A stretch of DNA of 64,000 nucleotides from Cavenderia fasciculata. Taxonomy: Eukaryota > Evosea > Eumycetozoa > Acytosteliales > Cavenderiaceae. Below, in pieces: positions 1 to 64,000 of this stretch. Under the pieces are notes generated by a model. It did no database searches, was not told where the DNA came from, and saw nothing but the letters and a program-made list of their open reading frames with translations. A program made the position numbers and the translations under genes. Every line of letters starts with the position of its first letter. The stretch's first letter is position 1. Where the stretch lies: contig NW_004457734.1 of the NCBI RefSeq assembly GCF_000203815.1, forward strand, positions 1,309,233 to 1,373,232. The letters are read 5' to 3'.

Positions 1-1672
1 CCATCAATCTGCTGGCAACCAATGGAGTGGTATGGTGGAGACGTGCAGTCAACGCACCCATCAAAAACTCTGGTGATCGGATATAAGCACTATCAACACG
101 TAATCTATGACTATCGGATGGACGTTCATATTCTGGTGGTGGTCTTCTACGTGCCTCTGTTAATATATGTTTTGCAACTTGTTGAAATAATAATACATTG
201 TCACTAACAAAATAAATTAAATTAAAGAGTAAGTATAATAATAATAATGTATATATTTTCCTCTATCTTTTAGTTTACCCTTCAAAAGTAGTATAAATTT
301 CCATTTCAGATTTAAAAGGACCGATTATATTTTCAGAGAGGAAACCTTGGCCACCACAAGCTTCACGACATTCTTGTAGACAGTTACGTCCGTGCCATGA
401 AGCATAGGCTTTGAGAGCGCTGGCATAGACATGGATCTCTTTCTCCTTTTTATTCTCCTTTTCACACATGAGGCGGAGCAAGTGTTCGTTGCCAAAATGG
501 ACACCATAGTTGAAGGCGAGGTATGGGATGATACGACGACGATGGATGGCGTACGAGATGAGCTGACGTTCCGATCCAGCACTGCCATCACCAAATTGGC
601 GACGTGAGAATGAGTAGTTGATGGCGGTCAGCAAGGAGACGCAGACGAATGCAACCGATCCCAACGAGATGATGTAACGACCGATTACGAGTGCGCCAAT
701 ATTGTGTGCAAAACGTTTGACGGCTGGGTTGATGGGCGACGAGTAGATGCCAGCCTTGTTGACACCGCCGTAACGGGCGAGGAGCTGGTCGCGTGGGATG
801 CGACACTGATCAAACATGAGACGACCATTGTCGACACCGTTGAGTGCCATTTTGTGGCCGCAGTCGGCTGCTCGCACACCCGGTACCATCGAGCCGTCAT
901 CGTTACGGATACGCACGACAAATGCATGCACACCCTCGTACTTTTCACCAACACGCAGCTGCGCAAAGACAACTGACCAACGGGCATGGGTGGCGGCACC
1001 GCCAATAAAGTACTTTTGGCTCGTGGTGGTTGGCGAGTGCAACACAAACTCTTGTGTCTTGTCATCGTATGTTGCCAACGTCTCGATCGCCTGCACATTG
1101 GAGCCGTGTCCCAGTTCGGTCAGTGCAAAGCAGCCCATCATCGAGCCGTCCTCTACATGCTTGAGATAACGCTCACGTTGCTCATCGGTACCCAAAAAGA
1201 GAATAGAGCAACCAAACAACGAAATGTGTACGCCAAACAAGGTGGATGCAGCAATATTACGGAGACGGTAGCATTGTGTCCAAGCAGCCACTTTGGAGGG
1301 GTCGGTCAAATAGTCCCACACTGACAAGTTGCCCTGCGACAACTTCATCATCTCGTGGTACTGTGTCAGAGTGAGATCACGGTCCTCCTTTAACGACAAT
1401 CCAAATGCTGGACGTGACAAAAGCTCGCTTCCTTTCCATTGTGATAATAATCGTTTTCTCAAATCCCTATGATAGGGAAACAAGAATTCATTGAGTGAAT
1501 CTGCATCGAATGGTCTTTGAATTTCAAATATCTGTGATGGTGTCGATCCACCAACAATATTTGAATTGGTTAAATTCTCTTTTACTTCTTGTTCCTGTAC
1601 AGCTGCTGCTGAACAATTATTTGATTGTAAATGATTGTTTGTAACATTTAATCTTCTAGTTGCATTTTCCAT
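1..1672 (-). CDS. Acyl-CoA oxidase, peroxisomal (3' end off the window)
   Basis: The predicted enzyme oxidises fatty acyl-CoA to trans-2-enoyl-CoA with FAD, making H2O2, the first step of peroxisomal beta-oxidation. Exon 1 is 1672-279 and exon 2 is 203 down to the window edge. The 75-bp intron 278-204 (GTAAAC...TTAG) joins exactly in frame inside the family motif TTFEGDN, followed by VLLFQQVAK. Other family hallmarks are FALTELGHGSN in the flavin-binding middle domain and the late segment containing ACGGQGF. About 532 residues are visible; full-length family members have about 650-700, so the C-terminal domain and any PTS1 tripeptide lie to the left. The N-terminal 40 residues are Asn/Gln-rich and poorly conserved. 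The ATG at 1672 is the first in frame. Family assignment is secure; the paralogue is not. Confidence 0.93.
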
Positions 1673-2719
1673 GATTCTATTATTTTGAGTTGTAATGAAT
1701 GAAAATGAATGAATATAATAAAAATTAATATAGGATAATAAAGAGTAAAGAATATTTTATATAAATAACAATCTTTAATTATCTATCTAATTATCTATCT
1801 ATGTATCTATGTGAAGGAATAAAAAGGAAAGAAAAAGAAAGATAGTGTGTTGTTTGTCCAAGTTACCACCACTACATTTCTAATCTAACACAAACAACAA
1901 CCCCCATTCGACACAAGAGGGTTAGGGTTTGATGGGTGAGTGTGTAGTGTCAGGTATGCATGATGATTGAACTTACCCTTTTAATATATTAAATTGCGTG
2001 ATGGATGAATTGTCAGTGTTATGTGAATTATATGTATGAAAGAGTATTGTAGTAATAATAATAAACAGTAGTAATAAATATATATATACAAGGGAAGGTA
2101 ATAATAATAAATACAAATATTAATGATTTAGGCTACTAAATGAATGCAATGCTGCAAATAGGGATTTGAAGTTTCTGTCAACGCGACACCCAGATATTTG
2201 CACACTTTTCATAGTGGTTTTGATCTAAGTGGAACCGCTTAAATACCGTTTCCCGAGCAGATCATTGTCGATATTTCTATCCTTAAAAAGATCATTGTGG
2301 TGTAGTGCACAGTCAATTCCGAAATGCCCTTAAACTCTCGGTTGTTGAAAAGTAAATGTATTGTGCAGTGTGTCGTTTAGTTTGACCAGACTTGATTGAA
2401 GACACAATAAACATCCGATAGGATAGGATGTCTGTACAAGACTGTATTGCTGCATCAGATACATCTTAAAAGTAATCGGTGTTTCTAATCCAATCTTTAT
2501 TCGTTCATCCTCCTTAGCTGATAAGAGTTGTAGTTCCTCTCCTTTCAGCTGAGTGCCTCTTACACACAAACAATTTTGAAATTTTTTTTATGAGCCAAAA
2601 GTTGAACAACGAATGATCCCATCACAATGAAGACGAATGATCGAGCCTGATTTAGTAGTAGTCTTATTTAGATAGCTTTCATTAGATAGTTTAGATTAGA
2701 TACATACACAATATATAAA
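1673..2719. other. Intergenic region with a possible gene relic
   Basis: About 1 kb between the divergent acyl-CoA oxidase and Hsp10 genes. Most of it is AT-rich simple sequence. From about 2110 to 2570 the composition is more complex, and minus-strand frames give short protein-like stretches. One, ending with the stop near 2121, contains ISGCRVDRNFKSLFAAL, which resembles a leucine-rich-repeat unit. The stretches are interrupted and in different frames, so at best this is a decayed gene fragment. The last 150 bp hold two RACGAAYGA motifs, listed separately. Confidence 0.35.
2608..2640 (+). promoter_or_regulatory. Two RACGAAYGA motifs upstream of Hsp10
   Basis: AACGAATGA lies at 2608-2616 and GACGAATGA at 2632-2640, about 80-110 bp upstream of the Hsp10 ATG. 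The same nine-base word occurs in other promoters of this window (7361, 13791, 18242; reversed at 5304). A regulatory role is inferred only from recurrence. Confidence 0.35.
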
Positions 2720-3138
2720 ATGGTATGTAATTTCTTACATATATACATCAAGAAGAAAGAGATCAGCAGATTTTGACATCAAAGGAAGATACTGACTAAA
2801 GATTCGATCATCAATCAAACGAAACAACAATATAGAGCGCAATCAAATCATTCAAACCATTATTCGATAAGGTATTGATTCAAAGAATCGTAAAGACAGA
2901 GTCAAAGACTGCAGGTGGTATCTATCTCCCAACCTCTGTATCGAACAAGATCAACGAAGCACTCGTCATTGAAGTTGGTACTGGAAGAAGATCAAATGCT
3001 ACTGGTGCATTCTTACCAACCCTCCTTAAAAAGGGAGATCGTGTATTATTGGGTGAGACCAAAGGTGAAAAGATCAACGTCAATGGTGTTGACTGTGAAA
3101 TCTTGCACGAAGCTGAAATCCTTGGTTTAATGGAATAA
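2720..3138 (+). CDS. hsp10: 10-kDa heat-shock protein / chaperonin 10 (Hsp10, GroES family), mitochondrial
   Basis: Co-chaperonin that caps the Hsp60 ring and helps fold imported proteins in the mitochondrial matrix. Exon 1 is only the ATG (2720-2722). The intron is 2723-2835 (GTATGT...ATATAG) and exon 2 is 2836-3138. The spliced product has 101 residues, the normal family length. It begins MSAIKSFKPLFDKVLIQRI, matching the GroES N-terminal pattern K-PL-D-VL. The mobile-loop region follows (KTAGGIYLP), then LKKGDRVLLGE and an end near EILHEAEILGLME. An ATG within exon 2 at 2875 would remove the first beta strand, so the split start is preferred. Two RACGAAYGA motifs lie upstream. Confidence 0.95.
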
Positions 3139-3651
3139 ACAAACAATAATAACAATAGATATATAATATAGAAACTTATAAACATAACAACAACAACAAC
3201 AACTCACATTCAAGAGGATGTGGATTATTACATTACATTTATTTAGAACAACAATGGATTCGAATCAACTAATTAGATGATTGGAAACATGATGATGATG
3301 ATGATCCAGACTAGTTACAATATACAATCAACCAATGATCATTATTATATTATTTCCATTCCATTCTCCAAAGGTCAATTATCCAAAAGTGGGAAGAGAA
3401 GAACCTCCATCCATTTATTGTGGTGGGGGAGTGGGATCCAATATTGGACTATGGCAGGGAAAAATATCTGTTCAAAGGTGGGAGGGGTAAGGTTAGGGTT
3501 GTCTGTTCATAAGTGTAGTTTTAAATATTTTATTTATAATTAAAAAAATAGTGTTGCAATTGTTTGTTAATATTAAATTAATTCTTCTTTGTAACTTGGC
3601 AAGTTTATTTTGTTTTAATTTTATTCACAATCAATCAATCAAATACAAATA
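3139..3651. other. Intergenic, no gene seen
   Basis: About 510 bp between two plus-strand genes. It contains CAA and GAT trinucleotide runs and a small G-rich patch near 3420-3500. An 88-codon frame at 3277-3543 is low-complexity at its start and matches nothing I recognise. The last 100 bp are AT-rich and are probably the promoter of the next gene. Confidence 0.5.
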
Positions 3652-5047
3652 ATGCAAACACTTAGTAAAATAGCATCATTTCTAAAATCAGCGTTAAAGG
3701 TTATAACCTTTCCACTGTTTGCATTATTGATACTCTATGAGAAGCTTTATAGAAGACAACAACAACAATGTACATTTAAAAGTTATCAGGATCCTTGTTT
3801 AGAGTATGTACATTCATGAATGAATTCTTTTGATTAGTTTCATCATCAAACTAACATTAACTTACTTACTTCCTTACTTCCTTATATACTTTCTCCTCTA
3901 TAGGAATCAACAAGAGATAAAAGAAAAGAAAGGTGATTTATTAGGAGATGATGGTAAATTGGTTTGTTGTGGATGGTCAAGAAACACAATGTTTGATTAT
4001 AATCCATCGGCATTATCATTGTATCAGAGAATGTTTAGATTAAAGGAATGGAGTTATTATGCAGTTGGATCAGAGACCTTTTACTTTGCAGTGGCTGCTG
4101 TTGATTTGGGTTATGCCATCAATTACCAAACCTTTTACATTGATTACGAGAATCCTGCCAACACTCGAAAGGATCAAGTTGTCATTCCCGGATTCTTTCG
4201 TCGTGGTCGATTCATGCCCAAAGATTCTTGTTTGGCTGGTAATCACATTCAATATAATTCAAAATCATTTAAAATTCATTTTCATGTAAATGATCATCCA
4301 TTAGAAGAGGAGGAAGAAGAAGGTAGTAGTAGTACTAATCATCAACATGGAGAATGTACGACAAAAATGTTAACAAATGAATCAAAACATTTACATTTTA
4401 TCGAAATGGCAAGTGAAAAGATGAAGACCAAAGTAAAGATGGAATTTGATGTATCACCAACCAGAGAATCGATGGTATTGGCAACTAGAATTGGAGAAAA
4501 CAAATTCTATTACAATAGAAAGACTAATCTTATTCCAGTAAAGGGTAGTCTTTTAGTAGATGGTGTTGAGCATCTATCGGATCAGTATGATGGTAACAGA
4601 CATAGTTTTGGTATATTGGATTGGGGTAGAGGAGTATGGGAGTATAATTCATTTTGGATTTGGTGTACTACTTGGAAGAGAATGGATGATGGTCGTACGA
4701 TTGGATTCAACTTTGGTAGTGGATTTGGTGATCTTAGAAGTCACACTGAGAATTGTGTCAATATCGATGGTGTCATACACAAACTTGGTCATGTAGAAAT
4801 TAAATACAACAAGGATAATCTACAAAGTCCATGGACTTTTACATGTCCCCATGGACGATTCGGCGATGCACCCATCACATTTACACCAATCACCAAGAAA
4901 CTTGAAGTTGAGAATTTCATCGTCGTCTCTTCTCATTTCAGTCAGATCATTGGTCATTTTGCTGGCACTGTCATCCTAGACAACGGTGAAAAGATCACAT
5001 TTGATAATATGTATGGATTCTCAGAAGTTCATTATGCAAGATGGTAA
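3652..5047 (+). CDS. DUF2804 family protein with N-terminal membrane anchor
   Basis: Exon 1 is 3652-3803, the intron 3804-3903 (GTATGT...TATAG) and exon 2 3904-5047, giving 431 residues. An N-terminal hydrophobic segment at about residues 15-30 (VITFPLFALLILY) suggests a membrane anchor or signal. The rest fits DUF2804: an early GxL...GW element (GKLVCCGWSRN), the RLKEWSYYAV motif, then DLGYAINY. A middle region is compatible with beta-strands, and the end contains SSHFSQIIGHFAGTVILDNGEKI. An acidic, Ser-rich insertion at about residues 180-205 is probably a loop. DUF2804 proteins have no settled biochemical role, so no function is proposed. An ATG at 3830 lies inside the intron and is rejected because splicing restores a good N-terminus. 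Confidence 0.82.
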
Positions 5048-5303
5048 ATGTAAAAATAAACAAACAAACAAACAAACTAAATAACAAAACAAACTAAATA
5101 ATAATAATAATAATACTCGATCATCCAACCAACCCTCCCCTTTACCTTTTTAACTTTTGTATATAATAATGTAAAAAATAAAATATAATAAAATATAATA
5201 AAATATAAAACAAGCCTCTGATCGGCAATATAGTTTCTTTATACCGATGACTCCATTTTTTATAAATTAATTAAACTATATTTTTGGTGTGAAGGGGTGC
5301 AGT

Positions 5304-5312
5304 TCATTCGTT
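5304..5312 (-). promoter_or_regulatory. RACGAAYGA motif (reversed) upstream of rpiA
   Basis: The minus-strand word AACGAATGA lies about 75 bp upstream of the ribose-5-phosphate isomerase start, in a stretch also rich in TTCATTCA repeats. It matches the word found upstream of Hsp10 and several other genes here. Confidence 0.25.
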
Positions 5313-5383
5313 CATTGTCGTTTTGTTCATTCATTCATCTTTCAAAGTTAACACTTAATAATATAGATAAGATATATATAGAG

Positions 5384-6094
5384 ATGTCGGATATAAAAGA
5401 AACATTAGAGAAAGCAAAGAAATTAGCAAGTTACAAAGCAGTAGATGATAATGTACGTGCAGGAATGAAGGTTGGTATTGGTAGTGGAAGTACGATCAAA
5501 TATGCAGTTGATCGTATCAAAGAACTTGGTATACCATTGACATGTGTACCAACTTCATTTCAATCGACTCAATTGATCATTGCTGCTGGATTAGAGTTAT
5601 CAGATCTATCTCGTACACCAGAGTTGGATGTTACTATTGATGGAGCCGATGAAGTAGATGCTCAGTTAAACTTGATCAAAGGAGGTGGTGCTTGCCAATT
5701 ACAAGAAAAGATTGTTGCTGCATCGTCTAAAAAGTTGATCATTGTTGCCGACTTTTCAAAGGACTCAAGTCAATTTGGTGATAATTGGAAGAAAGGTATT
5801 CCTATTGAAGTTGTACCAATGGCCTATGTACCAGTGATGATCAAATTGGAACGTAGTTTTGGTCTCAAACCAGTATTACGTATGGCAGTTAATAAAGCTG
5901 GTCCAGTCGTAACCGATAATGCCAACTTTGTCATTGATGCTCAGTTTACATCGATCGACAATCCAGCAGATTTGGCAACCAAGATTAAAATGATTCCTGG
6001 AGTTGTTGAAACCGGTCTTTTCATCAATATGGCTGAAAAGGCTTATTTCGGTCAAAAAGATGGTACCGTTAAAGAAAGATCAATCAAACTCTAA
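5384..6094 (+). CDS. rpiA: Ribose-5-phosphate isomerase A
   Basis: Interconverts ribose 5-phosphate and ribulose 5-phosphate in the non-oxidative pentose phosphate pathway, in the cytosol. The single-exon gene encodes 236 residues from the ATG at 5384. The frame is open back to 5297, but the extra 29 residues resemble untranslated sequence, and the [21 protein letters not shown] start fits the family. Diagnostic motifs are VGIGSGST (phosphate loop), [11 protein letters not shown] (catalytic Asp residues), [16 protein letters not shown] and a late [17 protein letters not shown]. Length and motif order are complete. The 336-bp upstream gap (5048-5383) holds AAAATAT repeats and AT-rich promoter sequence, with no other gene. 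Confidence 0.96.
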
Positions 6095-6224
6095 ATAGAA
6101 CAAAAATAAAATTAAATGTAAATATTACTCTCCAAAATTTAAATTATTATTATTATTATTAATATTACTATTTATTTGTTCTGTCTGTGTTTTCTTTTTA
6201 TTTGTTTTATTTATTTATTTTTGA

Positions 6225-7293
6225 TTAATGTAAACCAAATCTATTTAAATGTTCAGTATCAGCAGGTTGTAATATCTTCCAAAGACGTTCATAGAATTCT
6301 TTACGAACGACAGGTACTTTGGAACGATCGCCTAGATAGAACTCGAAAAAGGTGGTTGCGAATCTTTGGTCTGTAATCTCTTTGACTGGTTTGTTGTCAA
6401 ACAATACTACAAGAGTGTCTGCATCCTTTCTCAAAAAGTCAATTTCAGAGGTAGTTGGCATATCCATGTTGCCAGGGAACGCTGATTTTAATTGTTTCAT
6501 TAATATTTCTACATCACCCAAATCCATTTGATATTTACGCCACATCATATCTGCCATTGTTCCCTAAAAAATTAAATTAATAAACAAATTAACTAACCAA
6601 TTCATTCTTATCTATCTATATTTATACATACTTCAAAACCATTAAAGATATGATCCCAAGTTACTTTTCTAGTTGGTTTAATTTTAATACATAATCCAGT
6701 ACCATTTGACATTAATTGTTCCAATACAACAGCTTTACCATTACAGAAATCAATTTGATCCTTTTTTGAGTGTTCCAACAATTGCTTTTTAGCTTCAGAT
6801 TCATTAATATACATTCCAATTGAATAAACATTGAATTCTTAAAGAATATTTAAAAAGGAAGGAAGGTTAGTTAATCTCTTTTTTGACATTGAGAGTTTAT
6901 GATTAATTTCTTCATACTAAACATTGTTAAAGCACGAGTACCAACAACAACCAATCTATATTCATCATTGCCTATCAAATATTTAGGATACTTGTAACCT
7001 GTTTTAATTTGTACAACATGGTTCTCGTGATCTTCAAAACATTCACATAAAGTATATCCACAAGCACCAATAACCAATGCTGCTGTCATTGTAGTACCAA
7101 AGTATTTATATCCATTGTCATGAGTATTCTTTTTATTATTGTCATTATTATTATTATTGTAACTATTGGTTGTATAATACTTTATAGAATTTGTATTATT
7201 ATACTTGTTGTTGTTGTTGTTGTTGTTAATATTGTATACAACTCTACTACGAACAAGTTGAGTTGTCGTAGAATTGATTGATCTTCTTATCAT
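6225..7293 (-). CDS. Chalcone-isomerase-like mitochondrial protein (AIM18/AIM46 type)
   Basis: Three exons: 7293-6918, 6837-6632 and 6563-6225, joined by introns 6917-6838 (GTATGA...TTTAAG) and 6631-6564 (GTATGT...TTTTAG). The product has 306 residues. The N-terminus is Arg/Ser/Asn-rich, with few acidic residues over the first 60 positions, then a short hydrophobic stretch (TMTAALVIGACGYTLC). This resembles a mitochondrial presequence plus inner-membrane anchor. The body carries the chalcone-isomerase fold signature RLVVVGTRALTMF followed by FNVYSIGMYI, and later TWDHIFNGFE and LVVLFDNKPVKEI. Fungal relatives (Aim18, Aim46) are non-catalytic mitochondrial proteins related to fatty-acid-binding members of the fold. 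Whether this one binds a ligand cannot be read from sequence. It shares a 243-bp promoter region with the divergent ankyrin-like gene. Confidence 0.75.
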
Positions 7294-7360
7294 TATTATT
7301 ATTATTCCTTTCTATCTATATATTTATCTTTATCTCTACAAAAATAGAATCTGTACAGGA

Positions 7361-7369
7361 GACGAATGA
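7361..7369 (+). promoter_or_regulatory. RACGAAYGA motif in a divergent promoter
   Basis: GACGAATGA followed by CTATAC and a T-run ending TTTTTGTCG lies between the divergent chalcone-isomerase-like and ankyrin-like genes. A similar arrangement (GACGAACGACT then a T-run and GTGTC) occurs at 18242. Confidence 0.35.
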
Positions 7370-7536
7370 CTATACTTTTTGTCGTTTGTTCTGCTTTGAT
7401 TCTTTGAACTTGCACAGAGAAATTTAATTAAAAAAAACATGAGAATATCTACCAACCCCTTCACATACTTTCAAACACACTACTATTAACCCAATAAATA
7501 ATAATAATAATAATATCTATCTCTATCTCTATCTCT

Positions 7537-10500
7537 ATGAACATTGTAAGTATAGATTAGTTGAATGATTGAAGGATAGATATATTGATACTTACTTTTG
7601 ATTTCTCATGATTATAGAAACAAGATTTATTTAAAAGTGTAATAGGAGATAAAGGAATTAGATTGAATATATTCGAATGGGTACATTGGATAACAATTAG
7701 AGTCACTGATAGACCATTGACATGTTACACTAGACAATCTGTTAAACGGTACAATGATATAATCAACGTGACATTGGCCAAAGATGATGATGAAAACTTG
7801 GTTCGACTGGATACTAATCAATTGGCAGAGTTGATTAAATACAAGATACAAAGAAATGAGTACTCATTTCCAATCACTCAAGATACTTTAATACAAATAT
7901 GTTCCATTTCAACAATGGATGAATCAATATTTAGATTGTTTTTAAATAGAAATGGTCATCTCTTTACAAAATATAATCTAGAGGAAATCATTCAAACGGT
8001 TTGTGATAATAGTGATACTTCATCATCATCATCATCATCATCGTCATCGACAATAAGAAATGCTCGTATATTATATAACGAGTTTAAAGATATTGGTATA
8101 CAACACTTGGAATCTATAATCATAAAAAAGGAAATGATGATGGATCGAGAACGACATACTCTTGAAATGGTTAATACAATAGATGGCTTTGAATCAATTG
8201 TTTCTTCTTATCATAAGCGTATCAAAGTACCAAGAGAATCAAATCAAGATAACATTTCAAAAGATCTTTTAAATTCAACTTTAAATAGATTATGTAATAA
8301 TAATAATTGTAATAATAGTCAACAAAATAATATTCAATTGATATTTAAAGAAATCAATGAAGTAATAGAAAGAATAATTAAATCTTTATCATCATCATCC
8401 ACTTCAAATTTTAAAAATCCATCATATATTTGGATCAATTTAATTGTATTAAGAGTACTTGGTGACCAAAACAATACAAATAGGTTAGAAATAGTAAAAA
8501 ACATTATAAAGAATAATACAAATAATGAAATAGTGGAATATCTATTCAAATTAGAGAATGAACTGTGTTTGGAGAATTGGGTGTTTGACATATTATGTAA
8601 ACATGGAACTTTTGATCAAGTTGTATTTGGTAGTAAATTAATTGGTACGCTGGAAAAGAAAGCGTCATACAAAGCAATGGATTGGGCAGCAAATAAAGGA
8701 AGGTTGGATGTTGTACAATATTTACTAGATCACCGAAAAGAGCAATGTAGTCAAACTGCAGTACAAGGGAACCCACACTCTGACGTAGTAAGACTCATAC
8801 TACAGTACAAACCGACACTCATGAAATTCGTTACTAGACAGTCAATACTAGTAATGGGTGATATCGATTTCCTTCAAGAGTTGGACGCTGACCAGCTCTT
8901 TGGCAAAGATCAATCCCATTCACTTGAGACACTGGTAATCTCACGAACTGTTGCCAAAGCAGTATTGACAAGACATTCACAACTAGCATCCATCAGGATG
9001 ATCGATTATCTGTTCTTTACCTACACTGAACAATTTCCAGTCTATGATTTCATTTCAGAAGCATGTATGCTCGGACTTGAACAAGTGGTCTATCATTTAC
9101 ACCACATTTATTCAACACACAATAATATGACTATTACACCACACCCAAGTGTCAAGACAACTATATTTGATGATGCATTTCTCTATGGAATGAATCAAAA
9201 TATTGTAGATTTTTTAATAGACAATAGAAAAGAAGGGTTTGGGCCTGAATCTTGGAAGGTTGTTGGTCAGAATGGTACGGTTCAACAATTTGAAATGTTA
9301 AAAAGATGGTCCCTATCACAAGAAAACATGGACATTATGATAACCAATTCAATTCGATATGGAAATATTGACCTTTATCAATATATTAAATCTAATATTG
9401 GTATTGATGAAACAAAATTTAAAGTACAAGATTTAAAATATGCAGCTAGATTATACAAGGATAAAATGGTTCTTTTGGGTGCTTCACATTTATCTCTTCA
9501 AGATTTAAATGATTTATTATTCCATTTATTATGTTTTGGTAGAACTGATATAGCTAGTCAAATATATCAACAAATTATAGTCAATAATAATAATAATAAT
9601 AATAATAATCATATTGTTGGATTAACAGAAAACCAAATCAATTATTTGATTAAAAGGTTTGACCATCAAGTTGTCGATTTTTTGGTTGAAAATAATTTTT
9701 TAAATCAATCTTTTGTAGATAGTCATCGATTTAAATTATGTCATCCAAGTCTATACTATTATCAATCCAAATATTTATCAAAATATTTTTCAAACTTTAA
9801 TAATATTTCTCCAATCATTGATACAATTAATAATAATAATAATAATATAAAATTACAAAATAATATTAAACCAACAACAACAATCAACGATCAAATAATA
9901 ATTTTAAAAGTTTTAAAGAATAGATATTTGTTAAGAAGAATATTTAGATTAAATTCACCAGTTGCTTCTGTCTACAAACAATTCACATTTGATAGTTTAA
10001 TTTCGTACCGACCAAAATTACTATTACTTTTGTTAAAAGCAAACCAAACGTCTGAAATTATAATTAGTAAAGAACAATTGGAAGATTTTTGTTGTAAAAC
10101 AAACGATTTGGAACTATTCAAGTTGGTTTACTCGAGGTTCAGGTCAAGGTTTTCAGATAATTTTCTATTTTCTAAAATGGTATATACAAGACCAAGGAAT
10201 TTAGATGTATTCAAAATATTGGCAAATCAGACAGACCCTGTTTTGGAATATAATGTCCATCAAATAGGGTTTAAATGTTCAGATGCTGCATTGTATCTTT
10301 ACAATCTAAAAAGACTACCAGCAAGTATGGTACATGGACCATTTGGAACTAAATATTTCAACTATTCAAAATCTTTGGAAAAGGATCAATATCTTGAACT
10401 ATTGCAATTGGAAAGAGAAGGATTGGATGAAAGGCAAAGACGTGCAACTTATAATGAAGATACACCTCTAGAGTTTTGGCAATACCATAACGACCAAAAT

Positions 10501-11793
10501 AATATAAAATATTATGCCGAAAGAAACTTGTCTCCAAAGATTTTAGAGTTTCGTCTATATCATCCTCTAAAAACTCTTGAACAATCTACAGCAGATTCAT
10601 TAGAAGGTTGGCAATTGACATTTAGTTACTATGCAAAAGAATCAATTGCAACATTGTATCATTTGGTCAAAGGATACGAATTCACCTCAGCTTTGCTTAG
10701 AAATTCATCAGTACTGGCTTACTTGATCAATGAACAAGACTATTTCCCATCACCAACAGGAAATTTCTTTTCAAGTCAGCCACCATCACATCTTTTATCA
10801 AAATACTATCTGCCCGGAATGATAAATCACTCCATCACACATCCAGTATCAACAAAAGAGGATTTGTTTGCTTTGCTCTATATGAACCACGATGTTTTGG
10901 ATATTTATAGAAACATTGAACAATCTGGCTCTAGAATTGCCATCAAACACTCAACCTTGACCAGTTTACTGATCGCAAATATCCAAGACCAGGAACAACG
11001 AACAGAATTGGTATCTAGTATAAACCCAACCATGTTTATGCCAATTGAATTATTGCAAGCAATAGTAGACTGCTACATGGAGACTGACACTTACTCGCTT
11101 CCAATCCTCAAACATTTCTTGGGTCCAAAATTGAATGAAACTAAAATGGCTGATGTTGGATTTGATATGATTGGACTAATCAAATATACGTTTGCAAGTG
11201 CAAGAAATAATTCACGGACCTGCACCAACCATCGTTTTACTAGAATCTTTATCGACCATCTACTAGTGTACACATTGTCCAACTGCTCTATCGCCTATGT
11301 CTTACAACTATTGACAATTGTAAGAGATAGCGAAAAAGAAGTGGATAGATTGGTTGGAGACGCGCTCTCATCACCTAATTACGGCAGTGTACGTCAATTG
11401 GAGTTTAGCAAGATTTCAGATGATGGGGTTTATCAATTCTTTTTTGCCAGATTCCCATGTCGTGAGGAATACTTGTTTGCTCAACCATACATCAACCATC
11501 CCACTCAATATTCAGTTGTCAAACAAGTTTTATTGGATAAAGATCCAAAGGATTATAGATTTATCATCTATGCTTTAAAGTATGCCTATAGAACTGCCAA
11601 TGTTCAAATGGCCAATGAAGCAATACAAGATTGTATTTGTATATTTAATGATGTTGGATCATCAATCAATGAATATGGTAGACGTAATAACATAGACATG
11701 ACACTTGTACCAACTCAACACCCATCAATCTCCAACAACCCTGATATGGTTGAATTTTATCATAACAATTTTACCATGATGATTTCAAAATAA
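7537..11793 (+). CDS. Very large ankyrin-like dictyostelid protein
   Basis: Exon 1 is three codons (7537-7545, MNI), the intron 7546-7617 (GTAAGT...TTATAG), and exon 2 7618-11793; the product has 1394 residues. The start reads MNIKQDLFKSVIGDKGIRL. Repeating helical segments such as AMDWAANKGRLDVVQYLLDH, near residue 350, look like diverged ankyrin repeats. Similar two-helix units recur through most of the length, with Asn-rich inserts at about residues 655 and 740 and a Ser-run near 135. I know of large families of such proteins in dictyostelid genomes, with no assigned function. The 736-aa gene at 49668 has the same general character. There is no signal peptide or membrane segment. The Met codon expected in exon 2 is absent, which supports the tiny first exon. 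Confidence 0.75.
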
Positions 11794-11825
11794 ATGATTC
11801 TTCTTTTGTTCTTTTATTAAAATTA

Positions 11826-13677
11826 TTATTGTTGCTGTTGTTGTTCTTGTTGTCCTTGTTGTACTTGTTGTTCCTCAACAATTGGTTGTTGTTGTTGTTG
11901 TTGAGAATTTGGACCAATAGCATAAATGAATTCTTCAACAGAGAAATCATATTTAACAAAGATTTCACCGGCTCTAGAGATCGAGTAGTAATCGGCAATG
12001 ACGAGGGTGAGGCCATTGAGTTGGAGATTACGAAGCTTTTCAGATTCGTCGTATAATTTTTGGTAGGCTTGATAGACCTTGTCGTAGCCGTGTGTATATA
12101 CAAAAGAGGTAAGGGTGGTCAATTCTTTAAGACCCAATCTAACTTGAACATAGTCACGAAGGGTTTCCATCTTTTCAGACAATTTCAAAACCTCAATAGT
12201 CTTGTCATGTTCATTGTTGATGATATCGATGAATTCATTAAACTCTACACGAGTTGAAATCTTTAATACACCATCCATATCAATATAATATTTGGATTTT
12301 CTTAAATTTGGGCAAATGCCAATTGTTAATCTATTAAATCTCCTACAAAAAATAATAAATAAACAAATAGTTAATATTAAATTCTATTCTTGAGAATGTT
12401 AATTTCTATTTTATCTAATTACATACTTTCCAGTTAATAATTTTGTAATTTGATTTTTGTTCTTGATTAAAACATTTTTAGAGAAATCTAAACAGAGGTC
12501 CATTTGATCGTGATTATTTAAATAGTGGTTTGGATCGTCTGTTGGATCATCGTGGAACATCCAATTGATAGAACGAACCTTGAGCAACTTGGTGAGCTCC
12601 TTTGAATGAGTGTCAAACTCTTTACGTTGGGTGATGTATTTTTCGACACGCTTTGCGTTTTCGTCACGCTCCACCTTTACCTGATCGGCCAACTCCTTGA
12701 GGTCGAGACGGTTGAGATAGCTAGCCCAAGTCTCTGAAGAGCTACGATCGAGATAGATGATTGGGTCGTTGGAGGCGTAATTGATTTCACTGTGGTTGAG
12801 GTTAAAAGCGAGGGAGGTAAACGACTTGTCCTTGCGTTGTGCCTCGGTGAGTGAGTCTCTCCAGGCAACATAGACATCTGCAAACTCTTGAAGAGCAAGA
12901 TAGTTTTCTTGGAAAGAGTAGAGCGAGTCGATTGGGTTGACAGTCATTTGGACTTGCACCGATAGTTCTCTTCTCACCTTTTTGAGCATCATCTCCAAAT
13001 CTCTAGATTGCTTGAATGAATCGTCACCAATTTGAACGGCAAAGTGACGATTGTCCAACAAAAAGTCTTTGATCGATCCGTTGCTACGTGGTTGGATAAA
13101 GCTGTCGACTTGTTGGATTTCAGTCAAGAAACGAGTTGCCAAATTACAGTAACCAAACAACTTTGACAATTGGTCGGGCACGTGATTTGGGTTTCTACAG
13201 TTCTCTATCATTTCAATATCGACACGTTTCAATACGTCCTTGCCCTCTTCCAATTCATCTGGAATAAAGAATGACAATGCATGTGGAATTTGTTGAGTAT
13301 TTGGATCGGGTACTGGTCTTCTCTTGAATGCATCAATAATACCCATAATAATCTTCATATTATGTGAGTTTACTTTCTACAAACAAACAAAAAAGATAAG
13401 AATAGGTATGAGTCAGTTGTAACAATCTTTGTCCTCTATCTTTTTTTTTTGTTTATACCTTTTCCTCTGGATGAGCAGATAAAGTATCAGGATGAATCTT
13501 TAGATAGAATTGTTTGAGGATATTCTTTAACTTTGGTAATTCATTCTTTTCTCTATCGATCGTGGTAGAGTAGTGACGAACAACGGTTTGTAATTGTGAT
13601 CTACTGCTGCTGAGTGTTGCAAATGAACTAGTAGCAGCTTTACTACCAATACTATACTTTAATATTGATTTAAACAT
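11826..13677 (-). CDS. TCAIM-like mitochondrial protein (DUF4460/DUF4461 architecture)
   Basis: Three exons: 13677-13459, 13376-12427 and 12342-11826. Introns are 13458-13377 (GTATAA...TTGTAG) and 12426-12343 (GTATGT...TTGTAG). The product has 561 residues. Residues 1-45 are rich in Ser and Arg and lack acidic residues until VRHYSTTIDRE, a typical mitochondrial targeting sequence. The segment LKNILKQFYLKIHPDTLSAH with a following HPEEK resembles the J-domain-like DUF4460 region of animal TCAIM (T-cell activation inhibitor, mitochondrial). The remainder corresponds to the long DUF4461 part. The C-terminus ends in a Gln-rich tail. Animal TCAIM is mitochondrial; its molecular activity is not clear, so only the family is claimed. 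The 3' end lies 32 bp from the convergent ankyrin-like gene. Confidence 0.75.
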
Positions 13678-13790
13678 CCTTCTCTCTTTCTCTCTCTCTT
13701 TCTTTTGTGTATCTACAAATTTGTAGAGTGTGTATGTGTACTAATACTACAATACAATGACTGCAAGCAAATTGCTTTCTGCACGAGAAA

Positions 13791-13799
13791 AACGAACGA
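13791..13799 (+). promoter_or_regulatory. RACGAAYGA motif in a divergent promoter
   Basis: AACGAACGA lies between the divergent TCAIM-like and coiled-coil genes. The 313-bp gap (13678-13990) otherwise holds a CT-rich tract beside the TCAIM-like start and long A/T runs. Confidence 0.35.
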
Positions 13800-13990
13800 T
13801 CAGTACTAAAACTTTTTTTTTTTTTATTATTAAAACTCATTTCATCATCAGTCAACTTTATTATTATATTAAAATTATACAAAAATGACAATATTTTTAT
13901 TATTATTTTAATATACAATATTGTATTTCAAAAGTTGTAATAGATGATGAAACAATTTTTTATTATTCAACCAATTTATTTTTTTAAAAA

Positions 13991-15031
13991 ATGGAAGAGA
14001 TAACAAATAGAGAACAATTAGAATTTATTTTGAAGAATGAAATTGATTATTTAAAGAGAAGAAATTCAATTTTAACTGATGGTAAATATAATTCATTCAT
14101 TCATTCATTACAAAGTATAACAAATTGGTGAATATTTATTTCCTTTTCTTTTAGATAATAATAAATTAATAAATTTAGTAGCTGATTTTAAAAAATGTTT
14201 AATTGTATTTCAAAATTACCCAAATAATATTAAATTGATGGAAAAGAAGATAAATGAAATCAATGAGGTAGTTGAAATGGAAAGAAAATCAAAGGATAGA
14301 TTATCACAAAACTATGAAACAAAGTTAAAGGAGAATGAAGAAAAACAAAATGAACAATTAAAATCACAACAAGAAACCATTGAAAAGCTACAATCAATTC
14401 TTGATCATTTTCAAACAGATTTAAATTATCAATCTTTAAATCATCAAAATGATATTCAAAATTATCAAACTCAAATGGAAGAGATACAACAAAAAAGTAA
14501 AGTATTCTTAAATTAAAAATACTTATTTACTATGATTTAAAACTAATAATTATTCTAATTTAGACTCTGAAAAAGAAAGAAGATTTAAAGAAATATATGA
14601 CCAAAAAAATAGAGAGATTGAAAGATTACAAATAATTGTTGATTCAAAAACTGATGAATGCATACAATTAGAGATAAAAGACAAAGAATTGGAAAACAAA
14701 TTAGTTGATCAATTAAAATTACAAAATCAACTTGAATCTTCAAAGAAATTAATATCTACTCAAAAAGTATGTAAATGAAATCTATATTCTAAAATATTAA
14801 TCTGTTATTGATGGTGTCCTATATATCTAGCAAACATATGAAAAACAAATTGAAGATTTGAAAAGAAGAATACAAGAATATGAAGATACACAATACTCTA
14901 CACCAAAGAAACCATCCTATTATCCACCACAATCCAACCAAAGCAGTAATAATAATAATAATAATAGTGGTTTTAATTCTTCTTCTTCCTCTTCAAATCA
15001 ACAACGTAAATCCCATTACAGTTCCAATTGA
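13991..15031 (+). CDS. Coiled-coil protein, function unknown
   Basis: Four exons: 13991-14081, 14155-14496, 14564-14766 and 14831-15031, all joined in frame with AT-rich introns of 64-73 bp. The product has 278 residues. From about residue 5 to 235 the sequence is rich in Glu, Lys, Gln and Asn, with leucine or isoleucine heptads (for example EKLQSILDHFQTDL and QLESSKKLISTQK), indicating a long coiled coil. The C-terminal 45 residues are disordered, Asn/Ser-rich and end in KSHYSSN. I do not recognise an orthologue. It could be a cytoskeletal or centrosomal scaffold, but nothing in the sequence decides this. The final TGA stop is unusual here, where most genes end in TAA. Confidence 0.75.
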
Positions 15032-15125
15032 AAAAAGTATAAAAAAGAGACAAATGTCTCCTCCAACCTATGATTTAAATATTAATCTTCTTCTTCTTGT
15101 TGTTGTTGTTGTTTATGTATATAAA

Positions 15126-15578
15126 TTATTGTTCTTCGGTAAACTTTTTGTAAGCAGCTTCATCCATCAATTTGTCGAAATCGGCCTTGTTTACATTTGA
15201 CATTTTCCAAATCCAACCATTTCCAGTTGGTTCTTCGTTGATGTCTTCTGGTGAGCCCTCGAGTTCGTTGTTGACAGATGTGATTTCTCCGGCGACTGGA
15301 GCATAGATCTCAGAGGCAGCCTTGGTGCTTTCAACAACAGCAATTGTGTCTCCAACAGCATGCTTCTTACCTACAACTGGGAGTTCAATGTAAACAATGT
15401 CTCCAAGGGTTTTAGTAGCAAACTCTGAAAGACCAACAGTAGCAGTGGTTGTTGTGTCCATTCTAGCCCATTCGTGGGAGGTTGAGTATCTGAGGGTCGA
15501 GTATCTTCTTACTGGGAAGACGAGAGCTGAACGAACTTGATTGTTACGTAATACTTTGGTGATGGTTGAAGAGAACAT
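15126..15578 (-). CDS. gcvH: Glycine cleavage system H protein, mitochondrial
   Basis: Carries the lipoyl arm that shuttles the aminomethyl group between the P, T and L proteins of the mitochondrial glycine cleavage system. The single exon encodes 150 residues. An N-terminal presequence (MFSSTITKVLRNNQVRSALV...RRYST) precedes the core, which starts at RYSTSHEWARM. The lipoyl-lysine site is VESTKAASEIYAPVAGEI. GNGWIWKM and a helical C-terminus complete the family pattern. The frame is open upstream as far as 15872, but that part is homopolymer-derived and lacks family similarity, so the ATG at 15578 is chosen. The upstream region (15579-15871) holds an inverted repeat and a run of A, and overlaps the 3' flank of the PPR gene. 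Confidence 0.96.
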   Translation of the reverse strand: MFSSTITKVLRNNQVRSALVFPVRRYSTLRYSTSHEWARMDTTTTATVGLSEFATKTLGDIVYIELPVVGKKHAVGDTIAVVESTKAASEIYAPVAGEITSVNNELEGSPEDINEEPTGNGWIWKMSNVNKADFDKLMDEAAYKKFTEEQ

Positions 15579-15681
15579 TGTGATAGATATATATACTGTA
15601 CTATAGAAGGAAGGTAGATAGAGTAGAAATATAAACTGTTGCTTTGATTGAACACAATGCACATCCATAGGCAACGGGGAA

Positions 15682-15703
15682 GTGTGACAGCTCACGTTCA
15701 CAC
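15682..15703. promoter_or_regulatory. GTGTGA...TCACAC inverted repeat upstream of gcvH
   Basis: Six-base arms GTGTGA and TCACAC flank a nested GTGA/TCAC pair about 105-125 bp upstream of the gcvH start. The patch is much more GC-rich than its surroundings. It could be an operator-like site; this is inference from symmetry and position only. A TTTGGTGCCCCCAAA patch follows at 15734-15748. Confidence 0.3.
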
Positions 15704-15871
15704 AATTGTTCGAAAAAAAAAAAAAAAAAAAAGTTTGGTGCCCCCAAAAAAAAATCCCTCCCTCTTTCAATATCTGGAAGGTCGAGCTCCTTTCCAAAAG
15801 AGGTAAAAGAGACATATCTAGAAAGGGGGAAGGTTTGTTTGTATGTATGTATGTATGTATGTATATGATCA

Positions 15872-18112
15872 TTAATCCTTTATTAATCTTTCTGCATGAT
15901 AATAATGTTTATCGACCCAACCTTCTTGAGCATGGGTATCGACGGTCAATGCACGAAGTTGTTCTACAATATCTGGATAGTCAACATAACGCTTTACAAT
16001 TTTAATCATATCTTTGGACTCTGGTGGAATTCCTTGTTCAACCATTTCTCTTGCCAACTTTAAACATGTCTTTGCATATCCAACCTTTGTTGTACCATAT
16101 AATAATGTTCTAAAAAAGAAGAATAATTAATATATATATATTAATATTAATATTGATTCCTGCTTCAGGATTGATTTTTGATTTACATACATATAACATT
16201 TATAATCTGGTTTAATATTTTTTTCTCTCATTGTATGTAACATTTGAAGTGCAGATTCGAATTTACGAGTATGGCAATACAAACTAACCATGATACTGTA
16301 AGAGATGAGATCCGGTTCAATACTGTTCTTGGCAAAGTCATCTTTGAATATTCTTTCACAATCTCTAATCTTTCCAGAAAAGGCATATAATTTGAGGTAT
16401 TGGTTCATGTGATAAGAGGTGATTGGGACGTCGAGTGTTTTCATATCGACCATGATCTGTTGGATACGTTCGAGATTCTTCTTTTGGTGGAATTTGTATT
16501 TTGATTTCTTGACATCGATTTGATTGTTTGCGTAACCTCCAATGACCAATGAAAAGACACGTTCATCTGGATTGTATGGGAAAAGATCCTTTCTCGTAAG
16601 GATATCATTGTATAATTTTTCGATGACTGATATTTCACCTCTCTTTGATGCCGACTTTAATAATGATGTATATGTAATAATATCTGGTTGATAACCATAT
16701 AATGTCATCTCTTGGAATAATTCAAATGCCTTTAAATAATATTCTAGATAAAAATAAATAAAGATTAATAAATATATTCTACATCTTTAAAAGAATATTA
16801 TTATATATAGTAGTTTACATACTGTTATCTGATCTTTTAGCACAACCATCAATTAAAGAATTAAATGTTACTTCTGTTGGTGTCATATTTAAATATTTAA
16901 ATTCTTCATAATAATTAAATGCTTTTTCAATTCTATCATCCTAAATAAAAAAGAAATTAATTAATTAATTAATTTGATTAATAATCCATAACACTTTTCT
17001 TTTCTTTTTCTTTTGGTCTATTCAATATTATCTATCTATTTACCTTTGCACAAGCATCAATCATGACAGATAAAGTAACACTATCAGGATTCATTCCTTT
17101 AGTTTTGGCATCAGAGAATACTTCAATGGCAGTATCTATTTTTTTGTTTTTGATGAGACCATGAACCATGGTGGTGTAATTGACATGATCTGGAACGAGA
17201 CCATATGTGTTTTCCATTACTTTTAAGATTTCAAATGGTTTATCAGTATCACCTGCATTCGAGTAGGCATTGATAACACCATCAAACATATGAACCGTCG
17301 GTGACATATTCTCCTTAATCACTCTATCCAATAATTTAAGTGCATTCTTGTAATCACCTTTTAAACCCATTGCTCTAATCGCTTGTGTATAGATTTTTGG
17401 TGTAATTTGTATATTCTTGTTCTAAATAAAATAAAATAAAAAATAGATAGAGTTTAAATTAATATATTGAATCATGTGATTGTTTTTTGTTGTTGTTATT
17501 GTTATGACATACATCTAAAAGTTGAATCATTTCAATTACTCTATCATAGTATGCACAAATACCCATTCTAGACATATACTGAATGACCTTTTGTTCGTTG
17601 AGAGGGTATTTGGTGAAAAAGACAGCAGGTGATATATCGGTTGTTTTGAACTCGTAGAGATGTTGTTTGCCTTTACCAACGATTGGGAATCGCTTCTTTA
17701 TCTCTAAAAGATCAAAGAATGCTCCTTTGGTTGGATCTGACAATGGTGATGAAGTATCTGGTAGAGAGTGTGCAAGATCAATCTCTTGTGATGTTAAATA
17801 CTCTGATATACTTTGTTGATTTACATTATGATTATTTGTATTGTTGTAATTTTCATCTTCATCTTGATCACTTCCTCTTTCAAGTACTTGTTTTGTACTC
17901 TTATTACTTTTACTAAATACTATTTTACTATTATCCTCTCTTTGTATTATATTATTATTATTATTATTACTATTGTTATTCGATCGACTTGAATAGGTAC
18001 GATTATTGTATGTATATATATTATTAGTTGAAGAAGGATAAAGAATGAGACTATTAAATGTTGATGCTATTGATCTCCTCGAAAGATGTTTGAGTGACTG
18101 TATAGACAACAT
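15872..18112 (-). CDS. Pentatricopeptide repeat (PPR) protein, probably mitochondrial
   Basis: Five exons: 18112-17513, 17421-17044, 16940-16823, 16743-16191 and 16109-15872. All junctions keep frame and use GTATGT or GTAAAT donors; the product has 628 residues. PPR proteins bind organellar RNA through tandem 35-residue helical repeats. Clear repeat units include VNYTTMVHGLIKNKKIDTAI, VTLSVMIDACAKVN, VTFNSLIDGCAKRSDN, IITYTSLLKSASKRGEI and LISYSIMVSLYCHTRKFESA. The first 55 residues are rich in Ser, Arg and Asn with almost no acidic residues, fitting mitochondrial import. An Asn-rich acidic linker follows. The RNA target cannot be predicted here. The divergent neighbour at 18393 shares a 280-bp promoter with an RACGAAYGA motif. 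Confidence 0.88.
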
Positions 18113-18241
18113 CTTCTTTGTGTGAACAGTTGATGAGAGATAAGATCTATCTATCTATCTATCTATCTAATCTACTATCTATCTATCTTAATATGTATGA
18201 TGGGGAAGACAGCTAATTATGTGTAACGTAAAATTTGACAC

Positions 18242-18252
18242 GACGAACGACT
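18242..18252 (+). promoter_or_regulatory. RACGAAYGA motif within a short inverted repeat
   Basis: GACGAACGACT sits inside a symmetric stretch: TGACAC (18236-18241) pairs with GTGTCA (18261-18266), and AACGA-C-TCGTT forms an inner perfect inverted repeat. It lies between the divergent PPR and coiled-coil genes. Confidence 0.35.
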
Positions 18253-18392
18253 CGTTTTTTGTGTCATTATTAATTAATTTTTTAAAAGGTGGTGTCTTTC
18301 GCAAAGTAGTTTTATTCTCTTTATCTCTCTTCAACAACTTATATATCTGTATTTATCTACTTGGATAAAAAGAAGTTAATATATATTTAAAG

Positions 18393-19334
18393 ATGCACGG
18401 AATGGTACCAGATGACATTGATTACATCAATGATACACCAACAATTCAAGAATATAAGAAACTCAAGAGAGTCATGAAGATCATGACCCAGTTCTATGTT
18501 GGAGGTAGTGCCACCAAGTTGGAGCAAGCAGAGTACTTTGAAGGAGAGTTGCAAAAGGTGCAGATGGACGAAGCACAGATCACCGCACAACTCGAGTCAC
18601 TCAAGACGTTTGCACTCCACCCAAAGCGTAGAGAGTACGAAGAGGAACTCAACGAAGAGCTCGAGAAACTCTTTTTACTCAAGAAGAAGTTCACCACCAA
18701 GTCGGACGAGTTCCGTAAGCTCCACATCTGGTCCAACGGTATCGTCGATGTCACCAAGTGGCTCGAAAACGGTCTCGACGACTACTGCGTCAACCATCTC
18801 CAAATGGAACTCGGCAAGACCGTCGATGCCCCCGCCAAGCTCTCCAAGGAAGAGTTTTCAAAGTACAAAGAGGGTCTTGACGAGATCACCTACAATCTCC
18901 AAGAGTCACAAGACTTTTTCATGGCCTCGCTTGACGGTCGTCTTCGTCAATACCACATCATTGAAAAGGAAATGATCGAGGCTCAAATCAAGGTCATGAG
19001 CCAATTCCCACCAATGATCCCACGTACCTCTCACATCATCTCTGAACTCGAGGCCGATCTCGAATACGTCACCAAGAACATGGGCGAAGATCCATCAGCC
19101 ATTGCCAAGCGTAAGAAAATGCTCGAAATGCACTCTGACTTTTTCAAGGTACTCCGTTGGTACAAGGACAAGATGAAGGTCCTCGGTGACGAATACGGTA
19201 TCGTCGACCAAGACAAGCGTTCCGAAGAAGAGAAAATCAAGAATGCCATGAGCACTCAAGTAGAGTTTATGTCAAATCTCACTCCAGAAAATACTCCAGA
19301 GTTACAAGAATTAAAGAATCTTCATTTAAATTAA
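18393..19334 (+). CDS. Helical/coiled-coil protein, function unknown, strongly codon-biased
   Basis: Single exon, 313 residues, ATG at 18393. The protein is highly charged and mainly helical, with heptad-like stretches such as EYEEELNEELEKLFLLKKK and probable helical segments throughout. It has no signal peptide, membrane segment, low-complexity run or motif I recognise. The coding sequence uses C-ending codons (CTC, ATC, GTC, AAG, CGT) far more than its neighbours; in dictyostelids this usually marks a highly expressed gene. The minus-strand and third-frame ORFs here are shadows of that composition. An abundant structural or cytoskeletal role is possible, but that is inference. Dictyostelid genomes probably contain an orthologue; a profile search would tell. 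Confidence 0.8.
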   Translation: MHGMVPDDIDYINDTPTIQEYKKLKRVMKIMTQFYVGGSATKLEQAEYFEGELQKVQMDEAQITAQLESLKTFALHPKRREYEEELNEELEKLFLLKKKFTTKSDEFRKLHIWSNGIVDVTKWLENGLDDYCVNHLQMELGKTVDAPAKLSKEEFSKYKEGLDEITYNLQESQDFFMASLDGRLRQYHIIEKEMIEAQIKVMSQFPPMIPRTSHIISELEADLEYVTKNMGEDPSAIAKRKKMLEMHSDFFKVLRWYKDKMKVLGDEYGIVDQDKRSEEEKIKNAMSTQVEFMSNLTPENTPELQELKNLHLN

Positions 19335-19467
19335 AGGAAAGATAGGTTTATTTATTCACAAACAAAATAAAATATACACATACACATAACATATTAATAT
19401 TAAATTTATAAATACAAAATTAAACAAACAATTATTATTATTATTTTCCAAAAACTATGTTGCCTAT

Positions 19468-20976
19468 TTATGAATCAACCAACATTTGATCAACTATTGA
19501 TTGTTGTTGTTGTTGAACCAATTTATTATTATTATCGCTGTCATTATTATTGATTGTCGTAGTAGTTCTATTTTCTTCTTCTTCTCTATTATCCTTTTCA
19601 TCTAAGAATTCTAAACCATTTTCACAACCAGGACAATTATGAATGGATTCATGAACCACTTGATCACAATCAAAACAAAATATTTTTTTGCAACGTGGAC
19701 AACCATAGTTTAGATAGTTTGGTTTGATTGGTAATAGACATCCATAGCATTTTAGATTTGGTTGTATTGATTTTGGATTGACTTCTCGAAAGATTGGTAC
19801 TTGGAAAAGGTGATGATAGGATCGAGCAAGATGAGGTGAAGAAACCAAAGAAAGTCCACATATTTGACAATCTGTAGGTAGTTCACAAAACTTGCTTTGG
19901 CATCGAGGACATGTATAGCCAACGTATTTAAATTGTTCGTGACAAACACACATCATTGGTGTCTGTGAAGTATGTTGTTGTGGAAATCCCATCTCTACCA
20001 ATGCTGCTTCCACTTTACCAATGGTTGGTGGTGGTTGACAATGTAATATTAATGCTTCATTTAAATGATGTTCTGTTTCAATTACTTTCATTGTTCCTTT
20101 GGAAAATTAAAATTAAACATTAATATCATTAATCCATCCATAATTATCTTATCATGTTATATTTACCATTAGTTGCATCTGAAATATGTCTACAAACATA
20201 TAATTCAGCGGCTAAATGTACAAATGATACTCTTATGTTTTCATTTTTCAAAGTTGTAATAGTTTTACTTAGATCCCCTGGATCACAAGTAGTCAAACTT
20301 GAATAAATAAATATAACTTCTCTACTACCATATTTTGGTACATAACTACAAATAGTGTAAAGTTTAGTAAGTTTAAACTTGAGTCATCATCATTTAATAT
20401 TTATATTTACCTTAATGTAGCAATTGAAACATCTAAACTATTTTGAATTGAAGGGTCACCTTCAATGGTAGATGATACCATTTTCAATAGTTGAATGTGA
20501 CGATTTGGATTACTTGATAGATCACTTATTTTCTCGGCCTTGCTATTCTTGGTGATGATGAGTGATAGTTGAGAGATGGGATTCTGATCAAAGAACTCTT
20601 TGATAAAGTTCTCTGCTGCAATGAGTACTGCTTGATGTCTATTTGGTTTGAGGTCATGTATTTCGAGTGATTTCGACAGATCGATCACCAGACACACATG
20701 TCTTTGCATACCACGACGAACACGTTGGTCATCCTTTAGTTGTCGACGTGTACGTGTGTCTCTGTCTTCTTGTAGTGATGGTCTGAGACCCTTTTCATCT
20801 TCTTCAATCGTCTCCCACGATCTTACAAACTTTTCCTCCCATTTATACTTTTGTGTACCTTGGTCATTGGTTTGCAGGACGTGATCAGTGTCTCCCTGAC
20901 CATCCTCTGCGTCAAGAAGTTGTTTCAATCCATTATCATTTGCTGTATTGTTTGCTCCTCTTCTAGTATTACTCAT
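19468..20976 (-). CDS. gtf2h2: TFIIH core subunit p44 / Ssl1 (GTF2H2)
   Basis: Subunit of the general transcription and nucleotide-excision-repair factor TFIIH; it activates the XPD helicase. Three exons: 20976-20411, 20345-20167 and 20096-19468 (donors GTAAAT, acceptors TTGTAG and CAAAG); 457 residues. An Ssl1-like von Willebrand A domain begins near residue 95 (HVCLVIDLSKSLEIHDL) and includes EVIFIYSSLTTCDPGDL. The next block, CQPPPTIGKVEAALVEMGFP, is typical of p44. Zinc-binding regions follow: CHEQFKYVGYTCPRC with CELPTDCQICGL, then a C-terminal C4/RING-like domain (CYGCLLPIK, CPRCKKIFCFDCD, HNCPGCE). The C-terminal tail is an Asn/Gln run. Length is slightly above the human protein (395) because of low-complexity ends. 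Confidence 0.94.
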
Positions 20977-21161
20977 CTATTTATATTATCTATCTCTTAT
21001 CTCTTTCTCACAAACAAAACAACATAATAATAATAAACAAAAATGAATTACTTTTCCTTTTTGCTTTGATTCTTAATTTAATTTAAAATATAATGTTGCA
21101 AGTTGAAGATGCATGAAGACATCTATTTTCATATTTATTTATTTATTTTAATCAAAGCATG

Positions 21162-23308
21162 TTATAATAATAATAATAAAGATAAAGATAAAGAGATAAT
21201 GAATAACAATAACATAGATTGTTGTTGTTGGTGTACAATGATCGTAGAGATGGCAGAGCTGACTTCACTCGAACTGTTATTGGGAGGAGCAATGGTTTTG
21301 ACGGAATTGATAGAGACAATATCCTCAAAGTAAATATCACGGAGAGTGATTTGAATATAGTACAAAGTGTCTGGTGACAAACCATCAATTATGCAATTAA
21401 ATGATTCACGTAATGTGATATTACATCTCTGTGTGTATGCACCACCGAGTGATGTAGAGAATGCAACAAATGTTTGACGTTCAACAGGTGTTTCAGTATC
21501 ATTAACCATCCATGTAACATTTAAAGTTGTTTGTTCAGCTTTGAATTTAACATCTTCAATTATCAATACTATAGATAGAGTATAAATAATAATTATTAAT
21601 ACGAATAATATTTAGATTTAGATTTATATACTTACAAGTTTTAAATTGGAATAGGAAATAATTTGTTTGAGTCATATTATTGTTACGAGCTACTACTTGG
21701 ACGTTATAACCACTTGGATCAATGTTATTGGTAATATTGACAACTACATTGGTGAGAGTAGTGTTGGAATAGATGGAACCGACACCTTCGATATCGACGT
21801 CATATGAACTACCACCTGGAACACCACCGGAAGCCGGATAGGTAACATTAAAGGCAGTGGTGTTGATTTGTTTGACCCAGATGTTTGGCTTTTGAAGTGC
21901 AGCGAGCGTTGTGAAAGATCTAATCGAATTGACAGGATAATCTACACATAGCACATTGATACCGTACGAGTAGGTAGTGCTTGGTTCTAGTCCATAACAA
22001 AAGAATGAATTGTTGGTAGGTGACGAGCAACTAACATTGGGGGTCAGAGTGATTTTAATGTTGCCAACTGAAGCTATACATGTATGGTTATAGATGAATG
22101 TAGCAGAAGTGGAAGTGATTATATCTTGTACTTCTAAAGTTGGGGCTAGATTGAAAAAAAAAAAAAAAATAGATTAATTAATTAATCTATTATTATTATT
22201 ATTTTTAATTATATATAGGATGTGTGACATACTTGGAAGAGTTGTATAATTTTTAATTACATAATCGATAAATGGAGTTGGCATGTAATTTTCATAGGGA
22301 AGTGTGATACTAACATTCATAGAGTAACTTGTAGCTGCATTTAGAGCGGTAATTCGACATGAATTTGGGACACACATAGCTCCTTGACCGGCTGCTCCAG
22401 ACGATTGCTTGTTTGCCAATGCGAATTGAAGGAACCAACGACTAAAAGGATTGTTTGCATAGTTAAAATAGACTGCATTTACACCTACTAGTGGATCATC
22501 CATATAAAATGGTATAGTGACCGTTACAAAGGGAACTTCGGGCCATACAGTCGCACATTTACCCAAAATTGTATTTTGGGCTGATTGGCAAGTGGGTGAA
22601 CTTATCTGGAGTGAGGTATTAGTAGCACCATTAGAAGCCGATAGCATACCAAAACCAGTTTCAAAGGTTTCAAGTGGAACACATGCATCTGGTTTAATCA
22701 TTATTCTGGCTGTATAAAAACCACCTGAACACTCACTGTTACAAAAATAGATAGTTAGATTATCATGTCAATTTAGAGTCTATATGATTATTTGTTCAAA
22801 TGGTTCTATATAGACTTACGAATTTATGGGGTTTCTTTCATAATAATGGAATCCTGGAGTAGGGTACAAAAGATTATTGATATTCTTGATCATATAACTA
22901 TTCAAACCCATTGCATTACAAGTTTCCAATGCAGTAGAGAATTTAGTAGCTTGACCAACTGTACAGCTTGCATCACTGTATGCATCTCTATTAATGTTTT
23001 AAAATTAAAATAGATTTTAGATTTGTTAATAATTATAAAACAGGAAAGAGTTTTTTAGTTGTAACTTACAATTGGTAATTTGAATTCAAATCATCGAATT
23101 GGTATTTAAATGATTTGTATGCGGTTCCTTCACTGATAGGGTAACATTGGCCTACTGCTACTGAGGATACTTTTACAAGACTTGGTGCTCCACAAAAATT
23201 ATTGCTTGTATATACCAATACATGAATGTAAAAGTTTCCTTGAGCATTTGTTGTCAATGCAAATACACTTGAAAGAAATAAAATAGTTAAAAAAGAGAAT
23301 AATTTCAT
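21162..23308 (-). CDS. Secreted or GPI-anchored protein with fibronectin-III-like repeats
   Basis: Five exons: 23308-23070, 22987-22820, 22735-22233, 22145-21636 and 21568-21162; all junctions keep frame; 608 residues. An N-terminal signal peptide (MKLFSFLTILFLSSVFAL) and a C-terminal Ser-rich spacer followed by the hydrophobic tail LLLFIISLSLSLLLLL suggest a GPI-anchored surface protein. The N-terminal half has regularly spaced cysteines and many N-glycosylation sites. The C-terminal half has segments such as LEPSTTYSYGINVLC and LSPDTLYYIQITLRD, which look like fibronectin-type-III beta-sandwich units. Function is unknown; adhesion or sensing is possible. A 15-bp promoter element 72 bp upstream is shared with the secreted-protein gene at 59694. 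Confidence 0.75.
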
Positions 23309-23379
23309 ATTTGTAATTAATAAATAAAGATATCTTTTTCGTTATAACAACAAATGATGGTTTAGTTGAAAAAGAAGGG

Positions 23380-23394
23380 AGGGGTAGAGCCTTC
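23380..23394 (-). promoter_or_regulatory. Shared 15-bp element AGGGGTANAGCCTTC (copy 1)
   Basis: Plus-strand sequence AGGGGTAGAGCCTTC lies 72 bp upstream of the start codon at 23308. A copy differing at one base is at 59768-59782, 74 bp upstream of the start at 59694. Both genes encode signal-peptide proteins on the minus strand. Conserved sequence, orientation and distance suggest a common promoter element. Confidence 0.5.
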
Positions 23395-23579
23395 AACAAA
23401 ACTTGGTTATTACAACGCTGTTGATTTTGTTGTTAATCGCCCCAATATCCATGCCTTTTTTTTTTTGGCATTTCATTGAATTGGATGAAGATCAAGGAAG
23501 AGATTTATAATTAATGTCGATATCTGGTTATAATCGTTCATGGTTGTCATAAACTCTAATTTTCTACTTTCTCTATCTT

Positions 23580-26500
23580 TTAGAGTTTATTTTCAAAATT
23601 ATTTTTATCCTTGTGATAGAGTATCATTCGATGGAAGAATTGGTCAGAATCAAAGTCTGGAGAACACCAAAGTTGAGTTAGATTGATTTCGACCTTGTTG
23701 GTGCCAGGAATCAATTTTGAGGCATCCAATACCTTTTTGTGGTTGTGAAGTTGAGCGAGTATTTCGTCGTCGGATGGCTCTGTCTTCCACTTGACCAACA
23801 ACGACTCGGATGTGTTGATGGCTTTGATGGCTTTGGCAGGTTCGCCTGCATTAATGTAAATGTTGGCAAGTTTGGCCCACTCGCGAGCCAATTCGGTCGA
23901 ATGAGAGTGTCCCAGACGTAAAAATATGTTGTTGATGGCTCTTTCGGCATAGGTTACAGCTTCCTTGTACTTGTCTTTGGCAATATAGTAACGTGACAAT
24001 GCATCATACACCTCTCCAATCTTTCTACTCTTTACATGATAGATTTGTTTACGAATCTCCAAACACTTGAACAACATCTCTTCTACCTCGCGAGGTGGTT
24101 GGTGGTGTTCAGTGTCAATCAATAATTTGGTGGCATTGCTAAAGATGGCACCTGACATGACCGATTGAGAGGTCAACATGAAGCAATCCATCTTTCCAAG
24201 CTCCAAAGAACAAATACTACAAACAAACTTTCTACCATTGTAGTCGTCATACGAAGCACCTTCTGGATACGAGTCATCTTCTTCTTGTCCCAAACTATTA
24301 GTATCAACTCTTTCCAATAATGTTCCTTTACATTGTTCACCACCAGATTCTAAACTTTGAGTTGGACATCTTAATAAATTTGGTCCAATTTTTCTAAAAT
24401 ACAAAACAAACAATAAATCAATTAATTATTCATTCGTTTTCTTTTCTTTTTTTCTTTTTTTTGTTTTAACATACGCATTACAAGCATGACATCTACAAAT
24501 AAAGAAATATTCTTCTTTTAAACATTCTAATCTTTCTCGAAGTTCTAAATGGAAGGCGTGAGGACCATAGCAACCGGTGATTTCATCATTTTTCGATATA
24601 TTTTTCAATGATTTGATAGTGATGGACGATCCATTGTACTGGAGGATGGTATTGTTATCACAAGAGTGATTGAGTAGTGAAGAGACTGGGAAAATGGCAT
24701 AGGCAATTTTAATTGGAATAAATCGTTGAATGTTTCCATGATGACATCTTTCTTGATCATCGTCTTGAGTAATAAACACTGGAATCGAGTAAATGTACGA
24801 TGACAGTTGACATAAATGTCTGACAATGGTTAGGATGGTTGCATCTTCCTTTGGAATTCCCAATTCATGACCACGTTGAACAAGGAAGCGTTGAATAAGA
24901 AAAGCTTCGATAATGAGTGCTACCAATCTTTCATGAGAATGTTGTTTGTAATGTGGATCAAACGAATAGATTAAATCGTAATTTGGATGATAAAGTTTTA
25001 AATCACCAATAATAGCTTCTGGATTTGGATCAACTTCTTCAAAATATAATGGCAATGTTGTACCACTATTTATAACATAATCTCTATTTCCACCAATATG
25101 AGTAGAAGTGTTATTATTATTATTTGAAGCATTTGATGTAATGGTAGAATCAACTTTTGGAATATATTGTTGTTCTGATGTTGTTTGACTACTTTGACTT
25201 TGATTTGTGGTGTTACTATTATTGTCGTTGTTGTTGGTATTATTATTATTATTATTTGACTCTTGTTGTTGTTGTTTATCTTTGTTCTTTTTCTTTTCTT
25301 TTGCTTTTTGAGCTAATAAACGAATGGTTAATAACCCTTCTGATGAACATAATAATAAGAATCCAATTGAACATTCCATCTCGTGATATTTAATGAAATC
25401 TTGATTCAAACATTTCTCACTACAATATTGTGAATGATTACATTTTTTACAACTAAATCAAAATAAATTGATTAATATATTTGTTTAGTTTGTTTAATTT
25501 ACTTTATATTTATGTTTTACTTACAAAATAGGTGAAAGAGTTTCTTTAAAACAATTATGACAATGAGAAGAATAAGAAGCACGATCTAAACAAGTAACAT
25601 ATGCATTCTCTTTGATTAAGATTGTATTGGCTTTGATATCATCTGTAGCCTCTGCTATACGACCAAGACTCTCTGAAGCATATCTAAATGATACACGACT
25701 ATCAACAATTGAAATCTTTTGGTTGTCTATAGATTCTTGATCCTTTCCATTGTCGTTGCCATTCGAGTCGTTGCTGCTGTCTGATATACCAGCACCTTTG
25801 ATCTTTCCAATCTTTTCAAGATAACTTTCAATCGATTGTAAATCAGATCCATCCATTTTAATCTTGCTCACCAATTTATGTGCATCTTGGAAATCCTTTT
25901 TCGCCATGTTGTAGCGACGTAGACTAAAGTTACAAATACCACGACGATACAATAGTTTGTGTGCCAACTGTTCAGGGTTGCATTCTAGACCACGTGTAGC
26001 TTCCATTGCACCCTCTTCAAATTTCTCTAAATGTACCAAACACAAACATCTATTCGAGTGTATTGAAATGAGTATTTGTGGGTCTTTGGTAGGTTCACTA
26101 TTATACAAACGAAGTGCCTCACCATAAAGTAACAGTGCGTCATAGTATTGTTTCTTTTGAAATAGTTCATTACCCTTGTTTTTGTAGGCTTTGCTAGTTT
26201 GTTCTTTTGGCAAAAGTGCATCCAACTTTGCACGTTCCTCTGCCTCTTCTTCATCCTCTGCCATGTCTTTCTTTTCAGTCTTTTGTTTCTTGTGAGGTTT
26301 CTTTGATGATGGAAAATCAGAGTAAAAATCGTCCAACAATAATTGTTCCTTTTCTTCAGCTGTCTTGTTGTTGATTAGACCTCCACCTCCACCTCCACTA
26401 CCATTAACTTCCTTATTATCCTTTCCATTTACATCTTTTTCCTTTCCACTTTTGTTTGTGTATTTTGAATCTAGTATACTTTGTGTAGTCGAGTTTACAA

Positions 26501-27413
26501 ACGTGTTGATTGTGTATCGTTTCAATTCCGAAACCAAATTCCAGAATCCCAATATAATATCAATCTTTTCGTTGATTTGCATTGTATCATATCGCATTCG
26601 TGCAGCCAAAGCAATGTTTTGACCCTTTCCAGTAATAGCAATTGGAGGTAGAGTACGAGACAATGCCTGTGTCAAAAGACTACGATGTTTGAGTTCGCCA
26701 TACTTGCAACTCTGTCCAATCGACGATGTAGGTGGAGGTTGCATAGTAGCAGGGTTAACCAACATGTTTGCATTGGTTATCGTCCCCATATGTGCATGTT
26801 GTGCTCCATTACCCATCGCCAATCCTAATTGATTCAACATGATCTGATGATACTTGTCTGCAATCGTAGATGAAGTTGATGATGATCTAGACGATGATTT
26901 TGATTTAGTCGAACTTGATGTTGTTGTTGTTTTCTTTGTATTTCCAATAGTTGTTGTAGTTGTTGTTGTAGTAATTGGTGTGGTAGCAGATGTAGTAGTA
27001 GTAGGTGGTGATGTTGATATCGATGCAAATAGTGATGGTGATGGTGGAGTAGTACTCGTCGTCGGACTAGTCGTACTCTCTTCCTTTTCCTTTTCGGTAT
27101 CATCTTTGTTCACTTTATCATCTACTATTGATAATTTTGAAAGTAGTGAAGATTCTTCATCATCTTTCTGAAACTTCATTGAAGATATTATTTCTTCTTG
27201 TTCTTCTTCTTCCTCTTGTTGTTGTTGTTGTTGTTGTTGTTGGTCGTGTTGTTCTTGTCCCACTTCTTCTTGTTGTTGAGTAGTCGGTGATGCAGATGCA
27301 GATGCAGATTGTGCCGAGTTATATAAATGTAGTTGATGATGATGCGCTACGTGAGTATTTCCTTGATGATTTGATTTTCTTTTACTAATTGGTGTAGATG
27401 TTGGCTTTGTCAT
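23580..27413 (-). CDS. SMYD4-like SET/MYND lysine methyltransferase with TPR repeats
   Basis: Three exons: 27413-25525, 25452-24475 and 24393-23580. Introns are 25524-25453 and 24474-24394; the product has 1226 residues. Residues 1-200 are low-complexity (Gln, Glu, Thr, Ser). TPR units occupy about 400-540 (KNKGNELFQKKQYYDALLLY, HSNRCLCLVHLEKFEEGAME). The MYND zinc finger is split by the first intron: CHNCFKETLSPI joins CKKC, YCSEKC and HEMEC. The SET core includes SSLLNHSCDNN (cofactor-binding NHSC), then GCYGPHAF and the post-SET CRCHAC. Exon 3 adds C-terminal TPR helices. The order TPR-MYND-SET-TPR is that of SMYD4, not SMYD1-3. An Asn-rich insertion splits the SET region. The likely activity is AdoMet-dependent lysine methylation; the substrate is unknown. 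Confidence 0.88.
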
Positions 27414-27607
27414 CTATATGATCTTTTAATCCTATCAATCTATTTCTTCAATCTATATATCTCTCTATCTCTGTATGTTTGTCTTCATACTTTAACTTTT
27501 AAAATTGAAAGTGTCGACTTTTTGTAATTCATTGTCTTTTTTTCTTTTCCTTTTTTTAATTTACTATTTACTTTTTATATTTATTTATTTATATATATAT
27601 TTACTTG

Positions 27608-28195
27608 TTATAGAGATTGTTCAGGAATGAAAACCATACCATATTGTGGAACACAAAGTATATTCTTATCTTTACAACTGTGACCACCCCAACTTCTCTT
27701 GTAGTTGCCTTTCTTGTCATAGACTTGGATGACATTTTCCTCTTTTTTGCTACCCTCCTTTTTAGAGGCGTAGGGAGCTTCCACAAAGATATCACCGTTG
27801 GATGGGTTGATGGCAATGGTGCATGGTATGGCCGATTCTTGACCAGTCGCGGTGGTGTTTCCAACCATGACAATCTCTCTCAATACACGTCCCTTGGTGT
27901 CCAACTCGATGATGAGGTCTTGGTGAGTGGCAGGCACAGCAATCAACATGGTATTGCTAGTTGTCACCTGAATACCATTATAAGCCAATTTATTCTTGAC
28001 TGGGTCGTATTCATCGACCGATCCATCCTTGTGAATGGCAAATATAACATCTACATCTGGTATCCATACAGTTCCCTTTGAATCAACTGCTACTCCCAAT
28101 GTTGTATTAAACTTGTTATTTAAAATTGTATTTTTATATTTTCCATTCTAACAGAAACAAAACAAAGAGTAAGTAAATAAATAAATAAATGATAC

Positions 28196-28227
<32 letters not shown>

Positions 28228-28827
28228 ATGATATGATATGATATGATATACATACAACATCATAAACAAATACACCAACAACATAATTTAGATCACAGTT
28301 GACATTGGTACTTGTAATATAAATATCTTGATTGGTTTGATCGACAAAGAGACGTTGAAGACTACATCCAAGTTGACCTGGTTGATTTGTAGTCATGTTG
28401 TTATAAATACCCTTTACATTGCCTTTCATCGATGAGTAAAAGAGACCTTGTTGCTCGTCCAACAATAACAAGGTAGAATCATCCAAAAATGCAATATCAT
28501 TTGCTACACATCTAATTGTTGAATTCTAAATATAAATAGAAAAGTAAATATAAATAACCTAATTCTATTTATAAATATCTATCCTCTTTGTCTCTCTTTC
28601 TCTGTCTGTCTCTGACTTACATCTTGAACCCAAGTAGTATAATTGTTTACATTGACACCCTTTGCAGTGAACTCATATAAAACCTCTGGATTAGCTGTCA
28701 AGGTATCAGTTAATAGCAAATTCCCTCCACCAAAGGTATTATTTGCTTGTGCAACTGTACAAGTCAGCAGTGATAGTAGTAACGATGCTAACACTAATGT
28801 AAAAGTATAAAAATAATTATTTTTCAT
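27608..28827 (-). CDS. Secreted beta-propeller-like (NHL/SMP-30 type) protein
   Basis: Three exons: 28827-28621, 28525-28256 and 28147-27608; introns use GTAAGT and GTATGT donors; 338 residues. The start at 28827 gives a clear signal peptide (MKNNYFYTFTLVLASLLLSLLTCTVAQA). The longer open frame upstream is only a translated CT tract. Internal units such as IAFLDDSTLLLLDEQQGLFY, LGVAVDSKGTVWIPDVDVIF, AINPSNGDIFVEAPY and ENVIQVYDKKGNY alternate beta strands with Asp/Gly turns, as in NHL or SMP-30 propellers. No membrane anchor is seen at the C-terminus, so it is probably soluble and secreted. The exact family is uncertain. The 194-bp gap (27414-27607) before the SMYD4-like gene is AT-rich. Confidence 0.72.
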
Positions 28828-29258
28828 TTCTCTCTCTTTCTCTCTTTCTCTATCTCTCTCTTTCTTTCTCTCTCTCTCTTTCTTAAAACTACTACTAATA
28901 ACAACAACTGACAACTAAGAATAGAAAATATTAATATACAAATGATGAGAACACTTCTTGCTCAAGAACTCAGTGATATTTTAAATAAAGTAGACCAGTG
29001 CCGACTCGTTTTAAATATCTTTTAAAAATGTCACGATGTGGGGGGTAACACTGAAGAATGTTATTATTAATTTCACTAAGTGTGTCATTATTCTTCATCT
29101 TTCAAAGTCAACTATTAATAGTATTATTATTAACTTACACAAATATATATAAATTATTTTAGATGATGGTTGAGTTTAAAAAAGGTTTATTTATTTATTT
29201 ATTTATTTATTACAATTTGCTTTTTTTTTTGTTTATATTATATTATTATTAGTTTTTT
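28828..29258. other. Intergenic, promoter of the propeller gene
   Basis: It holds a CT-rich tract (28830-28890) next to the start codon, a small G-rich patch (GTGGGGGGTAACAC near 29038) and TTTA repeats at 29189-29212. No gene is seen. Confidence 0.5.
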
Positions 29259-31019
29259 TTAAAGTAATAATGATAACAACAAAAGAATAAAACTAGCAGA
29301 TAAATAAGATGATACAGTTAATTGGGTTCCAAATGATGGTTCTTCAGATTCAGAATCAGATGTAGATGATGATGAATTGGTATTACCACCAGAGTTGATC
29401 TTGGTAACTACAAGTTGAACAAGAGTAACGTCGTCGGCGAGGGTAGTGTTTTGTACTTTGTATTCCAAGGTGACACCGGTTTTGGTAACAGTCTTGGTGG
29501 AAAATTCACCGCTAAGTTCTTGGGCGGCAGAGATGAGAGTGTAGTTCTTGTTGACTTGAACGGCTGTGTTGGCAAAGTCGGCTGCGAGCTTGGCACCTCC
29601 CAATTTGACGGTACCATCTACTTTGACAACTGGAGTGTCACCAACGACAAGGGTGGCAGCGACAAAGCTGACGACGGCGGTTGCTTGGAGTTCGAGGTTA
29701 CCGGTGACGTTGGTCGATTGTGGATACCATGTAGTGCCATTGGCGATGATTTGGTCGGCATCCAAAGTAGAGTTGGTGGTGTATAAAAGGGCAGATGGAG
29801 CCAACGTGACGGGACCACTGATGGTGGAGCCAGTGACTTTCAACTTGCCTTGGGTGACGGCAATACCACCAGCAGTAAATTCAATGGAAGAGTTGGAGAC
29901 GGTCAATTGGGCATTGACACCATTGACGGTGATATCTACGTTGGCAAAGGTTCGAGAGGTACCGGTGATGGCTGCAACAGAGGTGAACAAGAGGTCTGCA
30001 AAAGAGGGTGGTTGGATGTCTCCAGTTTGGGAAATGGTGACGATTTGAGTGGTACCTGCAAATGTGATGGGTGTGGTGCTGGTCAATTGAAGAGTTTGGA
30101 TCATGGTTTGGGCACCCGAAAAAGTGACGGTCGAAGTAGTTTCGGTGAACGAGAGGACATTGGCAGAGACAACGCCAGCAACTGTGATGGTGGCAGCAGT
30201 ATTGTCAAAGGCGAGTGTACCTGCGACAGCGACGTTCTTCAAGAGTACAAAGTTTGGAGTTTGACTAAACCCGAGGTTGGCTCCACTTTGGACATTCACG
30301 ATGGAACTGCTACCATCAAAATTACCACTGACAGTGACAGGCGAGTTGGCCAATACTACCAAAGTTCCAGTGACGTTCAAGTCGGCAAAACTACTCTCTC
30401 CTGCGATACTGGCGTTGACAAAGACGGTAGCTCCACCTTCGACAGTAACACCACTTTGGAATGTGAGGGTGGTAAGACCGGTGAGTGAGGAAGTGTCCTT
30501 GAGCGAGACAGTATCAGTAAAGTTGGTATCAGCCGAAAAGGTGAGTGAGGAATTATCACTGCCTGAAAAAGAAGAGTCAGCTGAGAAATTGGCAGCGTTG
30601 ACCAAAGTAAATGCAGCTCCATTGGAAATGGTGAAAGTGGCAGTATCCGAGACGATGGTTTGGACGGTGGAATTGAATGCACCAGTAAAATCAACTTGTG
30701 ATTTGGTTACATTGAGCAATCCGATGGAGGCACCAGCTCTGGCGATCAATGCTGTGTTGGTCGAGGTCAAAGACTTGACGATGAGTTCTCTCTCAAAGGT
30801 ATAGACAGTGAATGTCTTTGCCAAGTCTCCTTGGTAATTAATTACAGCATCTTGTTCGGCTGTTGGAGCAACTCCACCGACCCAGTTTGCGCCCACATAG
30901 AAATCACATCCAGATGGTGTTGAACAATCGATCGTTGTATCATACTCTATAGCTTGTTGGTATGATTGATTAGTGAAAAGTGATAATAATAGGAATACAG
31001 TTAAGATTAAATATTTCAT
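29259..31019 (-). CDS. Secreted, probably GPI-anchored beta-repeat surface protein
   Basis: Single exon, 586 residues. It has a signal peptide (MKYLILTVFLLLSLFTNQSY) and a C-terminal Ser/Glu spacer followed by a hydrophobic tail (YLSASFILLLLSLLL) suited to GPI attachment. Between them the protein is almost all short beta-prone segments rich in Thr, Val, Ser, Ala and Asn, with few charged residues. Repeating units such as DTATFTISNGAAFTLVNAANF and ANSPVTVSGNFDGSSSIVNV suggest a right-handed beta-helix or similar solenoid. A DC...GCDFYVGANW segment near the N-terminus may hold a disulfide. GC content and codon use are higher than in neighbours, which fits strong expression. Function is unknown; an extracellular matrix or adhesion role is an inference. 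Confidence 0.75.
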   Translation of the reverse strand: MKYLILTVFLLLSLFTNQSYQQAIEYDTTIDCSTPSGCDFYVGANWVGGVAPTAEQDAVINYQGDLAKTFTVYTFERELIVKSLTSTNTALIARAGASIGLLNVTKSQVDFTGAFNSTVQTIVSDTATFTISNGAAFTLVNAANFSADSSFSGSDNSSLTFSADTNFTDTVSLKDTSSLTGLTTLTFQSGVTVEGGATVFVNASIAGESSFADLNVTGTLVVLANSPVTVSGNFDGSSSIVNVQSGANLGFSQTPNFVLLKNVAVAGTLAFDNTAATITVAGVVSANVLSFTETTSTVTFSGAQTMIQTLQLTSTTPITFAGTTQIVTISQTGDIQPPSFADLLFTSVAAITGTSRTFANVDITVNGVNAQLTVSNSSIEFTAGGIAVTQGKLKVTGSTISGPVTLAPSALLYTTNSTLDADQIIANGTTWYPQSTNVTGNLELQATAVVSFVAATLVVGDTPVVKVDGTVKLGGAKLAADFANTAVQVNKNYTLISAAQELSGEFSTKTVTKTGVTLEYKVQNTTLADDVTLVQLVVTKINSGGNTNSSSSTSDSESEEPSFGTQLTVSSYLSASFILLLLSLLL

Positions 31020-31878
31020 CTTTTAAATTATATAATGTGTGATGTAATAGGTAGATTTGTTAAAATTACAATGGAAAAGAAATTAATGATGGTTGATGTT
31101 CACTGTTGTTTAATTTATATTAGCTTTGGTAAACGGTTTCACCTCAATCAAATTCTTTTAAATATTTGTGTTGACGATTCAAATAAAAAAGTAAAGATAG
31201 ATATCTTAAAATATAAACAACAACAACAATGTGTTGTCAAACTATTCAAATAAAATTGATAGTGTCGGGAAGACAAGAAATTCATTCATTTTTTCTACCT
31301 TCTCCTTGCAACAAGATGATTGGTCACGGGAGATTTTTTCCCAATTTAAGGGCGTCTTCAACGTTGTTTTATGACCATGGGTTACAACCACTCAAGGAAA
31401 GGGGCACCCCTTCATCTTTATCGTCACCATTTTTAGATATTCGTGTTTCGTTACCACAAAGATCAATTTAGAAGCTCACACTGATTGCTTCGGTGGTGTC
31501 TTCAGTGCCCCCTTTCCTTTGGAATAAAAAAGGAGAAATGAACGTCTCTGCTCTACTTCGCAATCAAAGCATCATTTACCCCCCAAGTCTAATAATAATA
31601 TTATTAATTATTTATTCTTATTCTTTTTTTAACAATAGTAAAACTAATCTATGATTAATCTAAAATCTAAAGAATAATGACTCAAACAAATGAATAGCTT
31701 TTTTTCAAAGGAAACATCTGATCAAGTGTACCAGATTTATTAATCTCGTATATTAATATTCTCTATTTGGACTATTAATATTAATATTAAATATTACTTT
31801 ATGTATTTAAGTATTATGTTACTAGAGAGTTTAAGGAATAGAACTCTTTCTTGACCTTTTTTCTTGTTATTAAAAAAT
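31020..31878. other. Intergenic region with G/C-rich patches
   Basis: 859 bp between the GPI-type gene and the pseudogene. From 31270 to 31580 the sequence is unusually G/C-rich and complex and carries an inverted repeat (separate entry). An 80-codon frame at 31229-31471 has no recognisable similarity and is not called. The remainder is AT-rich, with ATTAAT repeats near 31770. Confidence 0.45.
31394..31519. repeat. Inverted repeat AAGGAAAGGGG(G)CAC
   Basis: AAGGAAAGGGGCAC at 31394-31407 is matched on the opposite strand by GTGCCCCCTTTCCTT at 31505-31519, with one extra G. The arms are about 97 bp apart. The GGTGCCCC/GGGGCACC core also appears at 15737-15745 and 39085-39093. Confidence 0.45.
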
Positions 31879-32792
31879 ATGGATGCCATTTCTAAAATGT
31901 TAAAAGAACAAACTCTTGACCAATCTGATACAACTGAAATGGTTAGTACAATACATTTGGCTGAAAAACAAATGACTGATGATATCAAGGCATTGGAGAT
32001 ATTATTGTCTGAACAGATTCAACCGATGATTGCCAAAGGTGAAGCTGTTAGATGTCAATTAGAGGATAGAGGTTTACTAAAACCTCAATCAGGATTGGGA
32101 CACTTTTCAACTATTTGTCTCAACCCAGTCTGTCAAAACCTAGTTTGTCATCAAGCATGTAATTTGGAATACACCAAAATCCATCTTTATAAGTTGTCAT
32201 GCAATGCAAAGTACCAATAATTGCAAAGTTTGTCCTTTAGGTTGTTCATATTCATACCATGTTCATGCAAAATGGAACAAAGGTGATCCAATCTGGAAAT
32301 CTGCATTGGTTGTGAAAAAAGGAACTGATGAAATTAAAAAAGATTTTGATCAATTAGAAAAGAATTGTAGGTAGAAGAATATTAAATTAAATTAACAATT
32401 GCTAATTTACTTACTCTTTTGATGATATTAATATTAAATTATATATTTTTGTTTTTTTTTCTCAAGTAAAAGACCATTTGAAAATGTATACTGCTAAAAG
32501 AGAAGAATTCCGATCCCTCCTTGGATATTGGAAAGGAAATGGTCCTGTTTACATGGACCATTTTATTGAAACCAAAAAAAGAGAAATCCAATCAATGTCG
32601 GATTTGATCAATCAATCAAATGATGACAAGGTCACCAAAACCAAAAGATTAGAATCGCTCCAACAAGAATTACAAACCATTCTTTCAACACAAACCAATT
32701 ATTACCTCGATTTGACCAATCATACCATTGAAAAGGTTACAGTTGGATTCTCAAAATTATCATCTGTGTTTTTAAATCTAATGGATAAATAA
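31879..32792 (+). pseudogene. Partial, frameshifted copy of the downstream G-domain/Cys-rich gene
   Basis: The region reads as the C-terminal half of the protein encoded at 33807-35796. It starts MDAISKMLKE and contains GHFSTICLNPVCQNLVCHQAC, which parallels GHYSTICMSADCSNLVCHKNC in the neighbour. The frame that begins at 31879 ends at 32220. The similarity resumes in another frame from about 32170 (CKVCPLGCSYSYHVHA), consistent with one base gained in the A-run near 32175. An intron (about 32366-32465, GTAGGT...CTCAAG) and a final exon to 32792 match the neighbour's layout. The whole GTPase-like N-terminal domain is missing. A clean AAAAAATATGG start context leaves open a short expressed product, or a base error in the assembly. 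Confidence 0.65.
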
Positions 32793-33806
32793 TCCTATCT
32801 AATCCATCAATCCATTATTAGAGTTCTTTTGGAAAATAGTTTCAGTCTGAAATAAAATTGATTTTGTTTTGAACAATAAGATAAATAATATATATAATAT
32901 AATGACAATGATAAGTACCTGCTACTGGAAATTATTTAATTAATTAATCTTTCCAAGAGTTTCAACAGGACCTCATCCTCTTTTTCTCATGTTAACTAAT
33001 ATTAATCCTCATGAGGAGTCGTCGATACCCTTTGAAATCAAAACAATCGAAAAAGAATCAAATTTTGAATTTTTTTAATTTGGTGGTGCTCTAAACCAAA
33101 GATGGATGGTAATGTTATTCTACTTCTTTTGAAACAAGCAATAACATTTATTAACTGTCATCATTTTTTACAATGCTATGCCCGTGTGATCTAGTTAGAC
33201 ATCAAAGACTATAGATCTAATCTATAGATCGACACTTGCTCATTATCATATGACACTCGTGTGAGTATCTTCTATAGAATCATTGCTTAGTACCATTTGA
33301 TTTTTCACTATAGTACTACTAGTGGTTAATCTTTAGATTCACCTTGAATTTATGCGAACTACTACTACTACTACTACTATCGATCTATTGACAAATGTAT
33401 GTATGCCACAATAATAACGATATGTATAATGCTCTATAGATTCATTTCATTTCACACGTGCACTTTGACTCAAATTACTGATACCATCTCTCACTATTTT
33501 ATCAAGTTAAGATCATGCATGATTGTTATACTCAAAATATTGCTATTGATGATGATAGTGATAGTGTGGTTGGTGGGTGTTTAATATATTGCTTATTCAA
33601 ATAATGATATATACTTAATAGAAGAGAAGGATGAAGGAATGGATTTGAATTTCTACGTCCTTTGGTTTGGAACCAACTGGTTAAATAGAAAGAGAGTCCA
33701 AAGTTTGGAAATCAGTTATTCTACTGTTAATTAATTAATTCCAACTACATTACTTCTACTACTTCTACCAATACCATTTGCCATAAATAATTATCGAATC
33801 ATCATA
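32793..33806. other. Intergenic, no gene seen
   Basis: About 1 kb between the partial copy and its full-length relative. It contains a direct repeat of CTATAGATC around 33210-33230 and several ACTACTACT and TAATTAAT runs. A small inverted repeat, ACTC-GTGT-GAGT, lies near 33258. No ORF longer than 61 codons looks real. This gap may once have held the missing N-terminal part of the duplicate, but no trace is visible. Confidence 0.45.
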
Positions 33807-33830
33807 ATGTCTCCACCCATTGTAAGTATA

Positions 33831-33882
<52 letters not shown>

Positions 33883-35796
33883 TACATTTATTTATTTTCA
33901 TTTAATTTAATTTTTTTTTTTTCAGGTTCAAAGTATCTATCAAGAAACCAATGTTTCATTATTGGTCAACCTCAATACAAACAAAGACGAACTTCTCAAA
34001 CCATTTGTAGATGTGGCCAAAAAGATGGTTGCCAAGAAGAGACGTCAGAAATGCCAAATCTTGACAAACTTGTTTGCAGGTCCAAAGAGCGGTGGCACAA
34101 CTTCATTTGTAGAGTTTAGTGCCAATATTTTGATGGGGCAATCAAAATCACCACAAAATATGAGACCCAAGGGACATGAAACACTCAACTCTCAACTTGG
34201 ACAAAAGAGTACCTATGGACCGGTAAAATACCAAATCTCATTCGAGTACAATGGCCAAAAAGTATTTCAATTTATATTGGTCGATTGTCCATCTCTTTCA
34301 TCATATGGTGACACTCAAAATCAAGATACTAGTACCATTGTCAAGTCATTTTGTTCTCTTCCAAGAATAAACAAATTGGTCTATGTATCCAACCCAGTCA
34401 TCAACCCATCAGACACATCAGTTAGAAAGTCACTTGGTGAACTCTTTTCTATTGTACCAAAGAATGCCTCAAAATGTGTAGCTGTAGTTGTCACCAATTG
34501 CAGTTCTGATAAAACTGCTCAAAGAACAACCAACAATATCGGTGACATTGTACCTGATATCAAAGGTAAACCATCCCTTAATTTAGAAAATCTATGGTAT
34601 GTCACACAAACAAACAAACAAATAATAGTAATAATAACACTATCCAATGTATATATACTAAGTTGTTGTTTTTTGTTTTGAAATTAGGTGTGATCATCCA
34701 AACAACAAATATGAAAAAGGAAACGTATCCATCCCAAGTGGAATGGATGCGGAATCTAAAAAGATTGCATCATTTTTCTTTTCACAAATTAAAGTACCAG
34801 AGGATGATGATGATGAAGAAGAAGAGGATGATGATGATGATGAGGAGGAGGAAAAAGAAGAAGATGGAGAATCATTTGATCCAAAAGAATTGGATGATGG
34901 ATACAGTGACAGAAATGATTTGGTCCTAAAGATTGTAACACTTGGAGTTGTTGAAGAAGAAATCCTTGGAGATGTTAAAGGACTGAATGGTTTGATCGTA
35001 GACAAAATGCCTACAGTTGTCAAAAAGGGTGAATCGGTCAAGAAACAATTAGACGACGCCAAGTATTTGGTACCTGGCCAAGGACACTACTCTACCATCT
35101 GTATGAGTGCCGATTGTAGCAACCTGGTGTGCCACAAGAACTGTAGTCTTGATTACACCAAAACCCAGGGACACAACATTTTTGAAGGTTGTGCATGTAT
35201 GAAAAATAGTCACTGTACCGTTTGTACATCGAAATGCTCGTACCACCATCACGTTCATGCAAGATACACAGAAGGTGATCCAATATGGAAATGTGCCGAG
35301 GATGTAAAGAATGAAATCAACCAAATCAAAGAACTAGCAACTGGTATGGAAAAAAAGGGTAAGAAATTTAAAATATATAGTTGGTTCATTAACCGTTTGG
35401 ATTCACAATATCTAATTTACAAATATACCATTCTCTCTCTTTGTCTCATACATAGTAAATCAACATTTGGCAAGATACAACAAAAGAACTGGAGAGTACC
35501 ATATTTTAAATAGTAGCTTTAAAAGTACTTCAATGTTTGGAAATATTGAATCATTGATCCAATCATCGTTGCTTGATACCAAAGAAAAGTTAAAGTTTTC
35601 AAATCAACCAGATGAAACCAAACGTTTACAATCACTCTTGTCGGATCTCCAATCCAAATCATTATCTCTTGATAGAATGAAGACTGGTTACTATCAAAAT
35701 CAAACAAAAGATGCCACCACTAGATGTAACATTGGTTTGGCTACTTTATCATCCTCAATGAAAGGTCCAAGTGTTTTAAATAGATTTAGTAGATAG
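33807..35796 (+). CDS. Degenerate P-loop (G-domain-like) protein with a Cys/His-rich module
   Basis: Four exons: 33807-33821, 33926-34596, 34688-35358 and 35456-35796; 565 residues. Residues 35-230 resemble a translation-factor/AIG1-class G domain. The P-loop position reads AGPKSGGTTSF, where the usual Lys is Thr. A Walker-B-like strand is FILVDCPSLSS and a base-recognition-like strand is VAVVVTNCSSD. An acidic Glu/Asp run (about residues 255-285) leads to a Cys/His module (STICMSADCSNLVCHKNC, CACMKNSHCTVCTSKC, HHHVHA), probably metal-binding. The C-terminal exon is helical. Similar G-domain plus Cys-rich proteins occur in dictyostelids and fungi, as I recall, without known function. Loss of the P-loop lysine suggests weak or no nucleotide hydrolysis. 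A partial copy lies just upstream. Intron 1 carries an ATT microsatellite. Confidence 0.72.
33831..33882 (+). repeat. (ATT)n microsatellite in an intron
   Basis: About 17 uninterrupted ATT/TTA units inside intron 1 of the G-domain-like gene. Trinucleotide runs of this kind are common in dictyostelid noncoding DNA. Confidence 0.85.
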
Positions 35797-35890
35797 AAAT
35801 AGAAATAGAAATAGAAATAGTTTTTTTGTAAATAGAAATAGAAATAGAATAGTTTTTGTAAATAGAAATAGTTTTTTTGTAAATAGATAC
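35793..35890 (+). repeat. AAATAG tandem repeats at a gene end
   Basis: GATAGAAATAG units repeat from the stop codon of the G-domain-like gene, interrupted by three TTTTTTGTAAATAG spacers. The 335-bp gap (35797-36131) between convergent genes holds this repeat and poly-A/T runs but no gene. Confidence 0.75.
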
Positions 35891-36131
35891 ATCTTAAATA
35901 AATAAATAAATAAATATAGTTTTAGAATTACACAAAACAAAAATAAATGGAATTTCAATCATAGTAGATTTCTTATTTTTTAATGTTACTTTCATTTGAT
36001 TAGATATAGGTTGGAGTTTTAGAGGTTGACCAAAAAAAAAAGTGAAGTTTTAATAAATAATATAACAGTACAAAAAAAAAAAAGAATAATTTAATTTACA
36101 ATACATATATATATAAAATTATTTATTATTA

Positions 36132-38740
36132 TTATTTATCTTTCCAAGTCCAAACTTTAATAGAATTGTCACTTGCACCTGTAAATATACGTGATCCATC
36201 TGATGCTATTGAATAGATAGAACCTCTGTGAGCCTTTAGAGTTAGAACATTTTTGAGTTTATCATTTTCCTCGGCAGGAAGCAGATAGATTTTGACCGAT
36301 GAATCTTCAGATGCTGTAAAGATGTAGTTTTTGGTGACCAATACATCGACAATGGCGTCTGTGTTGTCGTCGTGTTCGGACGATGGCATAAAGGTGTTTA
36401 AGTTCCAAGCCTTGAGACCACCATCTCTGCACCCACTAAATAGAATACCAGATTCATTGTGGATGCCCAATGCGGTGACCCAACTATCATGAGCATCACC
36501 AATACCATAGATACAAACCAACATCTCTAAATCCCAAACTTTAATAGACTGATCATTCGATGCACTAAATAGATATTTGCCAGAGATGCATATAGATTTT
36601 ACACTCTTGCTGTGAGCAGTCATAACCTTGATACAGCTAGCACCTCCACGACCACCATCAACCAACTCCCAAACACGAATTGACTTGTCAAAACTACAAC
36701 TAAAGAGATGGTTACGAGCTCCATCGATACAGACCCCATTAATCTCCCCAGTGTGACCGTCTAATGGTGACCCGACAGACTGGTATGTTGAACGATCCCA
36801 GATTTTAATGGTTTGGTCGGCCGATGACGTAAAGAGGAGAGAGTCATTGAAGCAGATACCCGTGACTGATTTTCGATGGGCGCGGATAGTCTCTATCAAC
36901 TGTAGACTGTCCAAACTCCATACTTTAAGTGTGCCATCACCGCTACCTGAATAGACAAATCGTTTGTCAGTGTCAATCACAATTGATGTGATACGATCAG
37001 AGTGACCGGTGAGTGTAGATACGCAAGACAACTCGCTCTGTGCTGGGTTTTGGGGAATGTTGGATAAAGTAATATCCAACTTGGGGTCGAGGTCTGGTTT
37101 GAGGTCTGGTAACATCATGGTTCCACGAATGACACGTGTCATGTTTCTTGAATCGTTCAAGTCAATGCCAATGGGTGGTAATTCCAGTTGAATGCAGATA
37201 GGATTACACTTGTGAGACTCTATAAACTTTTTCATACCCTTTTCACCTAGGTTGCCAGCACCGAATCCCTCACCATCCTTGGTATGTATTTGAGGGTCGG
37301 TGTAGTGATCGTCCACACCTTGGATATCGACAATAATCAACTCGTGGGCACTAGCCTCGTACGAGAAATGTGAAAATGATTGTGGTGTATTTCTGTCACC
37401 AAATACACTTCCAAAATTACTATTTAATTTCTTAAACTCTCCATCTATATACATCTCCAAACCATAGAGTTTGTGGTCTCCCTTGTCTGCTTGTACCTCG
37501 ATAACCCATGCAGACAAAAAGTCGACGGGTTTGGGTGGCGAGTTTGCCGTGTACCGTATACCATACTCTCTACACATCATCTGCATCTTGACATCTTCAA
37601 AGTAACGTTCAAACGAGACGGTCGTCTTTGATAACTTGGCGACATAGGTACTGTCGACTGGACCAAATAGACGAGGCAACTTGCGCAGGTTGAGTTTCTT
37701 GCCTTCCTCGTATTGGCTGTGTTGGTCTCTGTAGAAAGCCTGTGTGTAGAGAGTTGGGTTCATCTTGGTCGTAAGTTTGTAGGCACTACGCAAAGCACCG
37801 CTTGCAAAAGGACGTGATTCCAATTGAATGGCAATCATACCCCTTGTCCACTCTTCCGCAGATGCATCGTATTCCCACACGACAGCCCATTGCGATCCGC
37901 TTGGCAATGGTGGCATTTCATGCTTGAGTATGAAAGATTGTGTTACATCTGGTGATGTTGCCAATTGCACCGCCGCTGCAGCAGCATTCTCTTGTTCTTG
38001 TTGTTGTTGATCGGCATTGCTTGAAGAACGTAATTTTGGGGACATGGGTGGTAGATATACTTCCATTGAATCCTTTGATCCCTCACGTTTTAATCTTGAT
38101 CCACCCATCAATGCCATAAATGGTTTACGCCATTGTGCAGTCGGTTGGAATTTCTTTAATTTCTCTGGAGGTGGTAGGGGAGGTGGGATTGGTATATTGC
38201 TCGCAACGCCCGTCAACTCTTTATCATTCATAGAGTTTGATCTAGACAATGAGGGTGACAATGGTGGTAGATTAGGTGAAGATATACCATATGATGAACT
38301 TAGATTTGGTGTTGAATTGGTTGATGATGGCAAACTATTATTAATATTATTATTATTATTATTATTTAATTCTACATGTACAATGTTGGGGGGAGTAGCA
38401 GGAGGTGTAGATGAATCTACAACAGTGGCAGCAACTACTGGTGAATTGGTGGTTGTTATTATAGGTATTGTTACAGATGACGATGATGGAGATTTAATAT
38501 CATCCTTTTCTAAATCTAATGTAGGTAGGTATGTGTTAGTGGTTTGGGTTAATATTAATAATAGTTTAAGACAAACATACCTAATAGATCTATATCTACA
38601 TTGTTTAATTTGGCCAACTTGTTGATGATGATTTGTTGTTTATCTATTGTTCTTTGCAGCTGTGGAATCTTTGCCACCTCCTTTTCGACCAATTCAAGTC
38701 TATTCAGGAGTGCATTGATATCAATGTCGTCTCTACCCAT
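36132..38740 (-). CDS. Myosin heavy chain kinase (alpha-kinase + WD40), MHCK B/C/D type
   Basis: Phosphorylates threonines in the myosin II tail and drives thick-filament disassembly in Dictyostelium. Exon 1 is 38740-38581, the intron 38580-38516 (GTATGT...CATTAG) and exon 2 38515-36132; 847 residues. The N-terminus has a short coiled coil (LLNRLELVEKEVAKIPQLQ), then about 200 disordered Ser/Pro/Asn residues. The alpha-kinase domain spans about 260-510. It shows WAVVWEYDASAEEWTRGMIA, a central AWVIEVQ strand, the DIQG element, the Gly-rich GFGAGNLGEKGM and a zinc-site SHKCNPIC. Seven WD repeats follow from about 554 to the end (LTGHSDRITSI, GDGTLKVWSL, SADQTIKIWD). The architecture matches MHCK B, C and D; the paralogue is not resolved. 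It is convergent with the G-domain-like gene. Confidence 0.94.
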
Positions 38741-39824
38741 TTTTAATTTAATATTTAATATATATTATTTATATTTATATAGTACACAGCTTGTTGTTGT
38801 TGTTGTTGTTGTTGTATACCTAATCTACGATTGATGTGTTGTGGGTATTACCATCAACTTCTAAAAGTATATACAATGTGAATGTGAATGTTTCCTTTAA
38901 GATCTATAATACACTAATGGGGGTGGGTTGGTTATCTATATCTATGTTATTATCTTTATCCCTCTTCTATCTATCTATTGTTGTTATTATTATTATTATT
39001 TTGTGCGCGTTATTGTTGTTGTTGTTGTTGTTTTAGGATCCTCGAGAGAGAGGTTGTTTGGTTTTGTCGAATAATCCAATTAAAGGGGGTGCCAGCTATG
39101 AGGTGGTGCGGGTCGTGTCCTAAAAACTTTCATGCTGGTAAAGGAGAATCGAGATACCATCGAAAACAACAACGAGCCGTTACCGCACAACCCCAACAAA
39201 AAACATTTTATTTATTTTTTTCTTCTTTCCCTCCAACAAACACATCATCATCATCAACCGTGCAAAGAAATAATCTTAATATATCTATCTTTAATATATC
39301 TATCACACATAGATCAAACATGATGAGAACGAGCGAATAGGAGAAAGTTCTTCTTCTTCCTCTTTCATTATTACTTTTCCCTCAATCCTTTCAATCTCAC
39401 CCCAACCCATTATTTCTTCTCTTTTATATATATCTATCTATAGATATATATCCATCTATATGTTTGGTTGTTTCATTTCATCATCCACTTCTCTTTCTCT
39501 CTGCTTTGCAAAGAACGAAACGTGAAGTTGATGATGTAATAGATAAAAGAGGAATTAGGAATGAGAAGAAGTGGTGGTGATGATTGATGATGATGATGCA
39601 CAACCTCTCAATGTTTTAATTTGGAATATATAGAGAGAGAGAGAGAGAGAGAGCGAGAGACGACCATGACAACAACGCAACACCGATTTAATCAAGCATC
39701 AACCAAAATTGATTGATTGCTCTTCTTCTTCTTATTCGAGCCAAACACAAAACAATACCATCCCGATCTCTCTCCCCTTTTAAAGATACAAAGTAGCACA
39801 AAAAGTCAGCTGTGTCGACGAGTT

Positions 39825-39841
39825 GGGGGGGGGGGGGGGGG
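39825..39841 (+). repeat. G17 homopolymer
   Basis: Seventeen consecutive G in a genome where G/C runs are rare. It is adjacent to a palindrome and may form a quadruplex. An assembly length error is also possible for such a run. Confidence 0.9.
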
Positions 39842-39860
39842 AGTGGAAAACATGTTTGTG

Positions 39861-39879
39861 TGATACTGCTGCAGTATCA
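39861..39879. promoter_or_regulatory. 19-bp palindrome TGATACTGC-T-GCAGTATCA
   Basis: Perfect 9-bp arms around a central T, 1.4 kb upstream of the cellulase start. The symmetry suits a dimeric DNA-binding protein. The function is inferred only from structure. Confidence 0.4.
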
Positions 39880-40940
39880 TATAAGCATCACAACCATCAG
39901 TCACTATCGTGTGTGAATCTAGATTGGGTAGGTGTGGTGTTTGGTGGTGGGTTGTTGTTTCATTTTCCAATGTTAGCATGGTGTGGTGTAACACAAGCGT
40001 TACCCTATAATTTAATACTACACCGCGCCGCCACCCACCGTGGACATATGCATATTAATATTTATTTCTGGATTGGAGACGGGCTGGCTGACTGTCTCTG
40101 GCGCGTGGTACATACATACACAATATTGTTGGCTTGGTTTGGCAGCTACTGCTACAGCTGGATAAAAAAATGATGATGGATAATTTAAAATTTTATGTTT
40201 GTCAACACACAACAACAACAACAACAACAACAACAAAGACGGCTTTCTGACATATGCCACCCTCCTTCTCCTTCTCTCGGTTTTAAAAACCACCACCAGA
40301 CACAATTTAACAATAGATAGAAATGATCAATTTCCCAATCACACATCTGACTTGCAATTTCCTACACTTTTTTATCCTGTTAAAACACACCTTGGCACCA
40401 TCCCCATTGGATAATGGTGTATAACACTTCTAAACAATGTGCCATGAACAGAGAGAGAGAGAGAGAAGAATAGATAGAGCGACTATCCCTTCTCCCCCCA
40501 CTCTGATGTTGCCAACCAACCAATCCATCCCATCGATTAAAAACTCTAAATTCCAACAATTTAAATTCACCAAAACACTAAGCTATTTAAGCAATACGTA
40601 GGAGAACTCCTCTAGAAACACAAACATAATTCAATTCAATTCAATTCAATTCAAATCAATCAACAATCAACAAACAATTTTGTTTTCCTATAAATTCAAT
40701 CACTAAGCCAATTAACTACCATATATCAATAATTATTCCTTCCTTCCTCCTCATCCTATTGTCTATTATCGATCGACTGTTTTCTCATCCGTCGTCAAAA
40801 TAATTTAAAACCAACCAACCAACCAATAATTCTTTTAATTTAATCAATCCATCGGAATCATTTCATCTATAAATAATTACAACACCACAAAAAAAATAAT
40901 AATCAAATCACCGTCCACTCCTCGTATCATCGTAATACCC

Positions 40941-40973
<33 letters not shown>

Positions 40974-41262
40974 TTTATTTTAATCTTTTCGTCTGTCCAA
41001 CGTCATTCGGTCGACTTGTTTAACACCCACCCACACACACAGACACCAATCAAAATTGAATCACTACAATCATATAAATTAAACTATTTTCTATTCTATT
41101 TATTTATTTATTTTGTGTATAATAGAATTTAAATTAAATTCTACAACTTTTTTGTATTTTATATTTATTACTACATCAAAAATATATTTTGAATCAAATT
41201 AAATATAATTTCAAAAATCACAATATTATTTGTACAATTCATAAATCAATCCAAAAAAAAAA

Positions 41263-43404
41263 ATGAATAATATTAATAGTAAAATATTAATATTATTTTT
41301 AATCGGTCTATTCTCGACGATTGCATTGGCCGATACATGCTTTAATATTGACTCGTTGCAATGGCGTACTTCGGGCTCCAAGATGATGTTGAATGGAGTG
41401 GAAATCCGTGTTCAGGGTATTGCCTGGTTTGGTCTCGAGACTGACAGTTTTTCACCGGGTGGTTTGCAACAAACCTCGGTTGAAGCATTGCTCGACATTT
41501 TGGTGAACCAAAACTTTAATGCCCTCCGTCTTCCATTCTCGATCGACATGATTCTCAATGACAGATGGCCATCCAAGATCAACTATGGTTTGAATCCAGG
41601 TCTCCAAGGAAAGACTGCTCTCCAAGTGTTGGACTATATCGTCGCTGCCTCTGCCGCCCGTGGTATCCTTGCTATTCCCGAGCAACATCGTTTCGACGCA
41701 TCTGCCTATATTCCCGACTTGTGGTATTCAGACAGCTGTATCGTCAATCCAAGCGGACAGTGTGTCACCTACACTGAACAAATGACCATTGATACATGGG
41801 TGTCGCTCGTCAACCGTTACAAGACCTACTGGAACATCTGGGCACTCGACATTAAGAACGAACCACACGGACGTGCCACTTGGGGAACCGGTAACCTTGC
41901 CACCGACTGGAACCAAGCCTTCCAACGTATCAGTAATGCCATCCTCTCGAGAACCACCTTCCCAGGTGTCTTTTTCATCGAGGGTATTGAAAACAATGCC
42001 AACGCCATCTGCTCGTACGAAGTTGGTAATTGGTGGGGTGGCAACATGTCGCCCGCTCAATGTTTCCCAGTGTCGCTCGCACAACCCAACCGTCACGTCT
42101 ATGCTCCACACACATTCTGTGGCAGTGTCTACCAACAACCATACTTTGGTGCATCCAACTTCCCATCCAACATGGCCAATATCTGGAACCAACACTTTGG
42201 ATTCCTCAAAACCAATGACGAGCCAATCATCATGGGCGAATGGGGTTGCAAGAACAACGACACCAAAAACAATCAATGGACCGACACTTTTACAAAGTAT
42301 CTCGGTTCAACCAGCATCAAAAACCATCTCTTCTTCTCGCTCAATCCAGATTCCCTCGATACTGACTCTATCTTGAATGGTGACTACAAAACCATCAATC
42401 AACAAGTTGTCAATTATATCAAGCAAATCAATACTCAACCAACTAAATTTACCAAAGTTGGAAATCAAATTTGTTTAGGTAATATTCAAAATCAATCAAG
42501 CAGCAGCACTAGTGACAGTGATAGTAGTAGTTTTGATGACAATGATGATCAAGATGGTGGTTTATTTCACTAAAATCTAAAGATCATTGTTGGACAATCA
42601 TTTCTTTTCTATCCTTTTGTCTCTTCCACATTCAAAAACCATTTTCTGTTTTTTTTCAACTCCTCTTCACAATCTCAATTACTCTTTTTCAAGAATGTAT
42701 TTTATAAAGAAATAAATAATTAATACTTTTTTTTTTAAATCTATCTTCTAACAATAGGTACTGTAACTCCAACTACTGGATCGACCTCTGGAGCATCGAC
42801 CACTGGTTCCCAATCATCGACCACTGGATCTCAATCATCCACGACAGGTTCTCAATCATCCACTACTGGATCACCATCCACTACTGGATCACAATCATCT
42901 ACTGGTTCCCAAACATCGACCACTGGCTCCCAATCATCGACCACTGGATCACCATCCACTACTGGCTCCCAATCATCAACCACTGGATCACAATCATCAA
43001 CCACTGGATCACAATCATCGACAACTACCTCTGGTACTACCACCTCTGGCTCTACTACTACCACCACCACTACTGGTTCATCAACCACTGGTACTCCAAC
43101 TAACAAAATTACTATTCAACAACAATTGTCAAGCAGCTGGATTCAGAATGGACAAACGTGGGCAGTATACAATGCATTCCTTACCAACGTTGGATCGACT
43201 CCAATTGCCAATCTTAAGCTCAAGGTTATTGACTCATCACCAGCGCCAATAGAAGCTTGGTCTGCCTTTATGCCAAGTCAATCTGACGCTACCTACTGGA
43301 TCCCACAAACATGGGCTCTTCCACTCCAACCAAATCAACCAGTTAACTTTGGTTACAAGATTGTTTCTACTGCTCCAATCCAATTCCAAGCCATCATTGT
43401 CTAA
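41263..43404 (+). CDS. Secreted GH5 endoglucanase (cellulase) with Thr/Ser linker and CBM49-like domain
   Basis: Hydrolyses beta-1,4-glucans; in dictyostelids the likely substrate is cellulose of stalk and spore walls or of food. Exon 1 is 41263-42478, the intron 42479-42757 (279 bp) and exon 2 42758-43404; 620 residues. A signal peptide ends near LFSTIALA. The GH5 barrel has the acid/base motif LDIKNEPHG, VYAPHTFCGS, and the nucleophile motif IIMGEWGC. A linker of about 110 residues repeats STTGSQS. The C-terminal domain (WIQNGQTWAVYNAFLTNVG, LQPNQPVNFGYKIV) resembles CBM49 of Dictyostelium spore germination proteins. The first frame stays open through the donor for 32 more codons to a TAA at 42573, so an unspliced transcript would encode a 436-residue enzyme lacking the binding domain. 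Confidence 0.9.
42779..43100 (+). repeat. Tandem (TCA-ACC-ACT-GGA-TCN-CAA) linker repeat
   Basis: About 14 imperfect copies of an 18-base unit (or a 15-base variant) encode the STTGSQ linker of the cellulase. Copy number is likely to vary between strains. Confidence 0.8.
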
Positions 43405-43675
43405 TCCTAGTATACGACCATCCATATCCTATTGGCAATAATACAAATATTAATTTAACTTATTAATATTATTATTTATTTTAACTATATATAAATGTTA
43501 ACACATTCCTTTTAAAAATAATACAATGTAATAAAATAATTATAAAGTATATTATCACAAATTGATTATTTGTCAGGGTTTGTCCTCTAAATTGTATATT
43601 GATCCAAAATATATTTTTTTTTTATGAATTTAATATTTGAAATAGGAGTTGATTGAATGTTGGCTAAACAATTGG

Positions 43676-46001
43676 CTATGGTTGTTCTACAGTTGGATCT
43701 TCAAATAACTGTCCGAATGGGTAGGCAAAGTAATTGAAGTTTCCCTTTGCAACAATTATTACTCGTCCATACTTTTGTACATCCAAAATGGAATTGATGT
43801 TTGGGGGTAAACGTCTGTTGGTTGAGAACAGAACGATGTGATTACCATTCGGATCGAGTAAAATAGCTTTATTCAAACTTGGCACAATCTGAGAGTTGAA
43901 GTCCAGAATAATATTATTCTCTGTAAACTTGGCATCAGCCAATATGAAGTTCCCCTTAAATTCGTTGCCAGAGTTCACATCAAGAATGTTCCTCTTGAAA
44001 ATAAAATCGAGTTTTCCTCCCTTGGGATTGGAGATGACAGATCCTTGTTCCAGTTTGGTCAAAAGAAGAGAAAATTCGTCTTTAGGGGTATTCTCTGGAA
44101 ATCTATGGGGTGGTCTAAGGTGCTCTCCACCTATAATTTAAATTAAATTATAAGTAATTGTTTCAAATTTCCAGTAAGTATTCACTTACTTGTAACTTGA
44201 ATGAGGTGATCGACCATTGTGTATGGTGAATAGTAAGCGTTCTTGAAATAGTGCCCAATAGTTGGGGTAGATATACCAAGAGTAGAATAGGAGTAAGCTC
44301 GAAGGAGTTCATATCGAGCGACAAACTCCTCCCAGTTCTGATCGTGATCCATATCCATGATGAGATTCATCATCCTGTTGATGTTGTGATCAGCCCCAAA
44401 GAACTGCAAAGAATAGGATATCAAAAAACAGAGAGGCAAACGGACAATTTGGTTCCCATTGTCGTCATTTGCAATGAAGATTGCACCATTACTCTGGAGC
44501 TCGCCATATGTAATTGAATTGGGTGTTGGTTGATCAAAAATGGCTATTCGATCCTCAACGATGGAGTGGCAAACTAGTTGTAGGAAAGAATCATTGTTGG
44601 CAAGAGGATACTGAGTTGCCAAGAGCTTGGTTATATTTGTGAGCAAATCTCGTAGTGTTGGAGTTTGTTGTAATCGAAATGGACGCTCGAATGGGGCATT
44701 TCTTTCCAATAGTGCACGAAGAAAGAACTCAATTGGGCGCGGCCAACCACCAGTCGAGTCCAAAGCAATAAGCAGTGCTTTGTTGTTGATGTCAAAGGGA
44801 GGGACTGAGTCTTTTGCGAATTCCATGAATACTGACTGATATTCACCTCGTGTCAAGAGTGGCAATGAAATGTGGATGAAATGGTGGGATGAGGCCCGAT
44901 TGATGACCTCTGAAATTGGCTGAAGAAAGGTTCCAGCAAAAACAACAGATACGAATGTACCAGAAGGAGGAGATGTGAGGAGACTGGAAACTGATAGAAC
45001 AACATTCTTGAGGTAAGATCGTTGGAATTCATCCCTCGACCCATAGGCACGGACGGGATCCAACAATGACTTTTGAAACTCGTCAACACCAAGAGTGACA
45101 ATGATATCCTGGTCGCCGATATTATTGCGTGACTTGAAATCGGATACAATAATATTGATAGCATCTCTAACCTGGAAATCATAGAGGTCAAACTTCTGTT
45201 GAAGTAAAGATCTACGAAACAAAAAGTAGTCATTTGAGGGACCTAGGAAGTAGGAGAACAAGATACGAAATGCAACTGAAAGTCGGGCGACTGTTTCGAC
45301 TGAAGTATCGAGTGGGCTTCCATTTCCAAAAGTGATGTTGACATGAAGTTGGTTGCATGGAAGATCTTTGACAAGGGATTTGACATGATCCTCGAGTTCT
45401 TGAAGGAATCTGCTCTTTCCAATACCTGGTGGACCAGCAACAACCAAAAGAGGGTGGTTTTTTAGTTTGCTAGATGATTTGTTTTTGTATCGGGAGAGAA
45501 TTACATCAGTGGCGACTAATAGCTCTTGTACTCTTCCTATAAAGAACATAGAATCACTTGTCAACTTCTTGGGGTTAGAATGATGTGTCCATTAATATTT
45601 TAATGATATATACGTACTTCATTGGATGGAGTGGGAGATCCATAAGTTCCAATTATCCAATCAGATAAAAGGGTTTCTAAAGAGTCTAGAAGTGCAAAAA
45701 AGAAATTTTAGTGAAAGGAGTGACAAATTCATGAAATCATAGTTATTTGCCTTCGGGATCTGCAGAAGTCGTGGATGTATCCATGTTTGTTGTGAGAGTT
45801 TTAATTAATTCGTCTAATAAATCATTTTCTTCGTGGAAAAGAAAGTTCTGGGCAGTGGATTCATTTTTAGAAATATATGTGATTAATTTGCTCTTTATGA
45901 GAAGATTCAACGACAATTTTTACGGCTTGGGCTTTAAAGTCTATAAAAAAAAATGGTTAGGTTGATAGTAGCCCCATCCAATTGATGAACTTACTTGACA
46001 T
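43676..46001 (-). CDS. Crinkler/RHS-like P-loop ATPase protein; N-terminal part possibly broken
   Basis: The open part has exons 45685-45618, 45567-44190 and 44130-43676. An ATPase domain starts FFIGRVQELLVATDVIL and has the Walker A LLVVAGPPGIGKSRFLQEL. It continues with NITFGNGSPLDTS, the Walker-B-like IIVTLGVDEFQK, then the sensor-like VVFAGTF and STGGWPRPIEF. This order (P-loop, ITFGNGS, DEF, GGRP) resembles the ATPase of Crinkler-type and trypanosome RHS-type proteins, which occur in many eukaryotes including free-living ones. Short segments upstream to an ATG at 46001 look like its N-terminus, joined in part by a possible GC-AG intron (donor at 45750). That region appears to carry about one reading-frame break, so the locus may be a decaying gene. 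Function in amoebae is unknown. Confidence 0.6.
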
Positions 46002-46499
46002 GATGTTAGCTGTGGTACCTGAGGATATACAAAGTAACTCTTAAAACCGAGTGTAAATGGAGGTGATAGAAAAAACAGGAGATGAGGGAAAGAAATTTCA
46101 ATAGAGTTTGGAAAAAAAAGATGATAGAAAAGGAAAATAATTTACAAAGAATAAATAACTGAATGAAAAGGTGGTGAATGAATATGCCTATCTTTATTCA
46201 TAACAAGTATAAATGAGATAACCAAAAAAAAGAATAAATAATATGGGAAGAAAAATAGACGCATACACTGCGCAGTGGGTGTGCTTTTAATTAATTAGAA
46301 ATAAAATGTGGTTTGTAAAAATATTAGAAATATGATGGCTGGTTTGTAAATAGATGACTTTACGTAAATAAGCATTTAGTGATGGTCTATAAGATTTCAC
46401 TAAAGCAATATAATCTTTTTATAAACTTCGAAGTTGTACATTTGTTTCAGTGTATGTTTAATAAATAAATAAAAATATGTTGTTGTTGTTGTTGTTGTT
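46002..46499. other. Intergenic, no gene seen
   Basis: AT-rich DNA between two minus-strand genes. It contains A-runs, scattered GGAAA motifs and a TTG/GTT repeat just after the LRR gene stop (46480-46499). It is probably the promoter of the Crinkler-like gene. Confidence 0.45.
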
Positions 46500-48329
46500 T
46501 TAAAGTTTATTTCTATTTAAATAAATAAGACGACCATCAGTATGAATAGTCAAATTTGTTAAAATAAAAGTATTTGTCAAGGTTAGTCCTCTTGTCGCTG
46601 CCATTGGAGCAAATAAATTGGAGGTTGATGCATGTTGTTGTAATAATGGTGGTTGTATTGTTGCTGAAACATTATTATTTAAACTGTTATTATTATTAAA
46701 ATGAATATTATTAGAATTCAAATTAATATTTGATGAAGAAGAAGAAGAAGAAGATTGATATTTCTTGAATGAATCAATAATATCTATTGGATTATCGGAA
46801 AGGATGATTTGGTGTAGATTGGATGAGTGAGGTTTGATATGGTCCATAGTCTCGAGAAGGTGAAGTGCACCTTCATTTGAAATCTTGTTGAATGAAAGAT
46901 CAATGTTGATCAGTGCTTGGTTGTGTTTGATGGCCTCGGACAGACAGATGGCACCGTCGCATCCAATGTCGTTCATGGCCAGGTTGAGTGTCTGGATGGA
47001 TCGGTTGGCAACCAGGGCATCGGCGATGAGTTTGATACCCTGGTTCTCAAATTTGTTGGATGACAGGGTGATGTTGACGATGCTGGTGTTGTTGGTGATG
47101 ATGGACGCGACGTCTTGGGCACCTTGCGAGCCAAACAGGTTGGCTGAAAGATCGATGGTGGTGATGGAGCATCCCGGCGCGCACAGAGCAACAGTGATGG
47201 ATTTGATGCCGCGCTGGATAGAGTTGCGCGTCAAGTTTATAAATTTGAGTGACTGGTTAAGTGAGAGTGCGTGGCCGATACCGCTAGCACCCGAGTCGCC
47301 GATATTGTTGCCCCACAGGTCGATGCCGACGATGGTCTTGTTGGTCTTGAGCGACGTGCTAATGTAGTTGGAGCCAACCGAGCTGATCGAGTTGCATCGC
47401 AAGTTGAGCTCGGTCAGTGTGTGGTTGAGCGACAGACACTCGCCAATCTCCTTGGCACCATCATCCGATATATCATTGTGCGACAGCGACAGCGTGTGCA
47501 GCGACCGGTTATGCTGCAGCGCGCGGGCAATCTTGACCGACCCCTCGCGACCCAGCGAGTTGTACGACAACACCAACTCGCGCAGAGTCTGGTTACGCAC
47601 CAACAGCGACGCCAGGGGGTCGCCACTCGACGCCATCAACGAGCAGTACGACAAGCCCAAAAACTTGACACTCGCATTATACTCGAGTGCCTTTGCCAAT
47701 CGCACCAACCCACTATCGCCAATCTTGTTGGAAAAGAGGTTGATACGTTCGAGATGAAAGTTTGTATTGACAATCACATCGCACAATACATTGATGTGAA
47801 AACAACCCAATGCATCGCCACCCAATATATTGATTGTCTTTAGTCCTCTGAACCGCTTGAGTTGTTGTAGTTTGAGTGGGCTAGGTAGCCGTGACGGTCT
47901 ATCCAATTTGAATGACTCGATGACCGATGTCGCCAAAACTCTCCATAATCTACATGTCGTTACCAATGCCATAAACATTGGGTCTGACATTGGATGATCA
48001 ACAATTTCCAGTAGTGTTGTCGTATTTCCACTTGCACTTGCTCGCAAAGACAAACAATTTTCAATAATCTTTTTAATCAATTCAATTGGTAATTCATTTA
48101 AATTGATTCCTTCTTTGATTGTTTCAGAGTCATTGGCGGTGGTAGTGGTAGTTAAGATTTGACCAACTAAATTATTTTTGATAGATGATTGACTCCATCG
48201 ATATTTTTCAACATTATTATCACTATTATTATTTGTTGTGTTATTATTATTTAATTTTTTAAATTTGTATTTCAACTTTTTCCATTTCCCTTTAAACTTT
48301 TGATTATCTATATTATTATTATTCTCCAT
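46500..48329 (-). CDS. Leucine-rich repeat protein (ribonuclease-inhibitor type) with F-box-like N-terminus
   Basis: Single exon, 609 residues from the ATG at 48329. A longer frame to 48386 adds 19 residues lacking family character. Residues 80-170 contain LPIELIKKIIENCLSL...CRLWRVLATSVI, resembling an F-box-like element. From about residue 175 to 505 there are about eleven 28-residue LRRs of the RI/NLRC3 type. Examples are NTNFHLERINLFSNKIGDSG, LRELVLSYNSLGREG, LHTLSLSHNDISDDGAKEIG and IQTLNLAMNDIGCDGAICLS. The ends are Asn/Ser-rich. The DNA coding for the LRRs is strikingly GC-rich compared with its flanks, so false ORFs appear on the other strand. A role as a ubiquitin-ligase adaptor or scaffold is possible but unproven. 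Confidence 0.85.
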   Translation of the reverse strand: MENNNNIDNQKFKGKWKKLKYKFKKLNNNNTTNNNSDNNVEKYRWSQSSIKNNLVGQILTTTTTANDSETIKEGINLNELPIELIKKIIENCLSLRASASGNTTTLLEIVDHPMSDPMFMALVTTCRLWRVLATSVIESFKLDRPSRLPSPLKLQQLKRFRGLKTINILGGDALGCFHINVLCDVIVNTNFHLERINLFSNKIGDSGLVRLAKALEYNASVKFLGLSYCSLMASSGDPLASLLVRNQTLRELVLSYNSLGREGSVKIARALQHNRSLHTLSLSHNDISDDGAKEIGECLSLNHTLTELNLRCNSISSVGSNYISTSLKTNKTIVGIDLWGNNIGDSGASGIGHALSLNQSLKFINLTRNSIQRGIKSITVALCAPGCSITTIDLSANLFGSQGAQDVASIITNNTSIVNITLSSNKFENQGIKLIADALVANRSIQTLNLAMNDIGCDGAICLSEAIKHNQALINIDLSFNKISNEGALHLLETMDHIKPHSSNLHQIILSDNPIDIIDSFKKYQSSSSSSSSNINLNSNNIHFNNNNSLNNNVSATIQPPLLQQHASTSNLFAPMAATRGLTLTNTFILTNLTIHTDGRLIYLNRNKL

Positions 48330-49667
48330 TGTTATTTTAATACATTTGGTCTGGTATTGTTGGTACTTGATAGAGATTATAAACAATTATTATTATTATT
48401 ATTATTATTGAGATTTTGTAAAATGAATTTGCAATACACTAATTACTTTGTATTGTTATTGTTGTTTGTTGTCGTTGTTGTTGTTGTTATTATCTATCTT
48501 ATCTATCTCTTTATCCTATCTCTCAATAAAAATAAGAGCAAGATTATTTGATTATTCTTATTGTTGTTGTTTGTTTTTAAAACACACAATGCTATCAGTA
48601 CTAACAGCCAGGCTAGGTGGGTTGGTTTAATGTTAGCTACTTCGAAGCGTGTGTGTGTGTTTGTGTGTGTGAGTGGTTGAAGATAGAAGAAGAGGGTTGT
48701 TGCGTCAAAAAATAAAACAGTGTGTTGTTTATCTCTGTGTGTGTGTGTATTGGGTTGGTGCTAAGTTCTCTGTTCGAAAATCGATTCGTTTGTTGTTTAT
48801 GTCAAAAGAGAGATTGTTGTTGGTTGTTGTTGTTCTTCTTATGTGACATTGTTTGATGTGTTACTTCCAAAGTAGATTTTTTGATGTTTGTTACCCTTTG
48901 TCACACCCACAAACACAGACAGGACCCTAAACCCTTGCACTTGCCAGCCAAGAACAATATTAAATATCGCAATAGTACGTACGATGTTGAACCAAAGAGC
49001 TGCAAAGACTATCATCCCCTGCTTTTTACTGCGGTGATCGAAGTTGATTATCGAATCGTCGTTCACTCGAGTATGTGGTTCAAGGGCGAGTGCCCTACTT
49101 GAAAATTGCGGTATTGTTCTATCTAGCCCTCAGAGTCTGATTTTTATTTCGCTTACCTGCCTGTACCATGGTCACTCGTTTCCTAATCGAGCGAAATTCT
49201 GCCATGCCCCTCCCTTTGGCATACAACCACAGTTGCAGATCTTTCCCTCTTGATTAATTTGTGGTGGGGGTAATGAATCTAACTAATGAATCTGATGAAA
49301 GTGAATAAATAAATTTAACAAAAATCTACAACAACAAACATATGAGATTGTAATCTTATAAAACAACAGCAAAGAGAAGAGGCAAGGTAGGCTGATCTGA
49401 CGGTTCGCGTGATTAGGTGTGGAGAGAGATCAGGTTCTATAGACTCTTCCAACCTATCACCAAAAATCTATAACCCTTGAGTACAGAGACTGGTAGATAG
49501 ACTATACATAGTTGTAGAACTACTTTATTTGTTCAATTACTTGTTTATAAGATAATGTATTAAAAAAAAATAATAATGATTTCTTTGAGAAATTTTGAAG
49601 TACTCATGATGAGTGTTATCCTTTGTCTTTTTGAAATTTAATTTATTCTTCTTTTTAAATTTAAAGA
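48330..49667. other. Intergenic region with a complex G/C-rich core
   Basis: 1.3 kb between divergent LRR and ankyrin-like genes. Next to the LRR gene are TTA, TTG and TG repeats (48390-48750). From 48850 to 49260 the sequence is complex and more G/C-rich. It includes ACCCACAAACAC near 48904 and a small hairpin, TTCAAG-GGC-GAGT-GCC-CTA-CTTGAA, at about 49079-49103. ORFs of 69-75 codons on both strands look spurious. An untranslated RNA or a regulatory element is possible; no family was recognised. Confidence 0.4.
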
Positions 49668-51878
49668 ATGACAACGTCGATTATTTGGAGAGTATTTCAT
49701 CACAAATACTTATTCTATGCAATTATTAAAGTACTAAGTGATGAAAGAGAAGCTTACCGTACTGCTTTGACGTCGTGGAATGATATACATGCAGAAAAGA
49801 TCATTCAAAGAGGTGACTTGGGTATTCTGATAGAGAGGATGAAAAGAGGTGATACTAGTATCTACTTTACCATCGGCTCGGTGCGATTGTTTATTCAAAC
49901 TGTCGATAATCTAGATACGTTCAAGTATTTCTTTAAAGAGACTGGTTTTGCATTCCCATCAAATGTCATTGATGTCGTCGACAGTCCATCGGTAGACATT
50001 CTAAACTATGTGGTTCAAGAAAACAAACGTATCTTTAACGAGAACAAGAGCAAGCCAAGTCAACATGTGTTTAGTCCATTTGGTCAAACAAAAAGTAATG
50101 GTTGGTTTGCATTTACTCCACAATCAAAGAGTAACGAGGTGTTGGATAGAGTGGTTCAATTGTTTGGAGAGTATTCATCACCTTGTACACCTACTATCAA
50201 GTTATGTATAGATTCCGTACTCAGACAATTCACTAGGGATAGTCGAAAGGGTGGAAGACATTATGATCGTGATCATCAAGACAGAGTACTGACATGGATC
50301 AACCGACAGTACCCAAGAGAGGTGGAACAACATAAAATGGCACATAGTGGATACATGGTCAAGTTTGTTTGTGTGTATCGCACGGCTAACCTAGACCTCA
50401 TCAACAACTATGTCAAAAAGGAAACCGAGACATATCTTCCATCGTATTTCATCGAGACGACTCAACATCTACCAACTGCGTCACGTCTATTGTTGGAACT
50501 CAACGGTTCAACCATTTCAACCACAACCTATCAAAAGTACAAAAAACAATTAATAGGATGGTTTAGTTGGTTAAAAGATCAAGAAAATGAAGAGAGATTG
50601 GATCGTCTAGCACTTGATTTGTGTCAGGTTGAATTTGGTACTGTAACATCATTGGAGAGATTCGAGGAAATCATTGGCTCGGTTCTTGGATTGGGTGTAG
50701 AGGGAGGGATTGATATTGAACAATCAACCATTATAAATCTCATTGTATCAAAACATATGTTTTCAGAGAGAGTAGTAGGATCACGTCATATATGCACAAG
50801 GTATGTTTGTTCACCCGGCTACCTACCCATACATGTTATCATTCGAATTGGTACACTCGAGCAAGTCAAGTTTGCAGTCTCTCAACCCATTGCCAAATCT
50901 TCAAACTATCCATTGGCCACCTTTTCAGCAATCATTGGTCGTCAAAAAGGAGACCCACAAACATCTATAGACATTTACAATCTTTTAGCAGACAATGGGT
51001 TCCTACCCAAGAGTCATTTACCATTCGAATTAAAATTCCCATACTCTAAACGATATTTTAGAATACACACAGAGGCGATGTTTTTGCATGTGATGCGTAC
51101 TTTTAGCAAGACCGAGCATTGGGATGTGTTTATGGACCGAGACTTTTCTCTGATGACTACATCCATCATTGAATACCTCACCACAAACAAATTCATCACT
51201 TATATCTCTAATAGATTAATATGTGGATTATCAAAATGCAACAATCTCTTGGGACTACGTCTATTATTTAGTAAATTCCCCAAACAAGAAAAGATATTTC
51301 TTAGACTGTCCAATCCATACTCTACAAGATTCATCGTTGAAATGTGCAGTCGATTCAATGTAATTGTTATTGGTGGTCAAGGTGCGCGAGTAATTGGACG
51401 TAGAGGATCATTAAAACTTTATCAGTTACTCTTTCCCAAAATCAATCTATACTTGGACTATGCTGTACTTCCACATGCAGTTTCGAACAATCGTATGGAA
51501 CTTGTACAATATTTGGTAGATAATCGTCCATATTTACGCAATTCAGTACATGTATTCCAAAATATAGAATATACAAGCCCCAAAACATACATACAACTAA
51601 ATGAAATTGTTGGATCACATCTGTGTGATTTAAACATATTGTTGGCTACTGGTAGGACAGACATTCTTTGTGCTATATTATCAAAAAATATTATAACAAT
51701 CGATTCATTTTCAAAGTGTACTCAACGACAACTTATTATTAAAGAACCATATCGTCCATCTATACACTTGCCACTTTTACAACAACTAGAAGAAAAGTTC
51801 AATATCGTAACACTTCTTGGAATCAATGCTAATATGACAACCAATTTATTCCAATACCCAACATTAATTAATGAATAA
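49668..51878 (+). CDS. Ankyrin-like dictyostelid protein, 736 aa
   Basis: Single exon from an ATG at 49668 in an AAATTTAAAGA context. The start MTTSIIWRVFHHKYLFYAII fits an N-terminal helix-turn motif seen in large dictyostelid ankyrin-like families. Later segments such as AVSNNRMELVQYLVDNRPYL (about residue 600) are good ankyrin-type helices; others are diverged. There is no signal peptide, membrane helix or catalytic motif. It resembles the 1394-aa protein encoded at 7537 in overall design, though I cannot align them over their length by eye. Function is unknown. Unlike the other gene, it has no intron and few homopolymer runs. Confidence 0.75.
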   Translation: MTTSIIWRVFHHKYLFYAIIKVLSDEREAYRTALTSWNDIHAEKIIQRGDLGILIERMKRGDTSIYFTIGSVRLFIQTVDNLDTFKYFFKETGFAFPSNVIDVVDSPSVDILNYVVQENKRIFNENKSKPSQHVFSPFGQTKSNGWFAFTPQSKSNEVLDRVVQLFGEYSSPCTPTIKLCIDSVLRQFTRDSRKGGRHYDRDHQDRVLTWINRQYPREVEQHKMAHSGYMVKFVCVYRTANLDLINNYVKKETETYLPSYFIETTQHLPTASRLLLELNGSTISTTTYQKYKKQLIGWFSWLKDQENEERLDRLALDLCQVEFGTVTSLERFEEIIGSVLGLGVEGGIDIEQSTIINLIVSKHMFSERVVGSRHICTRYVCSPGYLPIHVIIRIGTLEQVKFAVSQPIAKSSNYPLATFSAIIGRQKGDPQTSIDIYNLLADNGFLPKSHLPFELKFPYSKRYFRIHTEAMFLHVMRTFSKTEHWDVFMDRDFSLMTTSIIEYLTTNKFITYISNRLICGLSKCNNLLGLRLLFSKFPKQEKIFLRLSNPYSTRFIVEMCSRFNVIVIGGQGARVIGRRGSLKLYQLLFPKINLYLDYAVLPHAVSNNRMELVQYLVDNRPYLRNSVHVFQNIEYTSPKTYIQLNEIVGSHLCDLNILLATGRTDILCAILSKNIITIDSFSKCTQRQLIIKEPYRPSIHLPLLQQLEEKFNIVTLLGINANMTTNLFQYPTLINE

Positions 51879-52040
51879 ATCAAGTATATCATTCATTATA
51901 CAGGTACCTATAGTTTTTCTATTTCTATTTTATATAAAATATTACAAGGAAGAGGGGGGTTTTTTATTATTTACAAAGATTTGGTTATCTGGATGTTTTT
52001 TTCTAAAGCTGTAGTAGGTAATATATTTTGGATCTTAAGT

Positions 52041-53603
52041 TTATCTAAGAGGAAAGTGAAGGGGTGGAATAGTGTTGATTGATGACAATGCAAGTGCTGG
52101 AGCATCGGAGAAACTTAATAATCTGGCTACAATGATACTAGGATGAATAATTTTAAGAGATTCTACCATTGCCATTAATTCCTTGTTGGTTGGATCGATT
52201 CCTTCAAGAAGAGAAGTTACATATTCCTGTGGGTTGGGTTCGGTTGGTTTTAATCTTTCAAGTATGCTCATATTGATAGAGTTGATCATCGCGTCTGGTG
52301 TAAGTGGTGTTTTCAACTGTTGAAATATTTCACGAGCATCTGTCCATGATTTTTTTGCTAATTTAAAGTTTTGTTCTATAATAAAAAAAAAAAAAAAGAT
52401 TAATAAGAGATAGAACCAATCAATCACTGACTGAATGATAAAGCTAATTTGTTTTTTTGTTATTTACCATCAAAATGAAAATGACCACATTCAACCAAAA
52501 ACTTTGCCCAATCCAAAAGTCTTTTTTCTTTGACGGGACTGGGGAGTGAACGTCTGAGTGCCAATGGTTGGTATTTATCGTCATTGCCCTCGACAGATTT
52601 TAAAGTGGCATATGCCTCGCTGAGGAAGGACTTGCCTTCTTGGATTTGGTTCGACAATCTAAAGATTTGTGCACGATTCATTTGGCATCTAAACATATCG
52701 ATATTATCATTGCCACGACCACTTTGTACCAATTGATAGTGTGCCATTCCATGGAATAATTTTGCATCATTATACATGCAACGTGATTTATATAATTCTG
52801 CTTGATTTGTTAAAATTGAAGCTGAAATGTTTGATTGTCTAAAGAAAATTAAAAAGAATAATCAATAAATTGTTGTTGTTTGTTTGTTCGATTATTTTAC
52901 ATACTCTAAAATTGGACTTTGAAGTGCTAATTTGTTGGCAGTTTCAAATTGTGTCATCGCTTCTTCACTACGTCTTTGTCTTACAAGTGTTAGACCTAAA
53001 TCATTTAATGCTTTTGGTAACATATGGTGCTAAAAATTAAATTAAAATCAAACAATATTAATATATATTTTAAAAGTATTAATACTATCATTCCTTATTT
53101 CGATTTCATACTTGATACATTATATTATCACATCTATCAATTGATAATCTTAACAGTTTTTCACTGTTTGAATAGTGACCACTCTTGAGACTAGCCAATC
53201 CCATGGCATGAGTAGGAAAGGCAAACAATGAAGAGGAAAAGTGAATGTTTTTCTTCATGCTCTTGAATCCTTGGACAATGAGTTTCTCGCCCTCTGGAAA
53301 GTTGCCACGATCCAACAGCTCCTTGCCATTGATGATAGTGTCGAGTGAATTGTAGGTAGACTTTCGAATGTTGACATCGGATTGCTTGGTAATCTCTGAT
53401 AGAAGCTTGGCATCGGGTGACGATTCAATCACTGCCGTTGTTGTGTTGGTTGCAGTGGTGGCTGTTCTACTGCTACTGTTCTTTGGTGCTGTACTACTAC
53501 TATAGAATCTAACCAACATTGGTGTCACAACATTCTTTACGATCGTTGATTGAGTGTAACAGTAGGTAGAAGGAGAAGAAAAGGAAAACAATAATTTATT
53601 CAT
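52041..53603 (-). CDS. TPR-type helical repeat protein, probably mitochondrial
   Basis: Four exons: 53603-53112, 53029-52905, 52838-52468 and 52375-52041; all junctions keep frame; 440 residues. The first 50 residues (MNKLLFSFSSPSTYC...TPMLVRFYSSSTAPK) lack acidic residues and end in the RFYSSS pattern typical of mitochondrial presequences. Helical repeats follow: GKELLDRGNFPEGEKLIVQG, MGLASLKSGHYSNSEKLLRL, LNDLGLTLVRQRRSEEAMTQ and TNQAELYKSRCMYNDAKL. These fit tetratricopeptide-like units. No orthologue is recognised. The divergent neighbour is a mitochondrial ribosomal protein, which supports an organelle role. The gap 51879-52040 to the ankyrin-like gene is a convergent spacer. Confidence 0.75.
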
Positions 53604-54122
53604 AACTCGGAATTTAAATAAATAAATATAAACTTGATTGATAGAGGGAACTGATTATATATATATATATATATATATTATGATAAAATAAGTGAAAGAG
53701 AATGAAATAATTATCTATATTCTAGCTGCTAGAGATTGTATGTCGTGGTATTTTGTTGTTGGTGTGTGTGTTGATGTTTGCACGTGTAAGCTTGATAATG
53801 TTGTAAAAAGGTAATAGAAAAACCAATTGTATTATGTGTAATGTGTATATATATGTGTGTTGATGTTTTTTTATACAGATAAATAGATAGAATAATGTAA
53901 TTGAGGAGTGTGTAATAAATAATGAACCAGAACTCACTCATCATATTTCAGTGGACATACTCAATTTAATTTTTATTTTTTCATTTTTTTTTCAGAGAGA
54001 GAGGACGAACTTTGCTAGAAAGAATGGATCTGCTGACTTCGAAGACGACATACACATCAACATCATCATACTTTATAAGAACAGTCAGTCTAGTTGTTGT
54101 CATTATAGATAGATAGATCAAG
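53604..54122. other. Divergent promoter of two mitochondrial protein genes
   Basis: 519 bp with a (TA)n run at 53657-53678, GTGTGTGTTG segments near 53761 and 53856, and GGACGAACTTTG at 54003, which partly matches the RACGAAYGA word. A TTTTTTTTCAG tract ends at 53995. Several 70-80-codon ORFs here are low complexity and are not called. Confidence 0.45.
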
Positions 54123-55087
54123 ATGATGAACAGAGTTTCAAGCTTATTGTCGAATAAAAGTATTGTTGGTTTAGCATCGAGATACTCGAGTGGTATCGTC
54201 AGACCAACAACATGCAACTATAATATCGCCTCCTCTTCGATTGTATCATCCTCTTTATCTTCTTCTTCTTCTACCACCAGACTCAATGTAAATACATCCA
54301 TTTCAATCCCATCACGTAATTTGTGGGTTATTGGTAAAGATGCTCAACCAAAGGATTTCGTTGATCCAAATGCACCAACGTATGTAGATAGATTAGATTA
54401 GATAGATAGATGAATGATGAACATATGAATCATCATCTTCTTCATCGTCATGATGGTCATAATGATGACTACAATTTGGAGTATGACCAATCCCACCACT
54501 GACACTTGTATCTCTTTTTCTCTTTTTAGTACATATAAACCAAGACAAATATATTGCGACAGTCGTGTTGTCGTTGGTAAAGCAGGTTCAAAGAAATTGA
54601 GATATAATGGATTTGTACCAGCCACCATCACAGGTGGAGGTTTACCAACTCAAAATATTGCTATTGAATGGGGTAGACTCTATGGTTTAATCAAGACTGA
54701 TAGCTTTTACAGAAATAGAAAATTCATTTTGGTAATGATCATTAAATATATTAATCAACAATCAAACAATCAATCTCGCAACATATTAATTATAAATATT
54801 AATTATTATTATACTTTTATATATTTTAGAATATTGATGGTAAAGAACAGATTGTTGTAGTTTTGGCATTTGCCAAGTTACATGCACTCTCTGAAAGAGC
54901 ATTATTCTTAAAGTTTGTTAGAACCAGCGACAAGGCTGAAGGTTTGACTGAACAAGTTCTCCCGTTCATTACTTTTATGGATAAAATCAACAAGGTAAAG
55001 GAGGAAAAGAGAGAAGCCAAGAAAAATTTCCAAGAGTTGATGAAGATTGATTTAACCTTTAAACCTGCAATCAAAAAGACTGCCTAA
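54123..55087 (+). CDS. mrpl25: Mitochondrial ribosomal protein bL25m-like
   Basis: Three exons: 54123-54379, 54530-54731 and 54830-55087; introns GTATGT...TTTTAG and GTAATG...TTTTAG; 238 residues. The N-terminus (MMNRVSSLLSNKSIVGLASRYSSGIV...) is a typical mitochondrial presequence. The core has the L25/TL5 pattern: VVVGKAGSKKLRYNGFVPA, then TITGGG, a strand FILNIDGKEQIVVVLAFAK and HALSERALFLKFVRT, corresponding to the family segment where the protein meets 5S-type rRNA structures. The C-terminus is a Lys-rich helix. bL25 is absent from animal mitoribosomes but occurs in several other eukaryotes. It is divergent from the TPR-type mitochondrial gene. The match is by eye, so another ribosomal family is possible. 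Confidence 0.7.
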
Positions 55088-55171
55088 AATAATAAATTAA
55101 AAAAAACAAAAAATAATAATAATAATAATAATAATAATTACATGTCCTAGACATGTATAGAATTTAAGAAT

Positions 55172-55516
55172 TTATTGATTATAGGGATAGAAATCACCGA
55201 ATATACCTGGGTATTTCTGATTAAAACTATCTCTCTCTTGTATGAATTTTTCTATATCTTCTTTTAAATCGGAAAGGAGTGCAGTAGGGGTGTCATAAGT
55301 TGCAGGAGGTGTAGGTTCCTTTAAATGTCATGATTCCAAATGTTGGAGAAGTTTTGTTCCATTCTCCATACCCTTTCCAAGTATCATATAGGATAAAAGT
55401 TCTTCTCGACTCAATTCTTTGGCAAAGTAATATTGAAACATGTAAATAAGACTACTATCAATCCCCGATGTTATTCGTTGTCGACTTCTCTTCCATATTC
55501 GTGATTCAAACCTCAT
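55172..55516 (-). pseudogene. Small ORF interrupted by one in-frame TGA
   Basis: From the ATG at 55516 a 62-codon frame (MRFESRIWKRSRQRITSGID...) ends at a TGA at 55330-55328. The same frame then stays open for 51 more codons with protein-like sequence (HLKEPTPPATYDTP, LLSDLKEDIEKFIQERD) to a TAA at 55174-55172. No GT donor in the right phase would remove the TGA. It could be a young pseudogene, a base error, or stop-codon recoding; dictyostelids do have selenoproteins, but no SECIS element was identified. I recognise no family. It lies 84 bp beyond the convergent bL25m gene. Confidence 0.45.
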
Positions 55517-55678
55517 GAGGGTATTTAAATATTAATTTTAATATATTGATTAAAGTAAATACCATTTTTATAATAATACCAAAAAAGAACGATTGTCATT
55601 GAGGGTTCAGTATCCCCGAAGAATTTACATTTTCATTCTTTAATATTCGATATTACACGTATTAGCAACATCAACTCG

Positions 55679-57451
55679 ATGACGACTACATCAATCAATA
55701 GGTTTCCCCTATTCTATTATCTATTCTTTATTATTAGTTGTTGGTGGTGTATTAGTAGTATTATAGTAGTCGTAGATTCAACGCCGACTGCAAATGGTGG
55801 TATTATCGCTATCAATAGACCATTATTAAGTGTTGAAGAATTACAATTACAAAATGAACAACAACAACCTTTATTACAACAACAACAACAACAGCAACAA
55901 CAACAACAAAGAGGAGGAAATAATAATAATCCAAAAGATTATAGTAAAGATGTATTGGATGTTTTAAATGTATGTTTTTTATAGCCTATCGGAGGTGATT
56001 ATATGTATGTGTATTAATAAACAAATATATATCTATAGAAAATGAAGAAACAGATTAACAAATTTAGACATGTTAGATTATTTAAATTCCCAGAGATTGA
56101 ACCATACAAGGCTAAATTGGGGTCACCAAACTATGACTTGACCATATTAGAAGCATCTACAAACGAGTGTTACTTTAGCGAAGACGGTCATTCGAAATGG
56201 CAGTCTAGACGATTGGTCAATGTCGGAGGATACCAATACGCTACACAACAAGACTTTGTAGTTGGTCAAAACTACAACTTTCGTCTAATGATCAACGATC
56301 CCGATACTACAACTAGTTGTCGTACCATTCAACTAAGAATCTATCGGGATTATACTGGTCTTCTTTCTATCCCAGAATTTATTTGTATCGAACAACAAGA
56401 CAACAACAACGACGACGACAATAATGGTGACCATGCTGGTGACCAACAACAACAACCAAAAGTTGTTAAACAATTACAAGATACATTTAAATTAATGACA
56501 TATAATATTTGGAATTACAACAAACCATGGAGAATAAGAAGTAAACTCATTACAGACATTATAAAGGATCATCAACCCGATGTGATTGCACTACAAGAAC
56601 TTAGATACAGTAAATGGGATGGTGAACATTACAAAGAATCACCAAAATTAATGGGTCAGGAACGTAATCAAATTCAACATATTGTAAACCTACTATCATT
56701 CCATAATCTCAAATACAACTATTATTATCTACCATCGATGATTTATAATAATGAAGTTGATGGTCTTCAAATGGAAGGATTAGGAATTCTTTCAAAACAT
56801 CCAATTGTAAAGATTGAATCAACAAAGTATGTGTGTCAAATATTTAACAACAATGTTGATCTATTTATTTATTTTATTTTAATTTATTTATTTAGATTAA
56901 CAAATGATCATATTGATGATACAACAGATACACATCAAAGATCATGTTTACTTGCAACTATCAATATTGATGGACGTCACTTGAATGTACTTACATCTCA
57001 TTTTTCATTGTCCTTTCAAGGTGGACAAAGAAATGCTTATGAAATTCACAATTGGACAAAACAATATGATGACGCACCCAATATTCTAGTTGGTGATTTC
57101 AATGCTGAACCCAACTCTCACCCAATACAATTTTTGACTGGTAAACATTCTATCAAAGATAATACTGGTGATTTCAAGGATATGTATGATACTTACTGTC
57201 AAAGTAATCCTGATAATTCAATATGTACCACCAAAGGTGGAATTACTTATCGCGATGTTGGAGATGTATCAATTGAAAAGAGAATTGATTTTATAATGGT
57301 AAAACAATCTTCAAAATCAACCACCACCAATCAAATAGAATTAACCAACCTTGAAAGTGTTGGTGGTCAAAGATTTGATGATAATGGAATACCTCTTTCC
57401 ATTTTCCCCTCTGATCATAGTGGTTTAGTTTCAACTTTTAAATTCATCTAA
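55679..57451 (+). CDS. Secreted endonuclease/exonuclease/phosphatase (EEP)-fold hydrolase
   Basis: Three exons: 55679-55969, 56039-56826 and 56896-57451; 544 residues. A signal peptide or anchor lies at residues 10-32 (PLFYYLFFIISCWWCISSIIVVV), then a Gln run. The C-terminal half is an EEP domain: FKLMTYNIWN, the metal-binding Glu in DVIALQELRY, GLGILSKHPI, the SHFSL segment, VGDFNAEPNSHP and the terminal RIDFIMV and PSDHSGLV. DNase I, neutral sphingomyelinase and inositol phosphatases share this fold, so the substrate is not fixed. The second intron (56827-56895, GTATGT...TTTAG) is 69 bp and has no in-frame stop, so retention would insert 23 residues; splicing gives the better family fit. 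The segment between signal and EEP domain is unassigned. Confidence 0.85.
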
Positions 57452-57663
57452 AAATAACAAAGTTAATAATAATAATAATATTGATAATATGTAATAATAA
57501 ATAAATAATAATATAATGTATTGTTGTTAGTTTTTATATTTTATATGTATGTACATTAATGCAATAATGCAATAAAGAGAGAATTAAATTATTATTTATT
57601 TTGTTGAAAAAAAAAGGTATACTCTTTGGTTTTGTTTTGTTTTGTTCGCTTTGTGTTTGTTGT

Positions 57664-59694
57664 TTAAATGATCTTTGGTCTTCTGACATTGTTAAATTTG
57701 AAACGGTTAACACCTTCCAAACCACCAGAGGTATAACCAGAGGTTTGACCAGTGCTAGAACCAGTAGTTTGACCGGTAGATCCAGTGGCAGAGGTTTGAC
57801 CAGAGGTTTGACCAGTGGTTTGTCCAGAGGTTTGACCGGTAGATTGACCAGTGGATCCAGTGGCAGAGGTTTGACCAGTGGATTGACCGGTGGATTGACC
57901 AGTAGATTGACCAGTGCTGGCAGAGGTTGGGTTGGATGAGGTACCAGTTCCACCAGAGGTTGGGCTGGATGAAGTGCCAGTGGTTTGACCGGTGGTTGGG
58001 TTGGATGAAGTGCCAGAGGTTTGACCAGTGGTAGAGGTTGGCTCGGATGATGATTGTGAGCCTGATTGAGATCCAGTAGAGGTGAATCCATCTTGTGAAC
58101 CGGTTTGGGAACCAGATTGGGAGCCAGTTTGGGATGAACCAGATTGGGAAGAGTCGGAATTGGAAGAAGTACCAGAAGTGGTAGTACCTCCAGCAGATGA
58201 ACTCTTGCCACTGGAACTGCCAGCAGATGACTTGCCAGATGATTTACCGGAACTGCTGCCGCCAGATGACTTGCCAGAACTGCTGCCTCCAGATGATTTA
58301 CCAGAGCTGCCGCCAGCGCTAGAGCCGCCGGTGGTCTTGCCAGAGCTGGAACCAGCGCCAGTGTTTGGTGGACCGGTGGTGATGTGTGGGCCAGTGGTAC
58401 CGTGGGTGCTGGAGACTGGACCGGTGGTGTGTGGACCAGTGGTGGTGTGTGGACCAGATGATACAGCTGGGCCGGTGGCAGTGTGGGTGGTTGAGACTGC
58501 TGGACCGGTGGTGGTGTGGGTGGTGGCTGGACCAGAGGTAGCTGGACCGGTGGTAGCAGTGTGGGTGGTGGATGGACCGGCGGAGGTAGTGTGGGTGGTG
58601 GAGGCAGATGTTGTAGTTGGCTTGGGAACGAGCAATAGACAGACATGGAAGCAAAGACACCCTTGATTGGCTTGGTATTGTTGTAGACGGCAACAGTAGT
58701 GTAGGTGGCACCGTTGACCAATGGGGTTGGGGTTTGACATGGGCTCATGGTTTGGAGAAGTCCGTTCTTGTAGACTGGAACAGACTTGCAAATGACAGCA
58801 CCGGTGGCATTGTTGACAAACGAGATACTAACGACTCCTTGAGAAGCGGTGGTTTGGAAAACGACAGCTTCAACGTTTTGTTGCCAGACAATGTTGTTGG
58901 ATTGTGTGTAGACGCCTCCTGTGCCTGGGATATTGAAAGAGGTAAAGTTGGCGACGGCCGAGACAGCAGTACGGGTAACTGGCACAGATGCAGCTGATGG
59001 AGTATCGTACTTCATATAGTATTGGACAGAGACATTAGTGGCCGAGGTGTCAGTGACAAGGAATGAGATGGCCATTGAGAGTACGCTGGCAGCTGGGATG
59101 TTGACAATGTATGGTGATGGCAAGATGACTGGCTCAAACACATTGGAGAGGGTGAATGAGAAAATCTTGCGAGTTGATGGCTTGCTGACTGAAAAGTCGA
59201 TTGACAAGACCTTGATGTCTTCACGATCGTATTGCTTGCCGTTGGTCTCATTGACAAAGACGGCTTGGAATGCAAGTATTTCAAAATTACCACTTGATGG
59301 CAATGGTAGAGATGTAAAGGTCTTTGTAATAACCTTTCCTTGGGTTGTTGGTCCCAAATTTACTGTTGAATTAAATAATGATGCATTCTATAAGTAGAGG
59401 ATGAGGAAGAGGATTGCATCGGTTTTTTTTTTTTGCATAGGGATTGAAAATTATCGTGTACAATAAACAATAAAGAATGTTTGATTGATTTTAAAAGGTA
59501 GTCATAAAATAGGAGTAGTAGTAATCCCGATATGATAGTATTAGATATACAATGTGAAACGATGTTTGTTAGCAGTGTTTTGGTTGGGGGTGATCAAATT
59601 TAAAGGATGATTTTTTTTTTTGTGTGTGATGAATACATACGGTCACAGCGAGTGAAACGCACAAACATAATAAAATCGAAAGGATCAACTTCAT
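57664..59694 (-). CDS. Secreted protein with a Thr/Ser/Gly-rich repeat tail; frame changes at the linker
   Basis: Exon 1 (59694-59641) encodes a signal peptide, MKLILSILLCLCVSLAVT. The intron is 59640-59388 and exon 2 begins NASLFNSTVNLGPTT. About 245 residues of beta-rich, N-glycosylation-prone domain follow, ending near YTTVAVYNNTKPI. Around 58620-58640 the convincing reading frame changes. Downstream, a different frame reads PTTTSASTTHT, then SSGKSSGGSS and TGQSTGQT repeats, and ends GVNRFKFNNVRRPKII at 57664. Codon use supports that second frame; staying in the first gives Pro/Leu-rich sequence with rare CTG codons. A single-base indel (real or in the assembly) explains this best. No 20-mer intron is credible. 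Likely an extracellular matrix or coat protein. It shares a promoter element with the gene at 23308. Confidence 0.65.
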
Positions 59695-60277
59695 TCTATT
59701 CTCTCTTTGTTTATATGTGTAAGAATTATGTGATGTATAAATGAAATTGAAAACAAAAAAGGGTCGTAGGGGTATAGCCTTCCGACGACAACAACCAGTT
59801 TAAACGCGAAACAGCTGAATAATAATCAAAAATTAAATATCGTAAAACAATCAGCAAGTATCGCACTACAAAAATGCCCTGGCTCTTTCTGTCGCTTTTT
59901 CCATCAGGTCCTCCTTTGCAGTTTTTTTTCAGCCCACCTCGATAGGGATAGGGCGTCAGACGACTCCCAAGTCATATCCCAACGAAATGAGACGAACTTG
60001 ACAAAAATAACTACGTTTTAAGAAAAGACGATGATAATTCCCTAGAAGAGGCAAGCAGGGGTTTTGTTTGTTGTTTTAATTTGTTTATTTATTAGCCAAC
60101 ATTGAACCAATTGGTTATCCCGACTTTCGATCTCCTTTAAGATTATTATTATTATTATTATTATTTACAAAAAAAAAAATTGTTATGATGTAATGATATG
60201 ATTGATTATATACCATTATGACAATGAGGATGATGTCTGTTGTCATATTAATGGGTTGAGCTCGCTTGGTTTGTTTC
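59695..60277. other. Intergenic, promoter of the secreted protein
   Basis: It contains the 15-bp shared element (59768-59782) and a G/C-rich patch (59880-60000) of complex sequence. A short inverted repeat, GTCGTAGG...CCGACGAC, overlaps the shared element. An ATT run lies at 60140-60163. No gene is seen. Confidence 0.45.
59768..59782 (-). promoter_or_regulatory. Shared 15-bp element AGGGGTANAGCCTTC (copy 2)
   Basis: AGGGGTATAGCCTTC lies 74 bp upstream of the start codon at 59694. It differs at one position from the element at 23380-23394, which sits 72 bp upstream of another secreted-protein gene on the same strand. Confidence 0.5.
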
Positions 60278-61020
60278 TTATTCTTTAGTGACAAATCTTC
60301 TTTTGGCAGGTTGTTTACTATTTCTAGATCTGCCACCACCAAGACTTGAGAGGGTGACACCACCACCAGTAGCACCAGCCAACATACTGTAGGATTGTTT
60401 GATCATTTGGACAAGAGATGGATGGAATTTGTTTCCATCGACATCTCTTGCTTTTTTGCCAAAGCAGATCTTGTTCATAAGGTCATAAGAGTTGTTTGTA
60501 TAGATGTAACGAGTTTGCTTCTCCAACAATGCTTGAGTATATTTGGCTTTATCTTCTTCTGTGTCTTCATCTTCGTCCTCTCCTTCTACGTCTCCTTCCT
60601 CTTCATCTCCTTCTTCGATATCTTCACCACTATCATCTTCTCCTTCTTCAAATTCTTCGTCATCGTCTTCGTCGTCGTCTTCTTCTTCTTGATCGTCACC
60701 CTCTTCAGCGTCATCTTGTTCCTCTTCATCGAGTTCTTGGTCAATAACCTTTTGTTTCTTTACTTCTTCCTTTTCTTTGGTTTCAGTTGAAGTAGTAGTA
60801 GAGGAAGCAGTAGATTTAGAGGAAGATGAATCCTTCTTTTCAGTAGTCTTTCTCTTTAAGTTTGCTACTTGAGCAGCATCGGTCTCTTCATACTCTTCAA
60901 TGGTTGGTTGTCTGTTTTAAATAATAAAACGATTAATCTTCTTTTGGTTCCTCATTTTTGTTCTTTTAAATATTTCACAATCGCAAAAAGAGTGTATTAT
61001 ACTTACTCTTCTCCTGTCAT
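60278..61020 (-). CDS. Acidic nuclear-type protein with basic C-terminus, function unknown
   Basis: Exon 1 is 14 bases (61020-61007), the intron 61006-60912 (GTAAGT...AACAG) and exon 2 60911-60278; 215 residues. The start reads MTGEEQPTIEEYEETDAAQV. Residues 50-125 are almost entirely Glu, Asp and Gly, as in histone chaperones and nucleolar proteins. The C-terminal 80 residues (YIYTNNSYDLMNKICFGKKA, FHPSLVQMIKQSYSML) look folded and end in the basic, nuclear-localisation-like KQPAKRRFVTKE. No family was recognised for that domain. Plus-strand ORFs over the acidic part (Phe/Leu/Ser-rich) are mirror images of the Glu/Asp codons. Chromatin or ribosome-assembly roles are only a guess from composition. 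Confidence 0.72.
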
Positions 61021-61295
61021 CTTTATCTGCTTCTATATATCTGTATCTCTCTCTGTTGCAATGAATGACAATATTAAATTAGTTAACAAACAAATTTTCA
61101 AAATTCCCTCAATTCAAAATTCCCTCCTTTTTTTTTAAATTCTTCACCACCAATATCTCAGCCCTTTATACATTAGAATATTTATACTCTAGAATCTTTA
61201 ACAAGTAACAACAACAACAAAAGTACCTGGATTGAAGAATGACGATTGATTCGCCCAATCAATACCCCATCATCAAACAAACAAAGACCGCTTGA

Positions 61296-61330
61296 ACCCA
61301 CAAAGAAATAATCACATGATCATTATAAAA
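61296..61330 (+). promoter_or_regulatory. DUSE-like ACCCACAAA plus TATA box
   Basis: ACCCACAAA (61296-61304) matches the distal element WCCCAYAA described upstream of many small noncoding RNA genes in D. discoideum. TATAAAA follows at 61324-61330. The pair would suit a small-RNA promoter for the downstream hairpin region. A chance match is possible. Confidence 0.35.
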
Positions 61331-61492
61331 GTAATCAAAGTTCTAGCAAATAAAAATCAAGAGTAGAGTACAAGATAAAATAACAGACAGTTGCATTTAT
61401 AAATACACAAATTCTTTTTGTTATTTCTTAATAAACATCTATAACAGAAATAGGCTTACAGTTTATCAGTTTTGCTAATGGTTGTGACCGCA

Positions 61493-61593
61493 TTCGACTA
61501 TTTATTATGGAAATGATTAGTATTATGTGAGGGATCAACTTCACCAACCAATATATCTTATCATATTAATCATTTCCTTAATAAATAGTCGAA
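61493..61593. ncRNA. Candidate hairpin RNA (31-bp stem, 39-nt loop)
   Basis: The left arm 61493-61523 begins TTCGACTATTTATTATGG. It pairs with the right arm 61563-61593 as 29 Watson-Crick pairs, one G-U pair and one T-T mismatch. The loop is 61524-61562. Total size (about 101 nt) and pairing resemble a microRNA precursor; D. discoideum is known to make microRNAs. It lies in a gene-free stretch (61021-61985). A small palindromic transposon remnant is the main alternative, but I see no target-site duplication. Confidence 0.5.
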
Positions 61594-61756
61594 CCGGACG
61601 AGCTGTGTGCTCTAGTATCATGTATTAAAAAAATCTATAGAGTTTATAAAGTATAATATAAATAAATAATTTTATTTATTTATATCCACAATTGGTATAT
61701 TACAATTTAATTGGAAAGTATTAAGTTTAATAAATTCCACTAGTCGGTATCTGCTA

Positions 61757-61757
61757 C

Positions 61758-61830
<73 letters not shown>

Positions 61831-61831
61831 T
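61757..61831 (+). repeat. (ATT)n microsatellite
   Basis: About 25 ATT units in the gap between the acidic-protein gene and the kinase gene. The rest of 61021-61985 is AT-rich, apart from the hairpin. Confidence 0.9.
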
Positions 61832-61985
61832 TATGATTTGAGAAATGGTTTGTCGGTCGATTAATATTATTATTATTTTGTGTATTGTTGGAAAATTAAT
61901 TTAAGATATAATTCTTAGATTATTATTATTATTATTGTTTCTGGAGGTTAATTCATGATTGGTTATTATTTCTTTTTTCTTTTAA

Positions 61986-63967
61986 TTAAAAGAAACCAGT
62001 ATTATTAAGATTTCTTTGTAAGAACATATTATCAAATAATCCCTTCATTCCTTGTTTGGTTTCAGCTCTTTGGAAGAATGGATGCTAAAATAAAGAAAAA
62101 AAAAATTGATTAGTTGACGAGCCCGATCACTTTGTTGTTCCTTCTTTTTTTTAACATACTCTTAATAACTTATTAGCACTTGATCTTTTTGAAGGATCCA
62201 TTTCAAAACATTGCCAAAGCATATCTTTGAGATCTAATGAACACTTGAATTTAGTGACATCGATACCTTGGGTAGAGTTGTAAAACATGGATTTGAATCG
62301 AGATTCACGATGAGGTGGTTTTCTGTACATCATTTCCAACATGCAGATACCAAAACTCCAAACGTCGGCGGGGAAGCTGTGTGGCTCACCCTTGATCATC
62401 TCGGGTGGCATCCAATAGGGACTGCCGACCATATGGTGACTGGCACCATTTTCGACAGATGCACACAACCCAAAATCAACCAACTTGATGTCACCTTCGA
62501 GCGAGATCATAATGTTGCCACTCTTTATGTCACGATGCACCAATTTGTTTTCGTGTAGGTAAGCAATACCCTTGAGGATCTCCTTTCCAATGTAACCAAT
62601 ATGAGTCTCTTTGAAAATATGACTCGACGATACTGCCTGCTCCAACGTACCACCTTGCATAAACTCTGTGACAATAAACATTTGACCGTCGTGTACCACG
62701 GCACCCTTGAAATCGACAATGTTTGGGTGTCGACATTTGTTTAAAAATCCAATCTCCAAATGTACATTTAATTGTTCCTTGGCATCTCTATAATGTACTA
62801 CTTTAATTGCTACCTTTTTCTTTTCCCATTGTGCTTCAAATACTTTACCATATCCACTAAAATAGAAAAAGAGAGTAAGTCATTTTGTTACATATGTAAT
62901 CTTTTTTACTCTCTCTATTTTAATATACATTACCCTTTACCAATTAATTGACCAAATTTCATTTTCTTTTTAATGTCTGGAATTGTTTTAACCAAGGTAG
63001 ATGCCTTTGTAATGAATTCAGGTTTGACACCAGTTAATGTTCTCTTTCTTGACAACTTTAATTCTAATTTCTTTGTCTTTCTTTCAGTTTCGTCCTTGAT
63101 TTGTTCCAATTCCAATTCTTCGTCTAGTGCAGAGGTTTGGATTTCCTTTTTGGCAGTGGCACCGTCTTTACTATTCTCTGACTTTTCAGATGGGGGACTA
63201 ATATAGGTAATCTTTTGACGTGTAAGGAACTTGATGATAGTCAAAAATACTTTGATGTTCTTTCTGAGTTCGGATACTGGTATCTCTTCATGTTTGAGGT
63301 CATTGATAATGTCGTCTGGGAGATCTTCAAATTTACTGATAAAGAGACGTGGACAACGCTTTCTATTGGCATAACGACGTTTGGCAGTACTACTATTACT
63401 CTTTGACTTTCTAAAGAGACCGACATTCGATGTGGACAAATCTTCCTTTTTCTTTTTCTTTTCCGGTGCACTCTGGAATGGTGAGTCGGTTGGGTTGACA
63501 GGTCCAGCACCATCTAATTGCAAAGAGTTCATACTGTTTGATAATTGGTTGGTCGATGTGGTTGAAGTTGAACCACCGTTTGTGGTTGCTTCATTGCCAG
63601 AATCTCCCAATGACGAGGTCGATGATGTTAGTTTTTCGCGATTTGCCAAGTTGGATGCCGATGTATTTGGTGTGAATGAATCGGCTGTCGTTGCAGTCGT
63701 CGTTGTAGTAGTCGTCGTCGTCGTCGTAGATGTTTTACTATCACTTTCCTGAACCAAGTCATTCGATGACGATGAATTTGATGACGATGATTCTTCTAAA
63801 TCTTGGTTGTTGGATAGTTCTTTTGGAACGGGTGCTGGTGATGAAGGAGATGATGGTGTTGTTACTGTTGATGATACTGTCGATGTAGATGGTGGTGGTG
63901 GTGTTGCTGCTGCTACTGTTGGAGTTGGTTCAGGATTTCTATTTACCAATGGTTGATTGGTTATAAC
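61986..63967 (-). CDS. STE20/PAK-like protein kinase (5' end off the window)
   Basis: Visible exons are 63967-62934, 62856-62160 and 62084-61986, with donors GTAATG and GTATGT. The acceptor at 63969-63968 (TTCTAG) and the absence of an in-frame ATG before it put the start beyond the right edge. The N-terminal 180 residues are Ser/Thr/Pro-rich with a Thr run. A helical block (FISKFEDLPDDIINDLKHEE) follows. The kinase domain runs from FGQLIGKGGYGKVFEAQW, through VAIKVVHY (Lys), HRDIKSGNIMIS (catalytic loop), LVDFGLCA (DFG) and VGSPYWMPPEMI (STE20-type activation segment), to RSSANKLL and a short tail (HPFFQRAETK). All catalytic residues are present. No CRIB domain is seen, so it may belong to the CRIB-less PAK/GCK-like group. 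Substrate unknown. Confidence 0.9.
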
Positions 63968-64000
63968 CTAGAATTTCATTCGTTCAATCAACAAACAAAT

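What the first reader, a model, noticed from the sequence alone, without database searches (positions are those of the whole stretch)
61493..61593. Near-perfect 31-bp hairpin the size of a microRNA precursor
Arms 61493-61523 and 61563-61593 pair with one mismatch and one G-U pair around a 39-nt loop, in an otherwise gene-free AT-rich stretch. A long, barely imperfect stem with a mid-sized loop is what Dicer substrates look like, and D. discoideum has microRNAs. A DUSE-like box with a TATA box lies about 170-200 bp upstream. It may be a new small-RNA gene.
Basis: partly seen in the sequence, partly recalled or inferred. Interest (0 to 1): 0.7.

Follow-up and report, generated by a model that had tools for sequence, protein, structure and literature searches.

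The report
Single-copy hairpin, unproven microRNA precursor
Between two genes of a social amoeba lies one clearly non-random DNA hairpin whose shape fits a microRNA precursor, but no small-RNA data were available to show that it is transcribed or cut, so it stays a plausible candidate for a known kind of gene.

Summary
The hairpin is real. Arms 61493-61523 and 61563-61593 pair with one T-T mismatch and one G-U around a 39-nt loop. In 29.3 Mb of Markov sequence trained on window and genome sample, the best stem had 26 of 31 pairs; this has 29. Searches of the 31-Mb genome found no second copy, and there is no target-site duplication, so a MITE is unlikely. The genome is a dictyostelid, most likely Dictyostelium (Cavenderia) fasciculatum, not D. 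discoideum, with Dicer-like and Piwi-domain genes. Small-RNA sequencing found microRNAs in D. fasciculatum (PMC11014262), but the list is in supplements I could not open. The hairpin passes the structural microRNA criteria tested. The claimed DUSE fails: 16 of 16 Class I RNA genes examined carry exact CCCATAA; here it is CCCATCA. Expression, dicing and conservation could not be tested. Best reading: a candidate young, lineage-specific microRNA gene, more likely read from the + strand (0.45). Main rival: a recent non-functional inverted duplication (0.37).

The parts
61493..61523 (+). 5' arm of the hairpin (possible miR-5p side)
   Evidence: T61508 unpaired against T61578; G61520 wobbles with T61566
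61524..61562 (+). 39-nt loop; on the + strand it holds a small predicted GUGAGG/CUUCAC apical stem
61563..61593 (+). 3' arm of the hairpin (possible miR-3p side)
61493..61593 (+). whole 101-nt candidate precursor; MFE -40.6 kcal/mol at 37 C and -53.9 at 22 C on +, -33.3 and -46.0 on -
61450..61625 (.). local G+C rise around the hairpin (34% over all; left flank 40%, right flank 50%, 34-nt arms 21%) against 29% and 16% in the intergenic sequence on either side; flank pairing beyond the stem is not more than chance
61266..61272 (+).
61324..61329 (+). TATAAA, 169 bases upstream of the hairpin; significance not shown
61415..61420 (+). short T-run followed by G, a weak candidate for the T-rich pri-miRNA start motif of D. 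discoideum
   Evidence: motif fit is inference
60278..61019 (-). left neighbour: acidic-protein gene, two exons by reading, ATG at 61017-61019
61986..63532 (-). right neighbour: protein kinase gene; PF00069 matches the frame at 62151-62681 (Pfam finds nothing in the frame at 62930-63532); last exon by reading ends with the stop codon at 61986-61988; the 5' part may run further right

Best explanation
A candidate young, lineage-specific microRNA gene. Inferred working: an intergenic transcript, more likely of the + strand, folds into the 31-bp hairpin; the Dicer-like nuclease of the microRNA branch (DrnB in D. discoideum) cuts a 21-nt duplex with 2-nt 3' overhangs out of the stem; an Argonaute keeps one strand and uses it to repress transcripts. 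Shown here: the hairpin, its departure from chance, no second copy found, intergenic place, strand asymmetry of the fold, and presence of Dicer-like and Argonaute-type genes. Inferred: transcription, dicing, loading, targets, and the species name.
For: Stem far beyond a Markov null and shuffles. Size 101 nt, within the usual 75-125 nt of amoebozoan precursors (PMC11014262). Energy -0.40 kcal/mol/nt against a criterion of < -0.2, and 1 unpaired base in 12 of the 13 listed + strand 21-nt registers, 2 in the other. Single intergenic locus, as for most dictyostelid microRNAs. The + strand keeps pair 61520/61566 as G-U where the - strand has A-C, and folds better. Three Piwi-domain loci and two tandem RNase III loci. 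Near-perfect duplexes have been suggested to mark new microRNAs, and most amoebozoan microRNAs are species-unique.
Against: No expression data. The 31-nt 5' arm is 77% A+T, no less than the intergenic sequence around (71% left, 84% right), while published dictyostelid microRNAs are considerably less A+T-rich than intergenic DNA. No DUSE and only weak T-runs. No target identified: arm patterns match 36 times outside the hairpin against 33 for reversed controls over five searches, above control in four of the five, and I looked at only two of these places; the longest match lies around a TATA-like box upstream of an HSP90 gene. The published survey reports only 61 microRNAs over all its species, so the prior is modest.
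Confidence: 0.45

Rival explanations
1. A recent inverted duplication (for example by template switching in replication) that makes a near-perfect palindrome with a short spacer and has no function.
For: High arm identity with only two departures; no expression evidence; A+T-rich arms. Another strong inverted repeat (62 nt, 98%) lies in a 200-kb sample of the genome.
Against: No parent sequence for the arms was found elsewhere. The one other strong stem in the sample lies in a stretch that I read as mobile-element-like, not in plain intergenic DNA. The better fold on the + strand is mildly against, but rests on little.
Confidence: 0.37
2. A structured element of a longer transcript: the 3' end of the kinase mRNA, or another non-coding RNA, in which the hairpin acts in stability, 3' processing or termination rather than as a Dicer substrate.
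For: Tandem gene arrangement; hairpin 393 bases past the kinase stop; flanks richer in G+C than the surrounding sequence.
Against: A long A+T-rich stretch with an ATT microsatellite lies between stop codon and hairpin; the - strand, which that mRNA would carry, folds less well; no Rfam family at gathering score in the window, and in 61050-62000 only one match at E up to 5, off the hairpin; flanks do not pair beyond chance.
Confidence: 0.13
3. A MITE or a relic of one, the arms being terminal inverted repeats.
For: Inverted repeat with short spacer in A+T-rich intergenic DNA.
Against: No second copy found; the 15-bp terminal word is not over-represented (9 non-self matches against 16 control matches); no target-site duplication of 2-9 bases. 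The DNA searches skip very common words, so a diverged family could be missed.
Confidence: 0.05

Closest known systems
Dictyostelid microRNA precursors (D. discoideum mir-1176, mir-1177 and others; D. fasciculatum dfa-mir-1220 and others), PMC11014262 and PMC6161686
   Same: Intergenic, usually single locus, hairpin mostly of 75-125 nt, 21-nt duplex possible, Dicer-like and Argonaute-type genes present.
   Different: Those were defined by reads from both arms; here there are none at hand. Their mature sequences are less A+T-rich than intergenic DNA; these arms are not. dfa-mir-1220 is reported from two loci with the same duplex; no second copy of this hairpin was found, so it is probably not that one. 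Whether it is another listed D. fasciculatum microRNA could not be checked.
Young microRNAs with long, near-perfect hairpins (dfi-mir-1190, ppo-mir-1226; PMC11014262)
   Same: No or one mismatch in the duplex region.
   Different: Those precursors exceed 200 nt; this is 101 nt.
Dictyostelid Class I RNAs (Rfam RF01414)
   Different: They span 53-62 bases in the 16 matches, have exact CCCATAA upstream in 16 of 16, and RF01414 does not match this window at gathering score.
MITEs
   Same: Inverted repeat with a short spacer.
   Different: No second copy found, no target-site duplication.

Membership tests
microRNA gene | Precursor folds as a hairpin, below -0.2 kcal/mol/nt, at least 60% of the duplex paired | tested here: met
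   -0.40 kcal/mol/nt at 37 C on +; one unpaired base in 12 of 13 listed + strand registers, two in one; criteria from PMC6161686 section 2.3
microRNA gene | Precursor size usual for Amoebozoa (75-125 nt) | tested here: met
   101 nt; range
microRNA gene | Reads from both arms, 2-nt 3' overhangs, fixed 5' ends | not testable with these tools
   no small-RNA data on hand; supplements could not be opened
microRNA gene | Dependence on the Dicer-like enzyme | not testable with these tools
   only presence of two tandem RNase III loci was shown
microRNA gene | Mature sequence less A+T-rich than intergenic DNA (a trend, not a criterion) | tested here: inconclusive
   5' arm 77% A+T; intergenic 71% left, 84% right; leans against
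microRNA gene | T-rich motif then G at the pri-miRNA start (D. discoideum) | tested here: inconclusive
   only short T-runs followed by G, 61415 and 61470 on +; motif
microRNA gene | Conservation in related species (supporting, not required) | not testable with these tools
   states that the genome has no relatives here
MITE | Many dispersed copies | tested here: not met
   only itself in DNA searches with 146 and 621 bases; arm patterns 36 non-self v 33 control matches
MITE | Target-site duplication | tested here: not met
   no identical flanking words of 2-9 bases
DUSE-driven ncRNA gene (Class I RNA type) | CCCATAA box about 60 nt before the start | tested here: not met
   CCCATAA only at 13342 (+) and 22830 (-) in the window; 16 of 16 Class I upstream regions have the exact word
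Known RNA family (Rfam 15) | Covariance-model match | tested here: not met
   0 matches at gathering score in the window; in 61050-62000 one match at E 0.64, at 61737-61793, off the hairpin

The most novel reading that the evidence does not exclude
A so far unlisted, newborn microRNA gene of D. fasciculatum, so recent that its stem is still nearly perfect and its arms are still as A+T-rich as intergenic DNA, showing how such genes arise from plain intergenic sequence.
Probability: 0.25. Interest if true: 0.5.

Novelty: new member of a known kind. Interest (0 to 1): 0.33.

Why it matters
microRNAs turn over fast in amoebae and almost none are shared between species, so where new ones come from is open. 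A near-perfect hairpin without copies, between two ordinary genes, would be a clean case of birth, and it can be settled with small-RNA libraries that the published survey already describes. If it is silent, it helps to measure how many good hairpins a Dicer-bearing genome leaves unused.

Tried and rejected
MITE: rejected as unlikely (no copies found, no target-site duplication). DUSE promoter: rejected. Known RNA family or tRNA: none (the tRNA scan used the bacterial setting). Larger structured RNA: pairing of the flanks beyond the stem is at chance (z between -0.7 and 0.4 in four tests).

Target or parent gene: the longest outside match, C12:470266, looked at first like a target next to a splice donor, but it lies about 230 bases upstream of the ATG of an HSP90 gene and spans a TATAAATA word (the gene start and TATA reading are mine), so I dropped it. 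C1:1697981 has three mismatches and no feature that I could see. The other outside places, among them four with two mismatches, were not looked at. Arm matches, non-self v reversed control: 2 v 0, 9 v 16, 7 v 3, 12 v 10, 6 v 4; in all 36 v 33, but 27 v 17 without, and some places count in two searches. So a slight excess of near-matches is not excluded.

Diverged relatives by covariance model of this one hairpin: only the hairpin itself, on both strands, in the 264 kb held; three other matches at E 2.4-6.9. Literature: three 17-letter pieces of the arms, in DNA and RNA letters, found no paper; a search with 'dfa-mir' and two species terms lists PMC11014262, house-dust-mite papers and papers on other matters, 15 of 25 shown. 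The supplementary list of D. fasciculatum microRNAs could not be opened (no look-ups allowed), so I do not know whether this hairpin is already there. Papers: PMC11014262 abstract, whole Results, Discussion and one Methods section; PMC6161686 abstract and sections 2.3 and 2.8; PMC11193728 abstract and outline only; PMC7919456, PMC4334915 and PMC5282741 passages only.

Full report
What was checked. The repeat finder gives 34-nt arms at 91% and, among its 16 inverted-repeat pairs of 22 nt or more in the window, none matches better. The RNA fold of 61470-61615 has z -7.25 on the + strand and -6.64 on the - strand, with 0 of 200 shuffles as good.

Chance. I counted ungapped 31-bp stems with loops of about 4-120 nt. 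The window has one stem with 24 or more pairs, this one with 29. A 200-kb sample of the same genome (20 stretches, 19 of them adjoining on contig C1 and one on C12) has five: three of 24, one of 25 and one of 31. The last is part of a 62-nt, 98% inverted repeat between open frames that look like remains of a mobile element; that label is my reading of the translation, not a database result. Sequence simulated by order-3 Markov chains trained on these same stretches, 29,284,000 bases in all, gave 35 stems of 24, six of 25, one of 26 and none above. So base composition does not explain the hairpin. The sample is too small to say how many comparable intergenic hairpins the 31-Mb genome holds: none in 200 kb still allows several hundred (my estimate).

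Where it lies. The window is contig C4:1309233-1373232 of a 30,995,898-base assembly in 21 contigs. The genome holds Dicty_Class_I_RNA (16 matches at E 0.001 or better, two over the gathering score, 60 candidates scored) and CfaA_B_C proteins (33 matches, 31 over cut-off). Neither rings in the 14 control genomes; the controls named are prokaryotes, so that control is weak. That both families are dictyostelid comes from the Rfam name and from recall. Size and A+T content fit D. fasciculatum (31 Mb, 66.2% A+T, 25 supercontigs) better than D. discoideum (34 Mb, 77.6%), P. pallidum (33 Mb, 68.0%, 41 supercontigs) or A. subglobosum (31 Mb, 55.0%, 106 supercontigs) (PMC4334915 Table 1 seen as a passage; window composition). 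The species name is an inference. The hairpin sits between two - strand genes, 474 bases from the ATG of an acidic-protein gene and 393 bases from the stop codon of a protein kinase gene (exon joins are by reading).

Copies. DNA searches of the own genome with 146 and 621 bases find only the place itself, its own reverse complement and, in the second, a nearby small palindrome. Pattern searches of the arms find 36 matches outside the hairpin against 33 for the reversed control patterns, over five searches; four of the five are above their control and one is below. There is no target-site duplication. The DNA searches skip very common words, as their outputs say, so a very A+T-rich diverged family could be missed.

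Promoter. In the upstream regions of all 16 Class I RNA matches the exact word CCCATAA occurs, in 15 at 66-70 bases before the match and in one at 25. The box at 61266 reads CCCATCA, and the window's only two exact CCCATAA words are at 13342 and 22830. TATAAA is at 61324, but such words are common in A+T-rich DNA. Mapped D. discoideum pri-miRNAs are capped transcripts preceded by a T-rich motif and starting with G (PMC6161686, abstract and section 2.8). Here the script found only short T-runs followed by G on the + strand, at 61415 and 61470, and none on the - strand, although a run of seven T on the - strand at 61627-61633 can be seen. The promoter evidence neither helps nor harms.

Machinery and precedent. 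The genome has three Piwi-domain loci and two loci with two RNase III domains each; other Dicer domains were not tested. The published small-RNA survey reports microRNAs in all six dictyostelids studied, D. fasciculatum among them, mostly intergenic and single-locus (some D. fasciculatum ones are antisense to annotated coding regions), with precursors most often of 75-125 nt and almost none shared between species (PMC11014262; abstract, whole Results, Discussion and the methods section on miRNA identification read).

Fit to microRNA criteria. Energy is -0.40 kcal/mol per nt at 37 C (+ strand); 12 of 13 listed 21-nt registers with 2-nt overhangs have one unpaired base. The + strand folds better than the - strand (-53.9 against -46.0 kcal/mol at 22 C), partly because 61520/61566 is G-U on + and A-C on -. 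That fits a + transcript but rests on one site and on the loop. Against it, the arms are as A+T-rich as the surroundings, whereas published dictyostelid microRNAs are less so. Flank pairing below the stem is at chance. The longest outside near-match to the arms lies upstream of an HSP90 gene around a TATA-like word and is not a credible target; the other near-matches were, but for one, not looked at.

Verdict. A real, non-random hairpin without a second copy found, with the structure of a microRNA precursor, in a genome whose species makes microRNAs if the species inference is right. The key evidence, small-RNA reads, was not available. I put 0.45 on a microRNA gene, 0.37 on a non-functional inverted duplication, 0.13 on another RNA element and 0.05 on a MITE relic.

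Noticed in passing
L036:9454-9515 and 9596-9657 (contig C1, about 279454-279657): A 62-nt inverted repeat, 98% complementary, 80-nt spacer, between open frames that look like a decayed mobile element (my reading of the translation). A longer hairpin than the one in the finding and a possible siRNA source.
   Followed up: partly
window 61656-61685: Perfect 14-bp A+T palindrome with a 2-nt spacer, 62 bases right of the hairpin; on the - strand it holds AATAAA words and may belong to the 3' end of the kinase gene.
   Followed up: no
16 Class I RNA places (e.g. C14:1681052-1681106 and 1681309-1681365; C7:1517662-1517720 and 1517932-1517988): Ten of the 16 Class I RNA matches form five divergent pairs about 200-240 bases apart, each member with its own exact CCCATAA box 67-70 bases upstream.
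   Followed up: partly
window, about 61755-61830: ATT trinucleotide microsatellite between the hairpin and the end of the kinase gene.
   Followed up: no
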